The position numbers and the translations under genes were made by a program. Of a stretch of DNA of 64,000 bases, positions 1-64,000 are shown piece by piece. The notes under the pieces are model-generated. The model saw only the letters and a list, made by a program, of their open reading frames with translations. It ran no database searches and was not told where the DNA came from. Each line of letters starts with the position of its first letter. The stretch's first letter is position 1. Source of the DNA: Cohnella sp. OV330 (GTDB lineage: Bacteria; Bacillota; Bacilli; Paenibacillales; Paenibacillaceae); assembly GCF_900112065.1 (NCBI RefSeq), contig NZ_FOKE01000002.1:432513-496512 (forward strand). The letters are read 5' to 3'.

Positions 1-3000
1 CCTTCAGCCAGTTTGCTCGTCGTTACGACGCCGTCTGCCAACTTCGACGCGATTACGCTGCCGTCCGCCAGCTTCGCCTCGTTCACGCTGCCATCGACGA
101 GCTTGCTTGTCGTTACAGCGCCGTTGCCCAACTTCGCCTCATTCACGCTACCGTCGGCCAGCTTAATTGTCGATAATACGTCATCGGCCAGCTTTGATGC
201 GCTAACGCTGCCATCGGCCAATTTAGCCTCATTTACGCTACCGTCTGCAAGAGCCGTCGAGTCCACGCTGCCTTCGGCCAGTTTGCTCGCCGTTACGACG
301 CCGTCAGCCAGTGCCGCCGTGTCCACGCTGCCTTCGGCCAGCTTGCTCGTTGTTACGACGCCATCGGCCAGTTTTGACTCGCTTACGCTGCCGTCCGCCA
401 ACTTCGCCTCGTTCACGCTGCCGTCAGCCAGTGCCGCCGTGTTCACGCTGCCTTCGGCAAGCTTACTCGTCGTTACGACACCGTCGGCCAGCTTTGACTC
501 GCTTACGCTGCCGTCCGCCAACTTCGCCTCGTTCACGCTGCCGTCAGCCAGTGCCGCCGTGTTCACGCTGCCTTCGGCAAGCTTACTCGTCGTTACGACA
601 CCGTCGGCCAGCTTTGACTCGCTTACGCTGCCGTCCGCCAACTTCGCCTCGTTCACGCTGCCGTCAGCCAGTGCCGCCGTGTTCACGCTGCCTTCGGCAA
701 GCTTACTCGTCGTTACGACACCGTCGGCCAGCTTTGACTCGCTTACGCTGTCGTCAGCCAGTGCCGCCGTGTCCACGCTGCCTTCGGCAAGCTTACTCGT
801 CGTTATGACACCGTCGGCCAGTTTTGACTCGCTTACGCTGCCTTCGGCCAGCTTGCTCGTCGTTACGACGCCGTCGGCCAGTTTTGACTCGCTTACGCTG
901 CCGTCCGCCAACTTCGCCTCGTTCACGCTGTCGTCAGCCAGTGCCGCCGTGTCCACGCTGCCTTCGGCCAGCTTGCTCGTCGTTATGACGCCATCGGCCA
1001 GTTTTGACTCGCTTACACTGCCTTCAGCCAGCTTGCTCGTCGTCACGGCGCCGTCAGCTAACTTCGCCTCATTCACGACGCCATCAGCCAGCTTCGTCTC
1101 ATTCACGACGCCGTCAGCCAACTTCGCCTCATTGACGCTGCCGTCGGCCAACGCCGCCGAGTTCACGCTGCCAGACGCCAGCTTGCTCGCCGTTACGGCG
1201 CCGTCAGCCAACTTCCATTTATTCACGCTGCCGTCAGCCAGAGCCGCTGAGTCCACGCTGCCCTCGGCCAATGCAGCGGAGTCCACGCTGCCAGTCGCCA
1301 GCTTGCTCGTCGTTACGACACCGTCTGCCAGCTTTGACTCGCTTACGCTGCCATCCGCCAACTTCGCTTCGTTCACGCTGCCGTCGGCCAGCTTCGACGC
1401 GTTTACGCTGCCTGCTGCCAGCTTGCTTGCGATTACGCTGCCGTCGACTAGAGACGCGGATTCCACGCTCCATGCGGCTAATTTTCCTGCGGTGACGCTG
1501 CCGGCCGCCAGCTTCGCGGCATCCACGCTGCCAACGGCAAGTTTGCCGGAGGTAACGCCGCCCTCGGCCAATGCAGCGGAACCCACGCTGCCCTCGGCGA
1601 GCTTGCTTGCGTCGACGGAACCTGCCGCCAGCGCCGCCGCATCCACGCTGCCAGGTGCGTACTTGCTTGCCGTCACGCTGCCTTCGGCCAACGCGGAAGT
1701 ACCCACGCTGCCAGTCGCCAGCTTGCTTGCCACGACGCTACCGTCTGCCAAAGCCGACGTATCTACGCTATCTGCGCCCAGTTTGCCGAACGTCACGCTT
1801 CCCTTCGCGAGCGCGGATGTACCGACGCTCCCAGGCGCCAGTTTGCCCGATGTCACGCTATCCTCGGCCAGTGCCGACGACTCGACGCTTCCCTCAGCGA
1901 GCTTGCCGGCCGTGACGCTTCCCTCGGCCAATGCCGATGTTCCAACGCTGCCATCCGCGAGCTTGCTCGACGTGACGGATCCGTTTTGCAGCTTTTCGCT
2001 CCCTACAGCGTTCGCCTGCAAGCGATCCGCGCCGATCGGCGCGCCAGCTTCCGCGATCGCAGCGAGCAAGATCGGATCGAGCTGGCCCGGACCCACGGCG
2101 TAAGATGCCAGATGACCGCGGCCAACGGCGCCATCCGCGATGCTCGACGATGTGACGCTCGCGTCCGCAAGCTTGTCGCTCGTTACCGCGCCGTCCGCAA
2201 GCTTATCCTCGTTCACGATGCCGTCCGCGAGTTTCTCCGACGTAACCGAGCCTGCCGTCAGTTTCTCGGCCGTCACGGCGTTCGAGCGAAGATGATAAGC
2301 CGTAACCGCGGCTTCCTCTATTCTTTCCGCGTCGATCCGGCTCTCCGCCAGTGCGGCGATCTTAAGCATGTCGGACGATAAATGACGGAGGGATACGGCG
2401 CCTCTTCCGAGATGAACGCCCCTCACGGCTTCCGGCTGCAGCTGCGCTTCGCCTACGCTCATCGCATCCAGCTGCGCCCAGCCTACCGCGCGCTCGGCGA
2501 TCGCTTCGCGCGTCACGCTTCCTTCGCTCAGCTTATCGGGCGTAACGGCACCTGTAGCGAGCGCGGCCGCGTTCACGCTGCCCGCTGTCAGATGACGGGC
2601 TTCTACTGCACCGTTCGCCAGCTTGCCGGCGGTTACGCTCGAATCAGCCAGCTTTTCCGCCGTGACCGATCCCGCGATAAGCAAATCCGTGCCTACGCTG
2701 TCGGTCGTCAGGTGGTGTCCCGATACCGCGCCCTCGGCGATCGCGTCTCCGGTGACCGCGCCGTAGCGCAGTTGCTCGGCGCCGACCGAGTCCTGCGCCA
2801 GCTTCGTATATCCGACGCTGCCTTCAGCCAGTTGCTCGAGACCGACCGCGCCGGACTGAATCGCTTCTCTGCGTACGCTGCCGGCCGCCAGGTGAACATC
2901 GCCAACCGCCTTTTCCGCAAGCTCGCTTCCGCCTATCGCGCCTCTGGCGACGGCCGACCGGCCGACGGCGCCGGGCGCGATCTTTGCCGCGGTCACGCTG

Positions 3001-4781
3001 CCGTCCGCGAGTTTGGCGCCGGAGACCGACAGATCCGCGAGCTTTTCGACCGTGACCGACTCCGGCGCCAGCTTCAACGACGTGACGACATGATCGTTAA
3101 GATGATGGGCGGATACCGAACGGATCGCGAGCTGCTGCCCGCCGACCGCGCCTTCGGCCAGCTGATCCGCAGTTACCGCATTCGCCCGGATCGCAGAAGT
3201 GTCCACTGCGCCAGACGCAAGCTGCTCGCCTCCGACGCTCCCCTTGGCCAGGTGCCCAGCTTCGATCGCGCCAGGCGCGATATGCGGGCCGTACACGGCA
3301 CCGCCTGCGATTTTAGGAGCGACGATTGCGCCATCCGCAATATGCGCGGTGCCTACGGCTCCATCCGCCAGCTGATCCGCAAGCACGGAGCCTGCCGCCA
3401 GATGTGCCGGACCGACGGCGCGCGCGGCGATCTTGGCGCCGTTCACGGCCCCGTCCGCCAATTGTTCGGCGCCTACAGCGCCACCGGCCAGTCGATCGCC
3501 GCCGATCGCGCCTGCGGCGATATGCTTGCCCTGCAGCGTGCCGTTGGCGACGTGATCGGCTAGAATAAGGCCCGGCGTCAAATGCTCTGGGCCGATCGCG
3601 CCTGCAGCGATTTTAGTCGCGCCTACGACGCCGTCGCGGATTTTGGAGCCTGTCACGGCGCCATCCGCCAGCTTGGCGGTATCCACGCTTTCGTGCGCCA
3701 GGTTTTCGGTCAATACGGAGCCGCGCTTGATCTTGTCGGACGTGATCGACTGTTCCTGCAAAAGCTCGGACGTGATGATCGACAAAGACAGATGCTTCGC
3801 CTCGATGGACCGCTCGGCCAGCTTGTCGCCGCTGATGATCCGGTCCGCCAGCTTCTCCGACGTGATGCTGCCGTCCTTCAGCTTGTCGCCCGTGACCGAC
3901 TTGTCGCGAAGCTTTTGCCCCGATACGGCGTTTTTGGCCAAGTGCTCGCCTGTGATCGTCTCCTGCGCAATCTTCTGCCCGCTGACCGAACGATCGGCCA
4001 GCTTGATCTGAGAAACGGCGTAATCGGCCAACTGCGCCGTCGTCACCGCCTCGCTGTCGATGTGGGACGTGCGAACAGCGCGGGGGGCGAGCTTGCTCTC
4101 CGCGACGGAGGCGTCCGCCAAGTCGTCCGTATAGACGAGCGGCTTAGGCTTGCCCGGCAGCCGCTGCTCGAGCAGCCTGTCGTAGCGGGCCTCCCGGTCG
4201 AAGGTGACGGACGGCACGTCGTTCGAACGAATAGTTTCACTGGACGCGGAGACATTTCCCGACGATGCCGCGACTGGCTCGACGTTTTCCTTCTTCATGC
4301 CGTCGGTTAGGACCGGCGCCGCTTCGGAAATCGATACGAATTCTTCGGCAACGACGGTGGTGTCGACCGCCTTGCCAGTCACTTCGAAACTGCCCATGTC
4401 ATCAGCCGTCACGAATTCGTTAATCGGGCCGGTCGAGAATAGGTCCGAATGAGCGCCGCCTTCGATTCTCGGTCGGTTTTTGACGTTTCGCCTTGCCAGG
4501 CTGTCGTCGACGCTTCTCTTCAAGGGTGTTTGGGAGGGTCCCTTCGTAATCAGGGGCAGTTCAGCCGAAGTTCCCGGATCCTTGCGCAAAGCCGGCTGCT
4601 CTTCCGCAACGGCGGGAGCCTGCAGGTCCTCCGCAGCCGCCGTACTGTGCAGTCCCACCTTTTCCTGTTCCTCCGAGCGCAGCTCTTCGACCCAACTTAA
4701 TTCCTGCTGGTTGGGGTTATCTACAAAGTAAAGCGGTTTTCGTACCGGCCGCTTCTTTTTTCCGGATTTGGACGTCTTCAT
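1..4781 (-). CDS. Giant decapeptide-repeat protein, 3' part outside window
   Basis: A single open frame runs from an ATG at 4781 (ribosome site GGAAGGAG about 6 bases upstream) to the window edge, over 1,590 codons. Residues 1 to about 210 are polar, charged and low in hydrophobicity, with no signal peptide. From about residue 215 on there are roughly 138 ten-residue repeats of the form DGSVTxxKLA (variants GAVGxxxLA, QSITSDKI). Each repeat is exactly 30 bp, so the frame never slips. Two short interruptions (around 1985-2110 and 2290-2380) break the pattern. The repeat style resembles the WIAG-tail proteins of Paenibacillaceae and some phage tail-fibre stalks; the C-terminal domain that would decide this is not in the window. 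A fibrous surface or appendage protein is inferred. It is divergent from mntH. Confidence 0.75.
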   Translation of the reverse strand, partial: MKTSKSGKKKRPVRKPLYFVDNPNQQELSWVEELRSEEQEKVGLHSTAAAEDLQAPAVAEEQPALRKDPGTSAELPLITKGPSQTPLKRSVDDSLARRNVKNRPRIEGGAHSDLFSTGPINEFVTADDMGSFEVTGKAVDTTVVAEEFVSISEAAPVLTDGMKKENVEPVAASSGNVSASSETIRSNDVPSVTFDREARYDRLLEQRLPGKPKPLVYTDDLADASVAESKLAPRAVRTSHIDSEAVTTAQLADYAVSQIKLADRSVSGQKIAQETITGEHLAKNAVSGQKLRDKSVTGDKLKDGSITSEKLADRIISGDKLAERSIEAKHLSLSIITSELLQEQSITSDKIKRGSVLTENLAHESVDTAKLADGAVTGSKIRDGVVGATKIAAGAIGPEHLTPGLILADHVANGTLQGKHIAAGAIGGDRLAGGAVGAEQLADGAVNGAKIAARAVGPAHLAAGSVLADQLADGAVGTAHIADGAIVAPKIAGGAVYGPHIAPGAIEAGHLAKGSVGGEQLASGAVDTSAIRANAVTADQLAEGAVGGQQLAIRSVSAHHLNDHVVTSLKLAPESVTVEKLADLSVSGAKLADGSVTAAKIAPGAVGRSAVARGAIGGSELAEKAVGDVHLAAGSVRREAIQSGAVGLEQLAEGSVGYTKLAQDSVGAEQLRYGAVTGDAIAEGAVSGHHLTTDSVGTDLLIAGSVTAEKLADSSVTAGKLANGAVEARHLTAGSVNAAALATGAVTPDKLSEGSVTREAIAERAVGWAQLDAMSVGEAQLQPEAVRGVHLGRGAVSLRHLSSDMLKIAALAESRIDAERIEEAAVTAYHLRSNAVTAEKLTAGSVTSEKLADGIVNEDKLADGAVTSDKLADASVTSSSIADGAVGRGHLASYAVGPGQLDPILLAAIAEAGAPIGADRLQANAVGSEKLQNGSVTSSKLADGSVGTSALAEGSVTAGKLAEGSVESSALAEDSVTSGKLAPGSVGTSALAKGSVTFGKLGADSVDTSALADGSVVASKLATGSVGTSALAEGSVTASKYAPGSVDAAALAAGSVDASKLAEGSVGSAALAEGGVTSGKLAVGSVDAAKLAAGSVTAGKLAAWSVESASLVDGSVIASKLAAGSVNASKLADGSVNEAKLADGSVSESKLADGVVTTSKLATGSVDSAALAEGSVDSAALADGSVNKWKLADGAVTASKLASGSVNSAALADGSVNEAKLADGVVNETKLADGVVNEAKLADGAVTTSKLAEGSVSESKLADGVITTSKLAEGSVDTAALADDSVNEAKLADGSVSESKLADGVVTTSKLAEGSVSESKLADGVITTSKLAEGSVDTAALADDSVSESKLADGVVTTSKLAEGSVNTAALADGSVNEAKLADGSVSESKLADGVVTTSKLAEGSVNTAALADGSVNEAKLADGSVSESKLADGVVTTSKLAEGSVNTAALADGSVNEAKLADGSVSESKLADGVVTTSKLAEGSVDTAALADGVVTASKLAEGSVDSTALADGSVNEAKLADGSVSASKLADDVLSTIKLADGSVNEAKLGNGAVTTSKLVDGSVNEAKLADGSVIASKLADGVVTTSKLAE
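421..750 (-). repeat. Perfect 120-bp higher-order tandem repeat inside the giant repeat gene
   Basis: Bases 421-540 and 541-660 are identical, and 661-750 continues the same copy, so a 120-bp (40-residue, four decapeptides) unit is repeated without a mismatch. Neighbouring decapeptides at 301-420 and 751-1020 are diverged versions of the same four-motif block. The exact identity at synonymous sites points to very recent tandem duplication by slippage or unequal crossover. Confidence 0.85.
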
Positions 4782-4915
4782 GTGAGGCTCCTTCCCGAAT
4801 ATGATCTGCCTCATACTATGCAGGTATCCGGGCGGGTGTCACGACGGCTTCAAGCCCGTGCAAAAATGCAGTTTACTTTTTCAAAGTTCGGGCGTATATT
4901 AAAACCTAACAGAGG

Positions 4916-4971
4916 TTTTGCCTCAGCGCAACTTTATGTCCCATATGCCAAAATTATTGCCTTATGCAGAT
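4916..4971 (+). promoter_or_regulatory. Possible MntR operators upstream of mntH
   Basis: Two related stretches lie in the AT-rich leader of mntH: TTTTGCCTCAGCGCAAC (4916-4932), with TTGC/GCAA half-sites, and ATTGCCTTATGCAGAT (about 4956-4971). MntR boxes of Bacillus mntH genes have a similar TTTGCC...GGCAAA character. Assignment is by position and partial resemblance only. Confidence 0.35.
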
Positions 4972-5001
4972 TATATTTATCTCAACAAGAGGTGATCCGT
5001 C

Positions 5002-6351
5002 ATGAAAGAAGAAGCCGCGCTCAACACGCCGCCCGCCGGCGGTTGGCGCCGCAAGGATGGCATGCCGTCCCTGCCCGAAGCTCACAGAAGTTTGAAAGTC
5101 CCGCACAAGGCCTCGATCATCCGCAAGTTCCTGGCCTTTGCCGGACCCGGTTATCTCGTCGCCGTCGGCTACATGGATCCCGGCAATTGGGCGACGGACT
5201 TGGCCGGCGGCTCCCAGTTCGGCTACGCGCTGCTCTCGGTCATCCTGCTGTCCAACCTGATGGCGATGGTGCTTCAAGCATTGTCCGGCAAGCTCGGCAT
5301 CGTCACGGGAAAAGATCTGGCCCAGGCGTGCCGCGATCATTACAGCAAGCCTGTAGCCGTCGGACTGTGGGCGCTCTGCGAGCTTGCGATTGCCGCGTGC
5401 GATCTGGCCGAAGTGATCGGGGCCGCGATCGCGCTGAATCTGCTATTCGGCATTCCGTTGCTATACGGCGTTATATTAACCGCGTTCGACGTCCTTATTA
5501 TTTTGTTCCTACAGAATAAAGGCTTTCGCTATATCGAGGCGTTCGTCATCGCGCTGATCGTGCTCATCGGGGTATGCTTCGGCATCGAACTCTTCCTATC
5601 GCAGCCATCCATTGCGGGCATCGCTAAAGGATTCGTGCCGAGCACGGAGATTATCTCCAACCCGACCATGCTCTACATCGGTATCGGCATTCTCGGCGCG
5701 ACGGTCATGCCGCACAATTTGTACCTGCACTCATCGATCGTCCAGACTCGCGATTACGAACGCACGCCTTCGGGCAAGCGTCAAGCGATTAAGTACGCAA
5801 CATGGGACTCCTCGATCGCATTGTTCTTCGCGCTTTTCATTAATGCTGCGATTCTGATCATCGCGGCGGCTGCTTTCCACACGAGCGGTCACGCCGAAGT
5901 GGCGGACATCGACGAAGCTTACCATCTGCTCGCGCCGTTGCTCGGCACGGCCGCAGCCTCAGTCTTGTTCGGGGTGGCACTGCTCGCATCGGGGCAAAAC
6001 TCCACGTTGACCGGCACCCTTGCAGGTCAGATTGTCATGGAAGGCTTTCTGAACATTCGGATGAAGCCTTGGCTCAGACGCCTCATCACGAGGCTTATTG
6101 CGATCATTCCGGCGGTCATCGTAACAGCGTTGTATGGAGAAAAAGGAACGATGGACCTGCTCATCCTAAGCCAGGTCATCCTATCCTTGCAGCTGTCCTT
6201 CGCCGTTGTTCCGCTCGTCAAGTTCACTTCCGACCGCGTCAAGATGGGCGAATTCGCCAACAAAGCATGGCTGAAATGGCTGTCTTGGACCATCGCTGCC
6301 GTCATTATGGTGCTCAACGCATACTTGTTGTACCGCACGTTTTTCGGTTAA
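5002..6351 (+). CDS. mntH: Nramp-family manganese/divalent metal:proton symporter MntH
   Basis: 449-residue membrane protein importing Mn2+ (and other divalent metals) with protons across the cytoplasmic membrane. The Nramp metal-site motifs are present: DPGN at residues 59-62 in the first membrane helix and MPHN at about 236-239 in the sixth. A polar N-terminus of about 40 residues precedes about 11 predicted helices. The ATG at 5002 follows AAGAGGTGA. The gene stands alone, diverges from the giant repeat gene and ends just before a strong terminator. Mn-responsive control by MntR is likely from the family and the candidate boxes upstream. Confidence 0.95.
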
Positions 6352-6361
6352 TTTTCAAATT

Positions 6362-6398
6362 GAAGAAGCCCGCGCGGCCAGACCGCGCGGGCTTCTTC
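6362..6398. terminator. Bidirectional terminator between mntH and the glycosyltransferase
   Basis: Perfect 16-bp stem (GAAGAAGCCCGCGCGG and its complement) with a 5-base loop, placed between the convergent 3' ends of two genes. Confidence 0.8.
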
Positions 6399-6437
6399 AT
6401 GCATGCTGTCTCTTCCCTATAGCGTTCCGCCTGCGGC

Positions 6438-7565
6438 CTACAAGTCCCGATAGAGCTCGGCGAGCCATCGATCCGCCGTATGCCGCCAGGTAAACCGCTC
6501 CATCACCCGTTCGCGCCCCAATGCCCCCATTCTCGTACGGAGCGCTTCATCCTCCAGCAGCACCGATATCCGTTCGGGAAGCTCCGAATCCAAGTATCGT
6601 GGATTCACCAGAAAGCCGGTGACGCCGTCCTCGACGATCTCCGCGATTCCGCCGACGCGACAGGCGACGACCGGCACACCCGAAGCCATGGCCTCCACGT
6701 TGACGAGTCCGAAAGCCTCCCGGCGGACGGAAGGAACGACGGCCACGTCAGCCATGCTGAACCAATCAGGCATACGCTCATGCGATACATAAGGTTCGAA
6801 GTGCACGTATCGACGCCATGGCCTGGCCATGCGCAGCAGCTTGCGCGAATAGGCGGACGTACGGCTGGAACCGTAAAACGGCGAGCCTACGATAACCAGC
6901 AGCACGTTCGGGTGGCGGCGAACGAGCGCCGGCAGCGCTGCGAGCAGATGGTGCACCCCTTTAAGCGGAATAAGCCGGCCCGCGAATAACACGATCTGAC
7001 GGCGCTGCCATCCATGTGCGTTCCGTAACGTCTCGCGCAAAGCCGGTCCGCCGAACCAAGCGGGATCGACGCCAGGATAGACGACGCCGAGTTTAGCACC
7101 CAAACGAGGCGATCTTCTCTCTACGTCTGCCTTCAAGAAGCAGCTGTTCACGAGTATCCGGTCGGCCGCCCCGAGGCAAACGCGAAGCTCCTTGGGCGAG
7201 ATCGCTTTACCCGAGATGAAGGTATTCGAATGCAAGTGCAGCCATACGAGCGCTCCCGGAAATTTCCGTTTCAGCAACGGCACCAGCCGCGGCCGGTTCT
7301 CCACCTCGATGAGCTGCGGCCGGTACGCGCGCAGTCCCGCGATCACGCCCGTAAGGTACGCGCGCCTCCCCGGCGCGCGTACACGCTCGCAGCTGGCACC
7401 GTGCAGCATTCCTCTCCGCGGCAGCCCCTTTGCGGTTCTCCCGTAAATACGCACTTCCAGACTATCCGCGAGCAAGGGCACGAAATTTTCCACCACGCGC
7501 TCCACGGAGCCCCCTCGCGGCGCGGGGACCGGATACGCGCCCGGCGTTACGAATGCGGCTCTCAC
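6438..7565 (-). CDS. GT4-family glycosyltransferase, CotSA-like
   Basis: GT-B-fold glycosyltransferase of family 4. The N-terminus carries the PRGGSVERV acceptor-side loop seen in CotSA/YtcC-type enzymes. The C-terminal half has FAGRLIPLKG and the ExFGLVNVEAMASG donor-site motif with both glutamates, then VGGIAEIVEDG. The frame is open to 7601, but the GTG at 7565 follows GAGGGGTG at good spacing and gives the usual N-terminus MRAAFVTPG, so I use it (375 aa). Spore coat or surface polysaccharide decoration is suggested by family, but no coat genes adjoin it. Confidence 0.85.
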   Translation of the reverse strand: MRAAFVTPGAYPVPAPRGGSVERVVENFVPLLADSLEVRIYGRTAKGLPRRGMLHGASCERVRAPGRRAYLTGVIAGLRAYRPQLIEVENRPRLVPLLKRKFPGALVWLHLHSNTFISGKAISPKELRVCLGAADRILVNSCFLKADVERRSPRLGAKLGVVYPGVDPAWFGGPALRETLRNAHGWQRRQIVLFAGRLIPLKGVHHLLAALPALVRRHPNVLLVIVGSPFYGSSRTSAYSRKLLRMARPWRRYVHFEPYVSHERMPDWFSMADVAVVPSVRREAFGLVNVEAMASGVPVVACRVGGIAEIVEDGVTGFLVNPRYLDSELPERISVLLEDEALRTRMGALGRERVMERFTWRHTADRWLAELYRDL

Positions 7566-7806
7566 GGGATCACACCCCTCGTCCTGTACTTCAGACAGCA
7601 TACACCCGGAGGCAGTCGCCGGACACGGCGGGTACCCGCGGCGAACCGAATGGCTCGCAAATGGGTGTTCGAAGCCCCTCCTTCGTAGGACGCGATTCGG
7701 GCAGGTTGAAGTTTGGGCAGCGTTATGTCACACTAAGGGACGACTGCGCGCAATTTGCGCTCGCTGTCGGGAAATTCTATTTATGAGGCAAAGGAGTGGC
7801 CGCACG

Positions 7807-8607
7807 ATGAACCGTTGGCTGCTGCGCGCCATGACGGAGTTGTCTTCGCGCAAATTCATATCCCGCTTGACGGGGAGCTTCGCCAAATCGCCGCTGAGCC
7901 GGCGCTTGATCCCCAGATTCGCGGCATTATACCGGATCCCGGTCGAAGAAGCGGAAAAGCCGCTTGCCGAATACGCAACGCTGAACGAATTTTTTACCCG
8001 CCGGCTCGCGCCGGGCAGCCGTGCCATCGACGCAGCGCCCGATGCGCTTGTAAGTCCGGTGGATGCGCGAATCGCCGCCTGCGGACCGATCGAAAACGGG
8101 CTGCTCCTGCAGGTCAAAGGACAGGATTATTCGCTGGAGGAGCTGCTTAACCGCTCGCCCCGTACCAGTCAATACCGGAGCGGCTATTACTGGGTGTTAT
8201 ACCTCAGTCCGACCGATTACCACCGGATCCACGCTCCCTGCGCAGGCGAGGTCGTCGAGACCGAGCATATTCCCGGCCGGGTCTACCCCGTGAACGAAAG
8301 GGGGTTGACCTTGATGCGGCGAGTGCTCTCCCGCAACGAACGGCTCATCACCTATATGCGTCACGGCAGCGGCGAGATCGCGGTCGTTAAAGTCGGCGCG
8401 CTCAACGTCAGCAGCATTAAGTATGTAGAACCGCTCCCCCGTTCGCTCGAACGCGGCCAGGAGCTCGCCTACTTCGAATTCGGCTCCACCGTCGTGCTGT
8501 TGGCGGAGGACGACACCTTCCTGCCGCTGCCGGGGTTCCAGGCTGGCGATCAGGTCCGCGTGGGACAACTGCTCGGCACTTTGATCCCGGACCTAACGAA
8601 AGTATAG
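7807..8607 (+). CDS. psd: Phosphatidylserine decarboxylase proenzyme
   Basis: Makes phosphatidylethanolamine from phosphatidylserine. The proenzyme self-cleaves at a conserved Gly-Ser pair; the sequence has EFGSTVV with the serine (about residue 227 of 266) that becomes the pyruvoyl group, in place of the LGST of proteobacterial enzymes. DYHRIHAP supplies the active-site histidines and SPVDARI the aspartate. The ATG at 7807 is chosen because AAGGAG lies 10 bases upstream; an upstream in-frame ATG at 7783 lacks such a site. No pssA gene adjoins it. A long stem-loop follows. Confidence 0.95.
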   Translation: MNRWLLRAMTELSSRKFISRLTGSFAKSPLSRRLIPRFAALYRIPVEEAEKPLAEYATLNEFFTRRLAPGSRAIDAAPDALVSPVDARIAACGPIENGLLLQVKGQDYSLEELLNRSPRTSQYRSGYYWVLYLSPTDYHRIHAPCAGEVVETEHIPGRVYPVNERGLTLMRRVLSRNERLITYMRHGSGEIAVVKVGALNVSSIKYVEPLPRSLERGQELAYFEFGSTVVLLAEDDTFLPLPGFQAGDQVRVGQLLGTLIPDLTKV

Positions 8608-8613
8608 CTTCCT

Positions 8614-8690
8614 GAAGGGACCAACGCTAACTGCGCTAAAGGCGGTAAAATGACTTTCGCCGTCAGCGCAAAGGCTTTGGTCCCTTTTTC
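8614..8690 (+). terminator. Terminator after psd
   Basis: Long imperfect stem: GAAGGGACCAA at 8614-8624 pairs with TTGGTCCCTTT near 8677-8688, with extra internal pairing, followed by a short T run. Confidence 0.65.
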
Positions 8691-8738
8691 GTTGCTGGAA
8701 CGCGTCAGTACCAAACTCCTTTTCTCCCATTAACACGA

Positions 8739-8755
8739 TATCCCCTTCGCTCAGG
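8739..8755 (+). repeat. Dispersed repeat TATCCCCTTCGCNCAGG, copy 1
   Basis: TATCCCCTTCGCTCAGG, preceded by CCATTAACACGA. The same core recurs at 10168-10184 (inverted), four times at 37761-37921 and at 38105-38121 (inverted). It lies in non-coding sequence on the 3' side of the transposase gene. Confidence 0.6.
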
Positions 8756-8874
8756 TTGGCGAGGTTAGGCGAGATTAAGCGATCCAGGCGTTCAATCAAC
8801 GAAATTTCAAAAACAAAACGCCAAATACGTAAAAATGCACACGAAAACTTCGTTGCCGTTTCGCCCCTGTGCGT

Positions 8875-9813
8875 TCAAGAAACGCAGACCGAACGGGTTG
8901 GCTGCGATAATTGGGTTTGACCGGTCCAACGGATGGAACGGACGCCGTATCTCTTGCGAACGAGCTCGGGTTGTGTAATCGTGCTTGTACGGCCGCAAAG
9001 CGCTAGCAACGTACGGAACCCGTCTGCACGTACATTTACGCGAAAGCAGTATTCATCCAGGTAAGCCTGCAAATGCTTGGGTCCGATGCCCCCGAATGTC
9101 CGTGCCAGCCAACCGATCGCGCCGCGCCATACGGAACCCAATGCCGTCACGCCTTCGCGTCCCGACGCCTTGACGATGTCGATGCGACGACTCCCGGAAC
9201 GGTCCTCGGCCGCATGCCGCCACAAAAATCCGCCGAACGAATCGATGGCGAACGTACGGCGACTGAATGTCGCGGCGGACAACCTTTTGATTTTGACCTC
9301 CGCGAGCTCCCCGCTCTCGGGATCGATCGACGCACCCGCGACGGCGGGCTCGTCCCGATACTTCAATGGATCCGAGGGCCTGTTCGTCGCAGGCCGTGCG
9401 TAGAAGTCCCCTAACAACTGCAAATCGCCTGACAGCGGCCGCCTCTCGTCGTGCACTTGAATCGCATAGCGAAGCTTGTGATTGATAAGCCAGGCCGTCT
9501 TGTACGTCACTTGAATCAATTCCGCCAACAGCTTGGCCGATATGCCGGTCTGCATCAGGCACAACGCCTGGAACCACTTCACGAGCGGCGTACGCGTGCC
9601 TTCCAGGATCGTACCGGCCGTAAGCGAGGTCTGACGGGCGCATGAGCGGCATTCGAACACGCGGCGTCCGCGGGAAACAATACGATAAAAGTCGAGTCCC
9701 CCGCATCGCGGACAACGAAAGCCGTCAGGCCATTTCGCACGAAAAAGGGCGCTCTCGCAATCTTCTTCGCCAAAAGCGGGTACCTGCTCGAACAAACGGT
9801 TCGAATCGCTCAT
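8875..9813 (-). CDS. IS1595/ISXO2-like transposase-family protein
   Basis: 312 residues. An N-terminal zinc ribbon (CPRC at 34-37, CRSC at 55-58) is followed by the TSLTAGTILEGTRTPL-type helical segment and a C-terminal GPKHLQAYLDEYCFRVN motif typical of IS1595-type proteins. The first catalytic block, normally a VDETYxGG-like stretch, is replaced by LQLLGDFYARP, so the acidic triad may be incomplete. A good ribosome site (GGAGGAAATG) precedes the ATG. I could not find convincing terminal inverted repeats. It may be a degenerate or immobile element; expression still looks possible. Confidence 0.75.
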   Translation of the reverse strand: MSDSNRLFEQVPAFGEEDCESALFRAKWPDGFRCPRCGGLDFYRIVSRGRRVFECRSCARQTSLTAGTILEGTRTPLVKWFQALCLMQTGISAKLLAELIQVTYKTAWLINHKLRYAIQVHDERRPLSGDLQLLGDFYARPATNRPSDPLKYRDEPAVAGASIDPESGELAEVKIKRLSAATFSRRTFAIDSFGGFLWRHAAEDRSGSRRIDIVKASGREGVTALGSVWRGAIGWLARTFGGIGPKHLQAYLDEYCFRVNVRADGFRTLLALCGRTSTITQPELVRKRYGVRSIRWTGQTQLSQPTRSVCVS

Positions 9814-9977
9814 GACATTTCCTCCAATAAAAGAGAACTTATGTTCCTATTTTACCTATTGATTCCATTTCATGCAATATCAAATATTTCTCCTGCGTGA
9901 AAGGGATAGCCACTAGAATTGCGTAGAGTGCAATTTGATCGTTGGTCAGGGCGCCACTGCCAGTAATCTTGCAGCGC

Positions 9978-10167
9978 TAGTTCCAATGCCAGTGCCAGTA
10001 CCAATGCCAGTACCAATGCCAGTACCGTGCCAGTACCGTGCCAGTTCCGTGCCAGTACCGTGCCAGTTCCGTGCCAGTACCGTGCCAGTACCGTGCCAGT
10101 ACCGTGCCAGTTCCGTGCCAGTGCCACTGCCAGTGGCCACTGCCAGTGCTAGTGCCAATGCCAGTTC
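9978..10167. repeat. 11-12-bp tandem repeat tract (CCAGTACCGTG)
   Basis: About 190 bases built from CCAGTACCGTG / CCAGTTCCGTG (11 bp) with CCAGTACCAATG (12 bp) variants at the left and CCAGTG/CCACTG variants at the right. Because 11 is not a multiple of three, long open frames across it are unlikely to be genes. This fills most of the 9814-10257 gene-free gap between the transposase and the AraC regulator. Confidence 0.85.
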
Positions 10168-10184
10168 CCTGTGCGAAGGGGATA
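10168..10184 (-). repeat. Dispersed repeat, copy 2 (inverted)
   Basis: CCTGTGCGAAGGGGATA followed by CCGTTGTAATGG; its complement matches the copy at 8739 and is nearly identical to the copy at 38105. With the 8739 copy it brackets the transposase gene in opposite orientation. Confidence 0.6.
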
Positions 10185-10257
10185 CCGTTGTAATGGCAGA
10201 AAACGAACGTTTGTCCCGGCAGCGGACGTTTGCAGCATGCGTAAATAAAAAGGAGCC

Positions 10258-11043
10258 CTATCGGATTTCCGACGGGCTCTTGCCTGTGTATTGTTTGAAT
10301 TGGCGGCTGAAAAAGAAGATATCGCGGTACCCGAGCGCGTCGGCGACTTCGGTCACGTTCATTCCCGCGTGCAGGAGCAGATGCTGCGCCCGCTCGATCC
10401 GGGTGCGAATCATGTAGGTCTGAACCGAGGAGCCGATCAGTTCTTTGAATTTGACCGAGAAATACCTGGGCGACAGGCCCGCACGCGCTGCCAGATCGTC
10501 GACCCGGTGGGACTCGCCCGGATGCTGGCGGATATAGTTGGCGACCTCGTGGATGCTCTCGGTCAGTTGATTGCTCGCCTTGCGCTCGACGGGCTCCTCG
10601 AGGTCATTGCGCAGCAGGTGGATGATGAGCTGCTTAAGCACGAGCCTCGCTTCTTCCTCCGCAGCGAACGTCTGGACGAGGAAGAGCCGAACATACCTCG
10701 CCAGCATATGCTCGAACTCGAACGTATCCTGCAATATCCGGTACGGCTTCGGTACGAGCTTCACCGGCACGTTGACGTCGAAGTGAATGTAAGTGAGAAC
10801 GAGCGGCTTTTGCGGATTGTGCGTAGCGCTCGTATGATCTCCTGGCCTGAAAAGGAAGCAGCTTCCTTTTTCCACAGGATACGCCTGGCCGTTCAGGACG
10901 ACCTCGCCTTCTCCGCTCCATACGTAAAATAAATCGTAATTCGCGAGCGGCTTTTCTCGCTTCTGCCACTTCCAGCCGGGTTCGCATACGATCTTAGCCA
11001 GGTAAAGCTTGAGCTCGTAGGCTTCCGGCGACGCGTCAAGCAT
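10258..11043 (-). CDS. AraC-family transcriptional regulator
   Basis: 261 residues. The N-terminal half is a cupin-type sensing domain (YDLFYVWSGEGEV, FLFRPGDHTSA). The C-terminal half has two AraC helix-turn-helix motifs (DDLAARAGLSPRYFSVKFKE and VTEVADALGYRDIFFFSRQFK). The frame opens earlier, but GGAGGAG lies 8 bases before the ATG at 11043, and this ATG overlaps the stop of the MocR gene (8 bases shared), so translation is probably coupled. The ligand, probably a sugar or similar small molecule by family, cannot be told. Confidence 0.9.
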   Translation of the reverse strand: MLDASPEAYELKLYLAKIVCEPGWKWQKREKPLANYDLFYVWSGEGEVVLNGQAYPVEKGSCFLFRPGDHTSATHNPQKPLVLTYIHFDVNVPVKLVPKPYRILQDTFEFEHMLARYVRLFLVQTFAAEEEARLVLKQLIIHLLRNDLEEPVERKASNQLTESIHEVANYIRQHPGESHRVDDLAARAGLSPRYFSVKFKELIGSSVQTYMIRTRIERAQHLLLHAGMNVTEVADALGYRDIFFFSRQFKQYTGKSPSEIR

Positions 11044-12781
11044 CTCCCGCTCCTCCATTCCTTGCTGCGTACTTATGCACCGCAGACTCATATTGCCGGG
11101 GCTCTTCTGTAAGTCCCAGCCGTGCGGCCGTCTCGCGAACACGTCTCATTCCCGTAGCAATGCCATCCTCATCCAGGTGCGCAAAACCGAACAGGGCGGT
11201 CCGCTCATCCGGTCGCTGCGCTGCAGCATAAATCATACCGTCGCCCCAGCACGCACCCGCTTGCCTGCATGCAAGCGCAAATCGATCGTACCTTTCGGGC
11301 GAATCCGTCCAAGTCGCGAACAACAGCAATCCTGCGTCCGCGGGATGTACTTCGAACAGCGGCTCGAGCTTCGACAGCTCCTCGCGGAGCAACCCTTGCA
11401 GCCGATTAAAGATACGGCGGGTGCGGCGCAAATGGCGATCGTATTCACCCTGATTCATCCAGTCCGCCAGCGCGCGCTGCTCGGTCAGGCCTGCCGGATA
11501 AGGGTCATAAAGCTGCTTGGCCAGCAAAAACGGTTCGCGAAGCGCGGGAGGCAGCACCGCGTAACCGATTCGCACCTCCTGCCGCATCGCTCGCGAAAAC
11601 GAGCCGACGTAGACGACCCGCTCCTGCCGATCGAGCGACTTGAGGGGCTCGATCGGACGCCCCGACCATCGGAACTCGCTGTCATAGTCGTCCTCCACGA
11701 TCCAAGCCCCCCGCTTGGCTGCCCAGTCCAGCAGAGCCATCCGGCGTTCGTACGTGAGCACCGCGCCGGTAGGGAACTGCCGAGTCGGCGTCACGAACAG
11801 CAGCTCTGCCGGCCAATCGTCCGGCACGATGCCTTGACGGTCCACAGGCGCCGCAATCAGCGCGGCTCCGCTGGCGCGAATGGCGCGCTGCGTGCCGCTA
11901 TAGCAAGGGTCCTCCGCGACGGCCGATTTGCCCGGCTCGAGCAGAAGCTGCGCCAGCAGGGCGATCGCTTGCATCGAGCCGCCCGTCACGACGATGTCCT
12001 CCGCTTCGCATAGGATGCCGCGTTCGCGCCGCAGCCTTCCCGCGATCGCTCGGCGCAGCTCCGCGCTGCCCGCCGCGGCGCCGCCATCCTCCGCCGGAGC
12101 GGGACCGCGGCGCCGCCATTCTGCCGATACAGCGGCCTTCCAAGACATCCAAGGGAACCAGCGCTCTCCCATGCCGCGCGGTTTGAAGGAGATCGCTTCG
12201 AAAGGCTTGCTGTCGGAAACTGAATCGGCCGATAGGGAGGAAACTTTACCGGCCCCCTGCTGTAAGCTCGCAAGTTGCGCAGCGGCATTTGAAGTCGCTT
12301 CTTGATGCGTTCCTTGAAGCGGCGTTCGTTGCGCTTGCGTTCCTTCTGGCGAAGACACGTCTGACCGAACCTCCCTAACGAGCCGCAAGCCCCACCCCGA
12401 CAGTCCCAATGCCGATGAGCCCGATAATCCCGCCACCGGCTCATCATCTGCGCCATGCGTCTTTGCATGCGTCGGCGGTTCAGTCGCCGCGCCGTTGCCC
12501 CGGTTCCGGGCAGCCTCCGCGGGGCGCGCGTCTGCGCCGGCCACATAGGTCCCACGCCCGACGGATGCGCGCACGTAGCCCTCCGCGGCAAGCATCTCGT
12601 AAGCGATGCTGACGCTGCCGCGGGACAGTCCGTACGATTCGGCCAACGTCCGCGTCGAGGGCAGCTTGACGCCGGGCGGGAGCTTGCCGGCGACGATGCT
12701 GTCGCGAATTGCCTGATACAACGCGAGATGTTTGACGCCGCAAGCGGACAATCGCACGTCGTAGGGTACTTGAATACTCAT
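11036..12781 (-). CDS. MocR-type regulator (GntR wHTH + aminotransferase domain) lacking the PLP lysine
   Basis: 581 residues: GntR winged helix (about 10-75, LPSTRTLAESYGLSRGSVS), an unusually long low-complexity linker of about 110 residues, then a fold-type-I aminotransferase domain (VTPTRQFPTGA, IVEDDYDSEFRW). In GabR/PdxR the internal-aldimine lysine lies in SFSK; here the block reads GSFSRAMRQEVRIGY, with arginine (CGA) instead. The protein may therefore bind PLP non-covalently or not at all. The ATG at 12781 follows GTGGAG; an upstream TTG at 12805 is the alternative. Divergent from a PNPOx-like gene it probably regulates. Confidence 0.9.
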   Translation of the reverse strand: MSIQVPYDVRLSACGVKHLALYQAIRDSIVAGKLPPGVKLPSTRTLAESYGLSRGSVSIAYEMLAAEGYVRASVGRGTYVAGADARPAEAARNRGNGAATEPPTHAKTHGADDEPVAGLSGSSALGLSGWGLRLVREVRSDVSSPEGTQAQRTPLQGTHQEATSNAAAQLASLQQGAGKVSSLSADSVSDSKPFEAISFKPRGMGERWFPWMSWKAAVSAEWRRRGPAPAEDGGAAAGSAELRRAIAGRLRRERGILCEAEDIVVTGGSMQAIALLAQLLLEPGKSAVAEDPCYSGTQRAIRASGAALIAAPVDRQGIVPDDWPAELLFVTPTRQFPTGAVLTYERRMALLDWAAKRGAWIVEDDYDSEFRWSGRPIEPLKSLDRQERVVYVGSFSRAMRQEVRIGYAVLPPALREPFLLAKQLYDPYPAGLTEQRALADWMNQGEYDRHLRRTRRIFNRLQGLLREELSKLEPLFEVHPADAGLLLFATWTDSPERYDRFALACRQAGACWGDGMIYAAAQRPDERTALFGFAHLDEDGIATGMRRVRETAARLGLTEEPRQYESAVHKYAARNGGAGDA

Positions 12782-12808
12782 CGCCGCTCCACTTCCTCGT
12801 TTCAATGG

Positions 12809-12864
12809 ACCAATGATTTTAATGTAAATTGGATCTTTTGACTTGTCAATGTTGGACTTAGAAT
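12809..12864. promoter_or_regulatory. Divergent promoter/operator region between MocR and PNPOx-like genes
   Basis: An inverted repeat GACCAAT ... ATTGGATC spans 12809-12835, next to TTGACT (12838-12843) and TAGAAT (12859-12864), a plausible rightward -35/-10 pair with short 15-base spacing. The TTGGA/CCAAT motifs recur nearby, as expected for MocR sites. Confidence 0.45.
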
Positions 12865-12895
12865 AAAACTCACATCTTAAATGGAGGCGGCTGTC

Positions 12896-13510
12896 ATGCG
12901 CAGAAAAGAATTTGAAGTGGAAGACCGCGAAACTTGCGAAGCGTTTCTGAACGAGCGGGACGACGGGGTGTTAACCTTTATCGGCAGCGACGGCTGGCCG
13001 AAGGCAGTGCCGCTGAACTACGTGTACGCGGCGGGAAACGTCTATTTCCACGGGAGCAAAAAGGGAGAGAAAATGAACGGCATTGCGGAGGACAACCGGG
13101 CGGAATTCGTCGTCTACGAGGCGCATGCGTTCATTCCTTCCTATTATAGCGATCCGCTGATGGCCTGTCCGGCTACGCTTTACTTCCGCTCCGTCTGCAT
13201 CCGCGGCCGGGTCGAACAGGTCGAAGACGCCGAGGAGAAAGCGACTGCGCTCTCCGCGTTGATGGCCAAGCTCCAGCCGGAAGGCGGCCACCTGCCGATC
13301 GATGCGGGGCACCCGAAATACGCGGCCCAGCTTAAAGGCGTGGCCGTGCTCCGTCTTGACATCGAGGCGATGACGGGCAAGTTCAAGTTCGGACAAAACC
13401 TATCCGACAAAAAACGGAGCGAAGTCATCGTGGGCCTGGAAGAGAGAGGCCGTCCGGGGGATCCGCACACCGTCTCGTTCATGAAAGAATGGGCGCCGAA
13501 GCGAAATTAA
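12896..13510 (+). CDS. Pyridoxamine 5'-phosphate oxidase-like FMN-binding protein
   Basis: 204-residue split-barrel flavoprotein of the PNPOx-like superfamily (NimA/HugZ-like subgroup by size). It has the N-terminal segment FLNERDDGVLTFIGSDGWPKAVPLN and VYFHGSKKGEKMN, the usual flavin phosphate region. The ATG at 12896 has GGAGGC 9 bases upstream. The true substrate is unknown; members reduce nitroaromatics, bind haem or act in stress. Divergence from a MocR regulator suggests a link with vitamin B6 or amine metabolism, which is inference. Confidence 0.8.
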   Translation: MRRKEFEVEDRETCEAFLNERDDGVLTFIGSDGWPKAVPLNYVYAAGNVYFHGSKKGEKMNGIAEDNRAEFVVYEAHAFIPSYYSDPLMACPATLYFRSVCIRGRVEQVEDAEEKATALSALMAKLQPEGGHLPIDAGHPKYAAQLKGVAVLRLDIEAMTGKFKFGQNLSDKKRSEVIVGLEERGRPGDPHTVSFMKEWAPKRN

Positions 13511-13564
13511 ACTCATTACTCAAAATTCGCTCAAGGATTGTTCACCTTCCAGACCGACGCGCGG

Positions 13565-13626
13565 GTGACGCGTATGGTACGATCGTGTATAATAGCAACT
13601 GATGCCCTGCCTGAGAAATTTTCTCA
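13565..13626 (+). promoter_or_regulatory. Promoter and palindrome upstream of the aminotransferase gene
   Basis: GTGACG (13565-13570), 17 bases, TATAAT (13588-13593). Downstream at 13612-13626 is the perfect palindrome TGAGAAATTTTCTCA in the untranslated leader, placed as a repressor road-block would be. Confidence 0.6.
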
Positions 13627-13660
13627 CAAGGGAACTCGATCATGTGGAAGGATGACGGCA

Positions 13661-14974
13661 ATGAACCCCCTCGCGCAACAGCTCAACGACACCATCGCCA
13701 AGGAACAGCCTCGAATCGCGGAGATGCTCTCCGGACTCGGCAAGGCCATTTATTTTCCCAAGATAGGCATCCTGAGCCAATCTGCCGAAGCGAAGCAAAA
13801 AGCGAAAACGTATAACGCGACGATCGGTATCGCGACGGAGAACGGGCAGCCGATGCACCTGAAAATGATCCAAGACAAATTGTCCGCCTATAATCCGAAG
13901 GACATTTACGAATATGCGCCACCGGCCGGCAAGCCTGAGCTCCGTACCGCATGGCGCGAAAAGATGCTGAAGGAGAACCCTTCCCTCCAAGGCAAGACGT
14001 TCAGCATGCCCGTCGTCACGAACGCGCTGACGCACGGCCTGAGCATCGTCGCAGACCTGTTCGCCGACGCCGGAGACGCCGTCATCATCCCGGACAAAAA
14101 CTGGGAGAACTACGAGCTGACCTTCGGCATTCGCCGGGGCGCCGAGATCGTAGAATACCCGCTTTACGCCGAGGACGGCCTGTTCAACGCGCAAGGCCTG
14201 CGCGAGGCGCTGCTCTCCCGCAAAGCGCAGGGCAAAGCGATCGTGCTGCTCAACTTCCCGAACAACCCGACCGGCTATACGCCGAGCCGCGAGGAAGGCG
14301 CCGCGATCGTCGCCGCCATTAAAGACGCCGCCGAAGCAGGCATCAACGTCGTCGCGGTGACCGACGACGCGTACTTCGCGCTTTTCTTCGAAAACTCGCT
14401 GCACGAGTCGCTCTTCGGCGCGCTATGCGGCTTGCACGAACGCGTACTGCCGGTCAAGATCGATGGCGCTACGAAGGAAGAATACGTCTGGGGCTTCCGC
14501 GTCGGATTCATTACCTACGGCGGAACTTCGGAAACCGCGCTCGCTGCCCTGGAACAGAAGACGCTAGGCATCATCCGCGCGACGATCTCGAGCGGGCCGC
14601 ATCCTTCGCAGACGTTCGTGCTGGACGCGCTCAAATCGCCCGAATTCGAAGCTCAAAAAGCCGAGAAGTACGCCATCATGAAAGGCCGCGCGAATAAGGT
14701 CAAGAGCCTGCTCGACAGCGGCAAATATGAAGGCGTTTGGAGTTATTACCCGTTCAACTCCGGCTACTTCATGTGCTTGCGGCTCGACGGGATCAGCGCT
14801 GAAGTCGTCCGCCAGCGCTTGCTCGACCGATACGAAGTCGGTACGATCGCGCTCGGCCAGCATGATCTGCGTGTCGCCTTTTCCTGTATTGAAGAGCCTT
14901 ACCTGGAGGATCTGTTCGACCGCATCTACGCAGCCGTGATCGAAGTTAGGGCCGAAGCCTCCGAGCAAGCATAG
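13661..14974 (+). CDS. Class I/II PLP-dependent aminotransferase
   Basis: 437-residue fold-type-I aminotransferase. Visible features: the NFPNNPTGYTP block that contacts the cofactor, the DDAYFALFF stretch with the pyridine-ring aspartate, and ATKEEYVWGFRVGF, where the lysine is the likely Schiff base residue. The frame is open from 13538, but the ATG at 13661 (GGAAGG 9 bases upstream) gives the N-terminus MNPLAQQLN common to this family. Substrate specificity is not clear; alanine/aspartate or branched-chain type are possible. It has its own promoter and terminator. Confidence 0.85.
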   Translation: MNPLAQQLNDTIAKEQPRIAEMLSGLGKAIYFPKIGILSQSAEAKQKAKTYNATIGIATENGQPMHLKMIQDKLSAYNPKDIYEYAPPAGKPELRTAWREKMLKENPSLQGKTFSMPVVTNALTHGLSIVADLFADAGDAVIIPDKNWENYELTFGIRRGAEIVEYPLYAEDGLFNAQGLREALLSRKAQGKAIVLLNFPNNPTGYTPSREEGAAIVAAIKDAAEAGINVVAVTDDAYFALFFENSLHESLFGALCGLHERVLPVKIDGATKEEYVWGFRVGFITYGGTSETALAALEQKTLGIIRATISSGPHPSQTFVLDALKSPEFEAQKAEKYAIMKGRANKVKSLLDSGKYEGVWSYYPFNSGYFMCLRLDGISAEVVRQRLLDRYEVGTIALGQHDLRVAFSCIEEPYLEDLFDRIYAAVIEVRAEASEQA

Positions 14975-15005
14975 TTTCTATCGCAGCATGCAGCATCAAA
15001 AACCG

Positions 15006-15050
15006 AAGGCCTTGCTCCCGATCATCGTCCGATGACGGCGGCAAGGCCTT
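15006..15050. terminator. Terminator between aminotransferase and diguanylate cyclase
   Basis: AAGGCCTTGC pairs with GCAAGGCCTT around a 25-base loop, between two convergent genes. Confidence 0.7.
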
Positions 15051-15059
15051 TATTGTAAC

Positions 15060-16610
15060 TTATGCCCCGGCTCCGGCATACGCCTGCACGTACATGCTGT
15101 AACGATTGCGCCCCTGCTCCTTGGACTTGTACATCGCGACGTCCGCCGCGTGGAGCAGCGCGGTCGTATCGCTGCCGTGAGCCGGCCATTGAGCGATGCC
15201 GATGCTGACCGTCACGGGGGACTCCGGAGCGATCGCGCCGCGATGGCCCGTCAACCCGGCCAGCAAGTTTTCCGCCGTCGCCGCGGGTTCCCAGGTGCCG
15301 CCGACATCGGGGAGCACGACTGCGAATTCGTCGCCCCCTAATCTGAACAGCATCCCGCTCAAAGGGGTGCACTCCCTTAACTTAAACGCGATCTCGCGCA
15401 GGAGCGCGTCCCCGGCTTGATGGCCATGACGGTCGTTCACTGCTTTGAAGCGATCCAAATCGAGCAGCAGCAGCGCGCCTTCCGTGCCGTTCTGAAGTAG
15501 CGATGAGATCGTCTCCTGGAAATAGAGCCGGTTGCCTACCCCCGTCAACGCATCGTGATACGCTAAATACCAAATTTCCTCTTCCGCTTTTTTGCGGCCT
15601 GTCTCGTCTTGGAGCACGACGCAGTACATCCGCTCCCCCTCGGCCGTCACCTCGCTAAGATGAACGGTCATCCGCCGGGACACGCCGGCAATATCGATCA
15701 TCCCGACCTCCAGCATCGCCGAGCCGACCCCGCCGAGCGGCAGCCGCTCGCCCCGGTCAAGAAACATCGATACCGGCTTGCCGATCAGCTCCGCAGGCGG
15801 CAGGCCGAGCAGCAGCTTGACGACCGGGTTCGCCTCGCGGATCGATCCGTCCGCGTCCAGCAGAAGTACGCCGAACGGGGATAGCTCGAACAGCACTCTG
15901 TACTTTTCCATGACCGAGGGCATCAGACCATAGTACAAAATCGCCCTGCGTATGAAGAAAGCGAACAGCAACATGGCGTATAGTCCGATCAGATTCGCGT
16001 ACGCCGCCGAAAATCCGCTCAGTCCCGCCACCATCGCCGTCAATGTCACGACGGCACCGGCGAAGATGCCCAGGCCAGCCTGAATATGCTGCGAGCCGGT
16101 TGAATCGGCGGCGTTCCGGGCGGTTTTCCAACCGATCAGCCAAACCGCGGAAGCGTACAGCCAGACCGTAGCCGCCAAAATAATCGATCCTGCCCGCACG
16201 CCTTCCCCCGGATTCAGCGCCACCGTGTACTTCGCGTAAGCCCCGTATACATTCGGCTGGGATACGACCAGTACGATGAGAACGAAAGGCACGACCAACG
16301 CGATGTCCAAATAGCTCGCAGGAGGTTTCCCCGTCTGACCGCCAAGCTGGCGAACGAAAAGCATCATCAGGAAACCTAGCACGCATGTCGGAACGATCAA
16401 GAGCCCGTTGACGAGCTTCGCCGCATCCGCCTCGGGAAAAAACGAAGCCAGAAACGACGCGCCGAACTGCAGCGCCATCAATGCGAACAGAATCGAAGCC
16501 AAGCGGTTCAACCGGTGCAGCGGGTTGCGCAGGAAGACTTCGGCCGACAGCCAGCCGAGCATCGCGCCGGGGATGATGTGCAGGGCGAGGTTCGTTAAAA
16601 ATCCGCCCAT
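15060..16610 (-). CDS. Membrane diguanylate cyclase (7TM-like + PAS + GGDEF)
   Basis: 516 residues. The first ~210 hold about seven hydrophobic helices like the N-terminal sensor of some histidine kinases. A PAS domain follows (FELSPFGVLLLDADGSIREAN) and then a GGDEF domain with an intact LGGDEFAVVLPD signature (about residue 425). It therefore probably makes cyclic di-GMP. The segment preceding GGDEF (PLSGMLFRL) lacks the RxxD product-inhibition site. No EAL domain. Start supported by GGGAGG 8-9 bases before the ATG. Confidence 0.9.
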   Translation of the reverse strand: MGGFLTNLALHIIPGAMLGWLSAEVFLRNPLHRLNRLASILFALMALQFGASFLASFFPEADAAKLVNGLLIVPTCVLGFLMMLFVRQLGGQTGKPPASYLDIALVVPFVLIVLVVSQPNVYGAYAKYTVALNPGEGVRAGSIILAATVWLYASAVWLIGWKTARNAADSTGSQHIQAGLGIFAGAVVTLTAMVAGLSGFSAAYANLIGLYAMLLFAFFIRRAILYYGLMPSVMEKYRVLFELSPFGVLLLDADGSIREANPVVKLLLGLPPAELIGKPVSMFLDRGERLPLGGVGSAMLEVGMIDIAGVSRRMTVHLSEVTAEGERMYCVVLQDETGRKKAEEEIWYLAYHDALTGVGNRLYFQETISSLLQNGTEGALLLLDLDRFKAVNDRHGHQAGDALLREIAFKLRECTPLSGMLFRLGGDEFAVVLPDVGGTWEPAATAENLLAGLTGHRGAIAPESPVTVSIGIAQWPAHGSDTTALLHAADVAMYKSKEQGRNRYSMYVQAYAGAGA

Positions 16611-16803
16611 GGATCAGTCCTCCCAGTTATTGCTACTATTTTCAATCTGCAATCGTTTCGAACCGTATCCGGATTTGTTCGCGCATACATGTATAAACGG
16701 GCTTCGATGCGCCCTTTGAAGGAGATTAGATCCGGTAATTTGGTTACAAAGTACTATTCGATAGCAGGGTCTGTTTTCCTGCTTCCCATTTGTAAGTTCT
16801 ACG

Positions 16804-18072
16804 TTAAAGCTCCTCTTCTTCGTCTCTTGCGGCCAATCGCCTAGGCAGCAGCCAGCCGGTCCAGCCCAGCGCGAGGGCGAGCGCGATCAACCACCAGGTC
16901 GGCGCGGACGCGGCATGCGGCACCCAAGCGACCAGCCAGAGAAGCGCAGCAGCCGCGAGTCCCGCCGCTCGTACGACAGCGGACGCAGCCATGTTGCGAC
17001 CGTCCGGAGAGAGCGGAACGACGGAAGCATGCTCGGCAAAACGGATTCGCCCAAGCTCGGTGAGCTGCAAGCCGCCGACGACCATTCCGACGACGTATAC
17101 CATCACGTCGACGGCGGTTGAATGCGCGAACAGCGCGATGACCGCCATCAACGCGCACCAACGCCAGAAGGCGCCGAAAGCTTCGCCGCGCAGAAACGTT
17201 TTCGCATAAAGAAAATGCCAGGCGAATCGCCGGTCACGCGGTACCCGGTCCGCGATCCATGCTATCCAGGCGCGCGAGGCCGCCGGAGGCGCCTCGGTCG
17301 GAATGTCCACGAACCAGCCGAGGAAAGACAGCCAGCGACGACGCACGGCGCCTTCCTCCGCGATCAGGCGATCCCAGGGCAGCCGGTGGCGAGGCGTGAG
17401 CAGCGCCGCCGCCGACACGGCGGCCGCCGCAAGCAGCGCAAAGCCGGCCGCGAGCAGCAGCGGCTTGGTCAACAGCGCGGCCGCGGCGAGCAGGACGGCC
17501 GTCCAGCGGGCGAAGCGCAGCGCCAGCCGGGCGGTTGCCGACACGGCTCGGCGTTCTTGCCAGGCCGCATAGGTATTCCAGGCGGCAAACAGCGCGAGCG
17601 CTGCCGCCAGCGCAGCCCACGCGGCCGGTTGAGACGGAGCTGCGTCTGCCGTGACCGGAGCCAGGGCATAAAGCGGCGCAAAGACGACGAAGACGACCAG
17701 CGTGCGGATCGCACCGAACAAGGCCGATTTGCGCAGCGCCGGGAACAGATTCGCCGACAGGACGCCGGACTCCGCTGGCAGCAGGAATACTGTATCGGCC
17801 GGCTGGAGATAGCTCCGAAGCGGCGTATATATGGATGCGAAAAAAATCAAAGCGACGCCGACGACGTCCGCGGGCCACTCCGTCGGCATATCGGCCAGCA
17901 GGCCTGCGTAGCCCGCGAGCAGCGTAATGCCGATCGCGGCCAGCAGCATCGCAAAACCGCTCTGGGCCACGTATCGAAGATAAGGGAACATCTCGCGCCG
18001 GAAAGCCGACGCCCGCTCGCGTCGCCAATCCCCGAGCCCCCGGGGCTTTTCCTCATGAACCGGATCAGCCAC
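16804..18072 (-). CDS. ecsB: ABC transporter membrane protein EcsB
   Basis: 422-residue protein with about ten hydrophobic segments; it matches the EcsB family in length, in the DWRRERASAFRREMFPYLRY N-terminus and in the LPWDRLIAEE segment between membrane blocks. In Bacillus Ecs affects secretion, regulated proteolysis and competence through an unknown substrate. It overlaps the end of ecsA by 8 bases, so the two are translationally coupled. The sequence is very Ala-rich. Confidence 0.85.
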   Translation of the reverse strand: MADPVHEEKPRGLGDWRRERASAFRREMFPYLRYVAQSGFAMLLAAIGITLLAGYAGLLADMPTEWPADVVGVALIFFASIYTPLRSYLQPADTVFLLPAESGVLSANLFPALRKSALFGAIRTLVVFVVFAPLYALAPVTADAAPSQPAAWAALAAALALFAAWNTYAAWQERRAVSATARLALRFARWTAVLLAAAALLTKPLLLAAGFALLAAAAVSAAALLTPRHRLPWDRLIAEEGAVRRRWLSFLGWFVDIPTEAPPAASRAWIAWIADRVPRDRRFAWHFLYAKTFLRGEAFGAFWRWCALMAVIALFAHSTAVDVMVYVVGMVVGGLQLTELGRIRFAEHASVVPLSPDGRNMAASAVVRAAGLAAAALLWLVAWVPHAASAPTWWLIALALALGWTGWLLPRRLAARDEEEEL

Positions 18073-18850
18073 GGACGGCGCCTCCTTCCGGCGGCGCGGC
18101 CTTCTCGTCGGCGGCGAGAATCAACCGCTCGAACGCATCGTCAAGCGTATAGTCGCTGCCTGCGGCGCCTGCCGCTTGCTTGACCTCGCTCGGGGTGCCG
18201 CTGGCCAGTATGCGTCCCTGGTGCAGGACGACGATCCGGTCCGCATTGCGCTCGAGCGCAGGCAAAATATGCGAGCTGAGCAATATCGCCGAGCCGGCCG
18301 CCCTCGCTTCGTTAAGCGCCTGGACGAGCGCCCGCGTCGCCAGCGGGTCGAGCCCGAGGAACGGCTCGTCGATAATGAGCAGCGGCGGCGAGACGAGCAG
18401 CGCGTTCATCAGCATAACCTTCTGGCGCATCCCTTTGGACAACGTGCCGGGCAACGCTCCCATCGCATGCTTCATGCGGAACGTCTCGGCGAGCGCCTCG
18501 GTTCTACGTGCCGCCACCTGCGCGTCTAACCCGTAAGCCGTCTCCGTCCAGCGCAAATGCTCGGCCACCGTCAAGTTGGGAAACAACGACGGCTGCTCGG
18601 GGACGTACGCGCAGGATGACCTGTACCGATCGCGGTCGTCCTCCAGCCGCAGGCCTGCGACCCGCACCTCGCCCGACTGCGGCAACATCAGGCCCAATAC
18701 GTGCTTGATGGCGGTGCTCTTTCCTGCGCCGTTCAAGCCAATGAGGCCCATCATCTCTCCGGGCTGTATATCGAAGCTGACTTCGTGAAGGACGGGCTTG
18801 CGCGCGCTGTAGCCGCCTGTCAGCTTGTCTAGCGTTAACGCGGTTGCCAT
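18065..18850 (-). CDS. ecsA: ABC transporter ATP-binding protein EcsA
   Basis: 261-residue ATPase: Walker A GLNGAGKS, a degenerate signature LSKGMRQK (typical of EcsA), Walker B LLIIDEPFLGLDP, switch histidine in SSH. Partner of EcsB immediately downstream. The ATG at 18850 has GAGGAGG 9 bases upstream; an in-frame TTG three codons earlier sits too close to it. Confidence 0.9.
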   Translation of the reverse strand: MATALTLDKLTGGYSARKPVLHEVSFDIQPGEMMGLIGLNGAGKSTAIKHVLGLMLPQSGEVRVAGLRLEDDRDRYRSSCAYVPEQPSLFPNLTVAEHLRWTETAYGLDAQVAARRTEALAETFRMKHAMGALPGTLSKGMRQKVMLMNALLVSPPLLIIDEPFLGLDPLATRALVQALNEARAAGSAILLSSHILPALERNADRIVVLHQGRILASGTPSEVKQAAGAAGSDYTLDDAFERLILAADEKAAPPEGGAVRG

Positions 18851-19013
18851 GATTCGCAACCTCCTCGAGTGGACGGATATCTCTTCATTATAACGAAGCC
18901 GCAGCCCGCTTGCATCTCTCCTCGAATGCGGAAAATGGACGCTGACTGTTAACGCGCTTGTCTGGAGCTACGCTGCGTTTCGATCACTGCAGGCCTATTG
19001 GCGCGCTAAAATA

Positions 19014-19044
19014 GGACGATGCGGCGTGAGCAGCCGCATCGTCC
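19014..19044 (-). terminator. Hairpin after the helicase gene
   Basis: Perfect 12-bp stem GGACGATGCGGC with a 7-base loop, followed on the minus strand by TATTTTA; likely transcription end of the helicase/SDR unit. Confidence 0.6.
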
Positions 19045-19063
19045 CGTTCGCCCGGAGGCGCGC

Positions 19064-20842
19064 TTATTCGGTTGGCGGGGCATTGTTCGCCCGTTTTTCC
19101 TTCAGCCAGCGCGGCGCCCCTTTATTTTTGTTGTCGCGCTCCCGATCCTGCTTGACCTTGCCCTTCGCGGCCGGACGCGCGGGCGGCGCCGTTTTGCCGC
19201 CGCCTTTCCCCGCCTTCTGCACGCTCGCAGAACCCGCTTCCCGCCGCGCGTTACCGGCATTCGCGCCTGTAGCTTGCGTACGCGCCTGCTCCCCGCTCCG
19301 CTCGCCGGCAGATCCGCGGGCGACTGCTCCCGGCTTGCCGCCTATCGCGCCGGCTTGATGCTTGGCTCCAGCATGTGGCCCAATCCCGGCCTTCTTCGAA
19401 CCGGCCTCCGCGGCCCGGCCCCCCAGCGTACGTCTAGGCGCCGCCGTGCCGTCCGCTTCCGCCCTGCCGCGAGCCTGCACAGCGCCGACAGCTTTCGCCG
19501 GGGCGCCAGGGGCGCCTTTCCCTCGCGGCCCGGACCTTTCGTCCCTCGCTTCACGCTTCCCTTCGCCCTTCACGCCTTCGAGCTTCCCGTGCGCGAGGCG
19601 TCGCTCGCGAATCTCGATACGCAGCTGCTTGCCCAGCTTGTCCATGATGAACTGCTCCTTGGGCGTCACGATCGTGATGGACGTCCCGCTCCGTCCCATC
19701 CGGCCGGTGCGACCCGCGCGGTGCACGTAGTGATCCGCGTCGAGCGCCGGCTCGAACTGCAGCACGAGCGCGAGCTCTTGCACGTCCAGACCGCGAGCGG
19801 CCACGTCGGACGCGACCAGCAGCTTTGTTTTCCCCTCGCGGAACTTGCGAAGCACTTCTCCCCGCTCCCGTCCCGGCGTGTCGCCGTACAGCGCGTCAAC
19901 CGCGAAGCCTTCGAACCGAAGCTTCGCGAGCAGCTCGCCGATCCGCTCGATGTCGTTCACGAACAGCAGCGTCGAAGCCGGCTTCATCGTGCGCACGAGG
20001 CGGCGTACCAGATCGATCTTGTCCCGCGGGTCGCTGACCAGGTACAGATGCTCGATCGTCTGCGGCAGTCCCGGCTCCTGCTCCAGGCGGACCGTCGTCT
20101 CCCACGGATCGCGCAGCCACTTCGCCTCTGCGGCTCGCATCGTATCCGAGCGCGTGGCCGACACGAATACCGTCTGCTTGTCTCTGGCGGCGCCCTTCAG
20201 CACGAACTCGACATCGCTCTTGCCTCCCAGCGAAAAGACGCGATCAGTCTCGTCGACGACGACATGCTTGACCGCATGGAGCGACAGCTTGCGAAGCGAG
20301 GCGACCTCGCGAATCCGGCCCGGGGTGCCGACGACGATCGCCGGCTTGCCCTTCATGCGATCCAGCTGCCTCGACAGCGCGGCACCGCCGATCAAGGCGA
20401 CCGTCTTGACGCCTAGGGGCTCGCCGTACTTCTCCGACACGCGCACGATTTGCATCGCCAGCTCCTGCGTCGGCGCAATGACCACGGCCTGCGTCTCGCG
20501 CTTCGCGGGATCGACCTGCTGCAGCAGCGGCAGCAGGTATGCCAGCGTCTTGCCCGAGCCCGTCGGAGACCGCAGCACGCCGTCCCTGCCGGCGAGCAGC
20601 TCGGGAATGACGCCCGCCTGCACCGAAGTCGGCTCTAGGATGCCTGCCGCGGCCAGCGCGCCGGTCAGTTCCGCCCCAAGCCCGAGCGCGCTAAACGTGC
20701 GCCTCTCCTCGAACTCGGCGCTTCCTCCAACAGTTGCTTCTACGCTTTCTTCGACGCGCTCCACGGCCGCATTGTCTTCCGGCCGCTCGCTGACCGATGC
20801 AGCCTCGCGATCTTCCTGTCGTTCTATTTGTTCTTCCGACAT
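19064..20842 (-). CDS. DEAD-box-family RNA helicase with DETD motif and basic tail
   Basis: 592 residues. Core motifs in order: Q-motif region (EPTSVQAGVIPELL), Walker A SPTGSGKT, PTQELA, VGTPGR, VVDETDRVF (motif II reads DETD instead of DEAD), SATRS, then in domain 2 ASDVAARGLDV and HRAGRTGRMGR. The last ~190 residues are a low-complexity Gly/Ala/Lys/Arg tail, probably binding RNA. The frame stays open upstream into the SDR gene, but AAGGAG sits 7 bases before the ATG at 20842. A role in ribosome assembly or cold growth is inferred from family. Confidence 0.88.
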   Translation of the reverse strand: MSEEQIERQEDREAASVSERPEDNAAVERVEESVEATVGGSAEFEERRTFSALGLGAELTGALAAAGILEPTSVQAGVIPELLAGRDGVLRSPTGSGKTLAYLLPLLQQVDPAKRETQAVVIAPTQELAMQIVRVSEKYGEPLGVKTVALIGGAALSRQLDRMKGKPAIVVGTPGRIREVASLRKLSLHAVKHVVVDETDRVFSLGGKSDVEFVLKGAARDKQTVFVSATRSDTMRAAEAKWLRDPWETTVRLEQEPGLPQTIEHLYLVSDPRDKIDLVRRLVRTMKPASTLLFVNDIERIGELLAKLRFEGFAVDALYGDTPGRERGEVLRKFREGKTKLLVASDVAARGLDVQELALVLQFEPALDADHYVHRAGRTGRMGRSGTSITIVTPKEQFIMDKLGKQLRIEIRERRLAHGKLEGVKGEGKREARDERSGPRGKGAPGAPAKAVGAVQARGRAEADGTAAPRRTLGGRAAEAGSKKAGIGPHAGAKHQAGAIGGKPGAVARGSAGERSGEQARTQATGANAGNARREAGSASVQKAGKGGGKTAPPARPAAKGKVKQDRERDNKNKGAPRWLKEKRANNAPPTE

Positions 20843-20880
20843 TTTCATTCTCCTTTGCGGCGGCGCCGATCGGCGCTGCG

Positions 20881-21672
20881 TCATTTCTTGTTGAGCAGAC
20901 GGGCGGCGACGCCCGCCGTCAGCACCGGGAATAGCTGGATCAGCTTCGCGCCGGCGGCGGACACCCAAGGCAAATCGCGCTCCGCCTTGCCGGTCTCCAA
21001 CAGCCGCACCAATGCCTTCGCGACCGTATCCGGCTGCATCAAAAAACGCCGGATGTTGCGCTTGTAAGTGCCTCCGGGATCCGCCCGGTCGAAAAACGGC
21101 GTATCGATCGGCCCCGGATTGAGCGCTGAAATACGGATGCCGCTGCCCCGGAGCTCTTGCCGGAGCGAGTTGGTAAAGCCCAGCACGGCGTGCTTCGAGG
21201 CGGCATACCCCGTCGCCTTGGCCGTCCCGATCTTGCCCGCGATCGAGGCCACATTGACGATGTGACCGGCCCCGGCCCGCTTCATGGCCGGGTACACAGC
21301 CTTGCAAAACCGCACGGTACCCATATAATTGACGTCCATCATCGCTTCAAACCGCGCCAAGTCCGTCTCTTCGAAGGGAAGGAAATCCCCGTATCCCGCG
21401 TTATTCACCAGCGCGTCGATGCGCCCGTAACGCTCGAGCGTCCGCGCGACGGTCTCGTCGACGGACACCGCGCTCCGCACGTCGCAGCCGAAAACCGCAT
21501 GCTCGCCCCGGATCCCGGCCGACACGGCGGCCAGCTTGTCCGCCGAACGGGCTGCCAGCACCGGCACCGCGCCTCGCTCCGCGAGCATCCGCGCCGTCAG
21601 CGCGCCGATCCCGCTCGAGGCGCCGGTCAACAGCACGATCCGGCCGCGCAGGTCTATGGAAGACATGGCCAT
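20881..21672 (-). CDS. Short-chain dehydrogenase/reductase
   Basis: 263 residues, classical SDR: TGASSGIG cofactor loop near the N-terminus, NNAGYG, catalytic Ser in NVASIAG and GYAASKHA with Tyr and Lys, then NPGPIDTPFF. The cofactor preference and substrate cannot be assigned. The extended C-terminus (AAGAKLIQLFPVLTAGVAARLLNKK-type, hydrophobic) resembles membrane-associated SDRs such as YqjQ. It is 38 bases upstream of the helicase gene and probably co-transcribed. Confidence 0.85.
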   Translation of the reverse strand: MAMSSIDLRGRIVLLTGASSGIGALTARMLAERGAVPVLAARSADKLAAVSAGIRGEHAVFGCDVRSAVSVDETVARTLERYGRIDALVNNAGYGDFLPFEETDLARFEAMMDVNYMGTVRFCKAVYPAMKRAGAGHIVNVASIAGKIGTAKATGYAASKHAVLGFTNSLRQELRGSGIRISALNPGPIDTPFFDRADPGGTYKRNIRRFLMQPDTVAKALVRLLETGKAERDLPWVSAAGAKLIQLFPVLTAGVAARLLNKK

Positions 21673-21771
21673 TCCCCTTCTCCGCCGCCGGCAGAATCGA
21701 ACATCCGGACGCAGCGGGACGATTTATCGGCGCTTTATCCGAAATGCGCCTTTCAATTGCGTTTAAGCGTT

Positions 21772-21795
21772 AAAAAAAAGCCCCCTGCGGGGCTT
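21772..21795 (-). terminator. Terminator downstream of cheX
   Basis: AAGCCCC / GGGGCTT stem with CTGC loop; read on the minus strand it is followed by a run of eight Ts (21772-21779). Confidence 0.8.
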
Positions 21796-21862
21796 CCTTA
21801 TTGTAGCATATCGAGCGGTACGGCGATATGTCGCGCCGCCCCGGATGCAGGCTCCGCGCGAA

Positions 21863-22321
21863 TCAAGCGATCAATACCTGTATCTCCATCTCGCCGATCC
21901 CGTCCATGATGAGCGGCACCGCCAGCGCGCGGCGGGTCTCCCCGTGGCTCTCGCGCATCGAATGAACGACTCGCGGCGGCGTAATATCGACATGGACGCC
22001 TTGGTTGAACAAAATGGTCGATGCGTTGCCGCTGATCATGTTCCCCAGTTCGGAGATGGCGCTCTTGCCCATCTCGTCGATCTCCGTGATGGCGAACCCG
22101 CCCATCATCGCGGATATGATCTTCAGCGCGACCGATTCGCTCAAGCCGAATACGATGTCGCCGCTCATATGGCCCGTGAGCCCGATCTGTATCCACACGT
22201 GATTGTCCACGAACTGGATGTCCTTCACCGCCAACTGGCCGGTGCTGGGCCGAATCTGAACCATTTGCTCGATGACCATACGGGCCGATTCCAGGAATGG
22301 GTTGATATATTCAGCCTTCAT
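21863..22321 (-). CDS. cheX: CheC/CheX-family CheY-P phosphatase
   Basis: 152 residues starting MKAEYINPFLESA. The family phosphatase signature ISELGNMISGNA carries the conserved Glu91 and Asn94 that act on CheY-phosphate. A single ExxN signature and the length fit CheX rather than the two-signature CheC. The frame opens at 22495 but the ATG at 22321, preceded by AAGGAGG (12 bases away), gives the normal N-terminus. No other chemotaxis gene is adjacent. Confidence 0.85.
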   Translation of the reverse strand: MKAEYINPFLESARMVIEQMVQIRPSTGQLAVKDIQFVDNHVWIQIGLTGHMSGDIVFGLSESVALKIISAMMGGFAITEIDEMGKSAISELGNMISGNASTILFNQGVHVDITPPRVVHSMRESHGETRRALAVPLIMDGIGEMEIQVLIA

Positions 22322-22568
22322 TCGCGAGCGATGCCTCCTTGCGAGCCGATTCTGTACCGCCGGAACTCGTTGTCTGCGCGTCGTTTCGACAAAATACCGC
22401 TTCTCTTGCCTCGTTGCCATCATTATACTTAAATAAGTAGGACAAGTATACTTATTTTCGTTAAATCGCGGTACTTTTGAACGATAATGGGCCAAAAGAC
22501 CCTGTCGAAAAATACCTAAAAAACGGAATCATTAGTCGCAGTTCCGCAGAACTTACGGAGGATCCCGC

Positions 22569-23510
22569 ATGCCAAACCTATGGGCGCACGTCCAATTCGG
22601 CCGAGAACTAGCAGAAGCGCTTCGGCTCCCTTATTTAACCGATCCCGCGCAGCGTACCGCTTTTCAGCTCGGCTGCCAGGGTCCGGATTTTTTGTTTTAC
22701 GACCATTACCTGCCCTGGCAGCGTTCGCGCACGCCGGCCAACCGGTTAGGGAGCCTGCTGCACAACGTGTCGTGCGGACCGTTCCTCATCGACTTATTCG
22801 AAGCGACGCGCCACCGCGCCGGAGATTCGGAGGCCGAGGCGTACGCCGCAGGCTTTTTGCTGCATCACGTGCTGGACCGGCACGTGCATCCCTATGTCTT
22901 CAGCCTGTCCGGCTTCGGCAAATGGAAGCATCAACGATTCGAGACCGCCATGGATTCGGTCGTCATGTGGCGCCGGGCTGGCATTCAAACGGGAAAAACG
23001 CCCGTATCGAATGAGATCGACACGGGCGGGAAGCTCCCCGGAGGCATGGCCGACATTTTGTACGCTCTGTCCTGCAAGCACTATCCGGGTCTCGCCGGCG
23101 AGCTGACCGCCGGCATGCTCGATGCGTCCGTGCGGCAGTTCGTCGGCGCGCATCGCCTTTTCTTTGATCCTCGCGGGTGGAAGGGAAAATTGACGTTCGG
23201 GATGCTCGCCCCTTTTTCGCCGCCCCGCGCCATCCCGCCTTGGGACGTCCTGAACGCGAGACGCAGCGGCTGGATCGACCCGGTCGACCGGACGCGCTTG
23301 CGGCACGAGAGCGTGTACGATCTTTGGGACGAAGCCTTCGATGACGGCAAGCTCACGCTCGCCGCCGGGCTTCGCTGGATTGGCGCCGGGAGCGCCGGCG
23401 AAGCCGAAGAAGCGAAGGCCGGCTTCGAATCGCTCGTCGGCAACGTTTCCTACGAGACCGGCCTGCCCTGCGGCAGCGCCCGGATCACCTTCGCGGAGCC
23501 GGTCATCTAA
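22569..23510 (+). CDS. Zinc-dependent phospholipase C-family protein
   Basis: 313 residues related to the zinc-dependent phospholipase C fold: WAHVQFG at the N-terminus, GCQGPDFL, LLHN and GFLLHHVLDRHVHPY give the series of His/Asp ligands. There is no signal peptide, so the protein is probably cytoplasmic, unlike the secreted clostridial toxins; many genomes of this group have such an uncharacterised homologue. ATG supported by ACGGAGG 8 bases upstream. Substrate unknown. Confidence 0.8.
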   Translation: MPNLWAHVQFGRELAEALRLPYLTDPAQRTAFQLGCQGPDFLFYDHYLPWQRSRTPANRLGSLLHNVSCGPFLIDLFEATRHRAGDSEAEAYAAGFLLHHVLDRHVHPYVFSLSGFGKWKHQRFETAMDSVVMWRRAGIQTGKTPVSNEIDTGGKLPGGMADILYALSCKHYPGLAGELTAGMLDASVRQFVGAHRLFFDPRGWKGKLTFGMLAPFSPPRAIPPWDVLNARRSGWIDPVDRTRLRHESVYDLWDEAFDDGKLTLAAGLRWIGAGSAGEAEEAKAGFESLVGNVSYETGLPCGSARITFAEPVI

Positions 23511-23532
23511 GCCTTAAACATGCCTTGCTTCG

Positions 23533-24798
23533 CTATTCCGACGCTTCGCGCCAGCCCTTCTCCAGCTTGACCAGGGAGAGAAGCGCGATGCCGACGAGGA
23601 AAAAGAGCGCGATCGCGAGCAGCGCCGCGCGGCTCGAGCCGGTGAGCACGCCGACGATGCCGAACACGAGCGGACCGCCGAAAGAGAAGAACCGGCTCGT
23701 GAAGCTGAGGAAGCCGTTGAACTCCGCGGTGCGCCCCGGCGGGATGAGCCGGCTGTAGATCGCCCGCGACGTCGATTGCGCGCCGCCCTGCACGAGTCCG
23801 ACGAGCAGCGCCAAGGCGAAGAAATGATACTCGTTCGTCATGAGATAGCCCAGCAGCACGATGACCACGTACACCGACAGCGCGCCGTACAGCATTTTTT
23901 TGCCGCCGATCCGGTCCGCCAGCCGTCCGAACAGCCAAGTCGCCGGGAATCCGACGAACTGCGTGAGCAGCAGCGCGCCGATCAACGCGTTTTGATCCAA
24001 ACCGATGTCGGTGCCGTAACTGGTCGCCATGACGATGATCGTATTGATGCCGTCGAAGAAAAACCAGTAAGCGACCATAAACTTGAACAGCTCGGGGTAG
24101 CGCCGGATGCTGCGGAAAGTCTGACCGAGTCTCGCGAGTCCTTCCCGCACGCTGTCCGCCGCCGATCCGCCCGGCATGCCCTTCGCTTCGCGCACATGCT
24201 TAAAGAGCGGCAGCGAGAAAAGCGCCCACCAGACGCCGACCATCGCGAAGGAAACCTGCGAAGCGCCGGCCGAATCCTTGAAGCCGAAAGCTTTCCATCC
24301 GATGATGAGCGCCAGATTGATCGCGAGCAGCACGCCGCCGCCCAGATAGCCCATCGCGAAGCCCTTCGCGCTGACGCGCTCCCGCATGGCGGGCGAAGCG
24401 ACGTCGTTGAGCAGCGCATCGTAAAAAGTGCCGCCCATCCCGAACCCGATCATGCCGACGACGACGAGCGCCGAAGCCGCGATCCAATCGCCTTCGCCGA
24501 TAAACGCCATGCCGATGCAAGCCGCCGCGCCCAAGAGCGAGAAAAAACCCAGAAACCGCTTTTTGCCACCCGAACGGTCGGCGATCGCGCCGAGCAGCGG
24601 CGACAGCACGGCGATGACGATCGCCGCGGCCGTCTGCGTGAAGCCCCAGTAAGACGTCGCTCTGCCGTCTTCCAGTCCGCTTGCGGCGACGCCGGCGTAG
24701 TAGATCGGCATGACCGCCGCCATGATCGTCGTCGCAAACGATGAGTTCGCCCAGTCGTACATCATCCACGCGCGTATCGCTTTTTTATCGTCCAGCAC
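23533..24798 (-). CDS. MFS transporter, UMF1/Atg22-like
   Basis: 421 residues with 12 hydrophobic helices. The N-terminus AWMMYDWANSSFATTI and the DRSGGKKR loop between helices 2 and 3 are characteristic of the UMF1 (Atg22-like) branch of the major facilitator superfamily. The eukaryotic relative exports amino acids from the vacuole; the bacterial substrate is not known. Convergent with the phospholipase-like gene. Confidence 0.85.
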   Translation of the reverse strand: MLDDKKAIRAWMMYDWANSSFATTIMAAVMPIYYAGVAASGLEDGRATSYWGFTQTAAAIVIAVLSPLLGAIADRSGGKKRFLGFFSLLGAAACIGMAFIGEGDWIAASALVVVGMIGFGMGGTFYDALLNDVASPAMRERVSAKGFAMGYLGGGVLLAINLALIIGWKAFGFKDSAGASQVSFAMVGVWWALFSLPLFKHVREAKGMPGGSAADSVREGLARLGQTFRSIRRYPELFKFMVAYWFFFDGINTIIVMATSYGTDIGLDQNALIGALLLTQFVGFPATWLFGRLADRIGGKKMLYGALSVYVVIVLLGYLMTNEYHFFALALLVGLVQGGAQSTSRAIYSRLIPPGRTAEFNGFLSFTSRFFSFGGPLVFGIVGVLTGSSRAALLAIALFFLVGIALLSLVKLEKGWREASE

Positions 24799-24872
24799 CG
24801 CATCGCCCTCTTCTGTCGAATTTATGCCTCCTCATCAATTCGACGCGGGCGGGGCGCATCTCCTTCGTGCCT

Positions 24873-25010
24873 TTAAAATTCCTGCGCCGGCATCGTCGCC
24901 GCGGCGTCCGCTTCGCCAAGCTCGAATCGGCCGATGGCCGAACGAAGCTCGGTCGCGAGCAGGTTGAGGTCGTCGACGGAGGCCGCCGAATAATCGCTTA
25001 AAAACGGACT
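24873..25010 (-). pseudogene. Possible remnant of a methyl-accepting chemotaxis protein C-terminus
   Basis: About 45 codons read SPFLSDYSAASVDDLNLLAT... ELRSAIGRFELGE and stop. The pattern 'LNxLAxELRxxIGRF' is the usual end of chemoreceptor signalling domains. Its upstream part merges with the PadR terminator, so no start or receptor body remains. The 24799-25103 stretch holds nothing else I can name. Confidence 0.3.
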
Positions 25011-25040
25011 TGCCGCCGCAGCGACGATCGGCCCGAACCG

Positions 25041-25084
25041 AAAAAGCCTGCCAGCGCGCCCTCGGCGCAACGGCAGGCTTCTTT
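25041..25084 (-). terminator. Terminator after padR
   Basis: AAGCCTGCC / GGCAGGCTT stem; on the minus strand followed by TTTTT (25041-25045). Confidence 0.7.
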
Positions 25085-25103
25085 TCGTTTATTCATTTCC
25101 GAT

Positions 25104-25712
25104 TCAATCTTGCGTCGGCGGAGCGGGCGGGCGAGCCTTGCGTCTCCATCCGCCCGATGGATCGCGCTCTTGATCGTACGCGCCGCTCCTGGCTTCGTCG
25201 ATGATCGTCTCCAGCCAGTCGCGCTCCGCGCGTCCGAAGGCGAGCATGCCTTCGATCATCCGCAGCGCGCTCGCCGGAATCCCGCTTGCCTTGACAGCCA
25301 GCGCCTGCTCAAGCGAGGCGATTCGCTCCTCGCAAGCCGCAAGCTGCCGGCCGGCGATCTCAGCGACGCGAGCTTGGTCGGCAAGTCGCAAAAAAGGCAT
25401 CGCCATCATCATCGGATGCTGCGGATACGAGGGCTGTTCGAGCTGGGCGTACATCAGCCTGTCGAACTCCTGCCGGCCCGCCTCGGTGATGCGGTAGATC
25501 GTCTTGTCCGGACGATGCTCGCCCGGCACGGGGACGGTATGGACCGCTTCGATCAAGCCGTGATCGCGAAGCTGGTCCACCGCATAGTACAGAGAGCCGT
25601 CGCGCAGCCTAAACGCATGGTTCCAGCTGCGATTGGTCATCGTCTGGCGAATCTCGTACGGGTGCCGGTCCTTCTCCATCAAGATGCCGAGGATGAGCAG
25701 CTTCATGGACAT
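25104..25712 (-). CDS. PadR-family transcriptional regulator
   Basis: 202 residues from MSMKLLILGIL. N-terminal winged helix (DRHPYEIRQTM, GSLYYAVDQLRDHGLIE, KTIYRITEAGRQEFDRLM) plus a long C-terminal helical dimerisation domain, as in the larger PadR subgroup. The earlier in-frame ORF overlaps the transporter gene; the ATG at 25712 lies 4 bases after the transporter stop. It probably represses the upstream drug exporter operon through the palindrome at 27333-27348 (inference from context). Confidence 0.85.
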   Translation of the reverse strand: MSMKLLILGILMEKDRHPYEIRQTMTNRSWNHAFRLRDGSLYYAVDQLRDHGLIEAVHTVPVPGEHRPDKTIYRITEAGRQEFDRLMYAQLEQPSYPQHPMMMAMPFLRLADQARVAEIAGRQLAACEERIASLEQALAVKASGIPASALRMIEGMLAFGRAERDWLETIIDEARSGAYDQERDPSGGWRRKARPPAPPTQD

Positions 25713-25716
25713 GGCG

Positions 25717-27279
25717 TCAGCCGCGCTCCGGCGCGCCCTCCGGCTTGCTCGCGTTCGGAGCGTCCGGCTTGCCCGCATTGGAAGGCGCCATGCGCGCCTT
25801 GCCCATCAACAGGGCGAACACGAAGGCCAGAACCGGCAGCAGCGCAGCCCACTGGAAGGTCGTGATGATGGAATCGCCGAGCTCGTTCAGCAGCTTCTGC
25901 AAAACGTCCTGGGGAATTTTCATGACCGCTTGCACCGCCGGATCGAGCAGCGCCTGACCGCTCTTGATCTGAGCCGCCAGCTCGGGACTCGAGCCCGGCA
26001 TCGACAGCACGTCGGATTGGAAGGCATGCTTCTGGATGGCGCCGAACACGGTGATGCCGAGCGCCGAGCCGATCGTCCGGAAAAACGTGATCAGCGAGGA
26101 CGCGGAGCCTTTATACTGAGGCGGCACGGAGCCGAGCGTCGAGATGTTGAGCAGGGAAAACGACACGCCGATCCCGAGGCCCACGACGATCATATACAGC
26201 GTGATGATGCCGCGGCCCGTCGTCAGGTCCATCGCGAAGCCGAGCAGCGCAGCGCCGATCGCGAGCACGATCGAGGAGACGACCATCGTCGTCCGGAATC
26301 GGAACTTGCCGGCGACCAGTCCCCCGACCTGGCTGCTGATGACGACCGCGATCATCATCGGCGTCAGCACGAGGCTCGTCTGGGTGGCGGTCTTGTGGAA
26401 GACGCCTTGAATGAACAGCGGAATATAAGTCGCGCATGCGATCATAACGCCGCCGTACAGGAAGCTGATCATCATGCTGCTCGTGAACAGCGACTTCTTG
26501 AACAGGCCGAGCGCGATGATCGGATCCTTGGCCATGCGCTCCGCGATCAGGAACAGGATCAACAGCACGCCGGAGGCGACGAACAGGCCGATCGTCTTGA
26601 ACGAGTCCCATGCCCAGCCGTCGGAGCCGCCGAGCTCCAGCGCGAACATGAGCGACAGGACGCCGGCCGTCAACAGGATCGCGCCGAGCCAGTCGATGCT
26701 CTGCTTGCGCCGCGCCGCGGATTCGTGGTAAGCGCGGAGGATAAAGTAAAACGACAGGATACCGATCGGCACGTTGATGTAAAAAATCCAGCGCCAGCTG
26801 ATATTGTCGGTGATGACGGCCCCGAGGATCGGTCCGAATACGCTCGACATGCCGAACACGGCGCCGAAGAGCCCCATCATCTTGCCCCGCTTTTCCTGCG
26901 GGAACAGATCGAAGATGATCGTGAATACGATCGGCATGAGCGCGCCGCCGCCGATGCCCTGGATCGCGCGGTAAATGATCAGCTGGTCCATATTCTGCGC
27001 GGTGCCGCACAGGATGGAGCCTAGCAGGAACAGCGTAACGCCAAGCAGGAAAAACCGCTTGCGGCCGAACATGTCGGACAGTTTGCCGAAGATCGGCGTG
27101 GCGACGACCATGGCGATCATGTAGGCGGAGTACACCCAGATGAACTTGTCCAGACCGCCTAGACGCTGGATAATCGTCTTCATCGCGGTGGATACGATCG
27201 TCTGGTCGAGCGCGGCCATGAACAGGCCGAGCAGAAGCCCCGCGATCGCGAGCTTCACATTGCTTTTTTTAGCATCCAT
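25717..27279 (-). CDS. DHA2-family (EmrB/QacA-type) multidrug MFS exporter
   Basis: 520 residues, 14 predicted helices. MAALDQTIVSTAMKTI in helix 1, GKLSDMFGRKRFF (motif A) after helix 2, and motif C-like glycine-rich helices place it in the drug:H+ antiporter 2 group. ATG at 27279 follows a GAGGGAG site; the frame open to 27375 is a leader artefact. It is the first gene of an operon with padR and carries an operator-controlled promoter. Confidence 0.9.
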   Translation of the reverse strand: MDAKKSNVKLAIAGLLLGLFMAALDQTIVSTAMKTIIQRLGGLDKFIWVYSAYMIAMVVATPIFGKLSDMFGRKRFFLLGVTLFLLGSILCGTAQNMDQLIIYRAIQGIGGGALMPIVFTIIFDLFPQEKRGKMMGLFGAVFGMSSVFGPILGAVITDNISWRWIFYINVPIGILSFYFILRAYHESAARRKQSIDWLGAILLTAGVLSLMFALELGGSDGWAWDSFKTIGLFVASGVLLILFLIAERMAKDPIIALGLFKKSLFTSSMMISFLYGGVMIACATYIPLFIQGVFHKTATQTSLVLTPMMIAVVISSQVGGLVAGKFRFRTTMVVSSIVLAIGAALLGFAMDLTTGRGIITLYMIVVGLGIGVSFSLLNISTLGSVPPQYKGSASSLITFFRTIGSALGITVFGAIQKHAFQSDVLSMPGSSPELAAQIKSGQALLDPAVQAVMKIPQDVLQKLLNELGDSIITTFQWAALLPVLAFVFALLMGKARMAPSNAGKPDAPNASKPEGAPERG

Positions 27280-27328
27280 GGTAGGATAGCTCCCTCTTTC
27301 TTTATTTCGCAAATTGGATTTCAAATCG

Positions 27329-27356
27329 ATTATACTCAAATTTGAGTAAGTTGCAA
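27329..27356 (-). promoter_or_regulatory. Promoter with 16-bp palindromic operator for exporter-padR
   Basis: On the minus strand: -35 TTGCAA (27351-27356), 16-base spacer, -10 TATAAT (27329-27334). The perfect palindrome TACTCAAATTTGAGTA (27333-27348) fills the spacer and touches the -10 box, an arrangement expected for steric repression, most simply by the PadR protein of the same operon. Confidence 0.75.
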
Positions 27357-27483
27357 GGCTTAATCTTTGCTCCATTCCCTTTGCTTACCCGTCGGATTCC
27401 TTCTATAATAAGTGAAGGTTAGAAAAACTTCTTATTCGTGCACTCCTGTCGATAAATTATTCAAATAGGATGGAGTGACAGGA

Positions 27484-28386
27484 TTGAATATCAACCAACT
27501 GGAGACGCTGCTGACGATCTCGAAGACGCTCAGCTTCCGCAAAGCCGGCGAAGCGCTGAACCTGACGCAGCCCGCCGTGTCCGCCCAGATCAAGAGCCTG
27601 GAGGACGAATTCAAGACGATCCTGGTGGATCGGAACCATCCCGTGACGCTTACCGACCGCGGTCAGGTATTTCTCGAGCACGCCCAGCGCATCTTATCCA
27701 TCGTCGAAGAGCTGAGGCAGAAGCTGTCCGATCTGGACCAGAACCCCCAAGGCCATATCGTGCTCGGCACGACGACTTCCATCGCGATGCAGATTCTTCC
27801 GCGGGTTCTTTCCTATTTTCAAAACCAATACCCGCTTATCAAGACGACGATCCATACGATGCCGTCCTCCCAAGTGCTGACCAGCGTGGAGAACGGCTTC
27901 GTCGATATCGGCATCGGCTACCTGGCAGAGCGAAGCGCGCATGTCGAGACTTCGGTGCTCTACTACGATACGTTCGAGCTGGTCGTCGCGCCGGGCCACC
28001 CGCTCGCATCCCGCAACCGCGTCACCGTAGGCATGTTGAGAGACGTCCCTTTGATCCTGCTGTCTCCCGACACGCTCGGCCGCAGGTTCGTCGACCGGAT
28101 TTTCAGAGAGCATCACATCGAGCCGAATCCCGTCATGGTGCTCAGCAGCAGCGAAGAGGTGAAGCGGATGGTGGAGCTGAATCTCGGCGCGGCCATCGTG
28201 TCCAAGCTGTCGATCGCGAGCGAGCTCCGCAGGGGCACCCTGAAGATGATCGCGGTCGAGGAGCTCGAAGTCAGCCATCCCGTCGGCGTCATCACCAAGT
28301 CCGGCCGCTATGTCAGTCATGCGATGAAGCAATTCCTCAACGACTTGAAGGGCATGCCGGAGGATCAATTCACCGGCAGCGAATAA
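27484..28386 (+). CDS. LysR-family transcriptional regulator
   Basis: 300 residues. N-terminal HTH (LETLLTISKTLSFRKAGEAL, TQPAVSAQIKSLE) and a type-2 periplasmic-binding-like effector domain. TTG at 27484 is chosen because GGAG lies 8 bases upstream; GTG at 27475 is the alternative. It is divergent from the exporter-padR operon and followed 45 bases later by a PHP-type phosphatase gene that it may accompany in one transcript. The effector domain resembles CysL/CbbR-type, without firm ligand. Confidence 0.88.
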   Translation: MNINQLETLLTISKTLSFRKAGEALNLTQPAVSAQIKSLEDEFKTILVDRNHPVTLTDRGQVFLEHAQRILSIVEELRQKLSDLDQNPQGHIVLGTTTSIAMQILPRVLSYFQNQYPLIKTTIHTMPSSQVLTSVENGFVDIGIGYLAERSAHVETSVLYYDTFELVVAPGHPLASRNRVTVGMLRDVPLILLSPDTLGRRFVDRIFREHHIEPNPVMVLSSSEEVKRMVELNLGAAIVSKLSIASELRRGTLKMIAVEELEVSHPVGVITKSGRYVSHAMKQFLNDLKGMPEDQFTGSE

Positions 28387-28431
28387 GGATAAATATAAAG
28401 GTATAGGTCGATCTTGAGGAGGCGGAATCCC

Positions 28432-29247
28432 ATGGAAAAATTCGATTTGCATACGCATCACGAGCGCTGCGGACACGCTTCCGGCGTGATCGAGGATTAT
28501 ATCGAAGCCGCGATCCGGGCGGGCATGACGGCGATCGGTATATCGGACCATTCCCCGTACTTCGCCCGCGAGGAAGACCGGTACCAGCCCGGCATCGCCA
28601 TGGCCAAGAGCGAGTTCCCGAACTACGTCGCGGAGGTGCTGCGCCTCAAGGACAAATACAAGGATCGAATCGAGGTGCTGCTCGGCGTCGAATCGGATTA
28701 CTTTCCGGAAAGCGTCGAGGTTTACCGGGCAGCCTACGCGCCGTATCCATTCGATTATCTCATCGGCTCGGTCCATCAGACGCGCGGCATCAGCATCTTC
28801 AACCGCAACCGGTGGAAGCAGCTTGACAGGTCCGAGCATACGGCCGAGAAGAAGCTCTATTACAAGCTGATCACCGAGTCCGCGAATGCCGGCATGTTCC
28901 AGGTGCTTGGCCATATCGACGCGATGAAGGCCTATCACCCCGCATTCTCCGACATTCGCGGCGCCGAGGCAGATATCGACGAAGCGCTCAGAGCGGTCGC
29001 GGCGAACGATATTGCCCTGGAAATCAACACGAGCGGCAGCACCAAGGACGTCGGCGGCTGGTATCCGTCGGACGCCATCCTCGAGCGAGCCCTCCATTTT
29101 GGCGCGGACGTGACGTTCGGCTCCGACGCCCATATTCCCGAACGGGTCGGCGACGATTGGGAGCAGGTGCGCAGCCGGCTTAAGGAAATCGGCTTTAAGC
29201 GCTGGGTTTATTTCCGGCAGAAGCAAAAAGTCGTCGTGCCGCTGTAA
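28432..29247 (+). CDS. PHP-domain histidinol-phosphatase (HisJ/HisK-type)
   Basis: 271 residues of the PHP metallohydrolase family. Metal ligands visible: DLHTHHERCGHA, ISDHSPYF, GVESDYF, HIDAMK and GSDAHIPE. Length and the SVHQTRG/NTSG segments fit the Bacillus-type histidinol-phosphate phosphatase that removes phosphate in histidine synthesis, but no his genes are here and a general phosphoesterase is possible. GAGGAGG lies 9 bases before the ATG at 28432. Confidence 0.8.
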   Translation: MEKFDLHTHHERCGHASGVIEDYIEAAIRAGMTAIGISDHSPYFAREEDRYQPGIAMAKSEFPNYVAEVLRLKDKYKDRIEVLLGVESDYFPESVEVYRAAYAPYPFDYLIGSVHQTRGISIFNRNRWKQLDRSEHTAEKKLYYKLITESANAGMFQVLGHIDAMKAYHPAFSDIRGAEADIDEALRAVAANDIALEINTSGSTKDVGGWYPSDAILERALHFGADVTFGSDAHIPERVGDDWEQVRSRLKEIGFKRWVYFRQKQKVVVPL

Positions 29248-29303
29248 CGGGTCCAAAGGGTTCGCCGTTCGCTTCCCTCCGGCATTCGGAAGCTGCGCGG
29301 ACA

Positions 29304-29334
29304 AAAAAAGAGGCCCGCCACCGCTGGCGGGCCT
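29304..29334. terminator. Terminator between PHP phosphatase and EamA gene
   Basis: Perfect AGGCCCGCCA / TGGCGGGCCT stem with CCGC loop, A-run on the left side. Confidence 0.65.
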
Positions 29335-29471
29335 TCAAAGATATGAAAAAGGGGGTCTTGGTCGTTATTGTAACCGACGTCCAAGACACGCCGGTAACAG
29401 CAATGTTGCAATTGTGTTACAAAGACGATTTCGTTATCGGATCGCGCTAGCCGCAGGGAGGAGCACGCCGC

Positions 29472-30395
29472 TTGCATTGGTTTGCCGTCGCCGTCCTCAG
29501 CGCGCTCGCCTTCGGTCTGGCCGGCTTCTTCATGAAGGCGAGCCAGATGCGCGGCGGCGCGCTGTCTTCGCTTTTAATCGGCCTGTACGCCTCTGGCACC
29601 GCGGGCTTCTGGATCCAAGCGCTGCTCACCCGCGCCTGGCAGCCGCTCGATTGGCGCGTCTGGACCGCCGGCGCGGTCATCGGCCTGGGCTCCGCCTGGG
29701 GCAACCTGCTGTTCATGCGCGCGCTCGCGCGCGGGCCGGCCAGCCTCGTCTCTCCGCTCACGAACGCGAATATCGTCATCGTTATGGCCGCTGGCATCGT
29801 CTGGTTCGACGAGACGCCGCACGCCACGGGCCTCCTCGGCGCGCTGTGGCTGCTGGCGGGCATCGCGCTCTTGTCACTGCGGAGCGGACCCGGGACGACG
29901 ACCGGTGCCCGCTCTGCGGCGCCGCGGATCGCAGGTCGCAGCTGGTACCCGCTCGCGCTGGCCGCGATGGGCCTGTTCGTGCTGCGCAACGGCGGCTTGA
30001 AGGTGACGGACCGCATCGGACTGGACGGCGCCAACGTGCTGTGGGCCGGCTACTTGCTGTCCTTGCTGTGGTTCATGTCTGCCGCTTGGCTTTCCAGTAG
30101 GAACGGCCGTCATGCCCCCGATTCGCGAGCGAGCGCCCACGTAGAAGCTCGTTCCCGCGCCGCCGGCATCGGCTTCCGGTGGGGGCTCGCTGCAGGCGCG
30201 TTTTCCTATGGCGGCTTGCAGCTTTATGCCGTCGCGCTGGCTCGCGGACCGGCGCATCTCGTCGCGCCTATTTTTGCCGCCAACAGTCTGGTGGTCGTCA
30301 TTCTCTCGCTCGCCGTTTATCGCGAAAGGCTGTCAATCCCCCAATATGCGGCTTTGATCTGCTTGCTTGGAGGACTCGTTCTGATTCGCATTTGA
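29472..30395 (+). CDS. EamA/DMT-family transporter
   Basis: 307 residues, ten predicted helices in two EamA repeats (first ends IALLSL, second SFGGLQL-like AGAFSYGGLQLYAVALA). Drug/metabolite transporter superfamily; substrate unknown. The start is TTG at 29472, supported by AGGGAGGAG about 9 bases upstream. A single-gene unit. Confidence 0.85.
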   Translation: MHWFAVAVLSALAFGLAGFFMKASQMRGGALSSLLIGLYASGTAGFWIQALLTRAWQPLDWRVWTAGAVIGLGSAWGNLLFMRALARGPASLVSPLTNANIVIVMAAGIVWFDETPHATGLLGALWLLAGIALLSLRSGPGTTTGARSAAPRIAGRSWYPLALAAMGLFVLRNGGLKVTDRIGLDGANVLWAGYLLSLLWFMSAAWLSSRNGRHAPDSRASAHVEARSRAAGIGFRWGLAAGAFSYGGLQLYAVALARGPAHLVAPIFAANSLVVVILSLAVYRERLSIPQYAALICLLGGLVLIRI

Positions 30396-30421
30396 TCGCA
30401 AGGATCCGCTTAACCGCTTAA

Positions 30422-30438
30422 ACTAACTTTTATTTAGT
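30422..30438. promoter_or_regulatory. Small inverted repeat upstream of the HxlR gene
   Basis: ACTAA-N7-TTAGT in a very AT-rich leader, about 80 bases before the HxlR start; HxlR proteins often bind such repeats in their own promoter. Weak evidence. Confidence 0.3.
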
Positions 30439-30515
30439 AAAATACATTTATATTGTTTCTTCTATTCATTTAGAGCTCAGTATGTTAAAATAAAGGGACG
30501 AAAGGGGTGAGCCGC

Positions 30516-30824
30516 ATGGACTACTCCAGAATGTGCCCTAAATACGAGCATGCTGCCGAATTGCTCGGCAAGAAGTGGACGGGCCTCATCGTTCGCGTGC
30601 TGATGGGCGGTCCGAAGCGCTTCAAGGACATGAAGGAGCAAATTCCGGATATGAGCGACAAGATGCTCACGGATCGCATGAAAGAGCTTGAATCGAGCGG
30701 ACTCGTCAAGCGTACCGTATACCCGGAGATGCCGGTGCGCATCGAATATGAACTGACGGACAAAGGCCGGGATCTGGAGGACGTCATCGAGTCCATCCAG
30801 AACTGGGGAGAAAAATGGATGTAG
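30516..30824 (+). CDS. HxlR-family transcriptional regulator
   Basis: 102 residues. CPKYEHAAELLGKKWTGLIVRVL followed by RFKDMKEQIPDMSDKMLTDRMKELES gives the winged helix of HxlR/YodB-like proteins. An N-terminal cysteine (Cys7 in MDYSRMCPKYE) matches the redox-sensing cysteine position of YodB/HypR-type members, so thiol or quinone sensing is possible. ATG at 30516 follows AAAGGGG. It is convergent with, and separated by a terminator from, the redox/peptide operon. Confidence 0.88.
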   Translation: MDYSRMCPKYEHAAELLGKKWTGLIVRVLMGGPKRFKDMKEQIPDMSDKMLTDRMKELESSGLVKRTVYPEMPVRIEYELTDKGRDLEDVIESIQNWGEKWM

Positions 30825-30842
30825 GTTCATCGCCGCATCAAA

Positions 30843-30884
30843 AAGAGCAGCTCCGAAGCCGAGATCATCGGCGGGGCTGCTCTT
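30843..30884. terminator. Terminator between HxlR and the peptide operon end
   Basis: AAGAGCAGC / GCTGCTCTT stem with a 23-base structured loop, between convergent genes. Confidence 0.7.
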
Positions 30885-30910
30885 CTTGTTGCGTTCTTTT
30901 GCGCTGCGCG

Positions 30911-31726
30911 TCAGTGAGCCTGCGGCGTCTGGGCATGACGCGCGTCTTCGTCGTAGCGGCTGATCGCCGCTTCGGCGCGGGCGAGCCAATCCCCCGCCGC
31001 TTCGGCGACGGGCATGGCAGGCGATTGAACCGGTTGGCCCGTTTCCGCGGGCGGCGAGATCTCGGGCTGGCCAGCAAAGAAGGCGAGCCAGGCGGCATAA
31101 ATGCGTCCGCAAGCCCGAAGCAGCGCCGGTACGAACAGCATCAGGACGACGCCGATCCCGGAGACGACGAGCGATCGTTCGAAAGGAGACAGCGGCGGGA
31201 GCAGCATCCGCATCGTCGTATCGTCGTACAGGACGTAGCCGTACAGATAGTCGCTCACTTTGTAAGCGGCGGGCGCCAGCATGACCGCGAAGACGGACAG
31301 CGGCACCGTCAGCGAGATGACGAATAGCGCGATGCGGATCGGAAACCCGAGCAGTTGATGCGCGGCTGCGCGGTAGCCGAGCGGATTGCCCAGCGACCGG
31401 AACCAGGACTTCCATGAAGCGCGGGCCGAGCCGGATTCTACGCCTTGCGAAATCTGATGCGCGGGATACGGCTCGTCCTGCGCTTGTCCGCCATCTTGCC
31501 AGGCATTCCAGCGTCTTTGCTCGCGCCTCATGCGCGCGGCGCTCCAGGCCAACGTACCCGCCAAAATCGGGATACCGATGCCGACGATCGCCAGGCTCAG
31601 ACCGAGCGTGATTCCCGTCAGCGTCAGGACGAAGGCCGTTATGCCAAGCGGCAGCAGGCCGAGCTGCAGCTTCCAGGCCGCATAAGCGCTTGCGCGCGGA
31701 TTGGATTTTATCGAATTGGGATTCAT
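30911..31726 (-). CDS. Stand-alone 'putative sensor' domain membrane protein
   Basis: 271 residues. Two hydrophobic blocks (about 20-65 and 125-205) flank a charged loop; LGYRAAAHQLLGFPIRIALFVISLTVPLS and the following VMLAPAAYKVSD resemble the putative-sensor domain that usually precedes histidine kinases in actinobacteria and Bacillota. No kinase domain is attached. It starts 33 bases after the preceding minus-strand gene without a terminator between them, so it may be the last gene of the peptide operon, though its ribosome site (GAGG, 11 bases away) is weak. Confidence 0.6.
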   Translation of the reverse strand: MNPNSIKSNPRASAYAAWKLQLGLLPLGITAFVLTLTGITLGLSLAIVGIGIPILAGTLAWSAARMRREQRRWNAWQDGGQAQDEPYPAHQISQGVESGSARASWKSWFRSLGNPLGYRAAAHQLLGFPIRIALFVISLTVPLSVFAVMLAPAAYKVSDYLYGYVLYDDTTMRMLLPPLSPFERSLVVSGIGVVLMLFVPALLRACGRIYAAWLAFFAGQPEISPPAETGQPVQSPAMPVAEAAGDWLARAEAAISRYDEDARHAQTPQAH

Positions 31727-31759
31727 AAAGAAGCAACCTCGCTTTCCGAACCATTTGCT

Positions 31760-32254
31760 TCATTGTAGCAGTCGGTCCAAAGCGGCATCAGCGGCTGTGG
31801 AAGGGGATTCGACCCCGACCTCAGGCCAGGACGATCCCAGCCTCTCCATATAGGGAAGAAGTTCGTGGACAAGCTCAAAGCGTCGGCCTCTTCGGATCGC
31901 CAGATATGCGCGCTCCTTCAGCGCTCCCTTCCCGAACGGCAAAATATCCATCCCGCTCACCGGCCTGCGCCATGCGGCGCTCTTCATCGCCGCCAGCCAG
32001 GCAGGGCCGACCAGAACGACATGCCAGCTTCGCGGCGCCCGATGAATCTGCGCCGCGAATGCCGCTTCCGCGCCGGTCTGGGGCTGCACGACGAGCACGG
32101 CTTCGGGCTCGAAGCCCGCGACGGCGGCCGTCCGCTCGAACAGTTCGCGCAGCAAGTTATATCTCGTCTTCGCGGACCGGCGGTACGACAGCCATGCCAA
32201 AGCGGCGATCGCGCCGGCCAAAATCGCGATCGCCTCATCCGGTAACCTGCTCAT
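31760..32254 (-). CDS. Membrane-anchored protein of the peptide operon, unknown function
   Basis: 164 residues that I do not recognise. One N-terminal membrane helix (EAIAILAGAIAALAWLSY) is followed by a soluble alpha/beta domain with strands such as AVLVVQP and WHVVLVGPAW, which could be a cysteine-free thioredoxin-like fold (speculative). The ATG is embedded in the end of the mauE-like gene (about 20-base overlap) and has GGAGGG upstream, so translation is coupled. A longer frame to 32302 exists but adds only sequence from the neighbour gene. Confidence 0.65.
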   Translation of the reverse strand: MSRLPDEAIAILAGAIAALAWLSYRRSAKTRYNLLRELFERTAAVAGFEPEAVLVVQPQTGAEAAFAAQIHRAPRSWHVVLVGPAWLAAMKSAAWRRPVSGMDILPFGKGALKERAYLAIRRGRRFELVHELLPYMERLGSSWPEVGVESPSTAADAALDRLLQ

Positions 32255-32792
32255 CGCCGGCCCTCCATTCGCCTGATTCCTTTTGCAGCTTGCGCGCATC
32301 AAGCAGCCACACCGCGGACGCGACGGCTAACGCAAACGCCGCAAAGCCCGTGCCGGACGGCGCCGGCCGTTCAACGATCCAACCGGCTGCCGCGACCGCG
32401 ATGAATATCGCGTTGCGCAGCAGCGGGCGTCGGCTTAGCGGATGATTCGCGCCGAAGCATCCGCAGCTGTCCGCTCCGCCCGCTCCTTTTATCTCATTCC
32501 CAGCACGTCGACGGCGCCAGCTTAACCCGGTCATGCCCAGCAGAACGACGATCGCCGCTGGCTCCTTGAAGCCCTCCAGCGTACCGCCGGCAGCGAAGGC
32601 AGCCGCAAGCGCCCACTCCATAGCCAGCACCGTCCAAGCGGCCGTCGGCTCGAGGCGCGACGGCACCAGCCCGTATGCGCTAATCTCCATGCGCAGGTCC
32701 GTCATGGCTTGCGCCTTGCCGCATGCCGAAGCGGCAAAGACGACGGCCAGCGCATAATCGCACAACCAAGCGGCTTCATATTCCCAGTTCAT
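32235..32792 (-). CDS. MauE/DoxX-type redox-associated membrane protein
   Basis: 185 residues with four predicted membrane helices. It carries the family hallmark SCGCFG between helices 2 and 3, followed by PLLRNAIFIAVAA. MauE in methylotrophs is needed, with the thioredoxin-like MauD, to form the many disulfides of the methylamine dehydrogenase small subunit; DoxX-type proteins couple thiol oxidation to the membrane quinone pool. Here it follows a Cys-rich peptide gene and two thioredoxin-fold genes, so disulfide formation in that peptide is the natural inference. Start at 32792: AGGGGG 9 bases upstream. Confidence 0.82.
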   Translation of the reverse strand: MNWEYEAAWLCDYALAVVFAASACGKAQAMTDLRMEISAYGLVPSRLEPTAAWTVLAMEWALAAAFAAGGTLEGFKEPAAIVVLLGMTGLSWRRRRAGNEIKGAGGADSCGCFGANHPLSRRPLLRNAIFIAVAAAGWIVERPAPSGTGFAAFALAVASAVWLLDARKLQKESGEWRAGDEQVTG

Positions 32793-32828
32793 CGCTCTAG
32801 TCCCCCTCTCGGCTATGATTGCAGGAAA

Positions 32829-32857
32829 AAACAAGAAGCCGGGCTTTTCGCCCGGCT
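32829..32857 (-). terminator. Terminator/attenuator directly after the Cys-rich peptide gene
   Basis: AGCCGGGC-TTTTC-GCCCGGCT stem-loop 13 bases after the peptide stop; on the minus strand it is followed by TTCTTGTTTTTTC. It would let the short peptide mRNA outnumber read-through transcripts for the downstream mauE-like gene. Confidence 0.75.
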
Positions 32858-32869
32858 CCCGGCGCGTCG

Positions 32870-33073
32870 TTAAACGCAGCATCCGCCTTGCTGATCGCAA
32901 TTCACGTACGATACGTCGTAAGGCGCCGCCGTATTGGTGCATTGGACCGTCTTGTTGATCCAGTATTCCTTCGGATACGTCGTGCCGTTTGCGGAGCAGG
33001 TTTTGGCGACGCAGTACGTGTACTGCGGAATTTCGCCGTCAAGGATGTAGTTCGTCGGGCATGTGCAAGCCAT
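32870..33073 (-). CDS. 67-residue eight-cysteine peptide, candidate exported product
   Basis: I do not know this family. Starting at the ATG at 33073, which follows a near-perfect AAAGGAGGTGA, the peptide begins MACTCPTNYILDG and ends CDQQGGCCV. Cysteines are at 3, 5, 21, 26, 45, 59, 65 and 66: an even number, enough for four disulfides. Tyr, Thr and Asn are abundant; net charge is near neutral. There is no signal peptide and no clear double-glycine leader, so it could be leaderless. The gene overlaps the 3' end of the thioredoxin-like gene by 35 bases. A GTG three codons upstream is an alternative start. Bacteriocin, signal peptide or small metal/redox protein are the options. Confidence 0.75.
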   Translation of the reverse strand: MACTCPTNYILDGEIPQYTYCVAKTCSANGTTYPKEYWINKTVQCTNTAAPYDVSYVNCDQQGGCCV

Positions 33074-33515
33074 GTCTATCACCTCCTTTCAATAGCAATC
33101 CTTCGGCCAACCGCCTGATCTCGCGATCGTCGTGGACGGCGGCGGCTCGCGCGACCTTCCCGTCGCCGAGCTCGAAAACGGCCAGCGGGTAAGTTCGCAC
33201 GCCGAGCACGTCGTGCATCTCCCTGGCGTTCACGGGGAACACCGGGAACGTCCATTCGAAGTAGTCCGACATCTCGCGAACGTCGCGCGGATCTCCCGCG
33301 ACCAGCAGCAGAAGCCGATATTCCGGAAGGCTGGCGCTCGTATGGGCCAGATGCGGAAACAGCTCGATGCAATCGGCACAGTGAAGCGACGCGAATACCA
33401 ATAGCCGCGGCTCTCCGTTCGGTCCCGGAGCGCCTGCCCGCCTTAGTTCGGGAATCGTCGTGCCGGGCCGCAGGACGATCGGCGTTCGTTCGCCAGATTT
33501 TAGTCTCAAGCTCAT
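33039..33515 (-). CDS. Thioredoxin-fold protein with CADC motif
   Basis: 158 residues. LLVFASLHCADCIELFPHL carries a CxxC (Cys46, Cys49) after a beta-strand, and VRTYPLAVFELGDGKV has the cis-proline segment of thioredoxin folds. No signal peptide or membrane helix, so it should act in the cytoplasm or at the inner membrane face. The ATG at 33515 has AAGGAG 9 bases upstream; it lies 2 bases after the transporter stop. A MauD-like or thiol-disulfide exchange partner for the peptide is inferred from context. Confidence 0.78.
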   Translation of the reverse strand: MSLRLKSGERTPIVLRPGTTIPELRRAGAPGPNGEPRLLVFASLHCADCIELFPHLAHTSASLPEYRLLLLVAGDPRDVREMSDYFEWTFPVFPVNAREMHDVLGVRTYPLAVFELGDGKVARAAAVHDDREIRRLAEGLLLKGGDRHGLHMPDELHP

Positions 33516-33517
33516 CG

Positions 33518-35377
33518 TTATCCGCTCCTTAACGAAGTTAGTCGTTCGTGCAGCGCCTCCTGCTCCGACCAGACGCGGGCGTAACGCCCGCCGAGCGCCA
33601 GCAGCGTCTCGTGATTGCCGTCTTCTTCGATGCGTCCTTCTTCCATCACCCATATCCGGTCCGCCCGTCTGGCCAGCGCGACGCGGTGCGTGACGAGCAA
33701 CACGGTCTTGTCCGCGAACAACCTCCAGATTCCGTTCATCGCGGCGGACTCGCTAAGCGGATCCAGCGCAGACGTCGGCTCGTCCAACACGACGAGATCG
33801 GCGTCGGGATGCAGGAACAGCCTTGACAAGGCCAGTTTCTGCCACTGACCGCCCGACAAATAAATCGAGCGCCCATCCATCTGGCCGAGCGGCGTATCCG
33901 GACCGCGTCCGTCCGCCAGCTCGCCGAGGCCCGATGCCGTCAGCGCTGCGCGCAGTCTGGCGTCGTCCTTAAGCGCATCGCCATTGCCTGCTGCCATGTT
34001 CTCCCGCACCGTTCCTTGATAGCGGATGAAATCTTGAAACAGCACCTGAACGCGCTCAAACATGCTGTCTCGGTCGATCGCGCCTACAGGAATGCCATCA
34101 TAGCGGACGGGATCTCCTTCAGGCACGTACAAGCCGAGCACGATCTTGAGCAAAGTGGACTTGCCCGAGCCGTTGCCGCCCAAGATGGCGATTTTCTCTC
34201 CCCGGCTGATGTGCCGCTCCCCGATCTCGAGCGCAGGCTTGTCCCGGTTCGGATACGTATACCGCAGCGCCGGAAGGGCGATCGCCTTGGCGAAGACAAA
34301 AGGCTTGCCCCCGCCGCCTTCGCTCGCACCTTTTTGCGGCGGCGCGCAGCTAAGCGCAGCGCCTTCCAACGCATGTTTTTCATTCAACCGTTCCTTGGAA
34401 CCCCGCGCGGGTAAATCCGGCTCCCCGGTTCCGGACAGATAGGCGTGCGTCTCTTCGACTCCCGCCCAGCTCTGCAAGACGGACGACAGGTTGGAAGAGA
34501 TGAGGCTCATGGCCATCGTGACGGCCATGAAGTCGCCTGCTCCGAGCCCGCGTTCGCGGACGGTCCAGGCCGCGACGCATGCGGCTGCCGCATAGCCCGC
34601 GGCGGATATCGCCTCTCCCGCGAAGCCCGCCGACAGCTGCATCCGTTGGATGCGGGACAGAATCCCGTCCGAGACTCGCTTGGCGGACAGCCACCGGGCT
34701 TTGAAATAAGATCGCGAGCGGTACACCGTCAATTCCTTCTGCGACGACGACCCAGTCAGCAGTCCGTAAAGATACGAAGGACGAACCGACGCGCGATGAA
34801 GTTCCCCGTTCAGCATTGTCTTGCGGTTCACGAGCATCAGGTGCAGACCCCCCTTCAGGCATCCGACCGCGAAGGCTAGCGCGCCTACGGCGGGGTGCAC
34901 GCCAGACAAGTAACGGAATCCGAGGATCGCCGTCGCCAGCTTCGTCAGCAGTTGAGCGACCTGCGCGTACATCTCGAACGGCTTCGTTGCTGCGAATCGC
35001 CGCAAGGCAAGCCGTTCCTCATACTGCGGGTGCTCCTGCTCTGCCAAAGCGAGCGCGCCGTTCTCTTCGATCAGCTGCAATTCGCAAGCGTTCGCGTAGG
35101 CCAGCTGCATTCGGGACGTTCGGTATGAGGAAATGGCGTTCAGTCCCGCTCCTAGCAACTGGAGGCCCGCAAGCGCGGCTAGCGGCGGTATGAAGGCTGC
35201 GGCATCGCCCCCAACCGCGGCATTGACCGTTTGCGCCGTAAGGGCGAGCGTCCCGTAGGACTGCAGCGCATTGCCCGTCAGCATGGATACCGAGAGCAGC
35301 ACGCCCGCTTTGTCGAAGCGATAGATCCGCCAGGCGGACGCCAAAGCATCCCGTGCGATGCGCGCGATTTTGCTCAT
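33518..35377 (-). CDS. ABC half-transporter (TMD-NBD fusion), candidate peptide exporter
   Basis: 619 residues: about six helices in residues 1-300 (type-IV exporter fold), then an ATPase domain with GGNGSGKST, LSGGQWQK, LVVLDEPTSALDP and LVTHR. There is no C39 peptidase domain, so any leader removal would need another protease, which I do not see. ATG at 35377 overlaps the preceding stop (TGATG), i.e. coupled translation. A long Ala/Gly/Ser-rich linker separates the domains. Export of the adjacent Cys-rich peptide is the best inference. Confidence 0.85.
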   Translation of the reverse strand: MSKIARIARDALASAWRIYRFDKAGVLLSVSMLTGNALQSYGTLALTAQTVNAAVGGDAAAFIPPLAALAGLQLLGAGLNAISSYRTSRMQLAYANACELQLIEENGALALAEQEHPQYEERLALRRFAATKPFEMYAQVAQLLTKLATAILGFRYLSGVHPAVGALAFAVGCLKGGLHLMLVNRKTMLNGELHRASVRPSYLYGLLTGSSSQKELTVYRSRSYFKARWLSAKRVSDGILSRIQRMQLSAGFAGEAISAAGYAAAACVAAWTVRERGLGAGDFMAVTMAMSLISSNLSSVLQSWAGVEETHAYLSGTGEPDLPARGSKERLNEKHALEGAALSCAPPQKGASEGGGGKPFVFAKAIALPALRYTYPNRDKPALEIGERHISRGEKIAILGGNGSGKSTLLKIVLGLYVPEGDPVRYDGIPVGAIDRDSMFERVQVLFQDFIRYQGTVRENMAAGNGDALKDDARLRAALTASGLGELADGRGPDTPLGQMDGRSIYLSGGQWQKLALSRLFLHPDADLVVLDEPTSALDPLSESAAMNGIWRLFADKTVLLVTHRVALARRADRIWVMEEGRIEEDGNHETLLALGGRYARVWSEQEALHERLTSLRSG

Positions 35378-35853
35378 CAGACGCCGGCTTCGACGGCTCT
35401 GCCGTTCGCGCCCAGCGAGCGGGCATGGGCGGCTGCATCCAGCGTCGTATTGAACAAGCCCGATCCAACTGCGAAGCCATCGCGATCCAATACGATCATA
35501 AAAGGGATGATCTTGATCGGCGTTCGTTCTGCGACAGCCGAGATCTCGCATCGCTCGACGCGGCATGGGAACGGAGCAAGTTCCTTAGCGAGCAATTCGT
35601 GTTCGGCTTCGCTCGCCTCCGCGAGCAGCAGATAGTCAAGCTCGGGACGCTCTTCCATGAATCCAACCGCCGCATCCAAGTCGCAAGCCTCGCATCCCGC
35701 GCTCATCACGAACACGACCGCGCCTGATGCCGTATGCTGTAGCCATGACAATTCGGTTTCCTCGTCCCCGCTCCTCAGCGCGAGACGTTCGGGGAACCTG
35801 GTCCCCCTCGGAAATTCCGGGACGCTGCCGCGCATAAATTTCCGATATTCCAT
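35377..35853 (-). CDS. Thioredoxin-fold protein with CEAC motif
   Basis: 158 residues. VVFVMSAGCEACDLDAAVGF has a CxxC pair (Cys54, Cys57) and IKIIPFMIVLDRDG a cis-proline; two further cysteines (PCRVERC) could form a resolving pair. No membrane anchor. Equal in length to, but diverged from, the second thioredoxin-like protein of the operon. It ends in TGATG overlap with the transporter gene. Likely a thiol-disulfide enzyme for the Cys-rich peptide (inference). Confidence 0.72.
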   Translation of the reverse strand: MEYRKFMRGSVPEFPRGTRFPERLALRSGDEETELSWLQHTASGAVVFVMSAGCEACDLDAAVGFMEERPELDYLLLAEASEAEHELLAKELAPFPCRVERCEISAVAERTPIKIIPFMIVLDRDGFAVGSGLFNTTLDAAAHARSLGANGRAVEAGV

Positions 35854-35870
35854 CGTCGATCCTTCTCCTC

Positions 35871-36155
35871 TTAAATGTTATTTGCGGCAGCATAAGCGGC
35901 TTGGGGCTCCGCGCACCGACCGCCCGCCGCCATCTCCTCGGCTTTAAGCCGAATCAGCTCCAGCAGCTCGAGTCTCAGCGCCTGCTTCGCTTCATCCCGC
36001 GGCATGCGCATGAAGCGCGATAGATCGTCGATCTCTTGTTCGAAAAAGTCGATAATCCGCAGCTTGGCGACTTGGTCTCCATACCCGGCGGCCTGTACTA
36101 GTTGGCGGAGCTGCTCATTTGTCGGCGGAGCGCCGCGACCGCTCGCTGTTTGCAT
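35871..36155 (-). CDS. Small sigma-region-2-like / RsoA-like protein
   Basis: 94 residues. QLRQLVQAAGYGDQVAKLRIIDFFEQEIDDLSRFM... DEAKQALRLELLELIRLK has the helical pattern of sigma-70 region 2 (the 'GDxxAxxxLIxxFxxxI' beginning and the D-x-x-QxLxLELLELI end), as in the small Bacillus co-regulator RsoA. It lacks any region 4. It overlaps the preceding region-4-like gene by 58 bases. The pair looks like a sigma factor divided into two proteins, comparable to SigO-RsoA. The start has only a weak ribosome site (GGCGGTGA). Confidence 0.6.
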   Translation of the reverse strand: MQTASGRGAPPTNEQLRQLVQAAGYGDQVAKLRIIDFFEQEIDDLSRFMRMPRDEAKQALRLELLELIRLKAEEMAAGGRCAEPQAAYAAANNI

Positions 36156-36451
36156 TTGTTCACCGCCTGTTGCGTGATTCCCAGTTCGCGCGATACTTCG
36201 CGTTCTGTTTTCCCGTCCACGATCAGCTTCTGCATGACGGTTCTGCTTGGATACGATGGAATCGCCAGCAGCACCTCCTGCACGAAAAGCATGGATATCG
36301 CCTGATCCGCAGGCTCGCCCATATCGGTTCGCTCGGCCGCGGCGATCGCGAGTTCCCGGTTCAATCTGGATCGATTGCGATATTGCATGCGCCAGGCGGC
36401 TCGCGTCAGCCGCTGTCTAAATTCTGCGAACAAGGTCAACTCGTCGCCCAT
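36098..36451 (-). CDS. Small sigma-region-4-like protein
   Basis: 117 residues. The C-terminal half AIPSYPSRTVMQKLIVDGKTEREVSRELGITQQAVNKCKQRAVAALRR is a sigma-70 region 4 helix-turn-helix (ITQQAVNKCKQRA as recognition helix). The N-terminal 55 residues are helical and basic without a recognisable region 2. The ATG at 36451 has AGGAGG 6 bases upstream; the ATG two codons earlier abuts that site. First gene of the operon, directly behind the LexA-like box. Probably directs RNA polymerase to operon promoters together with the 94-residue partner (inference). Confidence 0.7.
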   Translation of the reverse strand: MGDELTLFAEFRQRLTRAAWRMQYRNRSRLNRELAIAAAERTDMGEPADQAISMLFVQEVLLAIPSYPSRTVMQKLIVDGKTEREVSRELGITQQAVNKCKQRAVAALRRQMSSSAN

Positions 36452-36512
36452 TCCCATCCTCCTTTAACCGCAGCGTATTTCCTTCTCATCTATGTAGGAG
36501 CCTGACATTCCC

Positions 36513-36542
36513 ATTATACAACCCAAAATAGAACATTTGTTC
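36513..36542 (-). promoter_or_regulatory. Promoter with LexA-like SOS box ahead of the split-sigma operon
   Basis: On the minus strand GAACAAATGTTC (36531-36542) is a perfect GAAC-N4-GTTC palindrome flanked by A and T, matching the Bacillus LexA/DinR consensus GAACRNRYGTTY. It covers the -35 position of a TATAAT (36513-36518) preceded by TG, an extended -10. This placement would allow LexA repression. Confidence 0.6.
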
Positions 36543-36659
36543 TCGTTAATTTACGAAGATTTTTCCTGATGCCGATTTCATTTGCCCATTTGCGGAGTTT
36601 GTCGAAACAATTCTAGTTCTATGAACGTCTAAATCAGTAGAATCGGGAGGGATATAGAA

Positions 36660-37664
36660 ATGAAAATAGGAAGATGGCTGATCGCGGGCGCTGTCGTCGC
36701 GGTCGTTATATGGAAAGCGGACGATATCATAGGAACGGATAAGCAGCAAAGCGCCGCGCCGCCGGCCGTCACGGAGACCGCATCGGCTATAGCCTCACCT
36801 TCGGGCAGTTCCGGAGATACGGGCACGAGCGAAGCGACGCCAAGCGCGGAACCTTCGGACACGGCAACGCCGTCTACGGATTCCCCATCGCCGTCCGAGG
36901 ACGCCGACCCCGACGGATCTTCAACGGCAACGCCCGAATCGTCCGATAAGCCTTCGGATGCCTCCGATGAGCCAGAAGGCAGTGCCGGTTCGGACAGCTT
37001 GGACGCGCTGCTTCAGCTCAATGCGCCGGACAAGACGATCGAGGTGGGCAAAAATGGCGTAGCCACCGTGACGAATCCCGAAAGCATGCTTGTTCTGGTC
37101 AATAAAAAGCGGGAGCTTTCCTCCACTTATGCACCGGACGATCTGGTCAAGCCGGATGTCGAATTTTCGTTTTCCGGAGATTCGCCCAAGCAGAAAATGA
37201 GGAAGACCGCTGCTCGCGCGCTAGAAAAACTGTTCGCGGGCGCTGAAAAAGACGGAATTACGCTAAAAGCCGTATCCGGCTATCGCTCCTATGCGACGCA
37301 AAAATCGATCTTCAGCCGCAACGCGGACTTGAAGGGCGAAGAGGTCGCGAACCGGACGAGCGCAAGGCCCGGACAGAGCGAGCACCAAACCGGCCTTGCG
37401 ATGGATGTGTCCAGCGCTAGCGCGAACTTCGAGCTTGAGCCCAAGTTCGGAGACACCAAAGAAGGCAAATGGCTTGCCGCGCACTGCGCAGAGTACGGCT
37501 TCATCATCCGGTTCCTCGAAGGCGAAGAAGACGTGACGGGTTACTCATACGAACCGTGGCACGTGCGTTACGTCGGCAAGGACGCGGCCAAACAAATCAT
37601 GAAGCAGGGCGTCACGCTGGAAGCCTATCTCGAAGCTGCCGCAAACGGCGCAACCAAAGCTTAA
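36660..37664 (+). CDS. VanY-type D-alanyl-D-alanine carboxypeptidase (M15B)
   Basis: 334 residues. A short N-terminal membrane anchor (LIAGAVVAVVIW), a ~90-residue Ser/Thr/Pro/Asp-rich linker that would span the wall, then an M15B zinc peptidase domain: SGYRSYATQ, RPGQSEHQTGLAMDVS (His and Asp ligands) and EPWHVRYVG (catalytic Glu and last His). It trims D-Ala from peptidoglycan stem peptides outside the membrane. ATG follows GGGAGGG. Divergent from the split-sigma operon, sharing the 200-base intergenic region with the LexA-like box. Confidence 0.9.
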   Translation: MKIGRWLIAGAVVAVVIWKADDIIGTDKQQSAAPPAVTETASAIASPSGSSGDTGTSEATPSAEPSDTATPSTDSPSPSEDADPDGSSTATPESSDKPSDASDEPEGSAGSDSLDALLQLNAPDKTIEVGKNGVATVTNPESMLVLVNKKRELSSTYAPDDLVKPDVEFSFSGDSPKQKMRKTAARALEKLFAGAEKDGITLKAVSGYRSYATQKSIFSRNADLKGEEVANRTSARPGQSEHQTGLAMDVSSASANFELEPKFGDTKEGKWLAAHCAEYGFIIRFLEGEEDVTGYSYEPWHVRYVGKDAAKQIMKQGVTLEAYLEAAANGATKA

Positions 37665-37677
37665 ATACAGTCGTAAA

Positions 37678-37706
37678 AGAACGCTCGCGATCGCGGGCGT
37701 TCTATT
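37678..37706 (+). terminator. Terminator after the VanY-type gene
   Basis: AGAACGC / GCGTTCT stem containing an inner TCGCGATCGCG palindrome, followed by ATTTTG. Confidence 0.65.
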
Positions 37707-37760
37707 TTGCGCTTTTTGCAGGATGATGAATGTATCATTTGCTGCGATTCGGCGCGTTTT

Positions 37761-37921
37761 AACGATATCCCCTTCGAACAGGAATAAGTGAACTTTAACG
37801 CATTGATAGGATATCCCCTTCGCACAGGAACATGTGAACCTCAACGCATTGTTACGACATCCCCTTCGTTCAGGAAGCCAGTACCCCCTAACGCATTTTC
37901 ATGCTATCCCATTCATTCAGG
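37761..37921 (+). repeat. Four tandem 46-47-bp copies of the dispersed TATCCCCTTCG repeat
   Basis: Cores start at 37766, 37812, 37858 and 37905 (TATCCCCTTCGAACAGG, ...GCACAGG, CATCCCCTTCGTTCAGG, TATCCCATTCATTCAGG). Each is followed by a variable 10-15 bases and the joining motif AACGCATT. The last copy is the most decayed. They sit in the 580-base gap 37665-38243, which has no convincing gene. Confidence 0.7.
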
Positions 37922-38104
37922 GAGCCAACATTAAACCAAAGGTAGCTACTGGATTCTTTGATAGCCTATCCATATACGCTCCATCCAACCGCCCATATCG
38001 ATCCAAGAAAAATTAAATCCACCAATCACTTCGACCTAACCGTATAGCATTGAACCCTTTAATCCTTAGGAAAAAAACGTTCCTCCCTGACCTTGCCCAC
38101 GTCC

Positions 38105-38121
38105 CCTGTGTGAAGGGGATA
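38105..38121 (-). repeat. Dispersed repeat, last copy (inverted)
   Basis: CCTGTGTGAAGGGGATA followed by CCGTTCAAATGG, the closest relative of the inverted copy at 10168-10184. Confidence 0.6.
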
Positions 38122-38194
38122 CCGTTCAAATGGCTGAAAATGGTGTGTCTTAAAGCAGGAAATTAGCCGCAGGAACGGGAACATCTCGCTTAAA

Positions 38195-38227
38195 AAGCAA
38201 AAAGCCCCGCTTAAATTAAGCGGGGCT
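38195..38227 (-). terminator. Terminator after odhB
   Basis: AGCCCCGCTTAA / TTAAGCGGGGCT stem; on the minus strand followed by TTTTTGCTTTTT. Confidence 0.85.
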
Positions 38228-38243
38228 AAGAGCGTTAAACCGA

Positions 38244-39506
38244 TCAGCCTTGCAGCAGCAGCGTTTCCGGATCTTCGAGCATTTCCTTCACGGCGACCAG
38301 GAAGCGAACAGCTTCGGCGCCGTCCACGATACGGTGATCGTAGGAGAGCGCGATGTACATCATCGGACGAATCGCGACTTCGGTGTTGTTGTTAACCGCG
38401 ATCGGACGGTGCTGGATCTTGTGCATGCCGAGGATGCCGACTTGCGGTGCGTTCAGGATCGGCGTCGAGAGCAGCGAGCCGAATACGCCGCCGTTCGTGA
38501 TCGTGAACGTACCGCCTTGCAGGTCGGACAGCGCAAGCGCGTTATTGCGCGCCTTGACGGCCAGATCGGCGATGGAGCGCTCGATCTCGGCGAAGCTCAG
38601 GCGGTCGGCGTCGCGAACGACCGGTACGACGAGGCCTTCCTTCGCGGATACGGCGATGCCGATATCGTAAAATTGCTTGGCGATGATGTCTTCTCCGTCG
38701 ATCTCTGCGTTCAGCAGCGGATATTGCTTCAGCGCGCCAACGACAGCCTTGGTGAAGAAGGACATGAAGCCCAGATTGACTTCGTTCTTTTCTTTGAAAG
38801 CATCCTTGCGGCGCTTGCGAACGTCGAGGATCGCGCTCATGTCGACTTCGTTGAAGGTCGTGAGCATCGCAGCCGTATGCTGGGCTTCGACGAGTCGAGT
38901 CGCGATCGTCTGGCGGCGGCGGGACATCTTCTTGCGCTCATACGGCTTGGCCGATTGGAAAGCCGCAGTTGCAGGCGCCTTGGCAGCAGGTGCCGTCGGA
39001 GCAGCTGGCGCGGAAGCGGCAGGCTGGGAGCCGGCTGCGCGTACGTCCTCGGGATAAATACGGCCGAGCGGATCGCGTGCAGGCGTCTGGCTCAGATCGA
39101 TGCCTTGCTCGCGAGCAAGCTTGCGGGCTGCCGGCGTCGCGGACGGTTGCCCGGCGGAAGGCACGGCAGCAGGCGCGGACGCTGCAGGAGCCGCAGCCGG
39201 AGCCGGAGCTGCTGCAGGAGCCGGAGCTGCCGCAGGGGCAGGCGCGGCCGCAGGAGCCGCCGCTCCGCCTTCGCCTTCGGCGATTCGGCCGATGACTTGG
39301 CCGATCTGTACGGTGTCGCCTTCGCCGAACAGCAGCTCGGTGACGACGCCCGCTTGTTCGGCGCTGATCTCCAGGTTAACCTTGTCTGTTTCGAGTTCGA
39401 GCAGCAGATCGCCCTGGCTTACTTTATCGCCTGCTTTGACGGCCCATCGCGAAATGGTGCCTTCCGTAATCGATTCGCCCATTGCCGGTACTAGAATATC
39501 TGCCAC
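38244..39506 (-). CDS. odhB: Dihydrolipoamide succinyltransferase (E2 of 2-oxoglutarate dehydrogenase)
   Basis: 420 residues in the usual order: lipoyl domain (ETDKVNLEI with the lipoylated Lys at about 43), a flexible Ala-Pro linker, peripheral-subunit-binding domain ([14 protein letters not shown]... [10 protein letters not shown]), second linker, and catalytic domain ending in [14 protein letters not shown] with the active-site His and Asp. Transfers the succinyl group to CoA in the TCA cycle. Start is GTG at 39506 with GGGAGGTAA 8 bases upstream, which itself contains the odhA stop; the genes are 6 bases apart. Confidence 0.95.
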
Positions 39507-39512
39507 TGCGGC

Positions 39513-42386
39513 TTACCTCCCCAGATTGTGAGTCAACGTCGGACTCTGCTTCAAAGATTGCGTCACGATATAATTCTGCTCGTCCGCGTGTACGTCCGCG
39601 AACCCGGTAGCGGGGCTCGAACGGTCCGGACGGCCGATATACTTGACTTCCGCGCCGGACGGCGCGATCTCGCGGATGCGGGATTCCATATAGGTCCACG
39701 CCCCCATATTGCGAGGCTCTTCTTGCGTCCAGACGACTTCCTTGAGTTTCGGGAAGCGAGCGAACACCTTCTTGATCTCCTCCGCAGGGAACGGATACAG
39801 CTGCTCCACGCGGACGATATGCAGCCAATCTTTGTTGCTGTCCTTATCCTTCGTCAGCGCGTCCTCCAGGTCGATTGCCACTTTGCCCGAGCAAAGTACA
39901 ATGCGTTCTATGCGGTCCGGCTTCGCGCCGAGACCCGCTTGCTCGAGGATCGTCTTGAACCCGCCCTCGCCGAACTCGGCTGCCGGCGAAGCGGCGCGCG
40001 GGTTGCGGAGCAAGCTCTTCGGCGTCATGATCACGAGCGGCTTGGCTTCGTCCGTGCCGGTGATCGATGCCTGACGGCGCAGCAGATGGAAATACTGCGC
40101 GGCGCTGGACAGGTTCGCTACCGTCCAATTGTCCTCGGCGGACAGCTGCAGGAAGCGTTCGAGGCGGGCGCTGGAATGCTCGGGTCCCTGTCCCTCGTAG
40201 CTATGCGGCAGCAGCATGACCAGGCTCGAACGCTCGGACCACTTGGCCCGTCCCGAAGAGATAAATTGGTCGATAAGCACTTGGGCTACGTTGACGAAGT
40301 CCCCGAATTGCGCTTCCCAGAGGACCATCGTTTCGGGCGAATAAACATTGTAGCCGTATTCGAAGCCGAGAACTGCGGACTCGGACAGCGGGCTGTTGTG
40401 CAGCGCGAAGGATGCCTTCGCTTGCGGCAGCGCGTGCATCGGGCAGAAGATATCGCCCGTCTCGTAGTCGTGCAGCACCAGATTGCGCTGCGCGAACGTC
40501 GCGGTCTCGGCATCCTGGCCGGTCATCCGGATCGCGCGTCCGTCCGCGAGAATCGAAGCAAACGCCAGCGTCTCCGCGTGGCTCCAATCGATCTTCTCGC
40601 CGTCGTTCAACGCGCTTGCGCGGCGCTCGAGTATCTTCTGCAGCTTAGGATACAGCTTGAAGCCTTCGGGCCATTTGAGCAAACCGTCATTGAGCTCGCG
40701 CAGCTTCGCCAACGGCACGTTCGTCGGCGCGGCTACAGCAGTCGTCTTCTGCTCGACCGCGTGGGACTGAGCACCTTCGTGATGATCCTCAAGGCTCTTC
40801 ATTTCTTCGTACGCTTCCTTGAAAACGGCAAGAACGCCATTCTTCGATTCCTCGAATTGCGCCTCTGTCAGCTTGCCTTCCTTGATGAGACGGTCGGCGT
40901 ATACGCGGCTGACTCCGGGATGCGCCTTGACCTTCTTGTAGACGGTCGGCTGCGTCGGCTCGGGATCGAGCGTCTCGTTGTGGCCATGACGGCGGAAGCC
41001 GATCAGGTCGATCAGGAAGTCTTTCTTGAAGCGCTGGCGGTATGCGACCGCCATGCGGGCAACCGCGATCACGGCTTCGGGATCGTCGGCATTGACATGA
41101 ACGATCGGAATCTCGAAGCCTTTGGCCGGATCGCTCGAATATTGGGTCGAGCGGGAGTCGACGCTGTCGGTCGTAAACCCGATCTTGTTGTTGACAATGA
41201 CGTGAATCGTGCCGCCGATGCCGTAGGCGCGCAGCGTGCTCAGGTTCATCGTCTCGGTGACGATGCCTTCGCCTGGGAACGCAGCGTCTCCGTGCATGAC
41301 GATGGAAGCCGCGATATCCATTTTCTGCTTCGGGTAGCCACGCTGCGTACGGTCGTCCTGCGCGGCGCGCGCGAAGCCCTGCACGACCGGATTGACGTAC
41401 TCGAGGTGACTCGGGTTGTTCGCCAGAACGACGCGCGTCTCGCCGCCATGGGCGTTTTTCATAACATGGCGTGCGCCAAGGTGATACTTCACATCGCCGG
41501 TGCCGCCAGGCTCGAACGTGAATGTCCCCTCGGTCGGCGATTTCTTGCCGCTCGATGCGGAGTGCTGGAATTCGGCGAAAATCTTCGTCAAAGGCTTTTG
41601 CAAAATGTGCGCAAGCACGTTCAGGCGGCCGCGGTGCGCCATGCCGATCGCGATGTCTCCGACGCCTTCGCCGGCGAGGTCCTGCACCATGCGGTCGACC
41701 AAAGCGATCAGCGCATCGTTGCCCTCGACGGAGAAGCGCTTGACGCCGATAAACGTCTTCTGCAGGAAGTCCTCGAACAGCTCGGCTTCAAGCAGGCGCT
41801 TGAGCAGCTCGGCGCGCTCGGCTGCGCTCAGCTGCTGTGCGGGCACCCGCTGCTCGGCAAAGTTGTTCAGCCATTGGCGCTCTTCTTCGTCGGCAATATG
41901 GCTAAATTCATAGGCGATCGTGCCTCCGTAGACTTCCTTGAGCTTGGCGATCGCCTCGGCTCCGTTCGACACGCCGGCCGGCGCGCCTTCCCAGACGAGG
42001 TCCGCCGGCAATGCGGCGAGATCGGCGTACGTCAGGCCGTAAGTCTCGGGTTCCAGCACCTTCGACGAAGCGACGGGGCCGATGTCCAGCGGATCGATGT
42101 CCGCAACCAGATGCCCGTAGGCGCGGACATTCCAGACGAGCTTGCCCGCTAAGACCGCGTTGCGAAGCTGTCGCACGTCCACGGCGACAGCCGCACCCGG
42201 CGCCGAAGCGCCTGGGCTCCGGACCGAGCGCGGCGGCTCGCCCCACGCTTTGAATTGTTCGCGGTATTCCTGCGCGACCGACTCCGGATCGCGTAGGTAC
42301 AGTTCGTATTGCTCTTCGATGTAGCCAAGGTTCGGGCCGTAGTACTTCGCCCATGGGTTCTGATGGTCTTGCTCGCCATTCGCCAT
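39513..42386 (-). CDS. odhA: 2-oxoglutarate dehydrogenase E1 component
   Basis: 957 residues, the typical length. The thiamine diphosphate-binding core shows IGMAHRGRLNVLAH, HGDAAFPGEGIVTETMNLS and NNKIGFTT; RRHGHNETL and the transketolase-like C-terminal half follow (ILWEAQFGDF-type VLWEAQFGDFVN, LVMLLPHSYEGQGPEHSSAR). Decarboxylates 2-oxoglutarate and hands the succinyl unit to OdhB; the E3 subunit is elsewhere. Two-gene operon with odhB. Confidence 0.96.
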   Translation of the reverse strand: MANGEQDHQNPWAKYYGPNLGYIEEQYELYLRDPESVAQEYREQFKAWGEPPRSVRSPGASAPGAAVAVDVRQLRNAVLAGKLVWNVRAYGHLVADIDPLDIGPVASSKVLEPETYGLTYADLAALPADLVWEGAPAGVSNGAEAIAKLKEVYGGTIAYEFSHIADEEERQWLNNFAEQRVPAQQLSAAERAELLKRLLEAELFEDFLQKTFIGVKRFSVEGNDALIALVDRMVQDLAGEGVGDIAIGMAHRGRLNVLAHILQKPLTKIFAEFQHSASSGKKSPTEGTFTFEPGGTGDVKYHLGARHVMKNAHGGETRVVLANNPSHLEYVNPVVQGFARAAQDDRTQRGYPKQKMDIAASIVMHGDAAFPGEGIVTETMNLSTLRAYGIGGTIHVIVNNKIGFTTDSVDSRSTQYSSDPAKGFEIPIVHVNADDPEAVIAVARMAVAYRQRFKKDFLIDLIGFRRHGHNETLDPEPTQPTVYKKVKAHPGVSRVYADRLIKEGKLTEAQFEESKNGVLAVFKEAYEEMKSLEDHHEGAQSHAVEQKTTAVAAPTNVPLAKLRELNDGLLKWPEGFKLYPKLQKILERRASALNDGEKIDWSHAETLAFASILADGRAIRMTGQDAETATFAQRNLVLHDYETGDIFCPMHALPQAKASFALHNSPLSESAVLGFEYGYNVYSPETMVLWEAQFGDFVNVAQVLIDQFISSGRAKWSERSSLVMLLPHSYEGQGPEHSSARLERFLQLSAEDNWTVANLSSAAQYFHLLRRQASITGTDEAKPLVIMTPKSLLRNPRAASPAAEFGEGGFKTILEQAGLGAKPDRIERIVLCSGKVAIDLEDALTKDKDSNKDWLHIVRVEQLYPFPAEEIKKVFARFPKLKEVVWTQEEPRNMGAWTYMESRIREIAPSGAEVKYIGRPDRSSPATGFADVHADEQNYIVTQSLKQSPTLTHNLGR

Positions 42387-42660
42387 TTGTGTGATCCCTC
42401 GGTCTTCTATAAAAGTTAATTATCGAGCATAGCGGTATCGCTTATCCTCCATGATTATAAAGCATTTGTTTGCGACATTAAAATAATGATTTCCTATCGT
42501 TATGATCTCAAATTGAGAACGTTCGTCAAAAATGCGCGCAACAGAATCAGTATGCCGTAGCGAAAGGAGAAATATCCCTGTACCCGTACGATAGAAGGCG
42601 CCAGCCCCCGCCCATTGTCCATCATTCTTAATTGGCAGCGCTTCATTAAGCCCCGAACGC
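42387..42660 (-). promoter_or_regulatory. odhA upstream region with a TCTCAA-A-TTGAGA palindrome
   Basis: AT-rich leader of odhAB without an ORF of note. A perfect 13-base palindrome TCTCAAATTGAGA lies at 42506-42518, about 120 bases before odhA, directly followed by GAACGTTC. It may be an operator for TCA-cycle control; no regulator can be named. Confidence 0.4.
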
Positions 42661-42710
42661 CAAAAAAAATACCCGGAAGCGGCCGACGTTAATCGGCGCG
42701 ACTCCGGGTA
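42661..42710 (-). terminator. Terminator after sdhB
   Basis: TACCCGG / CCGGGTA outer stem around an inner GCCGA/TCGGC hairpin; followed on the minus strand by eight Ts. Confidence 0.85.
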
Positions 42711-42725
42711 CCCCGCGAGCTTGAA

Positions 42726-43499
42726 TCAGAAGCTCAGCCAGCGCTTGAACATATGCTTGGTCGTGTCGCGGTTGATCGCCGCGATCGACGTCGTTAGCGG
42801 AATGCCCTTCGGGCAAGAACGCACGCAATTCTGCGAGTTGCCGCAGCCTTCGATGCCGCTCTCGTCTTCCATGAGCGCCTCGAGACGCTCGTGCGCGTTC
42901 ATCTCGCCCGTCGGGTGCGCGTTGAACAGGCGAACCTGCGAGATCGGCGCCGGGCCGATGAAGCTCGATCGGTCGTTGACGTTCGGGCAAGCCTCGAGGC
43001 AAACGCCGCACGTCATGCACTTGGACAGCTCGTACGCCCACTGACGCTTGGTCTCGGCCATGCGCGGGCCCGGTCCGAGATCGTACGTGCCGTCGATCGG
43101 AATCCAAGCCTTGACCTTCTTAAGCGCGTTGAACATGCGCTCGCGGTTGATGACCAGGTCGCGTACGACCGGGAACGTGGACATCGGCTCGACGCGAACC
43201 GGCTGCTCGAGCTTGTCGATCAGCGCGGAGCACGCTTGGCGCGGCTTGCCGTTGATGACCATGGAGCAGGCGCCGCATACTTCTTCGAGACAGTTCGACT
43301 CCCAGACGACAGGCGTCGTCTTGGATCCGTCCGCCTTGACGGGGTTCCGCTGAATCTCCATCAGCGCGCTGATGACGTTCATGTTCGGACGGTACGGAAT
43401 CTCGAATTCCTCCGTATATGGAGCGGCGTCCGGCTTTTCCTGACGCTTGATGATGAATTTGACGGTGCGCTTGGCGGTCGCGGTAGCAGTATCTGCCAT
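42726..43499 (-). CDS. sdhB: Succinate dehydrogenase iron-sulfur subunit
   Basis: 257 residues. The [2Fe-2S] ligands are in SNCLEEVCGACSMVINGKPRQAC; the [4Fe-4S] and [3Fe-4S] ligands are in CMTCGVCLEACP and the later CGNSQNCVRSCPKGIP. Passes electrons from SdhA flavin to the haem b subunit. GAAGGAGG of its ribosome site lies at the sdhA stop, 3 bases separating the genes. Ends in a strong terminator. Confidence 0.96.
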   Translation of the reverse strand: MADTATATAKRTVKFIIKRQEKPDAAPYTEEFEIPYRPNMNVISALMEIQRNPVKADGSKTTPVVWESNCLEEVCGACSMVINGKPRQACSALIDKLEQPVRVEPMSTFPVVRDLVINRERMFNALKKVKAWIPIDGTYDLGPGPRMAETKRQWAYELSKCMTCGVCLEACPNVNDRSSFIGPAPISQVRLFNAHPTGEMNAHERLEALMEDESGIEGCGNSQNCVRSCPKGIPLTTSIAAINRDTTKHMFKRWLSF

Positions 43500-43502
43500 C
43501 GG

Positions 43503-45260
43503 TTAGCCCTCCTTCTTCTTGTTCGAGGAGTAGTCGCGAACCCGCGGCTTGATCAGGGACGTGTCGACGTCCTCGTACGAGATCTGCGGGCCCTCCGACG
43601 TCCAGGTCGCCTTGGTCGTCTTCAGGAACTCCTCGTCGTTGCGGTCCGGGAACTCCGGCTTGTAGTGCGCGCCGCGGCTCTCGTTGCGCAGCAGGGCGCC
43701 TACCGTCATCGCCTCGGACAGCTCCAGCATGTTCCACAGCTGGCGCGTGAAGGCGACGCCTGCATTGTTCCAGCGAGCCGTATCGTTAATGTTGATTTTC
43801 TGATATCGCTGCTTGAGCTCTTTGATCTTGCCGATCGTCTGCTCGAGACGGTTGTTAAAACGGACGACGGTCATGTTGTTCGTCATCCACTCGCCGAGCT
43901 CCTTGTGCAGGACGTAGGCGTTCTCGTTGCCGTCCATCTTGAGGATGGATTCGTACTTATTCGCCTGCTTCGAGCGCTCGCGTTCGAATACGGACTCGGA
44001 TACGTCGTCGGCCGACTTCTTGAGGCCCTTGATGTACTCGACTGCCTTCGGGCCCGTAACCATGCCGCCGAAGATGGCCGAGAGCAGCGAGTTCGCGCCG
44101 AGACGGTTCGCGCCGTGATATTGATAGTCGACTTCGCCGCAGGCGAACAGACCCGGGATGTTGGTCATTTGGTTATAATCGACCCACAATCCGCCCATCG
44201 AGTAGTGAACCGCCGGGAAGATCTTCATCGGGATCTTGCGCGGATCGTCGCCCGTGAACTTCTCGTAGATCTCGATGATGCCGCCGAGCTTGACGTCAAG
44301 CTCCTTCGGATCCTTGTGCGAGAGGTCGAGGAACACCTTGTTCTCGCCGTCGATGCCGAGCTTCTCGTCGACGCACACCGCGAAAATCTCGCGCGTCGCG
44401 ATATCGCGGGGCACGAGGTTGCCGTAGGCCGGATACTTTTCCTCGAGGAAATACCAAGGCTTGCCGTCCTTGTACGTCCAGATGCGTCCGCCTTCGCCGC
44501 GCGCGGATTCGCTCATGAGGCGGTTCTTGTCGTCGCCCGGGATGGCCGTCGGGTGGATCTGGATGAACTCGCCGTTGGCGTAATGAACGCCCTGCTGGTA
44601 CACCGCGCTAGCCGCCGTGCCGGTATTGATGACCGAGTTGGTCGTCTTGCCGAAAATGATGCCCGGGCCGCCTGTCGCCAGGATGACCGCGTCGCCGCGG
44701 AACGTGACCGTATCCATGGAGCGCAGGTCCTGCGCGGCGATGCCCCGGCAGACGCCGTCGTCGTCGACGACGACGGACGTGAATTCCCAATGCTCGAACT
44801 TCTGGACGAGACCCGCGACTTCCCAGCGGCGGACCTGCTCGTCCAGCGCGTACAGCAGCTGCTGGCCGGTCGTCGCGCCCGCGAACGCCGTACGGTGGTA
44901 TTGCGTGCCGCCGAACCGGCGGAAGTCGAGCAAGCCCTCCGGCGTGCGGCTGAACATAACGCCCATCCGGTCCATGAGGTGGATGATGCCCGGCGCCGCT
45001 TCGCACATGGCCTTGACCGGCGGCTGGTTCGCCAGGAAGTCGCCGCCGTATACCGTATCGTCAAAGTGCTCCCATGGGGAGTCGCCTTCGCCCTTCGTGT
45101 TAACCGCTCCGTTGATGCCGCCCTGGGCGCATACGGAGTGGGACCGCTTGACCGGCACGAGCGAGAACAGATCGACCCGCATGCCGGCTTCCGCCGCCTT
45201 GACCGTCGCCATCAGACCCGCGAGTCCGCCGCCGACGACAATGATTTTCTGATTAGCCAT
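43503..45260 (-). CDS. sdhA: Succinate dehydrogenase flavoprotein subunit
   Basis: 585 residues. FAD-binding GGGLAGLMATVKAAE at the N-terminus, the covalent-flavin histidine region RSHSVCAQGGING, substrate/active-site segments (HPTAIPGDD, ESARGEGG) and the capping domain YSMGGLWVDYNQMTNIPGL. Oxidises succinate to fumarate on the inner membrane face. GGAGGGAG precedes the ATG. Bacillus-type sdhCAB order. Confidence 0.97.
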   Translation of the reverse strand: MANQKIIVVGGGLAGLMATVKAAEAGMRVDLFSLVPVKRSHSVCAQGGINGAVNTKGEGDSPWEHFDDTVYGGDFLANQPPVKAMCEAAPGIIHLMDRMGVMFSRTPEGLLDFRRFGGTQYHRTAFAGATTGQQLLYALDEQVRRWEVAGLVQKFEHWEFTSVVVDDDGVCRGIAAQDLRSMDTVTFRGDAVILATGGPGIIFGKTTNSVINTGTAASAVYQQGVHYANGEFIQIHPTAIPGDDKNRLMSESARGEGGRIWTYKDGKPWYFLEEKYPAYGNLVPRDIATREIFAVCVDEKLGIDGENKVFLDLSHKDPKELDVKLGGIIEIYEKFTGDDPRKIPMKIFPAVHYSMGGLWVDYNQMTNIPGLFACGEVDYQYHGANRLGANSLLSAIFGGMVTGPKAVEYIKGLKKSADDVSESVFERERSKQANKYESILKMDGNENAYVLHKELGEWMTNNMTVVRFNNRLEQTIGKIKELKQRYQKININDTARWNNAGVAFTRQLWNMLELSEAMTVGALLRNESRGAHYKPEFPDRNDEEFLKTTKATWTSEGPQISYEDVDTSLIKPRVRDYSSNKKKEG

Positions 45261-45278
45261 TGCTGATTCTCCCTCCGA

Positions 45279-45944
45279 TCAACCTAACAAACCGACGACA
45301 GCCGTCTGCGCCGCCGCGAACTCGTCGCTGCGGAACGCGAACAGCGACAGCAGGAACAGCACGGCGACGATCGCGAAAATGCCCATGCAGATGTTCGAGG
45401 ATACACGCTGCGCGCGCGGACCGACCGTAATTCCCCAGGACACCAGGAAAGCCCACAGGCCGTTGGCGAAGTGGAAGACGGCGGCGAGGACCGCGATGAA
45501 ATAAATAGTGAAGTAAACGGGCTGGGTCACGATATCGTGCATGTGTTGACCGATCTCTTCGTTGGTCGTATTGCCGAGCGCGACCTGAACGCGCGTCTGC
45601 CAAATGTGCCAAGCGACGAACACGAACGTGATGACGCCGGTAATCCGCTGCAGCGCGAACGCCCAGTTGCGTCCGTAGCTGTACCGGCCCGTGCTGTAAT
45701 TCGACGTGAAGGCGAGATACAGGCCGTAGACGCCATGGAACAGAATCGGCAGCCAGATGACGAACAGCTCGAGGAAAAAGATGAGCGGCAGGTCATGCAG
45801 GCCCTTGACGCTGTCGATGAAGCCCTCCTTGCCATGCTCGAACGCGGAGTAATTCGTCAGGGCGTGTTCGATAATGAACAATCCGAGCGGAATCACACCC
45901 AAGAGCGAATGAATCTTGCGCGCGTAAAACGAGTTTCCTTTCAT
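45279..45944 (-). CDS. sdhC: Succinate dehydrogenase cytochrome b558 subunit
   Basis: 221 residues, five predicted helices. Haem-ligand histidines are expected in FIIEHALTNY, LFHGVYGLY, AWHIWQ and VFHFANGLWAF. It anchors SdhAB and reduces menaquinone; the single five-helix diheme subunit is the type found in Bacillota. First gene of sdhCAB, divergent from a LysR regulator gene. Confidence 0.95.
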   Translation of the reverse strand: MKGNSFYARKIHSLLGVIPLGLFIIEHALTNYSAFEHGKEGFIDSVKGLHDLPLIFFLELFVIWLPILFHGVYGLYLAFTSNYSTGRYSYGRNWAFALQRITGVITFVFVAWHIWQTRVQVALGNTTNEEIGQHMHDIVTQPVYFTIYFIAVLAAVFHFANGLWAFLVSWGITVGPRAQRVSSNICMGIFAIVAVLFLLSLFAFRSDEFAAAQTAVVGLLG

Positions 45945-46049
45945 GTCGGTGAGCGTTCTCCTTTCGATCCGTGCGTTGTCACGAATTCTTCACGGTTTAT
46001 AGGTTACTCCATTTTCGCTTATAATGGAACTGCTTATTTATTATTAAAA

Positions 46050-46070
46050 CTTATGACGAATCGACATAAG
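46050..46070. promoter_or_regulatory. Inverted repeat, candidate LysR operator between sdhC and the LysR gene
   Basis: CTTATG-ACGAATCGA-CATAAG, a perfect 6-base inverted repeat with 9-base spacing that contains the T-N11-A LysR pattern, 30 bases before the LysR start and about 105 before sdhC. TATAAT at 46020-46025 lies alongside. Confidence 0.6.
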
Positions 46071-46099
46071 CAACAAAAAAACGCGGAGGAGCCGTCCAC

Positions 46100-47008
46100 A
46101 TGCTGGAAGATATGAGAGTTTTCGCAACCGTCGTCGAGCACAGCAGCCTGAACCGGGCGGCGGACAGGCTGAATGTCACGCAGCCCGCGCTATCGCGCAG
46201 AATCGCGCGCCTCGAGCGGGAGCTCGGCGTCGATCTGTTCCGCCGCATCGGCAAACGTCTCGAGCTGACTCCCGCCGGACAGTTCACCTACGAATTCGCC
46301 CTCGAGCTGCGCAGGTTCCACGGCGACTACCTGCAGCGGCTCAACGCGTTCAAGACGGCGGAGGCCCCCGTCGCGACGATCGGCGCGAGCCTAACTACGC
46401 TGCAGACGACGCTTCCCGAGCTGATCACCGCCATGACGGAGAAGCATCCGAACCTCGAGATCAAAGCCGTCACCGGCAAGACGCACGAGATCGCGACGCT
46501 GGTTAAAGAAAGAAAAGTCGACTTCGGCCTCGTCGCCTCCTCGGTCGAGGACGACCCGTCGATTACGAGTACGCCTCTTTTCGACGATACGGTCGTGCTG
46601 GTGCTGCCGCGTTCGCACTTTATAGTAGAACGCACGCAGCTGTCGATGAGCGACCTGAACGGGCTGCCGATGATTCTGTTCGCTCCGGGTACCTGGTACC
46701 GCAACCTGACGGACGAGTTGTTCCGTCAATACAGCGTCAAGCCCGACGTCCGCATGGAGATCGACTCGTTCGAGGCCATCGTCCGGCTGCTCGGCGCGAG
46801 CCGGGCCGGTACGATGCTGCCCAAGTCGTACTTGCGCCCGCAGATGCTGAGCGATAACGACTTGTATATCGTCCGCATCCGGGAGCTCGAGGAGTTCAAG
46901 CGCACGACCTCCCTTATTTACGGCGATCTCGCCTGGCTCGCGCCTTCGACGCGCTATTTAATCGAAGAGACGATCGCGCTGTTCGGCAGGGGCAACCGCC
47001 AGAGCTGA
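46100..47008 (+). CDS. LysR-family transcriptional regulator next to sdhCAB
   Basis: 302 residues. HTH MLEDMRVFATVVEHSSLNRAADRL / TQPALSRRIARLERELG, then an effector-binding domain. GGAGGAG lies 8 bases before the ATG. Divergent position relative to sdhC and the shared inverted repeat suggest autoregulation and perhaps control of succinate dehydrogenase; the ligand cannot be told from sequence. Confidence 0.88.
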   Translation: MLEDMRVFATVVEHSSLNRAADRLNVTQPALSRRIARLERELGVDLFRRIGKRLELTPAGQFTYEFALELRRFHGDYLQRLNAFKTAEAPVATIGASLTTLQTTLPELITAMTEKHPNLEIKAVTGKTHEIATLVKERKVDFGLVASSVEDDPSITSTPLFDDTVVLVLPRSHFIVERTQLSMSDLNGLPMILFAPGTWYRNLTDELFRQYSVKPDVRMEIDSFEAIVRLLGASRAGTMLPKSYLRPQMLSDNDLYIVRIRELEEFKRTTSLIYGDLAWLAPSTRYLIEETIALFGRGNRQS

Positions 47009-47067
47009 CGGAACGATTTTTCATTTTTCTCATCGTTGCCTCGTTTTTACCGCGGGGGCGCAATCGC

Positions 47068-47108
47068 AGGATGAGAGCGCCTCTCAGATATCCTCGGTTA
47101 TCCAACCG
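47068..47108 (+). other. Two adjacent hairpins in the leader of the LysM/3D gene
   Basis: AGGATGAGAG...CTCTCAGATATCCT (47068-47094) and CGGTT-ATCC-AACCG (47095-47108) stand side by side about 80 bases before the gene. They could structure the mRNA leader. I do not recognise a known riboswitch here. Confidence 0.35.
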
Positions 47109-47187
47109 TGGCGTCCTTTACCACTTAACCCGGTTCAAGGGATCATGCTACGCTAGGCGCATGAATCGAACCGGAGGGTGAATACAT

Positions 47188-47826
47188 ATGCGTTTTCGAT
47201 TGGGAATGCGAGCCGCCGCGCTCGCGCTCGGGGCCGCCCTGCTGCTGCCCGCAGCCGCCTCGTACGCGGCTACGACCTACACGGCCACGGACGCGGATAC
47301 GTTCTGGACGCTGTCCAAAAAGTTCGGCGTGCCGCTGCAAAAGCTGATGAGCTTCAACCCGAAAGTCGATCCGAAGAACATATACGCCGGCCTGAAGCTC
47401 TCGATCCCCGCTCCTGCGACGGCTACCGTTACGGCCAAGTCGGTCCAGCCCGCCGCGGTCGCGCAATCCGCCAAGCTCGTCAAGACGACTTCGGGCGACT
47501 CGCTGTCCTACGCGACGGCCATCCAGATGAAGGCGACGGCTTACTCCGCGTCCCTCGAAGAAAACGCCTGGGGCCCAGTCGATTACTTCGGCAACCCGCT
47601 GAAGCTGGGCACGATCGCCGTCGATCCTAAAGTCATCCCGCTCGGCACCAAAGTGTACATAACGGGCTACAGCTTGGACGGATTGCCCGCCGGCGGCATG
47701 TTCGCCGTCGCCAGCGACGCGGGCAGCGCCATCAAGGGCAACCGCATCGACATATTCGTGCCCGGTTCCCGGGATAAGGCAAGCAAGTTCGGCTTTCAAT
47801 ACGTCAACCTGTACGTGCTTAATTAG
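47188..47826 (+). CDS. Secreted LysM + 3D-domain protein
   Basis: 212 residues: signal peptide (MRFRLGMRAAALALGAALLL..., cleavage near SYA-A), one LysM wall-binding domain (DTFWTLSKKFGVPLQKLMSFNP), then a 3D domain with the aspartates in AVDPKVIPLGT, ASDAGSAIKGNRIDIF. Related to YocH and the Rpf/Sps-like wall hydrolases; the 3D fold resembles lytic transglycosylases. Acts on or binds peptidoglycan outside the cell. CGGAGGG precedes the ATG. Confidence 0.9.
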   Translation: MRFRLGMRAAALALGAALLLPAAASYAATTYTATDADTFWTLSKKFGVPLQKLMSFNPKVDPKNIYAGLKLSIPAPATATVTAKSVQPAAVAQSAKLVKTTSGDSLSYATAIQMKATAYSASLEENAWGPVDYFGNPLKLGTIAVDPKVIPLGTKVYITGYSLDGLPAGGMFAVASDAGSAIKGNRIDIFVPGSRDKASKFGFQYVNLYVLN

Positions 47827-47840
47827 TCCGGATGCGCCCG

Positions 47841-47886
47841 AGACCGCAGCCGCTTTCGAGAGAAGGCGGTTGCGGTCTTTTTTTTG
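47841..47886 (+). terminator. Terminator after the LysM/3D gene
   Basis: AGACCGCA...TGCGGTCT stem with an inner hairpin, followed by eight to nine Ts. Confidence 0.85.
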
Positions 47887-47932
47887 TCGCGCGGCCTCAG
47901 GCAGCTCCGGGTCTTTGCCGGCGCCGTCCGGC

Positions 47933-48778
47933 TCAAGCCCGGTTCGGCCTGCGCTCCGGAATATGCAGCAGCTCCGGCACCGTCACCAGCTCGTATCCTT
48001 TGGCGCGGAGCTGGTCGATCAAGTGCGGCAAGGCATTTACCGTGCCGAACAGGTTCTGTCCGGATCCCCCGCCCGCATGCATGAGAATGATCGAGCCGGG
48101 GCGCAGTCCCTTGACCGCGTTGCGCAGCACGACGCCGGATGGAATCTGGCGCCAATCCTGGGAGTCGACGTCCCAGTTGACGACCGTATACCCCCTGGCC
48201 CTCGCCCATTCCAGCTGAGCGGACCTTATGTCTCCGTATGGCGGCCTGATCATCGCGGGCTCGAAGCCCGCGGTTGCCCGAATGGTCGCCCCGGTCCGCT
48301 CGATCTCCCGCTTAACCTGCCCCAGGCTCAGCTTGGGCAGTTCGGGATGCGAGTACGTATGGTTGCCCACCGCATGGCCTTCGTCCACGATTCTGCGCAT
48401 CAGGCCGGGGTGCTTGGCCGCCCGGCTGCCGACGACGAAAAAAGTGGCGCGCACCCGCTTGCGCTTCAGCGCGTTAAGCACGAGCGGCGTATACCGCGGA
48501 TCGGGCACGTCGTCGAAGGTAAGCGCCACGCGCCGCCCGCCCGCGGCCGAGGCGCGAAGCACGAACACGCCCCTGTACCGGCGCTGCATGTCCGCCCAGC
48601 TCACGGGCGCCGCTGCGGGCTTGTTCCCCTTCGCGGCGGACGCGGATACCGCAGGCCGCTCTTGCTTCACGCCCGCTTTTTCCGCCTTAACCGCCGGCAC
48701 GAGCGCCGTCCCGGCGAGCATCAGGCTCGCCGCGAGCGAGGCCAGCCGCCGCTTCCATCCGTTTCGTTGCTCCATCAT
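47933..48778 (-). CDS. Secreted polysaccharide deacetylase
   Basis: 281 residues with an N-terminal signal or anchor (LASLAASLMLAGTALVPAVKA) and a NodB-type carbohydrate esterase 4 domain: TFDDVPD (catalytic base Asp and metal Asp), NHTYSHPEL (metal His pair), RPPYGD, and a late LMHAGG in place of the usual DxxLxH. Removes acetyl groups from chitin-like or peptidoglycan sugars. Start codon ambiguous by one codon (ATGATG). Confidence 0.88.
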   Translation of the reverse strand: MMEQRNGWKRRLASLAASLMLAGTALVPAVKAEKAGVKQERPAVSASAAKGNKPAAAPVSWADMQRRYRGVFVLRASAAGGRRVALTFDDVPDPRYTPLVLNALKRKRVRATFFVVGSRAAKHPGLMRRIVDEGHAVGNHTYSHPELPKLSLGQVKREIERTGATIRATAGFEPAMIRPPYGDIRSAQLEWARARGYTVVNWDVDSQDWRQIPSGVVLRNAVKGLRPGSIILMHAGGGSGQNLFGTVNALPHLIDQLRAKGYELVTVPELLHIPERRPNRA

Positions 48779-48855
48779 TCTCCATTCACTCCCGTCGCTA
48801 AGCGGCTCTGCCGTTAGCGTGAGCGAATGCGGCCCATATCATACCTTTCCCGCCT

Positions 48856-49518
48856 TTATTGGCCGATCGCGTCTTGGAAGGCCTCGATCTGCTCGTTCGT
48901 GCCGATGACGACCATGACGTCTCCTTCGGCCAGCGTGTCCGTAGCCGTCGGCGCGACGATCATCCCCTGCGTCTTGTTCAGTGCCACGATGCTGCAGCCG
49001 TACCTGCCGCGTGGGTTCGTCTCCTCGATCGACTTGCCGGCCAGACAAGCTGGCACGCCGAGCTCAGCGATCGTATACTTATCCGACAGCTCGATGTAGT
49101 CGAGCAAGTTCGGCGATACGAGCTGATGGGCCACCCGGATGCCCATGTCCCGCTCCGGATAGATGATGCGGTCGACGTCCATCCGTTCGAGCACGCGCCC
49201 GTGCAGCTCGGACACGGCCTTGGCGACGACCTTCTTGACGCCCAGCTCCTTGAGCAGGATCGCCGCCAGGATGCTCGCCTGCACGTCGTCCCCGATCGCG
49301 ACGACGCCGCAGTCGAAGTTGCGCGCGCCGATCGAGCGCAGCGTGTCCTCGTCCGTCGCGTCCGCGATGACCGTGTGGGTCAGAATGCCGCTCATTTCCT
49401 GCACCTTTTCCTCGTCGCGGTCGACGCCGAGCACCTCGTAGCCGAGCTCGATCAGTTCCTTGCCGATGCTGGCCCCGAACCGTCCGAGGCCGATGATCAC
49501 GAATTGATTCATTTTCAT
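48856..49518 (-). CDS. ktrA: Ktr potassium uptake gating subunit (RCK protein)
   Basis: 220 residues. RCK-N nucleotide-binding domain (VIIGLGRFGASIGKEL, VDRDEEKV, ADATDEDTLRSIGA) and RCK-C domain (from about 140, ELGVPACLAGKSIEETN), where c-di-AMP binds in relatives. Cytoplasmic octameric ring controlling KtrB. Third gene of the riboswitch-led ktr operon, 18 bases after the second ktrB, and apparently the only gating subunit for two channels here. Confidence 0.9.
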   Translation of the reverse strand: MKMNQFVIIGLGRFGASIGKELIELGYEVLGVDRDEEKVQEMSGILTHTVIADATDEDTLRSIGARNFDCGVVAIGDDVQASILAAILLKELGVKKVVAKAVSELHGRVLERMDVDRIIYPERDMGIRVAHQLVSPNLLDYIELSDKYTIAELGVPACLAGKSIEETNPRGRYGCSIVALNKTQGMIVAPTATDTLAEGDVMVVIGTNEQIEAFQDAIGQ

Positions 49519-49536
49519 GGTGGCACATCTCTTTCG

Positions 49537-50880
49537 TTATCCGATGATGATCTTGCCTTCCGCTTCCCTGTACAGCACCTTGTCCCGCTTCGGCACGAGC
49601 GCGTATCCGAGCGTCAGCGGCCCGAGCCTGCCGGCGAACATCATGAGCATGATGACGATCTTGCCGAACAGGCTCAAATCCGTCGTTAAGCCCATCGTCA
49701 ATCCCACCGTGCCGAAGGCGGACACCACCTCGAACAGGATCATGAGGAAATGGTGGTCCTCCGTCGTGGACAGGATCATGGTCGCCGTAAGCACCAACGC
49801 CAAGGCAAGAAGCGTAAGCGTCAACGCTTTATATACGCGCTCTTGCGCCAGACGGTAGCGGAACATGACGACATCTTCCCGCCCTCGGATGATCGCCCAT
49901 ACCGCGCCCAGCAGCGCCGCGAACGTCGTCGTCTTGATGCCTCCCCCGGTCGAGCCCGGAGACGCGCCGATGAACATCAGGATGATGATGAAAAACTGCG
50001 TCGCCTGCCGCAAATCCGTCAGATTAAGCGTATTGACGCCGGCGGTGCGGGGACTGACCGACTGCATGAACGCGGATAAAATCTTAGTACCCGTATTCTG
50101 CGGGCCCATCGTGCCGGGATTCGCGTATTCGAAGGCGAACACGACGATCGCCCCGAACAAGATCAGCGAGCCCGACATCGTCAAGACCACTTTGGAATGC
50201 AAGGACAGCCTGCGCCCGCCGCGCAGATCCGTCAGATCCGAGAGCACCACGAAGCCGAGTCCGCCGATGACGATGAGCGCCATGCTCACTAGATTGACCC
50301 ATGGATCGTCCGCGTAGCCGGTCAGGCTTCTGAAGCCCCCCATGAGGTCGAATCCCGCGTTGTTGAAAAAGGATACCGCGTGAAAAACGCCGTAGTATAT
50401 CGCTTGGCCCGGACTCATATTTGTAAGAAAGCGAATCGTGAGCAGGAGGGCTCCCGCCGCTTCGATCGTCAGCGCGTACAGCACGACGCGGCGGACGAGC
50501 CGGACGATCCCCTCGATGCTGCTCTGATTGAGCGCTTCCTGCAAAATCAGCCGCTCCTTGAGCGAGATGCGCCTCTTCAGGAATATCGCGAACAGCGTCG
50601 CCATCGACATGAAGCCGAGACCGCCGATCTGGATCATCGCCAGGATGACGATCTGTCCGAAAACGGAGTAATGATCGCCCGTGTCGACGACGACGAGCCC
50701 GGTGACGCAAGTCGCGGAGGTGGCGGTGAAGAGCGCGTCGATATAACGCGTCCCCTCTCCGCTGCTCGAAGCGACCGGCAGATGAAGCAGGAACGAGCCG
50801 AGTCCGATGATGAAGGCGAAGCCGATCGCCAGCGTCCGCGGCGGGGAGGCGACCAGCCAGTCGAATATTTTTTTGCCCAA
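49537..50880 (-). CDS. ktrB: KtrB-type potassium transporter, second copy
   Basis: 447-residue SKT-superfamily K+ translocating subunit with four pore loops: SATCVTGL, FFNNAGFD, SPRTAGV and FGTVGLT carry the filter glycines. TTG at 50880 is chosen because AAGGAGG lies 8 bases upstream and the start then aligns exactly with the paralogue (GKKIFDWLVASPPRTL versus LRNIIGWLYASPPRVL). Both copies are exactly 1,344 bp. The frame open to 50934 overlaps the first copy and is not the likely start. Confidence 0.9.
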   Translation of the reverse strand: MGKKIFDWLVASPPRTLAIGFAFIIGLGSFLLHLPVASSSGEGTRYIDALFTATSATCVTGLVVVDTGDHYSVFGQIVILAMIQIGGLGFMSMATLFAIFLKRRISLKERLILQEALNQSSIEGIVRLVRRVVLYALTIEAAGALLLTIRFLTNMSPGQAIYYGVFHAVSFFNNAGFDLMGGFRSLTGYADDPWVNLVSMALIVIGGLGFVVLSDLTDLRGGRRLSLHSKVVLTMSGSLILFGAIVVFAFEYANPGTMGPQNTGTKILSAFMQSVSPRTAGVNTLNLTDLRQATQFFIIILMFIGASPGSTGGGIKTTTFAALLGAVWAIIRGREDVVMFRYRLAQERVYKALTLTLLALALVLTATMILSTTEDHHFLMILFEVVSAFGTVGLTMGLTTDLSLFGKIVIMLMMFAGRLGPLTLGYALVPKRDKVLYREAEGKIIIG

Positions 50881-50905
50881 TTCGCTCTCCTCCTTCGCCT
50901 GATCT

Positions 50906-52249
50906 TTAACCGATAATGATACGTCCCTCGGCATGCCGGTACAGCGTTCGTCCGGACTTGGAGCCCAGCGCGTACGTCATCGTCAGCGGACCGAGACGAC
51001 CGATGAACATGAGGACGATGATGAGGATCTGGCCGAACGACGACAGGTCCCCGGTAATCCCGGCCGACAAGCCTACCGTCGCATAGGCGGACATAACCTC
51101 GAAAAGAATGAGCAGGAACGCCTGCTTTTCGGTAATCGAGAGGATCATGACGGACGTGATGACGATGGCGAGCGACAGCATCGTGACCGTGATGGCGCGG
51201 TTCACCTTGGCCCGTTCGATGCGCAGCCCGAGCAGCACGACGTCAGTGCGACCGCGGAGCATCGCCCAGACTGCGGCCGCGAGCACCGCGAACGCGGTCG
51301 TCTTGATGCCGCCGCCGGTGGAGCCCGGAGAAGCGCCGACGAACATGAGCAGCACCATCGCGAACTGCGTTGCGTCCCGCAGGGAGCCGATGTCGACGGT
51401 GCTGACGCCGGCGGATCGGGTGGACACGGACTGCAGCGCGGCCGCGAGCAGCTTGTCGCCGAAGGCGAGCGGGCCCATCGTGCTCTCGTTCGTATATTCG
51501 AAGATCAGGATGGTGACCGTGCCGAGCACGATAAGAAACGCCGATACCCAGAGCACGACTTTGGAATGGTAGGACAGCTTGCGGCGCGTACGCAGCTCGA
51601 CGAGGTCGGACAGCACGACGAAACCGACGCCGCCGAGCACGATAAGCGCGATCGCGAGGATGTTCATATAAGGATCTCCGACGTACCCGGCCATGCTGCG
51701 GAAATTGCCGAACAGGTCGAAGCCGCCGTTGTTGAAGAAAGAAACGCTATGGAACACGCCATAATAAAGCGCCTGCCGAAAATGCATTTCGTGCATAAAC
51801 CGGAAGGTGAAAAGCAGCGCGCCGACCGCTTCGATGCAAAGGGCGTAGATCAGGACGCGCCTTACCAAACGAACGATGCCTTCGAGGCTGCCCTGGTTCA
51901 TCGCTTCCTGCAGCACGAGACGGTCCTTAAGCGAGAGGCGGCGTCCGGCGAAAAAGGCGAACAGCGTGCCCATCGTCATGAAGCCGAGTCCGCCCAGCTG
52001 CACGAGGGCGAGGATGACCCAGCGGCCGAAAACGGAAAAGTATCCGATCGTGTCGAGCCGCATCAAGCCCGTCACGCAGGTCGCGGAGCTGGAGACGAAG
52101 AACGCCTCGAGCCACGGCGTCGGCTGGCCGGACACCGTGGAGATCGGGAGCCTGAGCAGCAGCGCGCCGATCGTGATGATGACGGCGAACCCGATCGTCA
52201 GCACGCGGGGCGGGGAAGCATATAGCCAGCCGATGATGTTTCTAAGCAA
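50906..52249 (-). CDS. ktrB: KtrB-type potassium transporter, first copy
   Basis: 447 residues, same fold and length as the next gene, filter loops SATCVTGL, FFNNGGFD, STRSAGV and YATVGLS. TTG at 52249 follows GAGGTGA at 8 bases. The reading frame continues upstream to 52417, but that stretch is the terminator and riboswitch, so those 56 residues are not protein. It is the first gene after the c-di-AMP riboswitch; high c-di-AMP should shut off the operon. Confidence 0.92.
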   Translation of the reverse strand: MLRNIIGWLYASPPRVLTIGFAVIITIGALLLRLPISTVSGQPTPWLEAFFVSSSATCVTGLMRLDTIGYFSVFGRWVILALVQLGGLGFMTMGTLFAFFAGRRLSLKDRLVLQEAMNQGSLEGIVRLVRRVLIYALCIEAVGALLFTFRFMHEMHFRQALYYGVFHSVSFFNNGGFDLFGNFRSMAGYVGDPYMNILAIALIVLGGVGFVVLSDLVELRTRRKLSYHSKVVLWVSAFLIVLGTVTILIFEYTNESTMGPLAFGDKLLAAALQSVSTRSAGVSTVDIGSLRDATQFAMVLLMFVGASPGSTGGGIKTTAFAVLAAAVWAMLRGRTDVVLLGLRIERAKVNRAITVTMLSLAIVITSVMILSITEKQAFLLILFEVMSAYATVGLSAGITGDLSSFGQILIIVLMFIGRLGPLTMTYALGSKSGRTLYRHAEGRIIIG

Positions 52250-52291
52250 TGTACGATTCACCTCGCGTCGGCAAACGATTGAAAAAGCGCG

Positions 52292-52320
52292 CAAAAAAAG
52301 ACACTGGAACTCCAGTGCCT
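52292..52320 (-). terminator. Riboswitch-controlled terminator of the ktr operon
   Basis: GCACTGGA-GT-TCCAGTGT stem followed on the minus strand by CTTTTTTT, between the riboswitch and the first ktrB. Confidence 0.85.
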
Positions 52321-52324
52321 TGGC

Positions 52325-52470
52325 GCACGGCGGTCCTGTCTGGCAGCCTACGAGGTTAGCTGACGGGTTCGGGCCAGAACAGGCTGCCCTATCCGGCGCG
52401 TCGCGCGCGGAATTCACCCCGGAATGCTTAAGTGGTTCCCCCGTTTTCTTTGCGGAAATTCGGCTGGGTA
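52325..52470 (-). ncRNA. ydaO/yuaA-type c-di-AMP riboswitch
   Basis: On the minus strand the conserved blocks appear in order: CCGAATTTCCGC, GGGGGAACCA (52433-52442), GGGGTGAATTCC (52409-52420), GGGCAGCC, then CCCGAACCCGTCAGC (52359-52373) and TAACCTCGTAGGCTGCC closing against GGGCAGCC. This is the established signature of the ydaO-class aptamer that binds two c-di-AMP and promotes termination upstream of K+ transporters and wall hydrolases. Confidence 0.92.
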
Positions 52471-52519
52471 GTATGATGGAGAAACGATGGTCCGTCTTCC
52501 AGAAAAAACATTACACCGC

Positions 52520-52548
52520 ATTATAGTCTGTCCTATAGGTACGCACAA
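52520..52548 (-). promoter_or_regulatory. Promoter of the ktr operon
   Basis: Minus strand TTGTGC (52543-52548), 17-base spacer, TATAAT (52520-52525), about 50 bases before the riboswitch. Confidence 0.65.
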
Positions 52549-52748
52549 CAGCAGAAATGCGAAAAATCGCCTTGTATGAGGATATACGGACGTTATTCGG
52601 CCGTGTAACAGCTTTTTTACGGGGATTCTAACTCTTTCTCTTGTTTTGGCTCCAATTCCTCTCGATAATAAGCGAAAGGACCAGCTATTGCGGATAAATA
52701 GACGATGTATACGCTTTTTCAGATCAATTCGGAATCGGAGTGGATAAT

Positions 52749-54431
52749 TTGAGATCATCGAAATGGGCGGTCGCCGCGGGAATCGGCCTTCTTATCTTCC
52801 TGTTCATGCAAGTATTGCCTGCGATCGCTCCGGCTATGAAAGGCGAATCGGCGGCAATCGGCCGCGGAGAGGCGAAGCGGATCGCTCTCGCCTACGCCTC
52901 GGAGCGCTGGGGAATGGATCTCGGAGAAGGGTCCGAGGCGACGATCACGCATGTGGGCGACGATCGAATGGTTGCCTATATGACCAAGCACAAGCTGACC
53001 GACGAATACGACCGCGGCTGGGACGCGCGTTACCCGACGGACGTCTACGCGGTCGATCTGCATGCCGCTGACGGCAGCGTCGACCGCGTCTCCGTCCACA
53101 TGGAGACGGGCGAGGTCGTCGGCTGGGCGCGCGTTGGCGATGCGATGACTGATACGGACAAAGCGGCGGTCCGCGACGTAGAGGCGCAAACGGCCAAAGC
53201 CCTTGCCTGGCTCAAGACGCAGCCGGAATTCGACGCTTCGTCCTGGGAGCCCATCGGCAGCTTGACGGAGGGCGGCTCGGTCATCCTGCAGAGCCGCAAA
53301 TCCGGCCTGTCGGACGCGCATCTGCAGCTGCTCGTGCAGCCCGACAAGGTGCTGACGTACCGATACGCGCTGCCCGATTCGTTCTCGGAGGAGATCGCGA
53401 AGCAGCGCAAGATTGCCGACAAGCTGTCGATGACCGGCTTCCTCTTGCCGCAGATCGTCATGTTCGTGCTCGCCGTCATATACGCCGCGGCCTGCAGGGG
53501 ATGGACGTCGTTCAAGCGCGGGCTGTTCCTGTCCGCCGCCTTCTTCGTCATGTACGCGGGGTTCATGTTCAACCTGCGTCCGGGACTGCGCGCTTCTTCG
53601 TCAGGCATGAACGCAATCGCTTCGGAGAGCGACGTGACGGCGCTGCTCGTTACGAACGTCGTTATTCTTTTCATACAAGCGCTGCTCACCTACTTCGCGG
53701 CCGTCGGCGGCGACGGCCTGTGGCGCTCGATGGGCCGATCCCTGTGGCCGCGCTGGCAGGATGCCGACTACGGCATCCGGGTCAAGACCGCCATGAAGCA
53801 AGGCTACATGCTCGCCGTGATCCTGCTCGCCGCCCAGAGCGTCGTGCTGACGGGGCTCGGCCTGCTGCTCGGCAGTTATTACGGCTCCGATCCCAGCCAG
53901 TCCGCCTACAATATGTACCATCCTTGGCTGCTCCCTCTGCTCGCTTGGTGCGCGGGCATCTCGGAGGAGCTCCAGACCCGCTTCTTCGGCATCGGGCTCG
54001 TTCGCAAATGGCTCGGCGCCCTGAGCGGCTCCAAGTCGGGAGGCGAAGCCTCCGGTACCGGCGGGCGATCCGGCTCCGCATTGTCCCGCGCGCTGACTTC
54101 GATCGCGGTCCTGCCCGCGACGGCGATATGGGCTTTCGGCCATGTCGGCTATGCGGTCTACCCTTGGCAGACCCGGTTCATCGAGCTCATGATCATTGGC
54201 GCTCTGTTCGCTTGGTTTATGCTGCGTTTCGGCCTGCTGGCCGTCATTTTCGCGCATGTCGTGCTCGACTCGACCCTGATGGCCGTGCAGATGCTGTCCG
54301 ACGGACTGTCGTCCGACAATATCGCCGGCTTCGTCAGCGTCCTTCTGCCGGCGGCCGTCGCGTTGCTGATCGCCTGGCTGCACGAACGGCGGCGGGGCGG
54401 GACAGGTCCGACCGCAGGCATCTCGCGCTAG
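52749..54431 (+). CDS. CPBP-family intramembrane protease-like protein with extracytoplasmic domain
   Basis: 560 residues. An N-terminal helix (VAAGIGLLIFLFMQVLPAI), a ~200-residue mostly soluble domain predicted outside, then about eight helices with the CPBP (Abi) motifs: SEELQTRFF (glutamates and Arg), FGHVGY and FAHVVLDS. The fused N-terminal domain is not usual. CPBP proteins cleave or process membrane substrates (Rce1-like) or act in bacteriocin self-immunity; role here unknown. TTG at 52749 has GGAG 8 bases upstream; GTG at 52740 is the alternative. Confidence 0.8.
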   Translation: MRSSKWAVAAGIGLLIFLFMQVLPAIAPAMKGESAAIGRGEAKRIALAYASERWGMDLGEGSEATITHVGDDRMVAYMTKHKLTDEYDRGWDARYPTDVYAVDLHAADGSVDRVSVHMETGEVVGWARVGDAMTDTDKAAVRDVEAQTAKALAWLKTQPEFDASSWEPIGSLTEGGSVILQSRKSGLSDAHLQLLVQPDKVLTYRYALPDSFSEEIAKQRKIADKLSMTGFLLPQIVMFVLAVIYAAACRGWTSFKRGLFLSAAFFVMYAGFMFNLRPGLRASSSGMNAIASESDVTALLVTNVVILFIQALLTYFAAVGGDGLWRSMGRSLWPRWQDADYGIRVKTAMKQGYMLAVILLAAQSVVLTGLGLLLGSYYGSDPSQSAYNMYHPWLLPLLAWCAGISEELQTRFFGIGLVRKWLGALSGSKSGGEASGTGGRSGSALSRALTSIAVLPATAIWAFGHVGYAVYPWQTRFIELMIIGALFAWFMLRFGLLAVIFAHVVLDSTLMAVQMLSDGLSSDNIAGFVSVLLPAAVALLIAWLHERRRGGTGPTAGISR

Positions 54432-54447
54432 CGCGGCTGGAGGATTT

Positions 54448-55038
54448 TTAAGGTTGCAAGCTCAGCCTCGTCTTGACGAGCTTCCGCTTCTCCAATCGCA
54501 TATGCAAAACGAAATCCGCGAGCAAAAAGGGCGCGGCGGCCGCGAAAAAGAGCCCCCATTTTTTGAGCGCCGACACGAGTACGCGGATAAAGTCGCTCAT
54601 CACCGCGAACCGTACTTGCCCCTGCAGGTCCGCCGCGTTGCTGATCAACGTAATGCCGTATGTCCCTTTTTGCTCGACGGTAAAGCGGTATACCGATTTC
54701 CCTTTCACGCGCTTTAAGGCATAGACATCGGACGAATCCTCAGCCAAATCCAGGGACGATCTTCCGTCGTCTACCATGGCCGTCACGAGATCGAGCATCC
54801 TCCCGCTTGGATGGCTCGGCATGAGCGAGCGCGGTCCGCTTTCGTTTTTATCGTCGATATAATCATAAAAGATTTCATATTCGCCAGGCTGCAAATGGAC
54901 GACGGTCTTGGCGTTCAGCGCGACGTACTCGCGATTGTGAAAGCCCGTGAAAAAAGCGTAGGCGCTCGTCATGGCACCGGCGAAAAGGATGCAGCCGGCG
55001 AGGATCAGCGGGGCGAATTGGCGGGAAAAAGCGAGCAT
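54448..55038 (-). CDS. Twin 196-residue membrane-tethered protein B, unknown family
   Basis: I do not recognise the family. N-terminal helix (PLILAGCILFAGAMTSAYAFF), a ~110-residue domain with beta-rich motifs ALNAKTVVHLQPGEYEIFYDY, YRFTVEQKGTYGITLISNA, and a C-terminal helix (GLFFAAAAPFLLADFVL) with a basic tail. The middle domain should face outside. LAGC resembles a lipobox, but hydrophobicity continues past the Cys, so a plain anchor is likelier. Same length as and clearly paralogous to its upstream neighbour. Confidence 0.75.
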   Translation of the reverse strand: MLAFSRQFAPLILAGCILFAGAMTSAYAFFTGFHNREYVALNAKTVVHLQPGEYEIFYDYIDDKNESGPRSLMPSHPSGRMLDLVTAMVDDGRSSLDLAEDSSDVYALKRVKGKSVYRFTVEQKGTYGITLISNAADLQGQVRFAVMSDFIRVLVSALKKWGLFFAAAAPFLLADFVLHMRLEKRKLVKTRLSLQP

Positions 55039-55084
55039 GCGAGTTCTCCTCAGTCATAGTGGGCGAATCTGGAATTGCGACTTG

Positions 55085-55675
55085 CTAACGCTGCATGCGC
55101 AGTTTGATCACCGCAAGCTTCCGCTTTTCGATCCGCGCGTAGACGGTTAAACCGGCGATCAGAAACGGAGCCGCGGCAGCGAAAGACAGTCCCACGCTCT
55201 TAAACAAAGCGATGATTCTCTGCTTCATGTCGCCCATGACCGTAAATCGCGCGTATTTCTGCAAACCTTCGGCATTGCTGATGACCGTAATACCGTAAGT
55301 ACCTTCTTCTTTGACGGTAAAACGGTACATCGATTCACCTTTTTTGCTGAAGTCGGTGTACGTGCTAGTCCTGTCTTCCGTTAAATCCAGCGACGCCTTG
55401 CCGTCATCCACCATCACCGTGACCAAGTCTGATATACCGACGATTTCGTTATTTTTCGTAAAGGTGAGCGGGCCCATTTCTCTTGTTTTCTCGGTATACT
55501 CATAAAAAATTTCGTATTTGCCCGGTTGTAAAGGAATGGTTGTCTTGGCGTTAAGCGCAAGATAATCGCGATCGTTCAAACTGGAGAAAAAGGAAACGAT
55601 GCAAACGACGAAGCCTGCGGAGAGAATACAGCCGGCGAGGATCAATAACGCGAATTGGCGGAGAAAATCGGACAT
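55085..55675 (-). CDS. Twin 196-residue membrane-tethered protein A, unknown family
   Basis: 196 residues, colinear over its whole length with the gene 46 bases downstream: LILAGCIL, ALNAKTTIPLQPGKYEIFYEY, LVTVMVDDGKASLDLTED, MYRFTVKEEGTYGITVISNA and a C-terminal helix FAAAAPFLIAGLTVY followed by basic residues. Tandem duplication is evident and well diverged. The soluble core looks like a beta-sandwich; ligand unknown. Confidence 0.75.
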   Translation of the reverse strand: MSDFLRQFALLILAGCILSAGFVVCIVSFFSSLNDRDYLALNAKTTIPLQPGKYEIFYEYTEKTREMGPLTFTKNNEIVGISDLVTVMVDDGKASLDLTEDRTSTYTDFSKKGESMYRFTVKEEGTYGITVISNAEGLQKYARFTVMGDMKQRIIALFKSVGLSFAAAAPFLIAGLTVYARIEKRKLAVIKLRMQR

Positions 55676-55787
55676 GTCGGTACTCCTCTAGGATCGTTTC
55701 TTGGCGGCGATAAGGACGCATACAATTGGTATTATAGCCAATAGATGGTTGAATTGCAGCATTTAAATCAGGTTGGCGTTACAGCAA

Positions 55788-55833
55788 AAAGGCAGATACA
55801 AAGAGAAGCTTTCTTCCCTTTGCGTCTGCCTTT
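55788..55833 (-). terminator. Terminator after the siderophore-binding protein gene
   Basis: AAAGGCAGA-TAC-AAAG ... CTTT-GCG-TCTGCCTTT stem; on the minus strand followed by TTTTT. Confidence 0.75.
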
Positions 55834-55856
55834 CTCCTTTCGGGCCTGGCACGATA

Positions 55857-56864
55857 TTAACCTGCTGAATCGTTCATACGCTGCAGCTCATCCAGCAGCA
55901 TCGTCCGCGTGACCGGATCGTCGAAGTTCCATTGGCTGTCCATCGCGTGCACTTGCCCGGTTTTGACGGCAGGCAGCGACTTCCACAGGCTGCTCGTGAA
56001 CAGCGCCTCCGCTTGCGCCTTGGTCTCCTCTTCCTCGTCCTTCAAGATGTACAGCTCGTCGCCGATGTAATCCGACATAACCTCGACCGAGATCTCGGCG
56101 AAGCGCTCGCCGCCGTCGATCAGCGATTGGACTTTAGCCGGCGGCACGTACCCGAGCGCGTCGTACAACGATACGGACAGGCCTTGATGACCCATGACGT
56201 ACATGACTTTGCCCATCAGGAGCAGCACGGTTGCCGATTGGCCTTGCTTGCCCTTTTGCGCCAGCAGGTCTTTCGTTTGCTTCACTTTCTCGTCGTAAGC
56301 CGCGATATAGCTATCCGCAGCCGCTTCCTTGCCCAGCACGCCAGCGACTTCGCGCATCCGGTCAAAGCCTCCGTTCTCCGCGATCGCGACGGTAGGCGCG
56401 ATCTTCTCCAGCGGAGCCAAACCCTGTTCGTCCCAATCGTTAAAAATAATCAGGTCCGGATCCTGCGCCGTCACCTTCTCCAAGTCGGCGGGATAACCGA
56501 CATCCGCGATTCCCTGGAGCTGATCGCCATAAGCGACCTGGCTGCCGACGACGCTCAAACTGGCGCCAACAGGACGTACGCCTAGCGCCAGCAGGTCGCC
56601 GGGATCGCTGCAAACGTAGACGATTCGCTTCGGATCGGTCGGCACTTCGACTTCGCGGCCCTTGGCGTCCGTGATTTTTTTGGCAGCGGCGTCAGACGAC
56701 GAAGAAGCTTCCGGAGAGGCTGGCTGCGAAGCCGTCCCTTGGGATGCCGAAACCCCGGCCGACTCGCTCGGCGACGCGTCTTTGTTGGCGTTGCTGCCGC
56801 ATGCGCTTGCGAACACGGTCAATAGCAGGACGGCAAGCACCATCCAATTTCGATTTGCGCGCAA
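55857..56864 (-). CDS. Iron-siderophore ABC transporter substrate-binding lipoprotein
   Basis: 335 residues. Lipoprotein signal (MVLAVLLLTVFASAC) followed by a Ser/Ala-rich linker and a class-III periplasmic-binding-protein domain (RIVYVCSDPGDLLALGVRPVG, DLIIFNDWDEQGLAPLEKIAPTV). TTG at 56864 is preceded by GGAGG 8 bases away; the longer frame to 56936 translates the Fur box and is rejected. No permease or ATPase gene is adjacent, so it must share one encoded elsewhere. Confidence 0.88.
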   Translation of the reverse strand: MRANRNWMVLAVLLLTVFASACGSNANKDASPSESAGVSASQGTASQPASPEASSSSDAAAKKITDAKGREVEVPTDPKRIVYVCSDPGDLLALGVRPVGASLSVVGSQVAYGDQLQGIADVGYPADLEKVTAQDPDLIIFNDWDEQGLAPLEKIAPTVAIAENGGFDRMREVAGVLGKEAAADSYIAAYDEKVKQTKDLLAQKGKQGQSATVLLLMGKVMYVMGHQGLSVSLYDALGYVPPAKVQSLIDGGERFAEISVEVMSDYIGDELYILKDEEEETKAQAEALFTSSLWKSLPAVKTGQVHAMDSQWNFDDPVTRTMLLDELQRMNDSAG

Positions 56865-56888
56865 TTCAGTAACCTCCGTATCGACTAT

Positions 56889-56907
56889 GATAATGATAAT
56901 CGTTATC
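56889..56907 (-). promoter_or_regulatory. Fur box
   Basis: GATAATGATAATCGTTATC, one mismatch from the 19-base consensus GATAATGATAATCATTATC, 25 bases before the siderophore-binding protein start. Confidence 0.92.
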
Positions 56908-56992
56908 AATATAAAACGATTAAGGATCGCCGTCAACCACTTTTTGGTCCTTATGTCGACGAGAAGACTTGCATGATCGCTCGCGGGAGGCG

Positions 56993-57400
56993 GATCGCCT
57001 TCACTACAGAAGGCGATGGACCATTTCGTATGCCCGGATGGCTGATCGCCTTCACTACAGCAGGCGATGGCCCCGCACGCATGCCCGGGAGGCCGATCGC
57101 CTTCACTACAGAAGGCGATGGACCATTTCGCATGCCCGGATGGCTGATCGCCTTCACTACAGCAGGCGATGGCCCCGCACGCATGCCCGGGAGGCCGATC
57201 GCCTTCACTACAGAAGGCGATGGACCATTTCGCATGCCCGGATGGCTGATCGCCTTCACTACAGCAGGCGATGGCCCCGCACGCATGCCCGAGTGGCGGA
57301 TCGCCTCCACTACAGCAGGCGATGGCCCCGCACGCATGCCCGAGTGGCGGATCGCCTTCACTACAGCAGGCGATGGCCCCTCATGTAAGCCTATTTCACA
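56993..57400. repeat. Tandem array of eight 51-bp hairpin units
   Basis: Units begin at 56993, 57044, 57095, 57146, 57197, 57248, 57299 and 57350. Each has GATCGCCTTC-ACTACAG-(A/C)AGGCGAT, a 7- to 9-bp inverted repeat, and a GC-rich linker containing CATGCCCG. A-type (GAAGGCGAT, GGACCATTTCG linker) and B-type (GCAGGCGAT, GGCCCCGCACG linker) alternate three times, then two B-type copies follow. As 51 is divisible by three, several frames stay open through it; none has a good ribosome site. This explains the gap 56937-57480. Confidence 0.9.
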
Positions 57401-57429
57401 GCCCCGATCGCTCTTCCGCTAACGCCAAG

Positions 57430-57457
57430 AGCCCCTTTTCTCGATGGAAAAGGGGCT
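57430..57457 (-). terminator. Hairpin after uvrC
   Basis: AGCCCCTTTTC / GAAAAGGGGCT stem with TCGATG loop, 23 bases after the uvrC stop; no clean T run on the minus strand. Confidence 0.55.
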
Positions 57458-57480
57458 GTGATGAATGATTCGATATAGGC

Positions 57481-59532
57481 CTATTCGATCGACGGCACGG
57501 GAGCCTCGGCAGCTTCCCCGCCTTCCTCTTCGTTCAACGCGGCCAAAATCCGCGCGGCCAGCGCTTCGCCGATGGAGACCGCTTTGAAGTCGGCCACCGA
57601 CGCTTCGCGGATCGCCTTGAGCGAACCGAAGTGCTTGAGCAACTGCTTGCGGCGCTTCTCGCCGATGCCCGGGATAGCGTCGAGCTTGGAAGCGATCATC
57701 GACTTGCCGCGCTTCTCGCGATGGAAGGTGATCGCAAATCGGTGCACCTCGTCCTGAATGCGCTGCAGCAGGTAGAACTCCTGGCTGTCGCGCGGCAGCG
57801 GCACGACCTCTGCGGGATCGCCGACGAGCAGCTGCGCCGTCCGGTGCTTGGCGTCCTTGGCGAGGCCGCATACCGGCACGAACAGGCCCAGCTCGTTCTG
57901 CAGCACGTCGATCGCAGCGCCGATCTGACCACGGCCGCCGTCGATGACGATCAGGTCCGGCAGCTGCAGTCCTTCCTTCAGCACGCGCTCGTAACGGCGG
58001 CGCACGACCTCGCGCATCGTCTCGTAGTCGTCCGGCCCGGTGACGGTGCGGACGTTGTACTTGCGGTATTCCTTGCGGTCGGGCTTGCCGTCGGTGAAGA
58101 CGACCATCGCGGAGACGGGCGAAGCGCCCTGCATATTGGAGTTGTCGAACGCCTCGATCCGATGCGCCGACGGGATATTGAGCCACTCCGCAAGTCCCTC
58201 GGATGCCTTGATGCTCCGTTCTTGATCGCGTTCGATCATGCGGAACTTCTCCTCGAGCGCGACTTTGGCATTGTCGGCGGCCATCGCGACGAGGTGACGC
58301 TTGGAGCCGCGCTTCGGCACCGACACTTTGATCTTCAGCCAGGTGCGCAGCGATTCGCCAAGCTCGCCGCCTGACTCGTCGGCGGCATCGGCGACGCCTT
58401 CCCCGGCTCCGACCGCCGAGCCTTCGTCTTCGGCGGTCTCCGTCTCGTCGGCCGACGCCGCGACCCGCTCGATCAGCGCATCGTTCAGCTTGCCGCCCGC
58501 GGCCATGACGCCAGCGCCTTCAGCCGCCGGCGCGCTCTCTGCTTCCGCAGCTTCGCCTGGGGTCACGGGCAGAAGCACTTCGCGCGGCAACGCCGGATTT
58601 TCCGAATAATATTGGGCAACATAGGTCATGAAGTCCTCGTAGGCTTCCCCATAATAAGGGAACACGGACACGTGCCGCTGGATCATCTTGCCCTGGCGCA
58701 TGTACAGAATCTGCACGCACATCCAGCCTTTGTCCACGGCATAGCCGAAGACGTCGCGGTCCTTGGCGTCGGTCATCGTGATCTTCTGCTTTTCCATGAG
58801 CGATTCGATCGCCTGGATCTGGTCGCGGTACTCGCGCGCGCGTTCGAACTCGAGCTCGCCGGCGGCCGCTTCCATTTTGCGCTGCAGCTCCCGCTTGATG
58901 TCGCCGTGCCCGCCGTTCAGAAACCGCGACACCTCCGAGATCATGCGCTCGTACTCGGTGGGCTCGACCGGGTATTCGCACGGCGCGACGCATTGCCCGA
59001 GATGGTAGTAGAGACAAACTTTGTCCGGTAGCGTATTGCACTTGCGCAGCGGGTACAGCCGGTCGAGGAGCTTTTTGGTCTCCTGCGCGGCGAAGGCGTT
59101 CGGGTAAGGTCCGAAGTATTTTCCCTTGTCCTTGAGCACACGGCGCACGACCTCGAGCTTCGGATGCTTCTCGCTCGTGATCTTAATATAAGGAAAGGAC
59201 TTGTCGTCCTTGAGCAGAACGTTGTACCGGGGCATATGCTCCTTGATCAGATTGCACTCGAGGATGAGCGCCTCCATGTTGCTGCCGGTGACGATGTACT
59301 CGAAATCGCGGATCTCGCTCACGAGCCGCTGCGTCTTCCCGTTGTGACTGCCGATGAAGTAGGAGCGCACGCGGTTTTTAAGCACCTTGGCTTTGCCGAC
59401 GTAGATGATGACGCCCTCCGCGTTTTTCATCAGGTAGCAGCCCGGCTGGTCCGGCAGCAGCGCGAGCTTGTTGCGTATATGTTCGGCCGCTTGCTCGCGG
59501 CTCGGCAGCGGCGGATTGGCTTGGACGTCCAT
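57481..59532 (-). CDS. uvrC: Excinuclease ABC subunit UvrC
   Basis: 683 residues, about 70 more than usual. GIY-YIG nuclease ([24 protein letters not shown]), Cys-rich segment ([16 protein letters not shown]), UVR domain ([18 protein letters not shown]), C-terminal RNase H-like nuclease ([27 protein letters not shown]) and helix-hairpin-helix ([22 protein letters not shown]). Makes both incisions in nucleotide excision repair. An Ala/Glu-rich insert of about 75 residues lies between UVR and nuclease domains. ATG at 59532 (GGGAGG 12 bases upstream); the frame open to 60123 is spurious. Confidence 0.95.
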
Positions 59533-59700
59533 GTTGATGTTGCGCCTCCCGAAAAGAAATGAGTTCGGAGGATGACGACCGCCGATGCGATCATGTGATC
59601 CCGTATTTTCTATTGTACCACAGAAGAAAAGAGTTGCTTTACAAGCGTTTGCGAAGTTGGGTATACTAACATTAATGACTTGTTTCAGGAGGATTTCCCC

Positions 59701-59850
59701 ATGGACAATTATGTACAAGATCCGCGCCAGCACGTGAACGAAGAGCCCCGCGACGACCTGCAGGATCTCGTATTCGGCTTCGGCGGCATGTTCGGCTTCA
59801 TGTTCCTCGTGTTCCTGATCGCCGTGATCATCAAGCAAGTAATTTCTTAA
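59701..59850 (+). CDS. yqzM: YqzM-family small membrane protein
   Basis: 49 residues: [20 protein letters not shown], then a single helix [22 protein letters not shown] and KQVIS. The charged N-terminus, 'GFGG' and 'IAxxIK' end match the Bacillus YqzM family. CAGGAGG lies 8 bases before the ATG. Function unknown in the family. Divergent from uvrC, closed by its own terminator. Confidence 0.8.
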
Positions 59851-59869
59851 TCTACGCGACCATGACGAA

Positions 59870-59909
59870 GCATCCCGCTCCGGGAATACGGAGGACGGGA
59901 TGCTTTTTG
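59870..59909 (+). terminator. Terminator after yqzM
   Basis: AGCATCCCG / CGGGATGCT stem followed by TTTTTG. Confidence 0.8.
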
Positions 59910-59961
59910 ATTGCCATCGAAAGCCATACATTCGAATCCGCGCTTTTGCCCTGACACAAAG

Positions 59962-59990
59962 CGAGCCCGTCCTCTTCGAGGACCGGGCCC
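59962..59990 (-). terminator. Hairpin at the end of the sulfate-transport operon
   Basis: GAGCCCGTCCTC-TTCG-AGGACCGGGC stem, just past the yezD-like gene in its direction of transcription. Confidence 0.5.
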
Positions 59991-60016
59991 GTTGCCTTAA
60001 ACCGCTGCTTTTTCGC

Positions 60017-60220
60017 CTACTTCGCTGCAGCGCCGCTCTGCGGCACTTCGCGGACGCCGCGGCGCTCCGCCACCTCGTCGAAGCGGCGGCGCTCGGTACG
60101 CTCGATCTGAACGATGCGGCCATCGTGCACGATGATCTGCACGTTGCCGTATTGCAGCCCCTCTACGGCTTCCGTAATGCGCTGAATCCAGCTATCGTTC
60201 AACTCCAACGGTTTTGCCAT
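60017..60220 (-). CDS. yezD: YezD-family small protein
   Basis: 67 residues. [37 protein letters not shown] is the complete YezD-family domain. The family is uncharacterised but recurs next to sulfate or cysteine genes; here it follows cysW by 48 bases in the same direction, supporting a link to sulfur assimilation. AGGAGGAG precedes the ATG. Confidence 0.85.
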
Positions 60221-60268
60221 TTGGACTCCTCCTCGTGTTTTCGCCTTAGATGACCGTATGATTCGCGC

Positions 60269-61153
60269 TCAATGCGTACGGCTGTTCGCCATCTTGTGCT
60301 CGATGATGCCTTTGATGATCAAGGTGACGATCGCCAGCGCCATGAGAAGCGACGCGACCGCGAACGATGCGGTGTACTGATATTCGTTGTACAAAATCTC
60401 GATGTGCAGCGGCAAAGTATTGGTCTCGCCGCGGATATGGCCGGAGACGACCGATACGGCGCCGAACTCGCCCATCGCCCGGGCGTTACAGAGGATAACG
60501 CCGTACAATAGACCCCACTTGATGTTGGGCAGCGTCACCTTGAAAAACACCCGCCAGCCCTTGGCGCCCAGGCTGACCGCCGCTTCCTCGTCCTGCACGC
60601 CTTGCGTTTCCATGAGCGGGATCAGCTCGCGGGCGACGAACGGGAAGGTGACGAACATCGTCGCCAGGATGATGCCCGGCGTCGCGAACACAATCTTGTA
60701 ATCGTGCTCCATCAGCCAAGGTCCGATCAGCCCTTGCGCGCCGAAGAGCAAAATGTAGACCATGCCGGAGATGACGGGCGAGACCCCGAACGGCAAGTCG
60801 ATCAGCGTGATGAGCAAATTTTTGCCGCGAAACTTGAACTTCGTGATCGCCCAGGCCGCCGCAGCGCCGAACAGCGTATTCAGCGGTACGGCGACGACCG
60901 CGACCGTGAGCGTCAGCCGGAGCGCAGAGATGGCGTCCGGATCGGAGATCGCTTCCGCGTAGGTCTCCCAGCCTTTGCGGAAGGACTGGGCGATGACCGT
61001 CAGCATGGGCAGTACGACGACGAGTCCGACGAAAAGGAGCGCGATCGTGATCAGCACGATGCGCACGCCGCGCGATTCGTTCAGATGCTTGGGACGGACG
61101 TGTGCGACTTGAGCAGTTTGAGACGCGGCCGCGGCCGGTACGGCTCCTGACAT
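60269..61153 (-). CDS. cysW: Sulfate ABC transporter permease CysW
   Basis: 294 residues, six helices, with the permease loop [30 protein letters not shown] that contacts the ATPase, then [15 protein letters not shown], diagnostic for the CysW/CysT group. Forms the membrane channel with CysT. Starts 12 bases after cysT behind AAGGGGG. No cysA-type ATPase gene is in the window. Confidence 0.93.
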
Positions 61154-61165
61154 CGCGAGGCCCCC

Positions 61166-62002
61166 TTAACTCGTCCGCAGACGGCGGTTGGTCCACCGTT
61201 GCAGCGTATTGATGAGCAGCAGGAGCGCGAACGAGATGATCAGCAGTACCAGCGCGATCGCCGTCGCCTGGCTGTATTCGAACTGCTCGAGCTTCGTGAT
61301 GATGAGCAGCGGCGTGATCTCGGTTTTCATCGGCATGTTGCCGGAGATGAACACGACTGAGCCATACTCTCCGATGCCACGCGAGAAGGCGAGCGCGAAA
61401 CCCGTGATTAAAGGCGGGATCAGCTCGGGCAGCAGCACCTTGCGGAACGTCCGCCAGCGGTGCGCGCCGAGCAGCGCGGCGGCTTCCTCCATGTCGTTTT
61501 CAAGCTCATGAAGCACCGGCTGAACGGTCCGCACGACAAACGGCAATCCGATGAAGATGAGGGCGACCGTGATCCCGAGCGGCGTGTAGGCCACCTTGAT
61601 GCCGAGCGGGTCCAGCAGCGAGCCGATCCAGCCGTTCGGCGCGTAGATCGACGTGAGCGCGATGCCCGCCACCGCCGTCGGCAACGCGAAGGGCATGTCG
61701 ATGAGGCCGTCGACGATCTTTTTCCCGGGGAAACGATAGCGTACGAGCACCCAGGCGACGAGGAGGCCGAACACGACGTTGACCAGCGCGGCGAACAGGG
61801 AGGTCAGCAAGCTGACCCGGTACGAAGCGAGCACGCGCTCGCTCGTCACGGTGTGCCAGAACTGCGGAAGCGTGAGGCCCGCGGTTTTCACGATCAGCGC
61901 CGCCAGCGGGATGAGCACGATAAGGCTCAAATACAGAATGGAATAACCCATCGTAATCCGAAATCCGGGCAATATGCGTTTTTCTTTGACCTGGGAAGCC
62001 AT
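61166..62002 (-). CDS. cysT: Sulfate ABC transporter permease CysT
   Basis: 278 residues, six helices; ATPase-contact loop [30 protein letters not shown] followed by [15 protein letters not shown]. Pairs with CysW. GGAAGGA precedes the ATG; it starts 36 bases after the sulfate-binding protein gene. Confidence 0.93.
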
Positions 62003-62038
62003 TGCGATCGTCCTTCCTCGCTGTCGGGTTAGGAGATA

Positions 62039-63178
62039 TTAACCTTTGGTATAGACTTCGTCGAACGTGCCGCCGTCGGCGAAGTGCTTTTTCTGAGCCT
62101 CGGTCCAGCCTCCGAAATCCTTGTCGATCGTGAGCAGATTAAGCGTAGGGAACTGATCCTTGTACTTGTCGGCTACCTCCTGCAGACGAGGACGGTAGAA
62201 GTTCTGCGCGGCGATCTCTTGGCCTTCCGGCGTGTAGAGATACTTCAAGTAAGCTTCCGCGACTTCGCGCGTGCCGCGCTTGTCCGCGTTTTTATCGACG
62301 ACGGCGACCGGCGGTTCGGCCAGGATGCTGAGCGACGGGGTTACGATCTCGAACTCGTCGCCGTATTCCTTCTTGGCGAGGTAAGCTTCGTTTTCCCAGG
62401 CAAGCAGTACGTCGCCGATCTTGCGCTCGACGAACGTCGTCGTGGAGCCGCGGGCGCCGGTATCGAGCACGGGCACGTTGGCGAAAAGCTTTTTCAGGAA
62501 ATCCTTGGTCTTCGCTTCGTCATTGCCGTCCTGCTGCTGCGCGTAGCCCCATGCTGCGAGGTAGTTCCAGCGCGCGCCGCCTGACGTCTTCGGATTCGGC
62601 GTGATGACCTGGATGCCGTCCTTGATCAGGTCGCCCCAATCTTTGATGCCCTTCGGATTGCCTTTGCGAACGAGGAAGACGATCGTCGACGTGTAAGGCG
62701 AGCTGTTCGATTCGAACGACTGCTGCCAATCCTTCTTGATGAGACCGCTGTCCGTAAGAGAATCGATGTCGTAGGCGAGCGCGAGCGTGACGACGTCCGC
62801 TTCGAGACCGTCGAGCACCTTGCGCGCTTGCGAGCCGGAGCCGCCGTGCGACTGGTTGATCTTGACCGTTTGGCCGGTTTCTTTCTTCCAATAGTCCGCG
62901 AAGCTCTTGTTAAACGCCTCGTACAGCTCTCTGGTCGGGTCGTAAGATACGTTCAGCAGCTCGATGGACTTCGGCTGGGCGGTCGTCGTAGCCGATGGCT
63001 CGGATGAAGCCGAACCGGACGGCGATGCGGATGCAGATGCGGCTCCCGATGCAGATGCCGACGCACTGCCGGAGCTAGCGGCATTGTTGTTGTTGTTCGA
63101 GCCGCAAGCGGACAGCAAGGCGACGAACAGGGCCACGACGGCGAACGACATAATTCTTTTAGATGATTTCAATTTCAT
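62039..63178 (-). CDS. sbp: Sulfate-binding lipoprotein
   Basis: 379 residues. Lipoprotein signal ([14 protein letters not shown]) with an Asn run and Ser/Ala-rich linker, then the sulfate/thiosulfate-binding fold: [60 protein letters not shown]. Delivers sulfate to CysTW. ATG at 63178 chosen; an in-frame TTG at 63184, closer to GGAGGGGG, is possible. Confidence 0.93.
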
Positions 63179-63217
63179 TTTCAATTCCCCCTCCGGTTAT
63201 CCGGTAGCAATTCACAT

Positions 63218-63243
63218 AATTCCTACCATTTCAATAGGTTTTA
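63218..63243 (-). promoter_or_regulatory. Candidate CymR-type operator upstream of sbp
   Basis: Minus strand AACCTATTGAAATGGTAGGAATTA: CCTA/TAGG inverted repeat with 9-base spacing directly downstream of the -10 box, resembling the Rrf2-type CymR cysteine-metabolism sites of Bacillus. Confidence 0.4.
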
Positions 63244-63247
63244 ACAA

Positions 63248-63277
63248 ATCATAGCAGGCAGGTGGGTTTAGTGTCAA
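63248..63277 (-). promoter_or_regulatory. Promoter of the sulfate-transport operon
   Basis: Minus strand TTGACA (63272-63277), 18-base spacer, TATGAT (63248-63253), about 70 bases before sbp. Confidence 0.75.
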
Positions 63278-63367
63278 TAAGCTTAATTTAATTCACTTAT
63301 AAGTTTTGTTGATAGATGAGCTTGAATAACAAAAATAATCAATCGATAAAGAGGTGATTTAGAACGC

Positions 63368-63400
63368 AAAAAAAAAAGCCGCGCAGCTTAACTGCGGGCT
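63368..63400 (-). terminator. Terminator after dnaI
   Basis: AGCCCGCAG / CTGCGCGGCT stem with TTAAG loop followed on the minus strand by ten Ts. Confidence 0.85.
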
Positions 63401-63443
63401 TGGATTTCGGGAAGAATGCGTTAGGACCGAACCGAATGAAGAC

Positions 63444-64000
63444 TTATCCGCGCTGGTTGCGGCCTCGTACGTGCACGACGTCTACAAACGGACGGATCCG
63501 GTCCATGAGACGCTGGCCTTTATGAAGCTCCTCGCCTTCCTTGTGGGTAAAGCTGAAGTGCCGCTCGAGCGATTCGAGATCGTGATTGGAGGTGTAAAAG
63601 GTCGGCTTGCGGTTCATCCTGTGATTCAGGATCGCGCCGATGACGTGATCGCGAACCCACGGACTCAAGTTTTCGGCGCCGATGTCGTCGAAAACGAGCA
63701 AATCCGTTTCCTTCATGAGCGTCATCGTCTCTTTGAGCTTCTGCGGCTCCATCATGAGCGCCTTGGCGTCCTCCACGAAGTCGGGCATGTAGACGATGAC
63801 GCCGGTCTTGCCCTCCTTGGCGAGCTTATGCAGCAAATAGGCGGCCATGTACGTCTTGCCCGTGCCGAAGCTGCCCATCAGATAGAGCCCCTTCTTCTGA
63901 AGGCCGTCGGTTCGCGTCCGGTTCACGTACGCCAGCAGCTGCAACACTGCGTCCTCCCGCTCGTCGTCCAGATCCAGCATTTGTTCGGCTTCGTAGCTGT
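63444..64000 (-). CDS. dnaI: Primosomal helicase loader DnaI, 5' end outside window
   Basis: The last ~185 codons of a AAA+ ATPase. Walker A GSFGTGKTYMAAYLL, Walker B LLVFDDIGAENLSPW, sensor residues in TFYTSNHDLESL and the C-terminal arginine-rich DRIRPF. DnaI loads the replicative helicase at oriC and at restart sites. The frame remains open to base 64000 (SYEAEQ before the internal Met at 63980), so the zinc-binding N-terminal domain lies outside. Confidence 0.92.
   Translation of the reverse strand, partial: SYEAEQMLDLDDEREDAVLQLLAYVNRTRTDGLQKKGLYLMGSFGTGKTYMAAYLLHKLAKEGKTGVIVYMPDFVEDAKALMMEPQKLKETMTLMKETDLLVFDDIGAENLSPWVRDHVIGAILNHRMNRKPTFYTSNHDLESLERHFSFTHKEGEELHKGQRLMDRIRPFVDVVHVRGRNQRG

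Follow-up and report, generated by a model that had tools for sequence, protein, structure and literature searches.

The soil bacterium Cohnella sp. OV330 likely carries a laterosporulin-type cassette for bacteriocin biosynthesis and export, judging by its gene content. The genes form a minus-strand operon within a 64,000-nucleotide stretch of the genome, the window analyzed here, and the conserved set would probably make, oxidize and export a small disulfide-rich antimicrobial peptide upon DNA damage. The cassette genes also directly adjoin laterosporulin; the operon examined here has an eight-cysteine (8-Cys) peptide and a control that is specific to Cohnella. The comparison assigns the neighbors of laterosporulin to a conserved MauD/MauE-type cassette and connects them with 8-Cys peptides from 22 loci. 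So defined, the cassette can supply new disulfide-rich antimicrobials, and it lets MauE-driven formation of disulfides in the bacterial cytosol be tested directly.

Read along the minus strand, the order is LexA-type box, sigC, sigN, trxA, abc, trxB, pep, mauE and g8. All elements named in the original prediction were recovered: the box, a sigma-like pair, two CxxC proteins, an ABC transporter, the peptide and mauE. Its description of genes overlapping or coupled throughout holds for neighbors that overlap or almost touch but fails between pep and mauE, which are separated by 77 nt containing a terminator-like hairpin. The operon limit at 30911 had to be abandoned. The PF13796 'sensor' gene at that end (30911-31726, minus strand) is adjoined by vanY in five cassette-free Cohnella relatives and is therefore a flank gene outside the cassette. 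Set against the vanY-sensor junction of genome G018, where the cassette is absent, the cassette has an inferred extent of ~31,850-36,588 on the minus strand, both ends being approximate. In this junction alignment, the final ~28 codons of g8 (31760-32254, minus strand) are read from flank DNA. The g8 product combines an N-terminal membrane helix with a soluble domain and is a candidate immunity protein.

The original prediction had proposed a search for co-occurrence of the peptide, both thioredoxin-like genes, the transporter and mauE, and the set proved conserved. The sequence trxA-abc-trxB-peptide-mauE-g8 occurs with its gene order kept at 22 loci, seven in Cohnella and 15 in other Paenibacillales. 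A DUF6941-like gene is added in the 15 non-Cohnella loci and in none of the seven from Cohnella. Only 7 of 37 Cohnella genomes carry the cassette, and the peptide gene is present in three tandem copies at each of two loci (L019 and L080).

The original prediction took the whole set as not known from any described system; the same cassette does, however, adjoin a published leaderless, defensin-like bacteriocin. Next to laterosporulin (class IId; Brevibacillus) and its close variants lie trxA, abc, trxB, mauE, g8 and the DUF6941-like gene. At one of these loci (L077) the peptide is laterosporulin itself, with 49/49 residues identical to PDB 4ozk. In both systems the reading frames give a leaderless peptide with a Met-Ala-Cys-x-Cys-Pro start. 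The Cohnella peptide differs in having eight rather than six cysteines and a terminal CC, its gene does not come first but sits inside the operon, flanked by trxB and mauE, and the locus adds the LexA box and the sigma-like pair while lacking the DUF6941-like gene. The sequence link of the peptide itself to laterosporulin appears weak: direct hhalign comparisons gave 3% and 9%, with no significant match, and stepwise comparisons via the L080 peptides gave P values of 2e-4 and 1.3e-3.

As reported in PMC3293901, laterosporulin has its Met removed and the ABC transporter is without a protease domain; the genes named there for the locus are limited to a regulator, a hypothetical protein, an ABC transporter and a dehydrogenase. 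No paper pairing 'laterosporulin' with 'MauE' was found among the matches listed in the open PMC literature. Heterologous expression from ~6.7-kb laterosporulin fragments failed, and failure of a 4-kb fragment is cited as well, according to PMC6510442. By our reading of that text, the 4-kb fragment stops after trxB and is without mauE, g8 and the DUF6941-like gene. An incomplete cassette can thus explain at most the 4-kb failure.

The cassette encodes two thioredoxin-fold proteins with CxxC motifs. TrxA (35377-35853, minus strand) has no Pfam match of its own but aligns with TrxB in hhalign (97.7%); its CxxC and one further cysteine are conserved in 10 aligned members. TrxB (33039-33515, minus strand) is MauD/ResA-like with weak thioredoxin/MauD matches, and its relative at L019 matches MauD TIGR02661 at 7e-9, under the curated cut-off. 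Because an N-terminal hydrophobic segment is missing from all proteins scanned (0/10 TrxA and 0/10 TrxB), both are probably cytosolic. The membrane redox protein MauE (32235-32792, minus strand; PF07291, E 2.7e-21) has a CxC motif that is conserved in 15/15 aligned members and lies in a loop predicted by topology to be cytosolic. Together with the missing hydrophobic N-termini of the thioredoxin-fold proteins, this suggests that disulfide chemistry occurs inside the cell, before export. The gene abc (33518-35377, minus strand; PF00005, E 1e-23) encodes an ABC half-exporter for which no peptidase domain was reported. In each of the five genomes given, the best match to the window's ABC protein is the cassette ABC, above 17-25 other ABC matches.

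The peptide gene pep (32870-33073, minus strand) encodes 67 residues with eight cysteines, is leaderless and starts M-ACTCP. Purifying selection on this frame, which the original prediction had made a test of its proposal, was found in 4/4 pairs (dN/dS 0.10-0.17). Right after pep and ahead of mauE lies a hairpin resembling an intrinsic terminator (32834-32860, minus strand). An equivalent hairpin is present at 21/22 of the 8-Cys loci, compared with 18/220 shuffles, and at just 2/6 of loci L075-L080.

A LexA/DinR-type box, GAACAAATGTTC, lies at 36531-36542 on the minus strand, 12 nt before TATAAT. It is the single match to the pattern GAACRNRYGTTC in the whole window (0.26 expected; at least one match in 18 of 100 shuffles), which taken alone is a weak indication of LexA control. 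The box proposed in the original prediction was nevertheless kept at 7/7 Cohnella cassettes, compared with 0/21 other loci, and among cassette loci it is a Cohnella feature. A 12-mer identical to it sits 60 bp before recA of the same genome, as expected for the LexA (SOS) regulon, and further copies lie near a DUF896 gene and before a gene for a Y-family polymerase. Downstream of the box, sigC (36098-36457, minus strand) encodes a 119-aa sigma region-4-like DNA-binding protein and is found in 7/7 Cohnella cassettes. Its matches to TIGR02937 (E 9e-6) and Pfam Sigma70_r4 are all under the curated cut-offs, and one to KORA is slightly above its cut-off. A profile search matched SigC to one PDB chain, which looks unrelated. 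The 94-aa HTH_16-like partner SigN (35871-36155, minus strand; PF12645, 21.1 bits with a cut-off of 22) had zero PDB matches up to E 1 in a profile search. PHROGs matches were weak. SigN may be the counterpart of SigC in a split sigma factor, in which regions 2 and 4 are divided between two proteins.

From these genes a course of events can be proposed. LexA would repress the operon promoter until DNA damage, whereupon both small sigma-like proteins would be made and would then probably boost transcription of the operon. The leaderless 8-Cys peptide would be produced in quantity, with the terminator restricting read-through into mauE and g8. The peptide cysteines may be handled by TrxA, TrxB and MauE; most likely they are joined into four disulfides where the membrane faces the cytosol, and MauE could hand the electrons on to the quinone pool. 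Acting as a homodimer, the ABC half-exporter would release the peptide, already folded, as a bacteriocin from which Met alone has been removed. We tentatively suggest that a single dedicated machine serves both the laterosporulins and a wider family of leaderless disulfide peptides. Two cytosolic thioredoxin-fold proteins and an inward-facing MauE would make several disulfides on the cytosolic side, and the peptide would be exported once folded; in Cohnella the machine would travel as a cassette that includes a LexA box of its own and a sigma-like switch made of two proteins.

The direction of the redox step may be the reverse. Thioredoxins of the cytosol usually act as reductants, and given the probable location of TrxA and TrxB, they could hold the peptide reduced and export-competent, MauE relaying reducing power and the disulfides arising outside through air or general oxidases. 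We regard this arrangement of the same bacteriocin cassette as doubtful, since ordinary cytosolic reduction has no need of a dedicated MauE with its invariant CxC as an additional electron sink or source. MauE has moreover been speculated to aid disulfide formation in methylamine dehydrogenase, as told in PMC7794033.

Whether the peptide kills at all can also be questioned. It might instead be a disulfide-rich peptide that is made in stress and acts outside the cell as a signal or in protection, which would agree with its acidic pI and with purifying selection that is strong in the Cohnella subclade. No activity is known to us for any of the 8-Cys peptides, and a search of the open PMC literature found no description of those from the 22 loci. 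We nonetheless consider this unlikely, as the machinery is identical in kind to that of laterosporulin, and the diverse peptide sequences, tandem copies and patchy presence are in line with bacteriocins. As for control, the palindrome might be the target of the sigma-like pair or of another repressor rather than LexA, leaving the operon outside SOS control. Among cassettes, box and pair do co-occur, in Cohnella only. The pair is, however, absent from all 25 box loci read in the same genome, recA and the polymerase gene share the identical 12-mer, and such an assignment seems highly improbable.

Parts of the laterosporulin-type cassette recur in other systems. UviA-type sigma factors serve clostridial bacteriocins and are tied to DNA damage, a context shared by the Cohnella regulators, which differ in being two small, weakly sigma-like proteins encoded first in the same operon. 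As in methylamine utilization, a MauE membrane protein is paired with a MauD-like thioredoxin protein. A scan of 10 proteins, from the operon and the genes next to it, found no methylamine dehydrogenase structural gene or further mau gene, and the thioredoxin-fold proteins are without the N-terminal hydrophobic segment. Sublancin, a glycocin made with a leader, likewise has dedicated thiol-disulfide genes, BdbA and BdbB, within its cluster. Likened by gene content, the Streptomyces RiPP candidates from decRiPPter, as described in PMC7794033, include mauE in three families, one also with mauD, and precursors with at least eight cysteines; these belong to another phylum and are predictions only. 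The bactofencin A cluster, likened by its description in a passage of PMC7616364, has one named thioredoxin-domain protein hypothesized to aid disulfide formation, and MauE is not mentioned in that passage.

The cassette lies on the minus strand behind a LexA-type palindrome, GAACAAATGTTC (36531-36542), with a TATAAT 12 nt further on. Next come two small sigma-like genes, sigC (36098-36457) and sigN (35871-36155), both weak in family searches, and then trxA (35377-35853), the ABC half-exporter gene abc (33518-35377), trxB (33039-33515), pep (32870-33073; 67 aa, 8 Cys), mauE (32235-32792) and the membrane protein gene g8 (31760-32254). A PF13796 "sensor" gene (30911-31726) follows g8. The pairs sigC/sigN, trxA/abc, trxB/pep and mauE/g8 overlap, and gaps of 17 nt, 2 nt and 77 nt precede trxA, precede trxB and separate pep from mauE, respectively.

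The original prediction expected the peptide, both thioredoxin-like genes, the transporter and mauE to co-occur, and a single gene order at 22 loci bears this out. The order trxA-abc-trxB-pep-mauE-g8 occurs at seven Cohnella loci (the window and L012-L017) and, identically, at 15 other Paenibacillales loci (L018, whose g8 was recognised by profile only, L019 and L045-L057). In these 15, pep and mauE are separated by a DUF6941-like gene, the longest frame of which begins ahead of pep in L054; it was not found at the seven Cohnella cassette loci. The peptide is present in nine of 100 genomes, own included (7/37 Cohnella and two from another family), and by profile in 16/392 genomes of the order, own included. 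At seven loci from other Bacilli (L081-L087), mauE adjoins one thioredoxin-type gene, and no peptide, g8 or DUF6941-like gene was found beside the pair.

The first eight peptides aligned share every one of the eight cysteines; in a diverse set of 16, the second cysteine shifts, and the other cysteine columns, the first and the final six, are invariant. The predicted peptide frame is indeed under purifying selection, with dN/dS of 0.10-0.17 in 4/4 Cohnella pairs. The least constrained cassette gene is g8 in three of these pairs (0.27-0.55), and in the fourth mauE lies slightly above it. At 21 of the 22 8-Cys loci a terminator-like hairpin stands 3' of pep, versus 18/220 dinucleotide shuffles; L017 shows a shorter hairpin with four T. 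L019 encodes the same 8-Cys product in three tandem copies (8163-8837), with a hairpin only behind the last.

We conclude that this is a real, conserved, LexA-box-linked cassette of the laterosporulin type, whose function we infer. The trxA profile found matches in 13/398 genomes of the class, and six fetched loci (L075-L080) carry cassettes. In L077, the peptide encoded by the gene upstream of trxA has a mature form of 49 residues, all identical to those of laterosporulin (PDB 4ozk). Close variants occur in L076 and L078, and other Cys-rich peptides in L075 (8 Cys) and L079 (6 Cys). The genome that contains L077 (G549) has a further cluster, L080, with three tandem 8-Cys peptides. The order at these loci is pep-trxA-abc-trxB-mauE-g8-DUF6941-like, except in L080, where peptides and abc come after the remaining genes, and in L079, where mauE and g8 were not found. 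The hairpin was found at only 2/6 of them. The window ABC protein has a cassette ABC as best match in 5/5 genomes given, and in two of these a second cassette region (putative in G485) supplies the second-best match. Compared directly by hhalign, the 8-Cys family and laterosporulin give weak scores (3% and 9%), so their relation rests on the machinery and leaderless Met-Ala-Cys start common to both systems. Taken stepwise, the 8-Cys family reaches the L080 peptides at P 2e-4, and the latter reach laterosporulin at P 1.3e-3. As published, the laterosporulin locus comprises a regulator, one hypothetical protein, an ABC transporter and a dehydrogenase (PMC3293901); for its laterosporulin and lactococcin clusters, PMC6510442 lists two transporters together with a regulator and a hypothetical protein. 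The published dehydrogenase may be the MauD-like trxB. The cassette is a variant of the laterosporulin system and gives a fuller view of its gene set.

The two thioredoxin-fold proteins, TrxA and TrxB, are related to each other, at 97.7% in hhalign. One relative of TrxB hits MauD at 7e-9, under the curated cut-off, and a profile of TrxB hits the structures of StoA and ResA. Hydropathy placed an N-terminal hydrophobic segment in 10/10 MauE and 11/11 G8 proteins, and in none of ten TrxA and ten TrxB proteins. The MauE CxC is kept in 15/15 aligned members. Its loop stretch carries 5-8 Lys/Arg versus 0-2 in the loop past the next helix (four helices called by script, the third placed by eye), and the CxC loop is therefore predicted to be cytosolic.

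The box occurs at 7/7 Cohnella cassettes, with one base changed between half-sites in L014, and at 0/21 other cassette loci (1500 bp upstream to 500 bp downstream). In the window genome the same 12-mer lies upstream of recA (at 60 bp), a Y-family polymerase gene (238 bp) and a DUF896 gene (90 bp); the sigma-like pair accompanies none of 25 box loci read there. Genome-wide, the pattern gives 49 strand hits versus 17 for a reversed control, with palindromic sites tallied on both strands, so some sites are chance. Four IS1595-type transposase zinc ribbon genes of this genome (L088, L097, L102, L106) have a GAACAAA(T/C)GTTC box (position 1501 of each) within 37 bp of the gene start or overlapping it, which suggests that transposition may be under LexA control there. 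A Vsr mismatch-endonuclease gene (L101:169-635) has a LexA-type box 26 bp upstream.

The vanY and sensor genes adjoin at five cassette-free Cohnella loci (L115-L119), where no cassette genes were found. In the closest cassette-free genome, G018, ~0.2 kb separates them, and the flanking sequence agrees with that of the window as far as ~36588 and again from ~31850. In L016, g8 stops earlier and is followed by the same flank sequence, which means that the final ~28 codons of the window g8 are flank DNA. This comparison favours insertion between vanY and sensor, with loss from G018 a possible alternative. Beside the G022 cassette (L017) neither vanY nor sensor was found; its contig carries a sensor relative ~10 kb off, and the best match to vanY lies on a different contig, so this cassette has different neighbours. 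Both L012 and L014 have abc and vanY in split frames, and L014 has sigN so as well, reflecting either sequencing error or decay.
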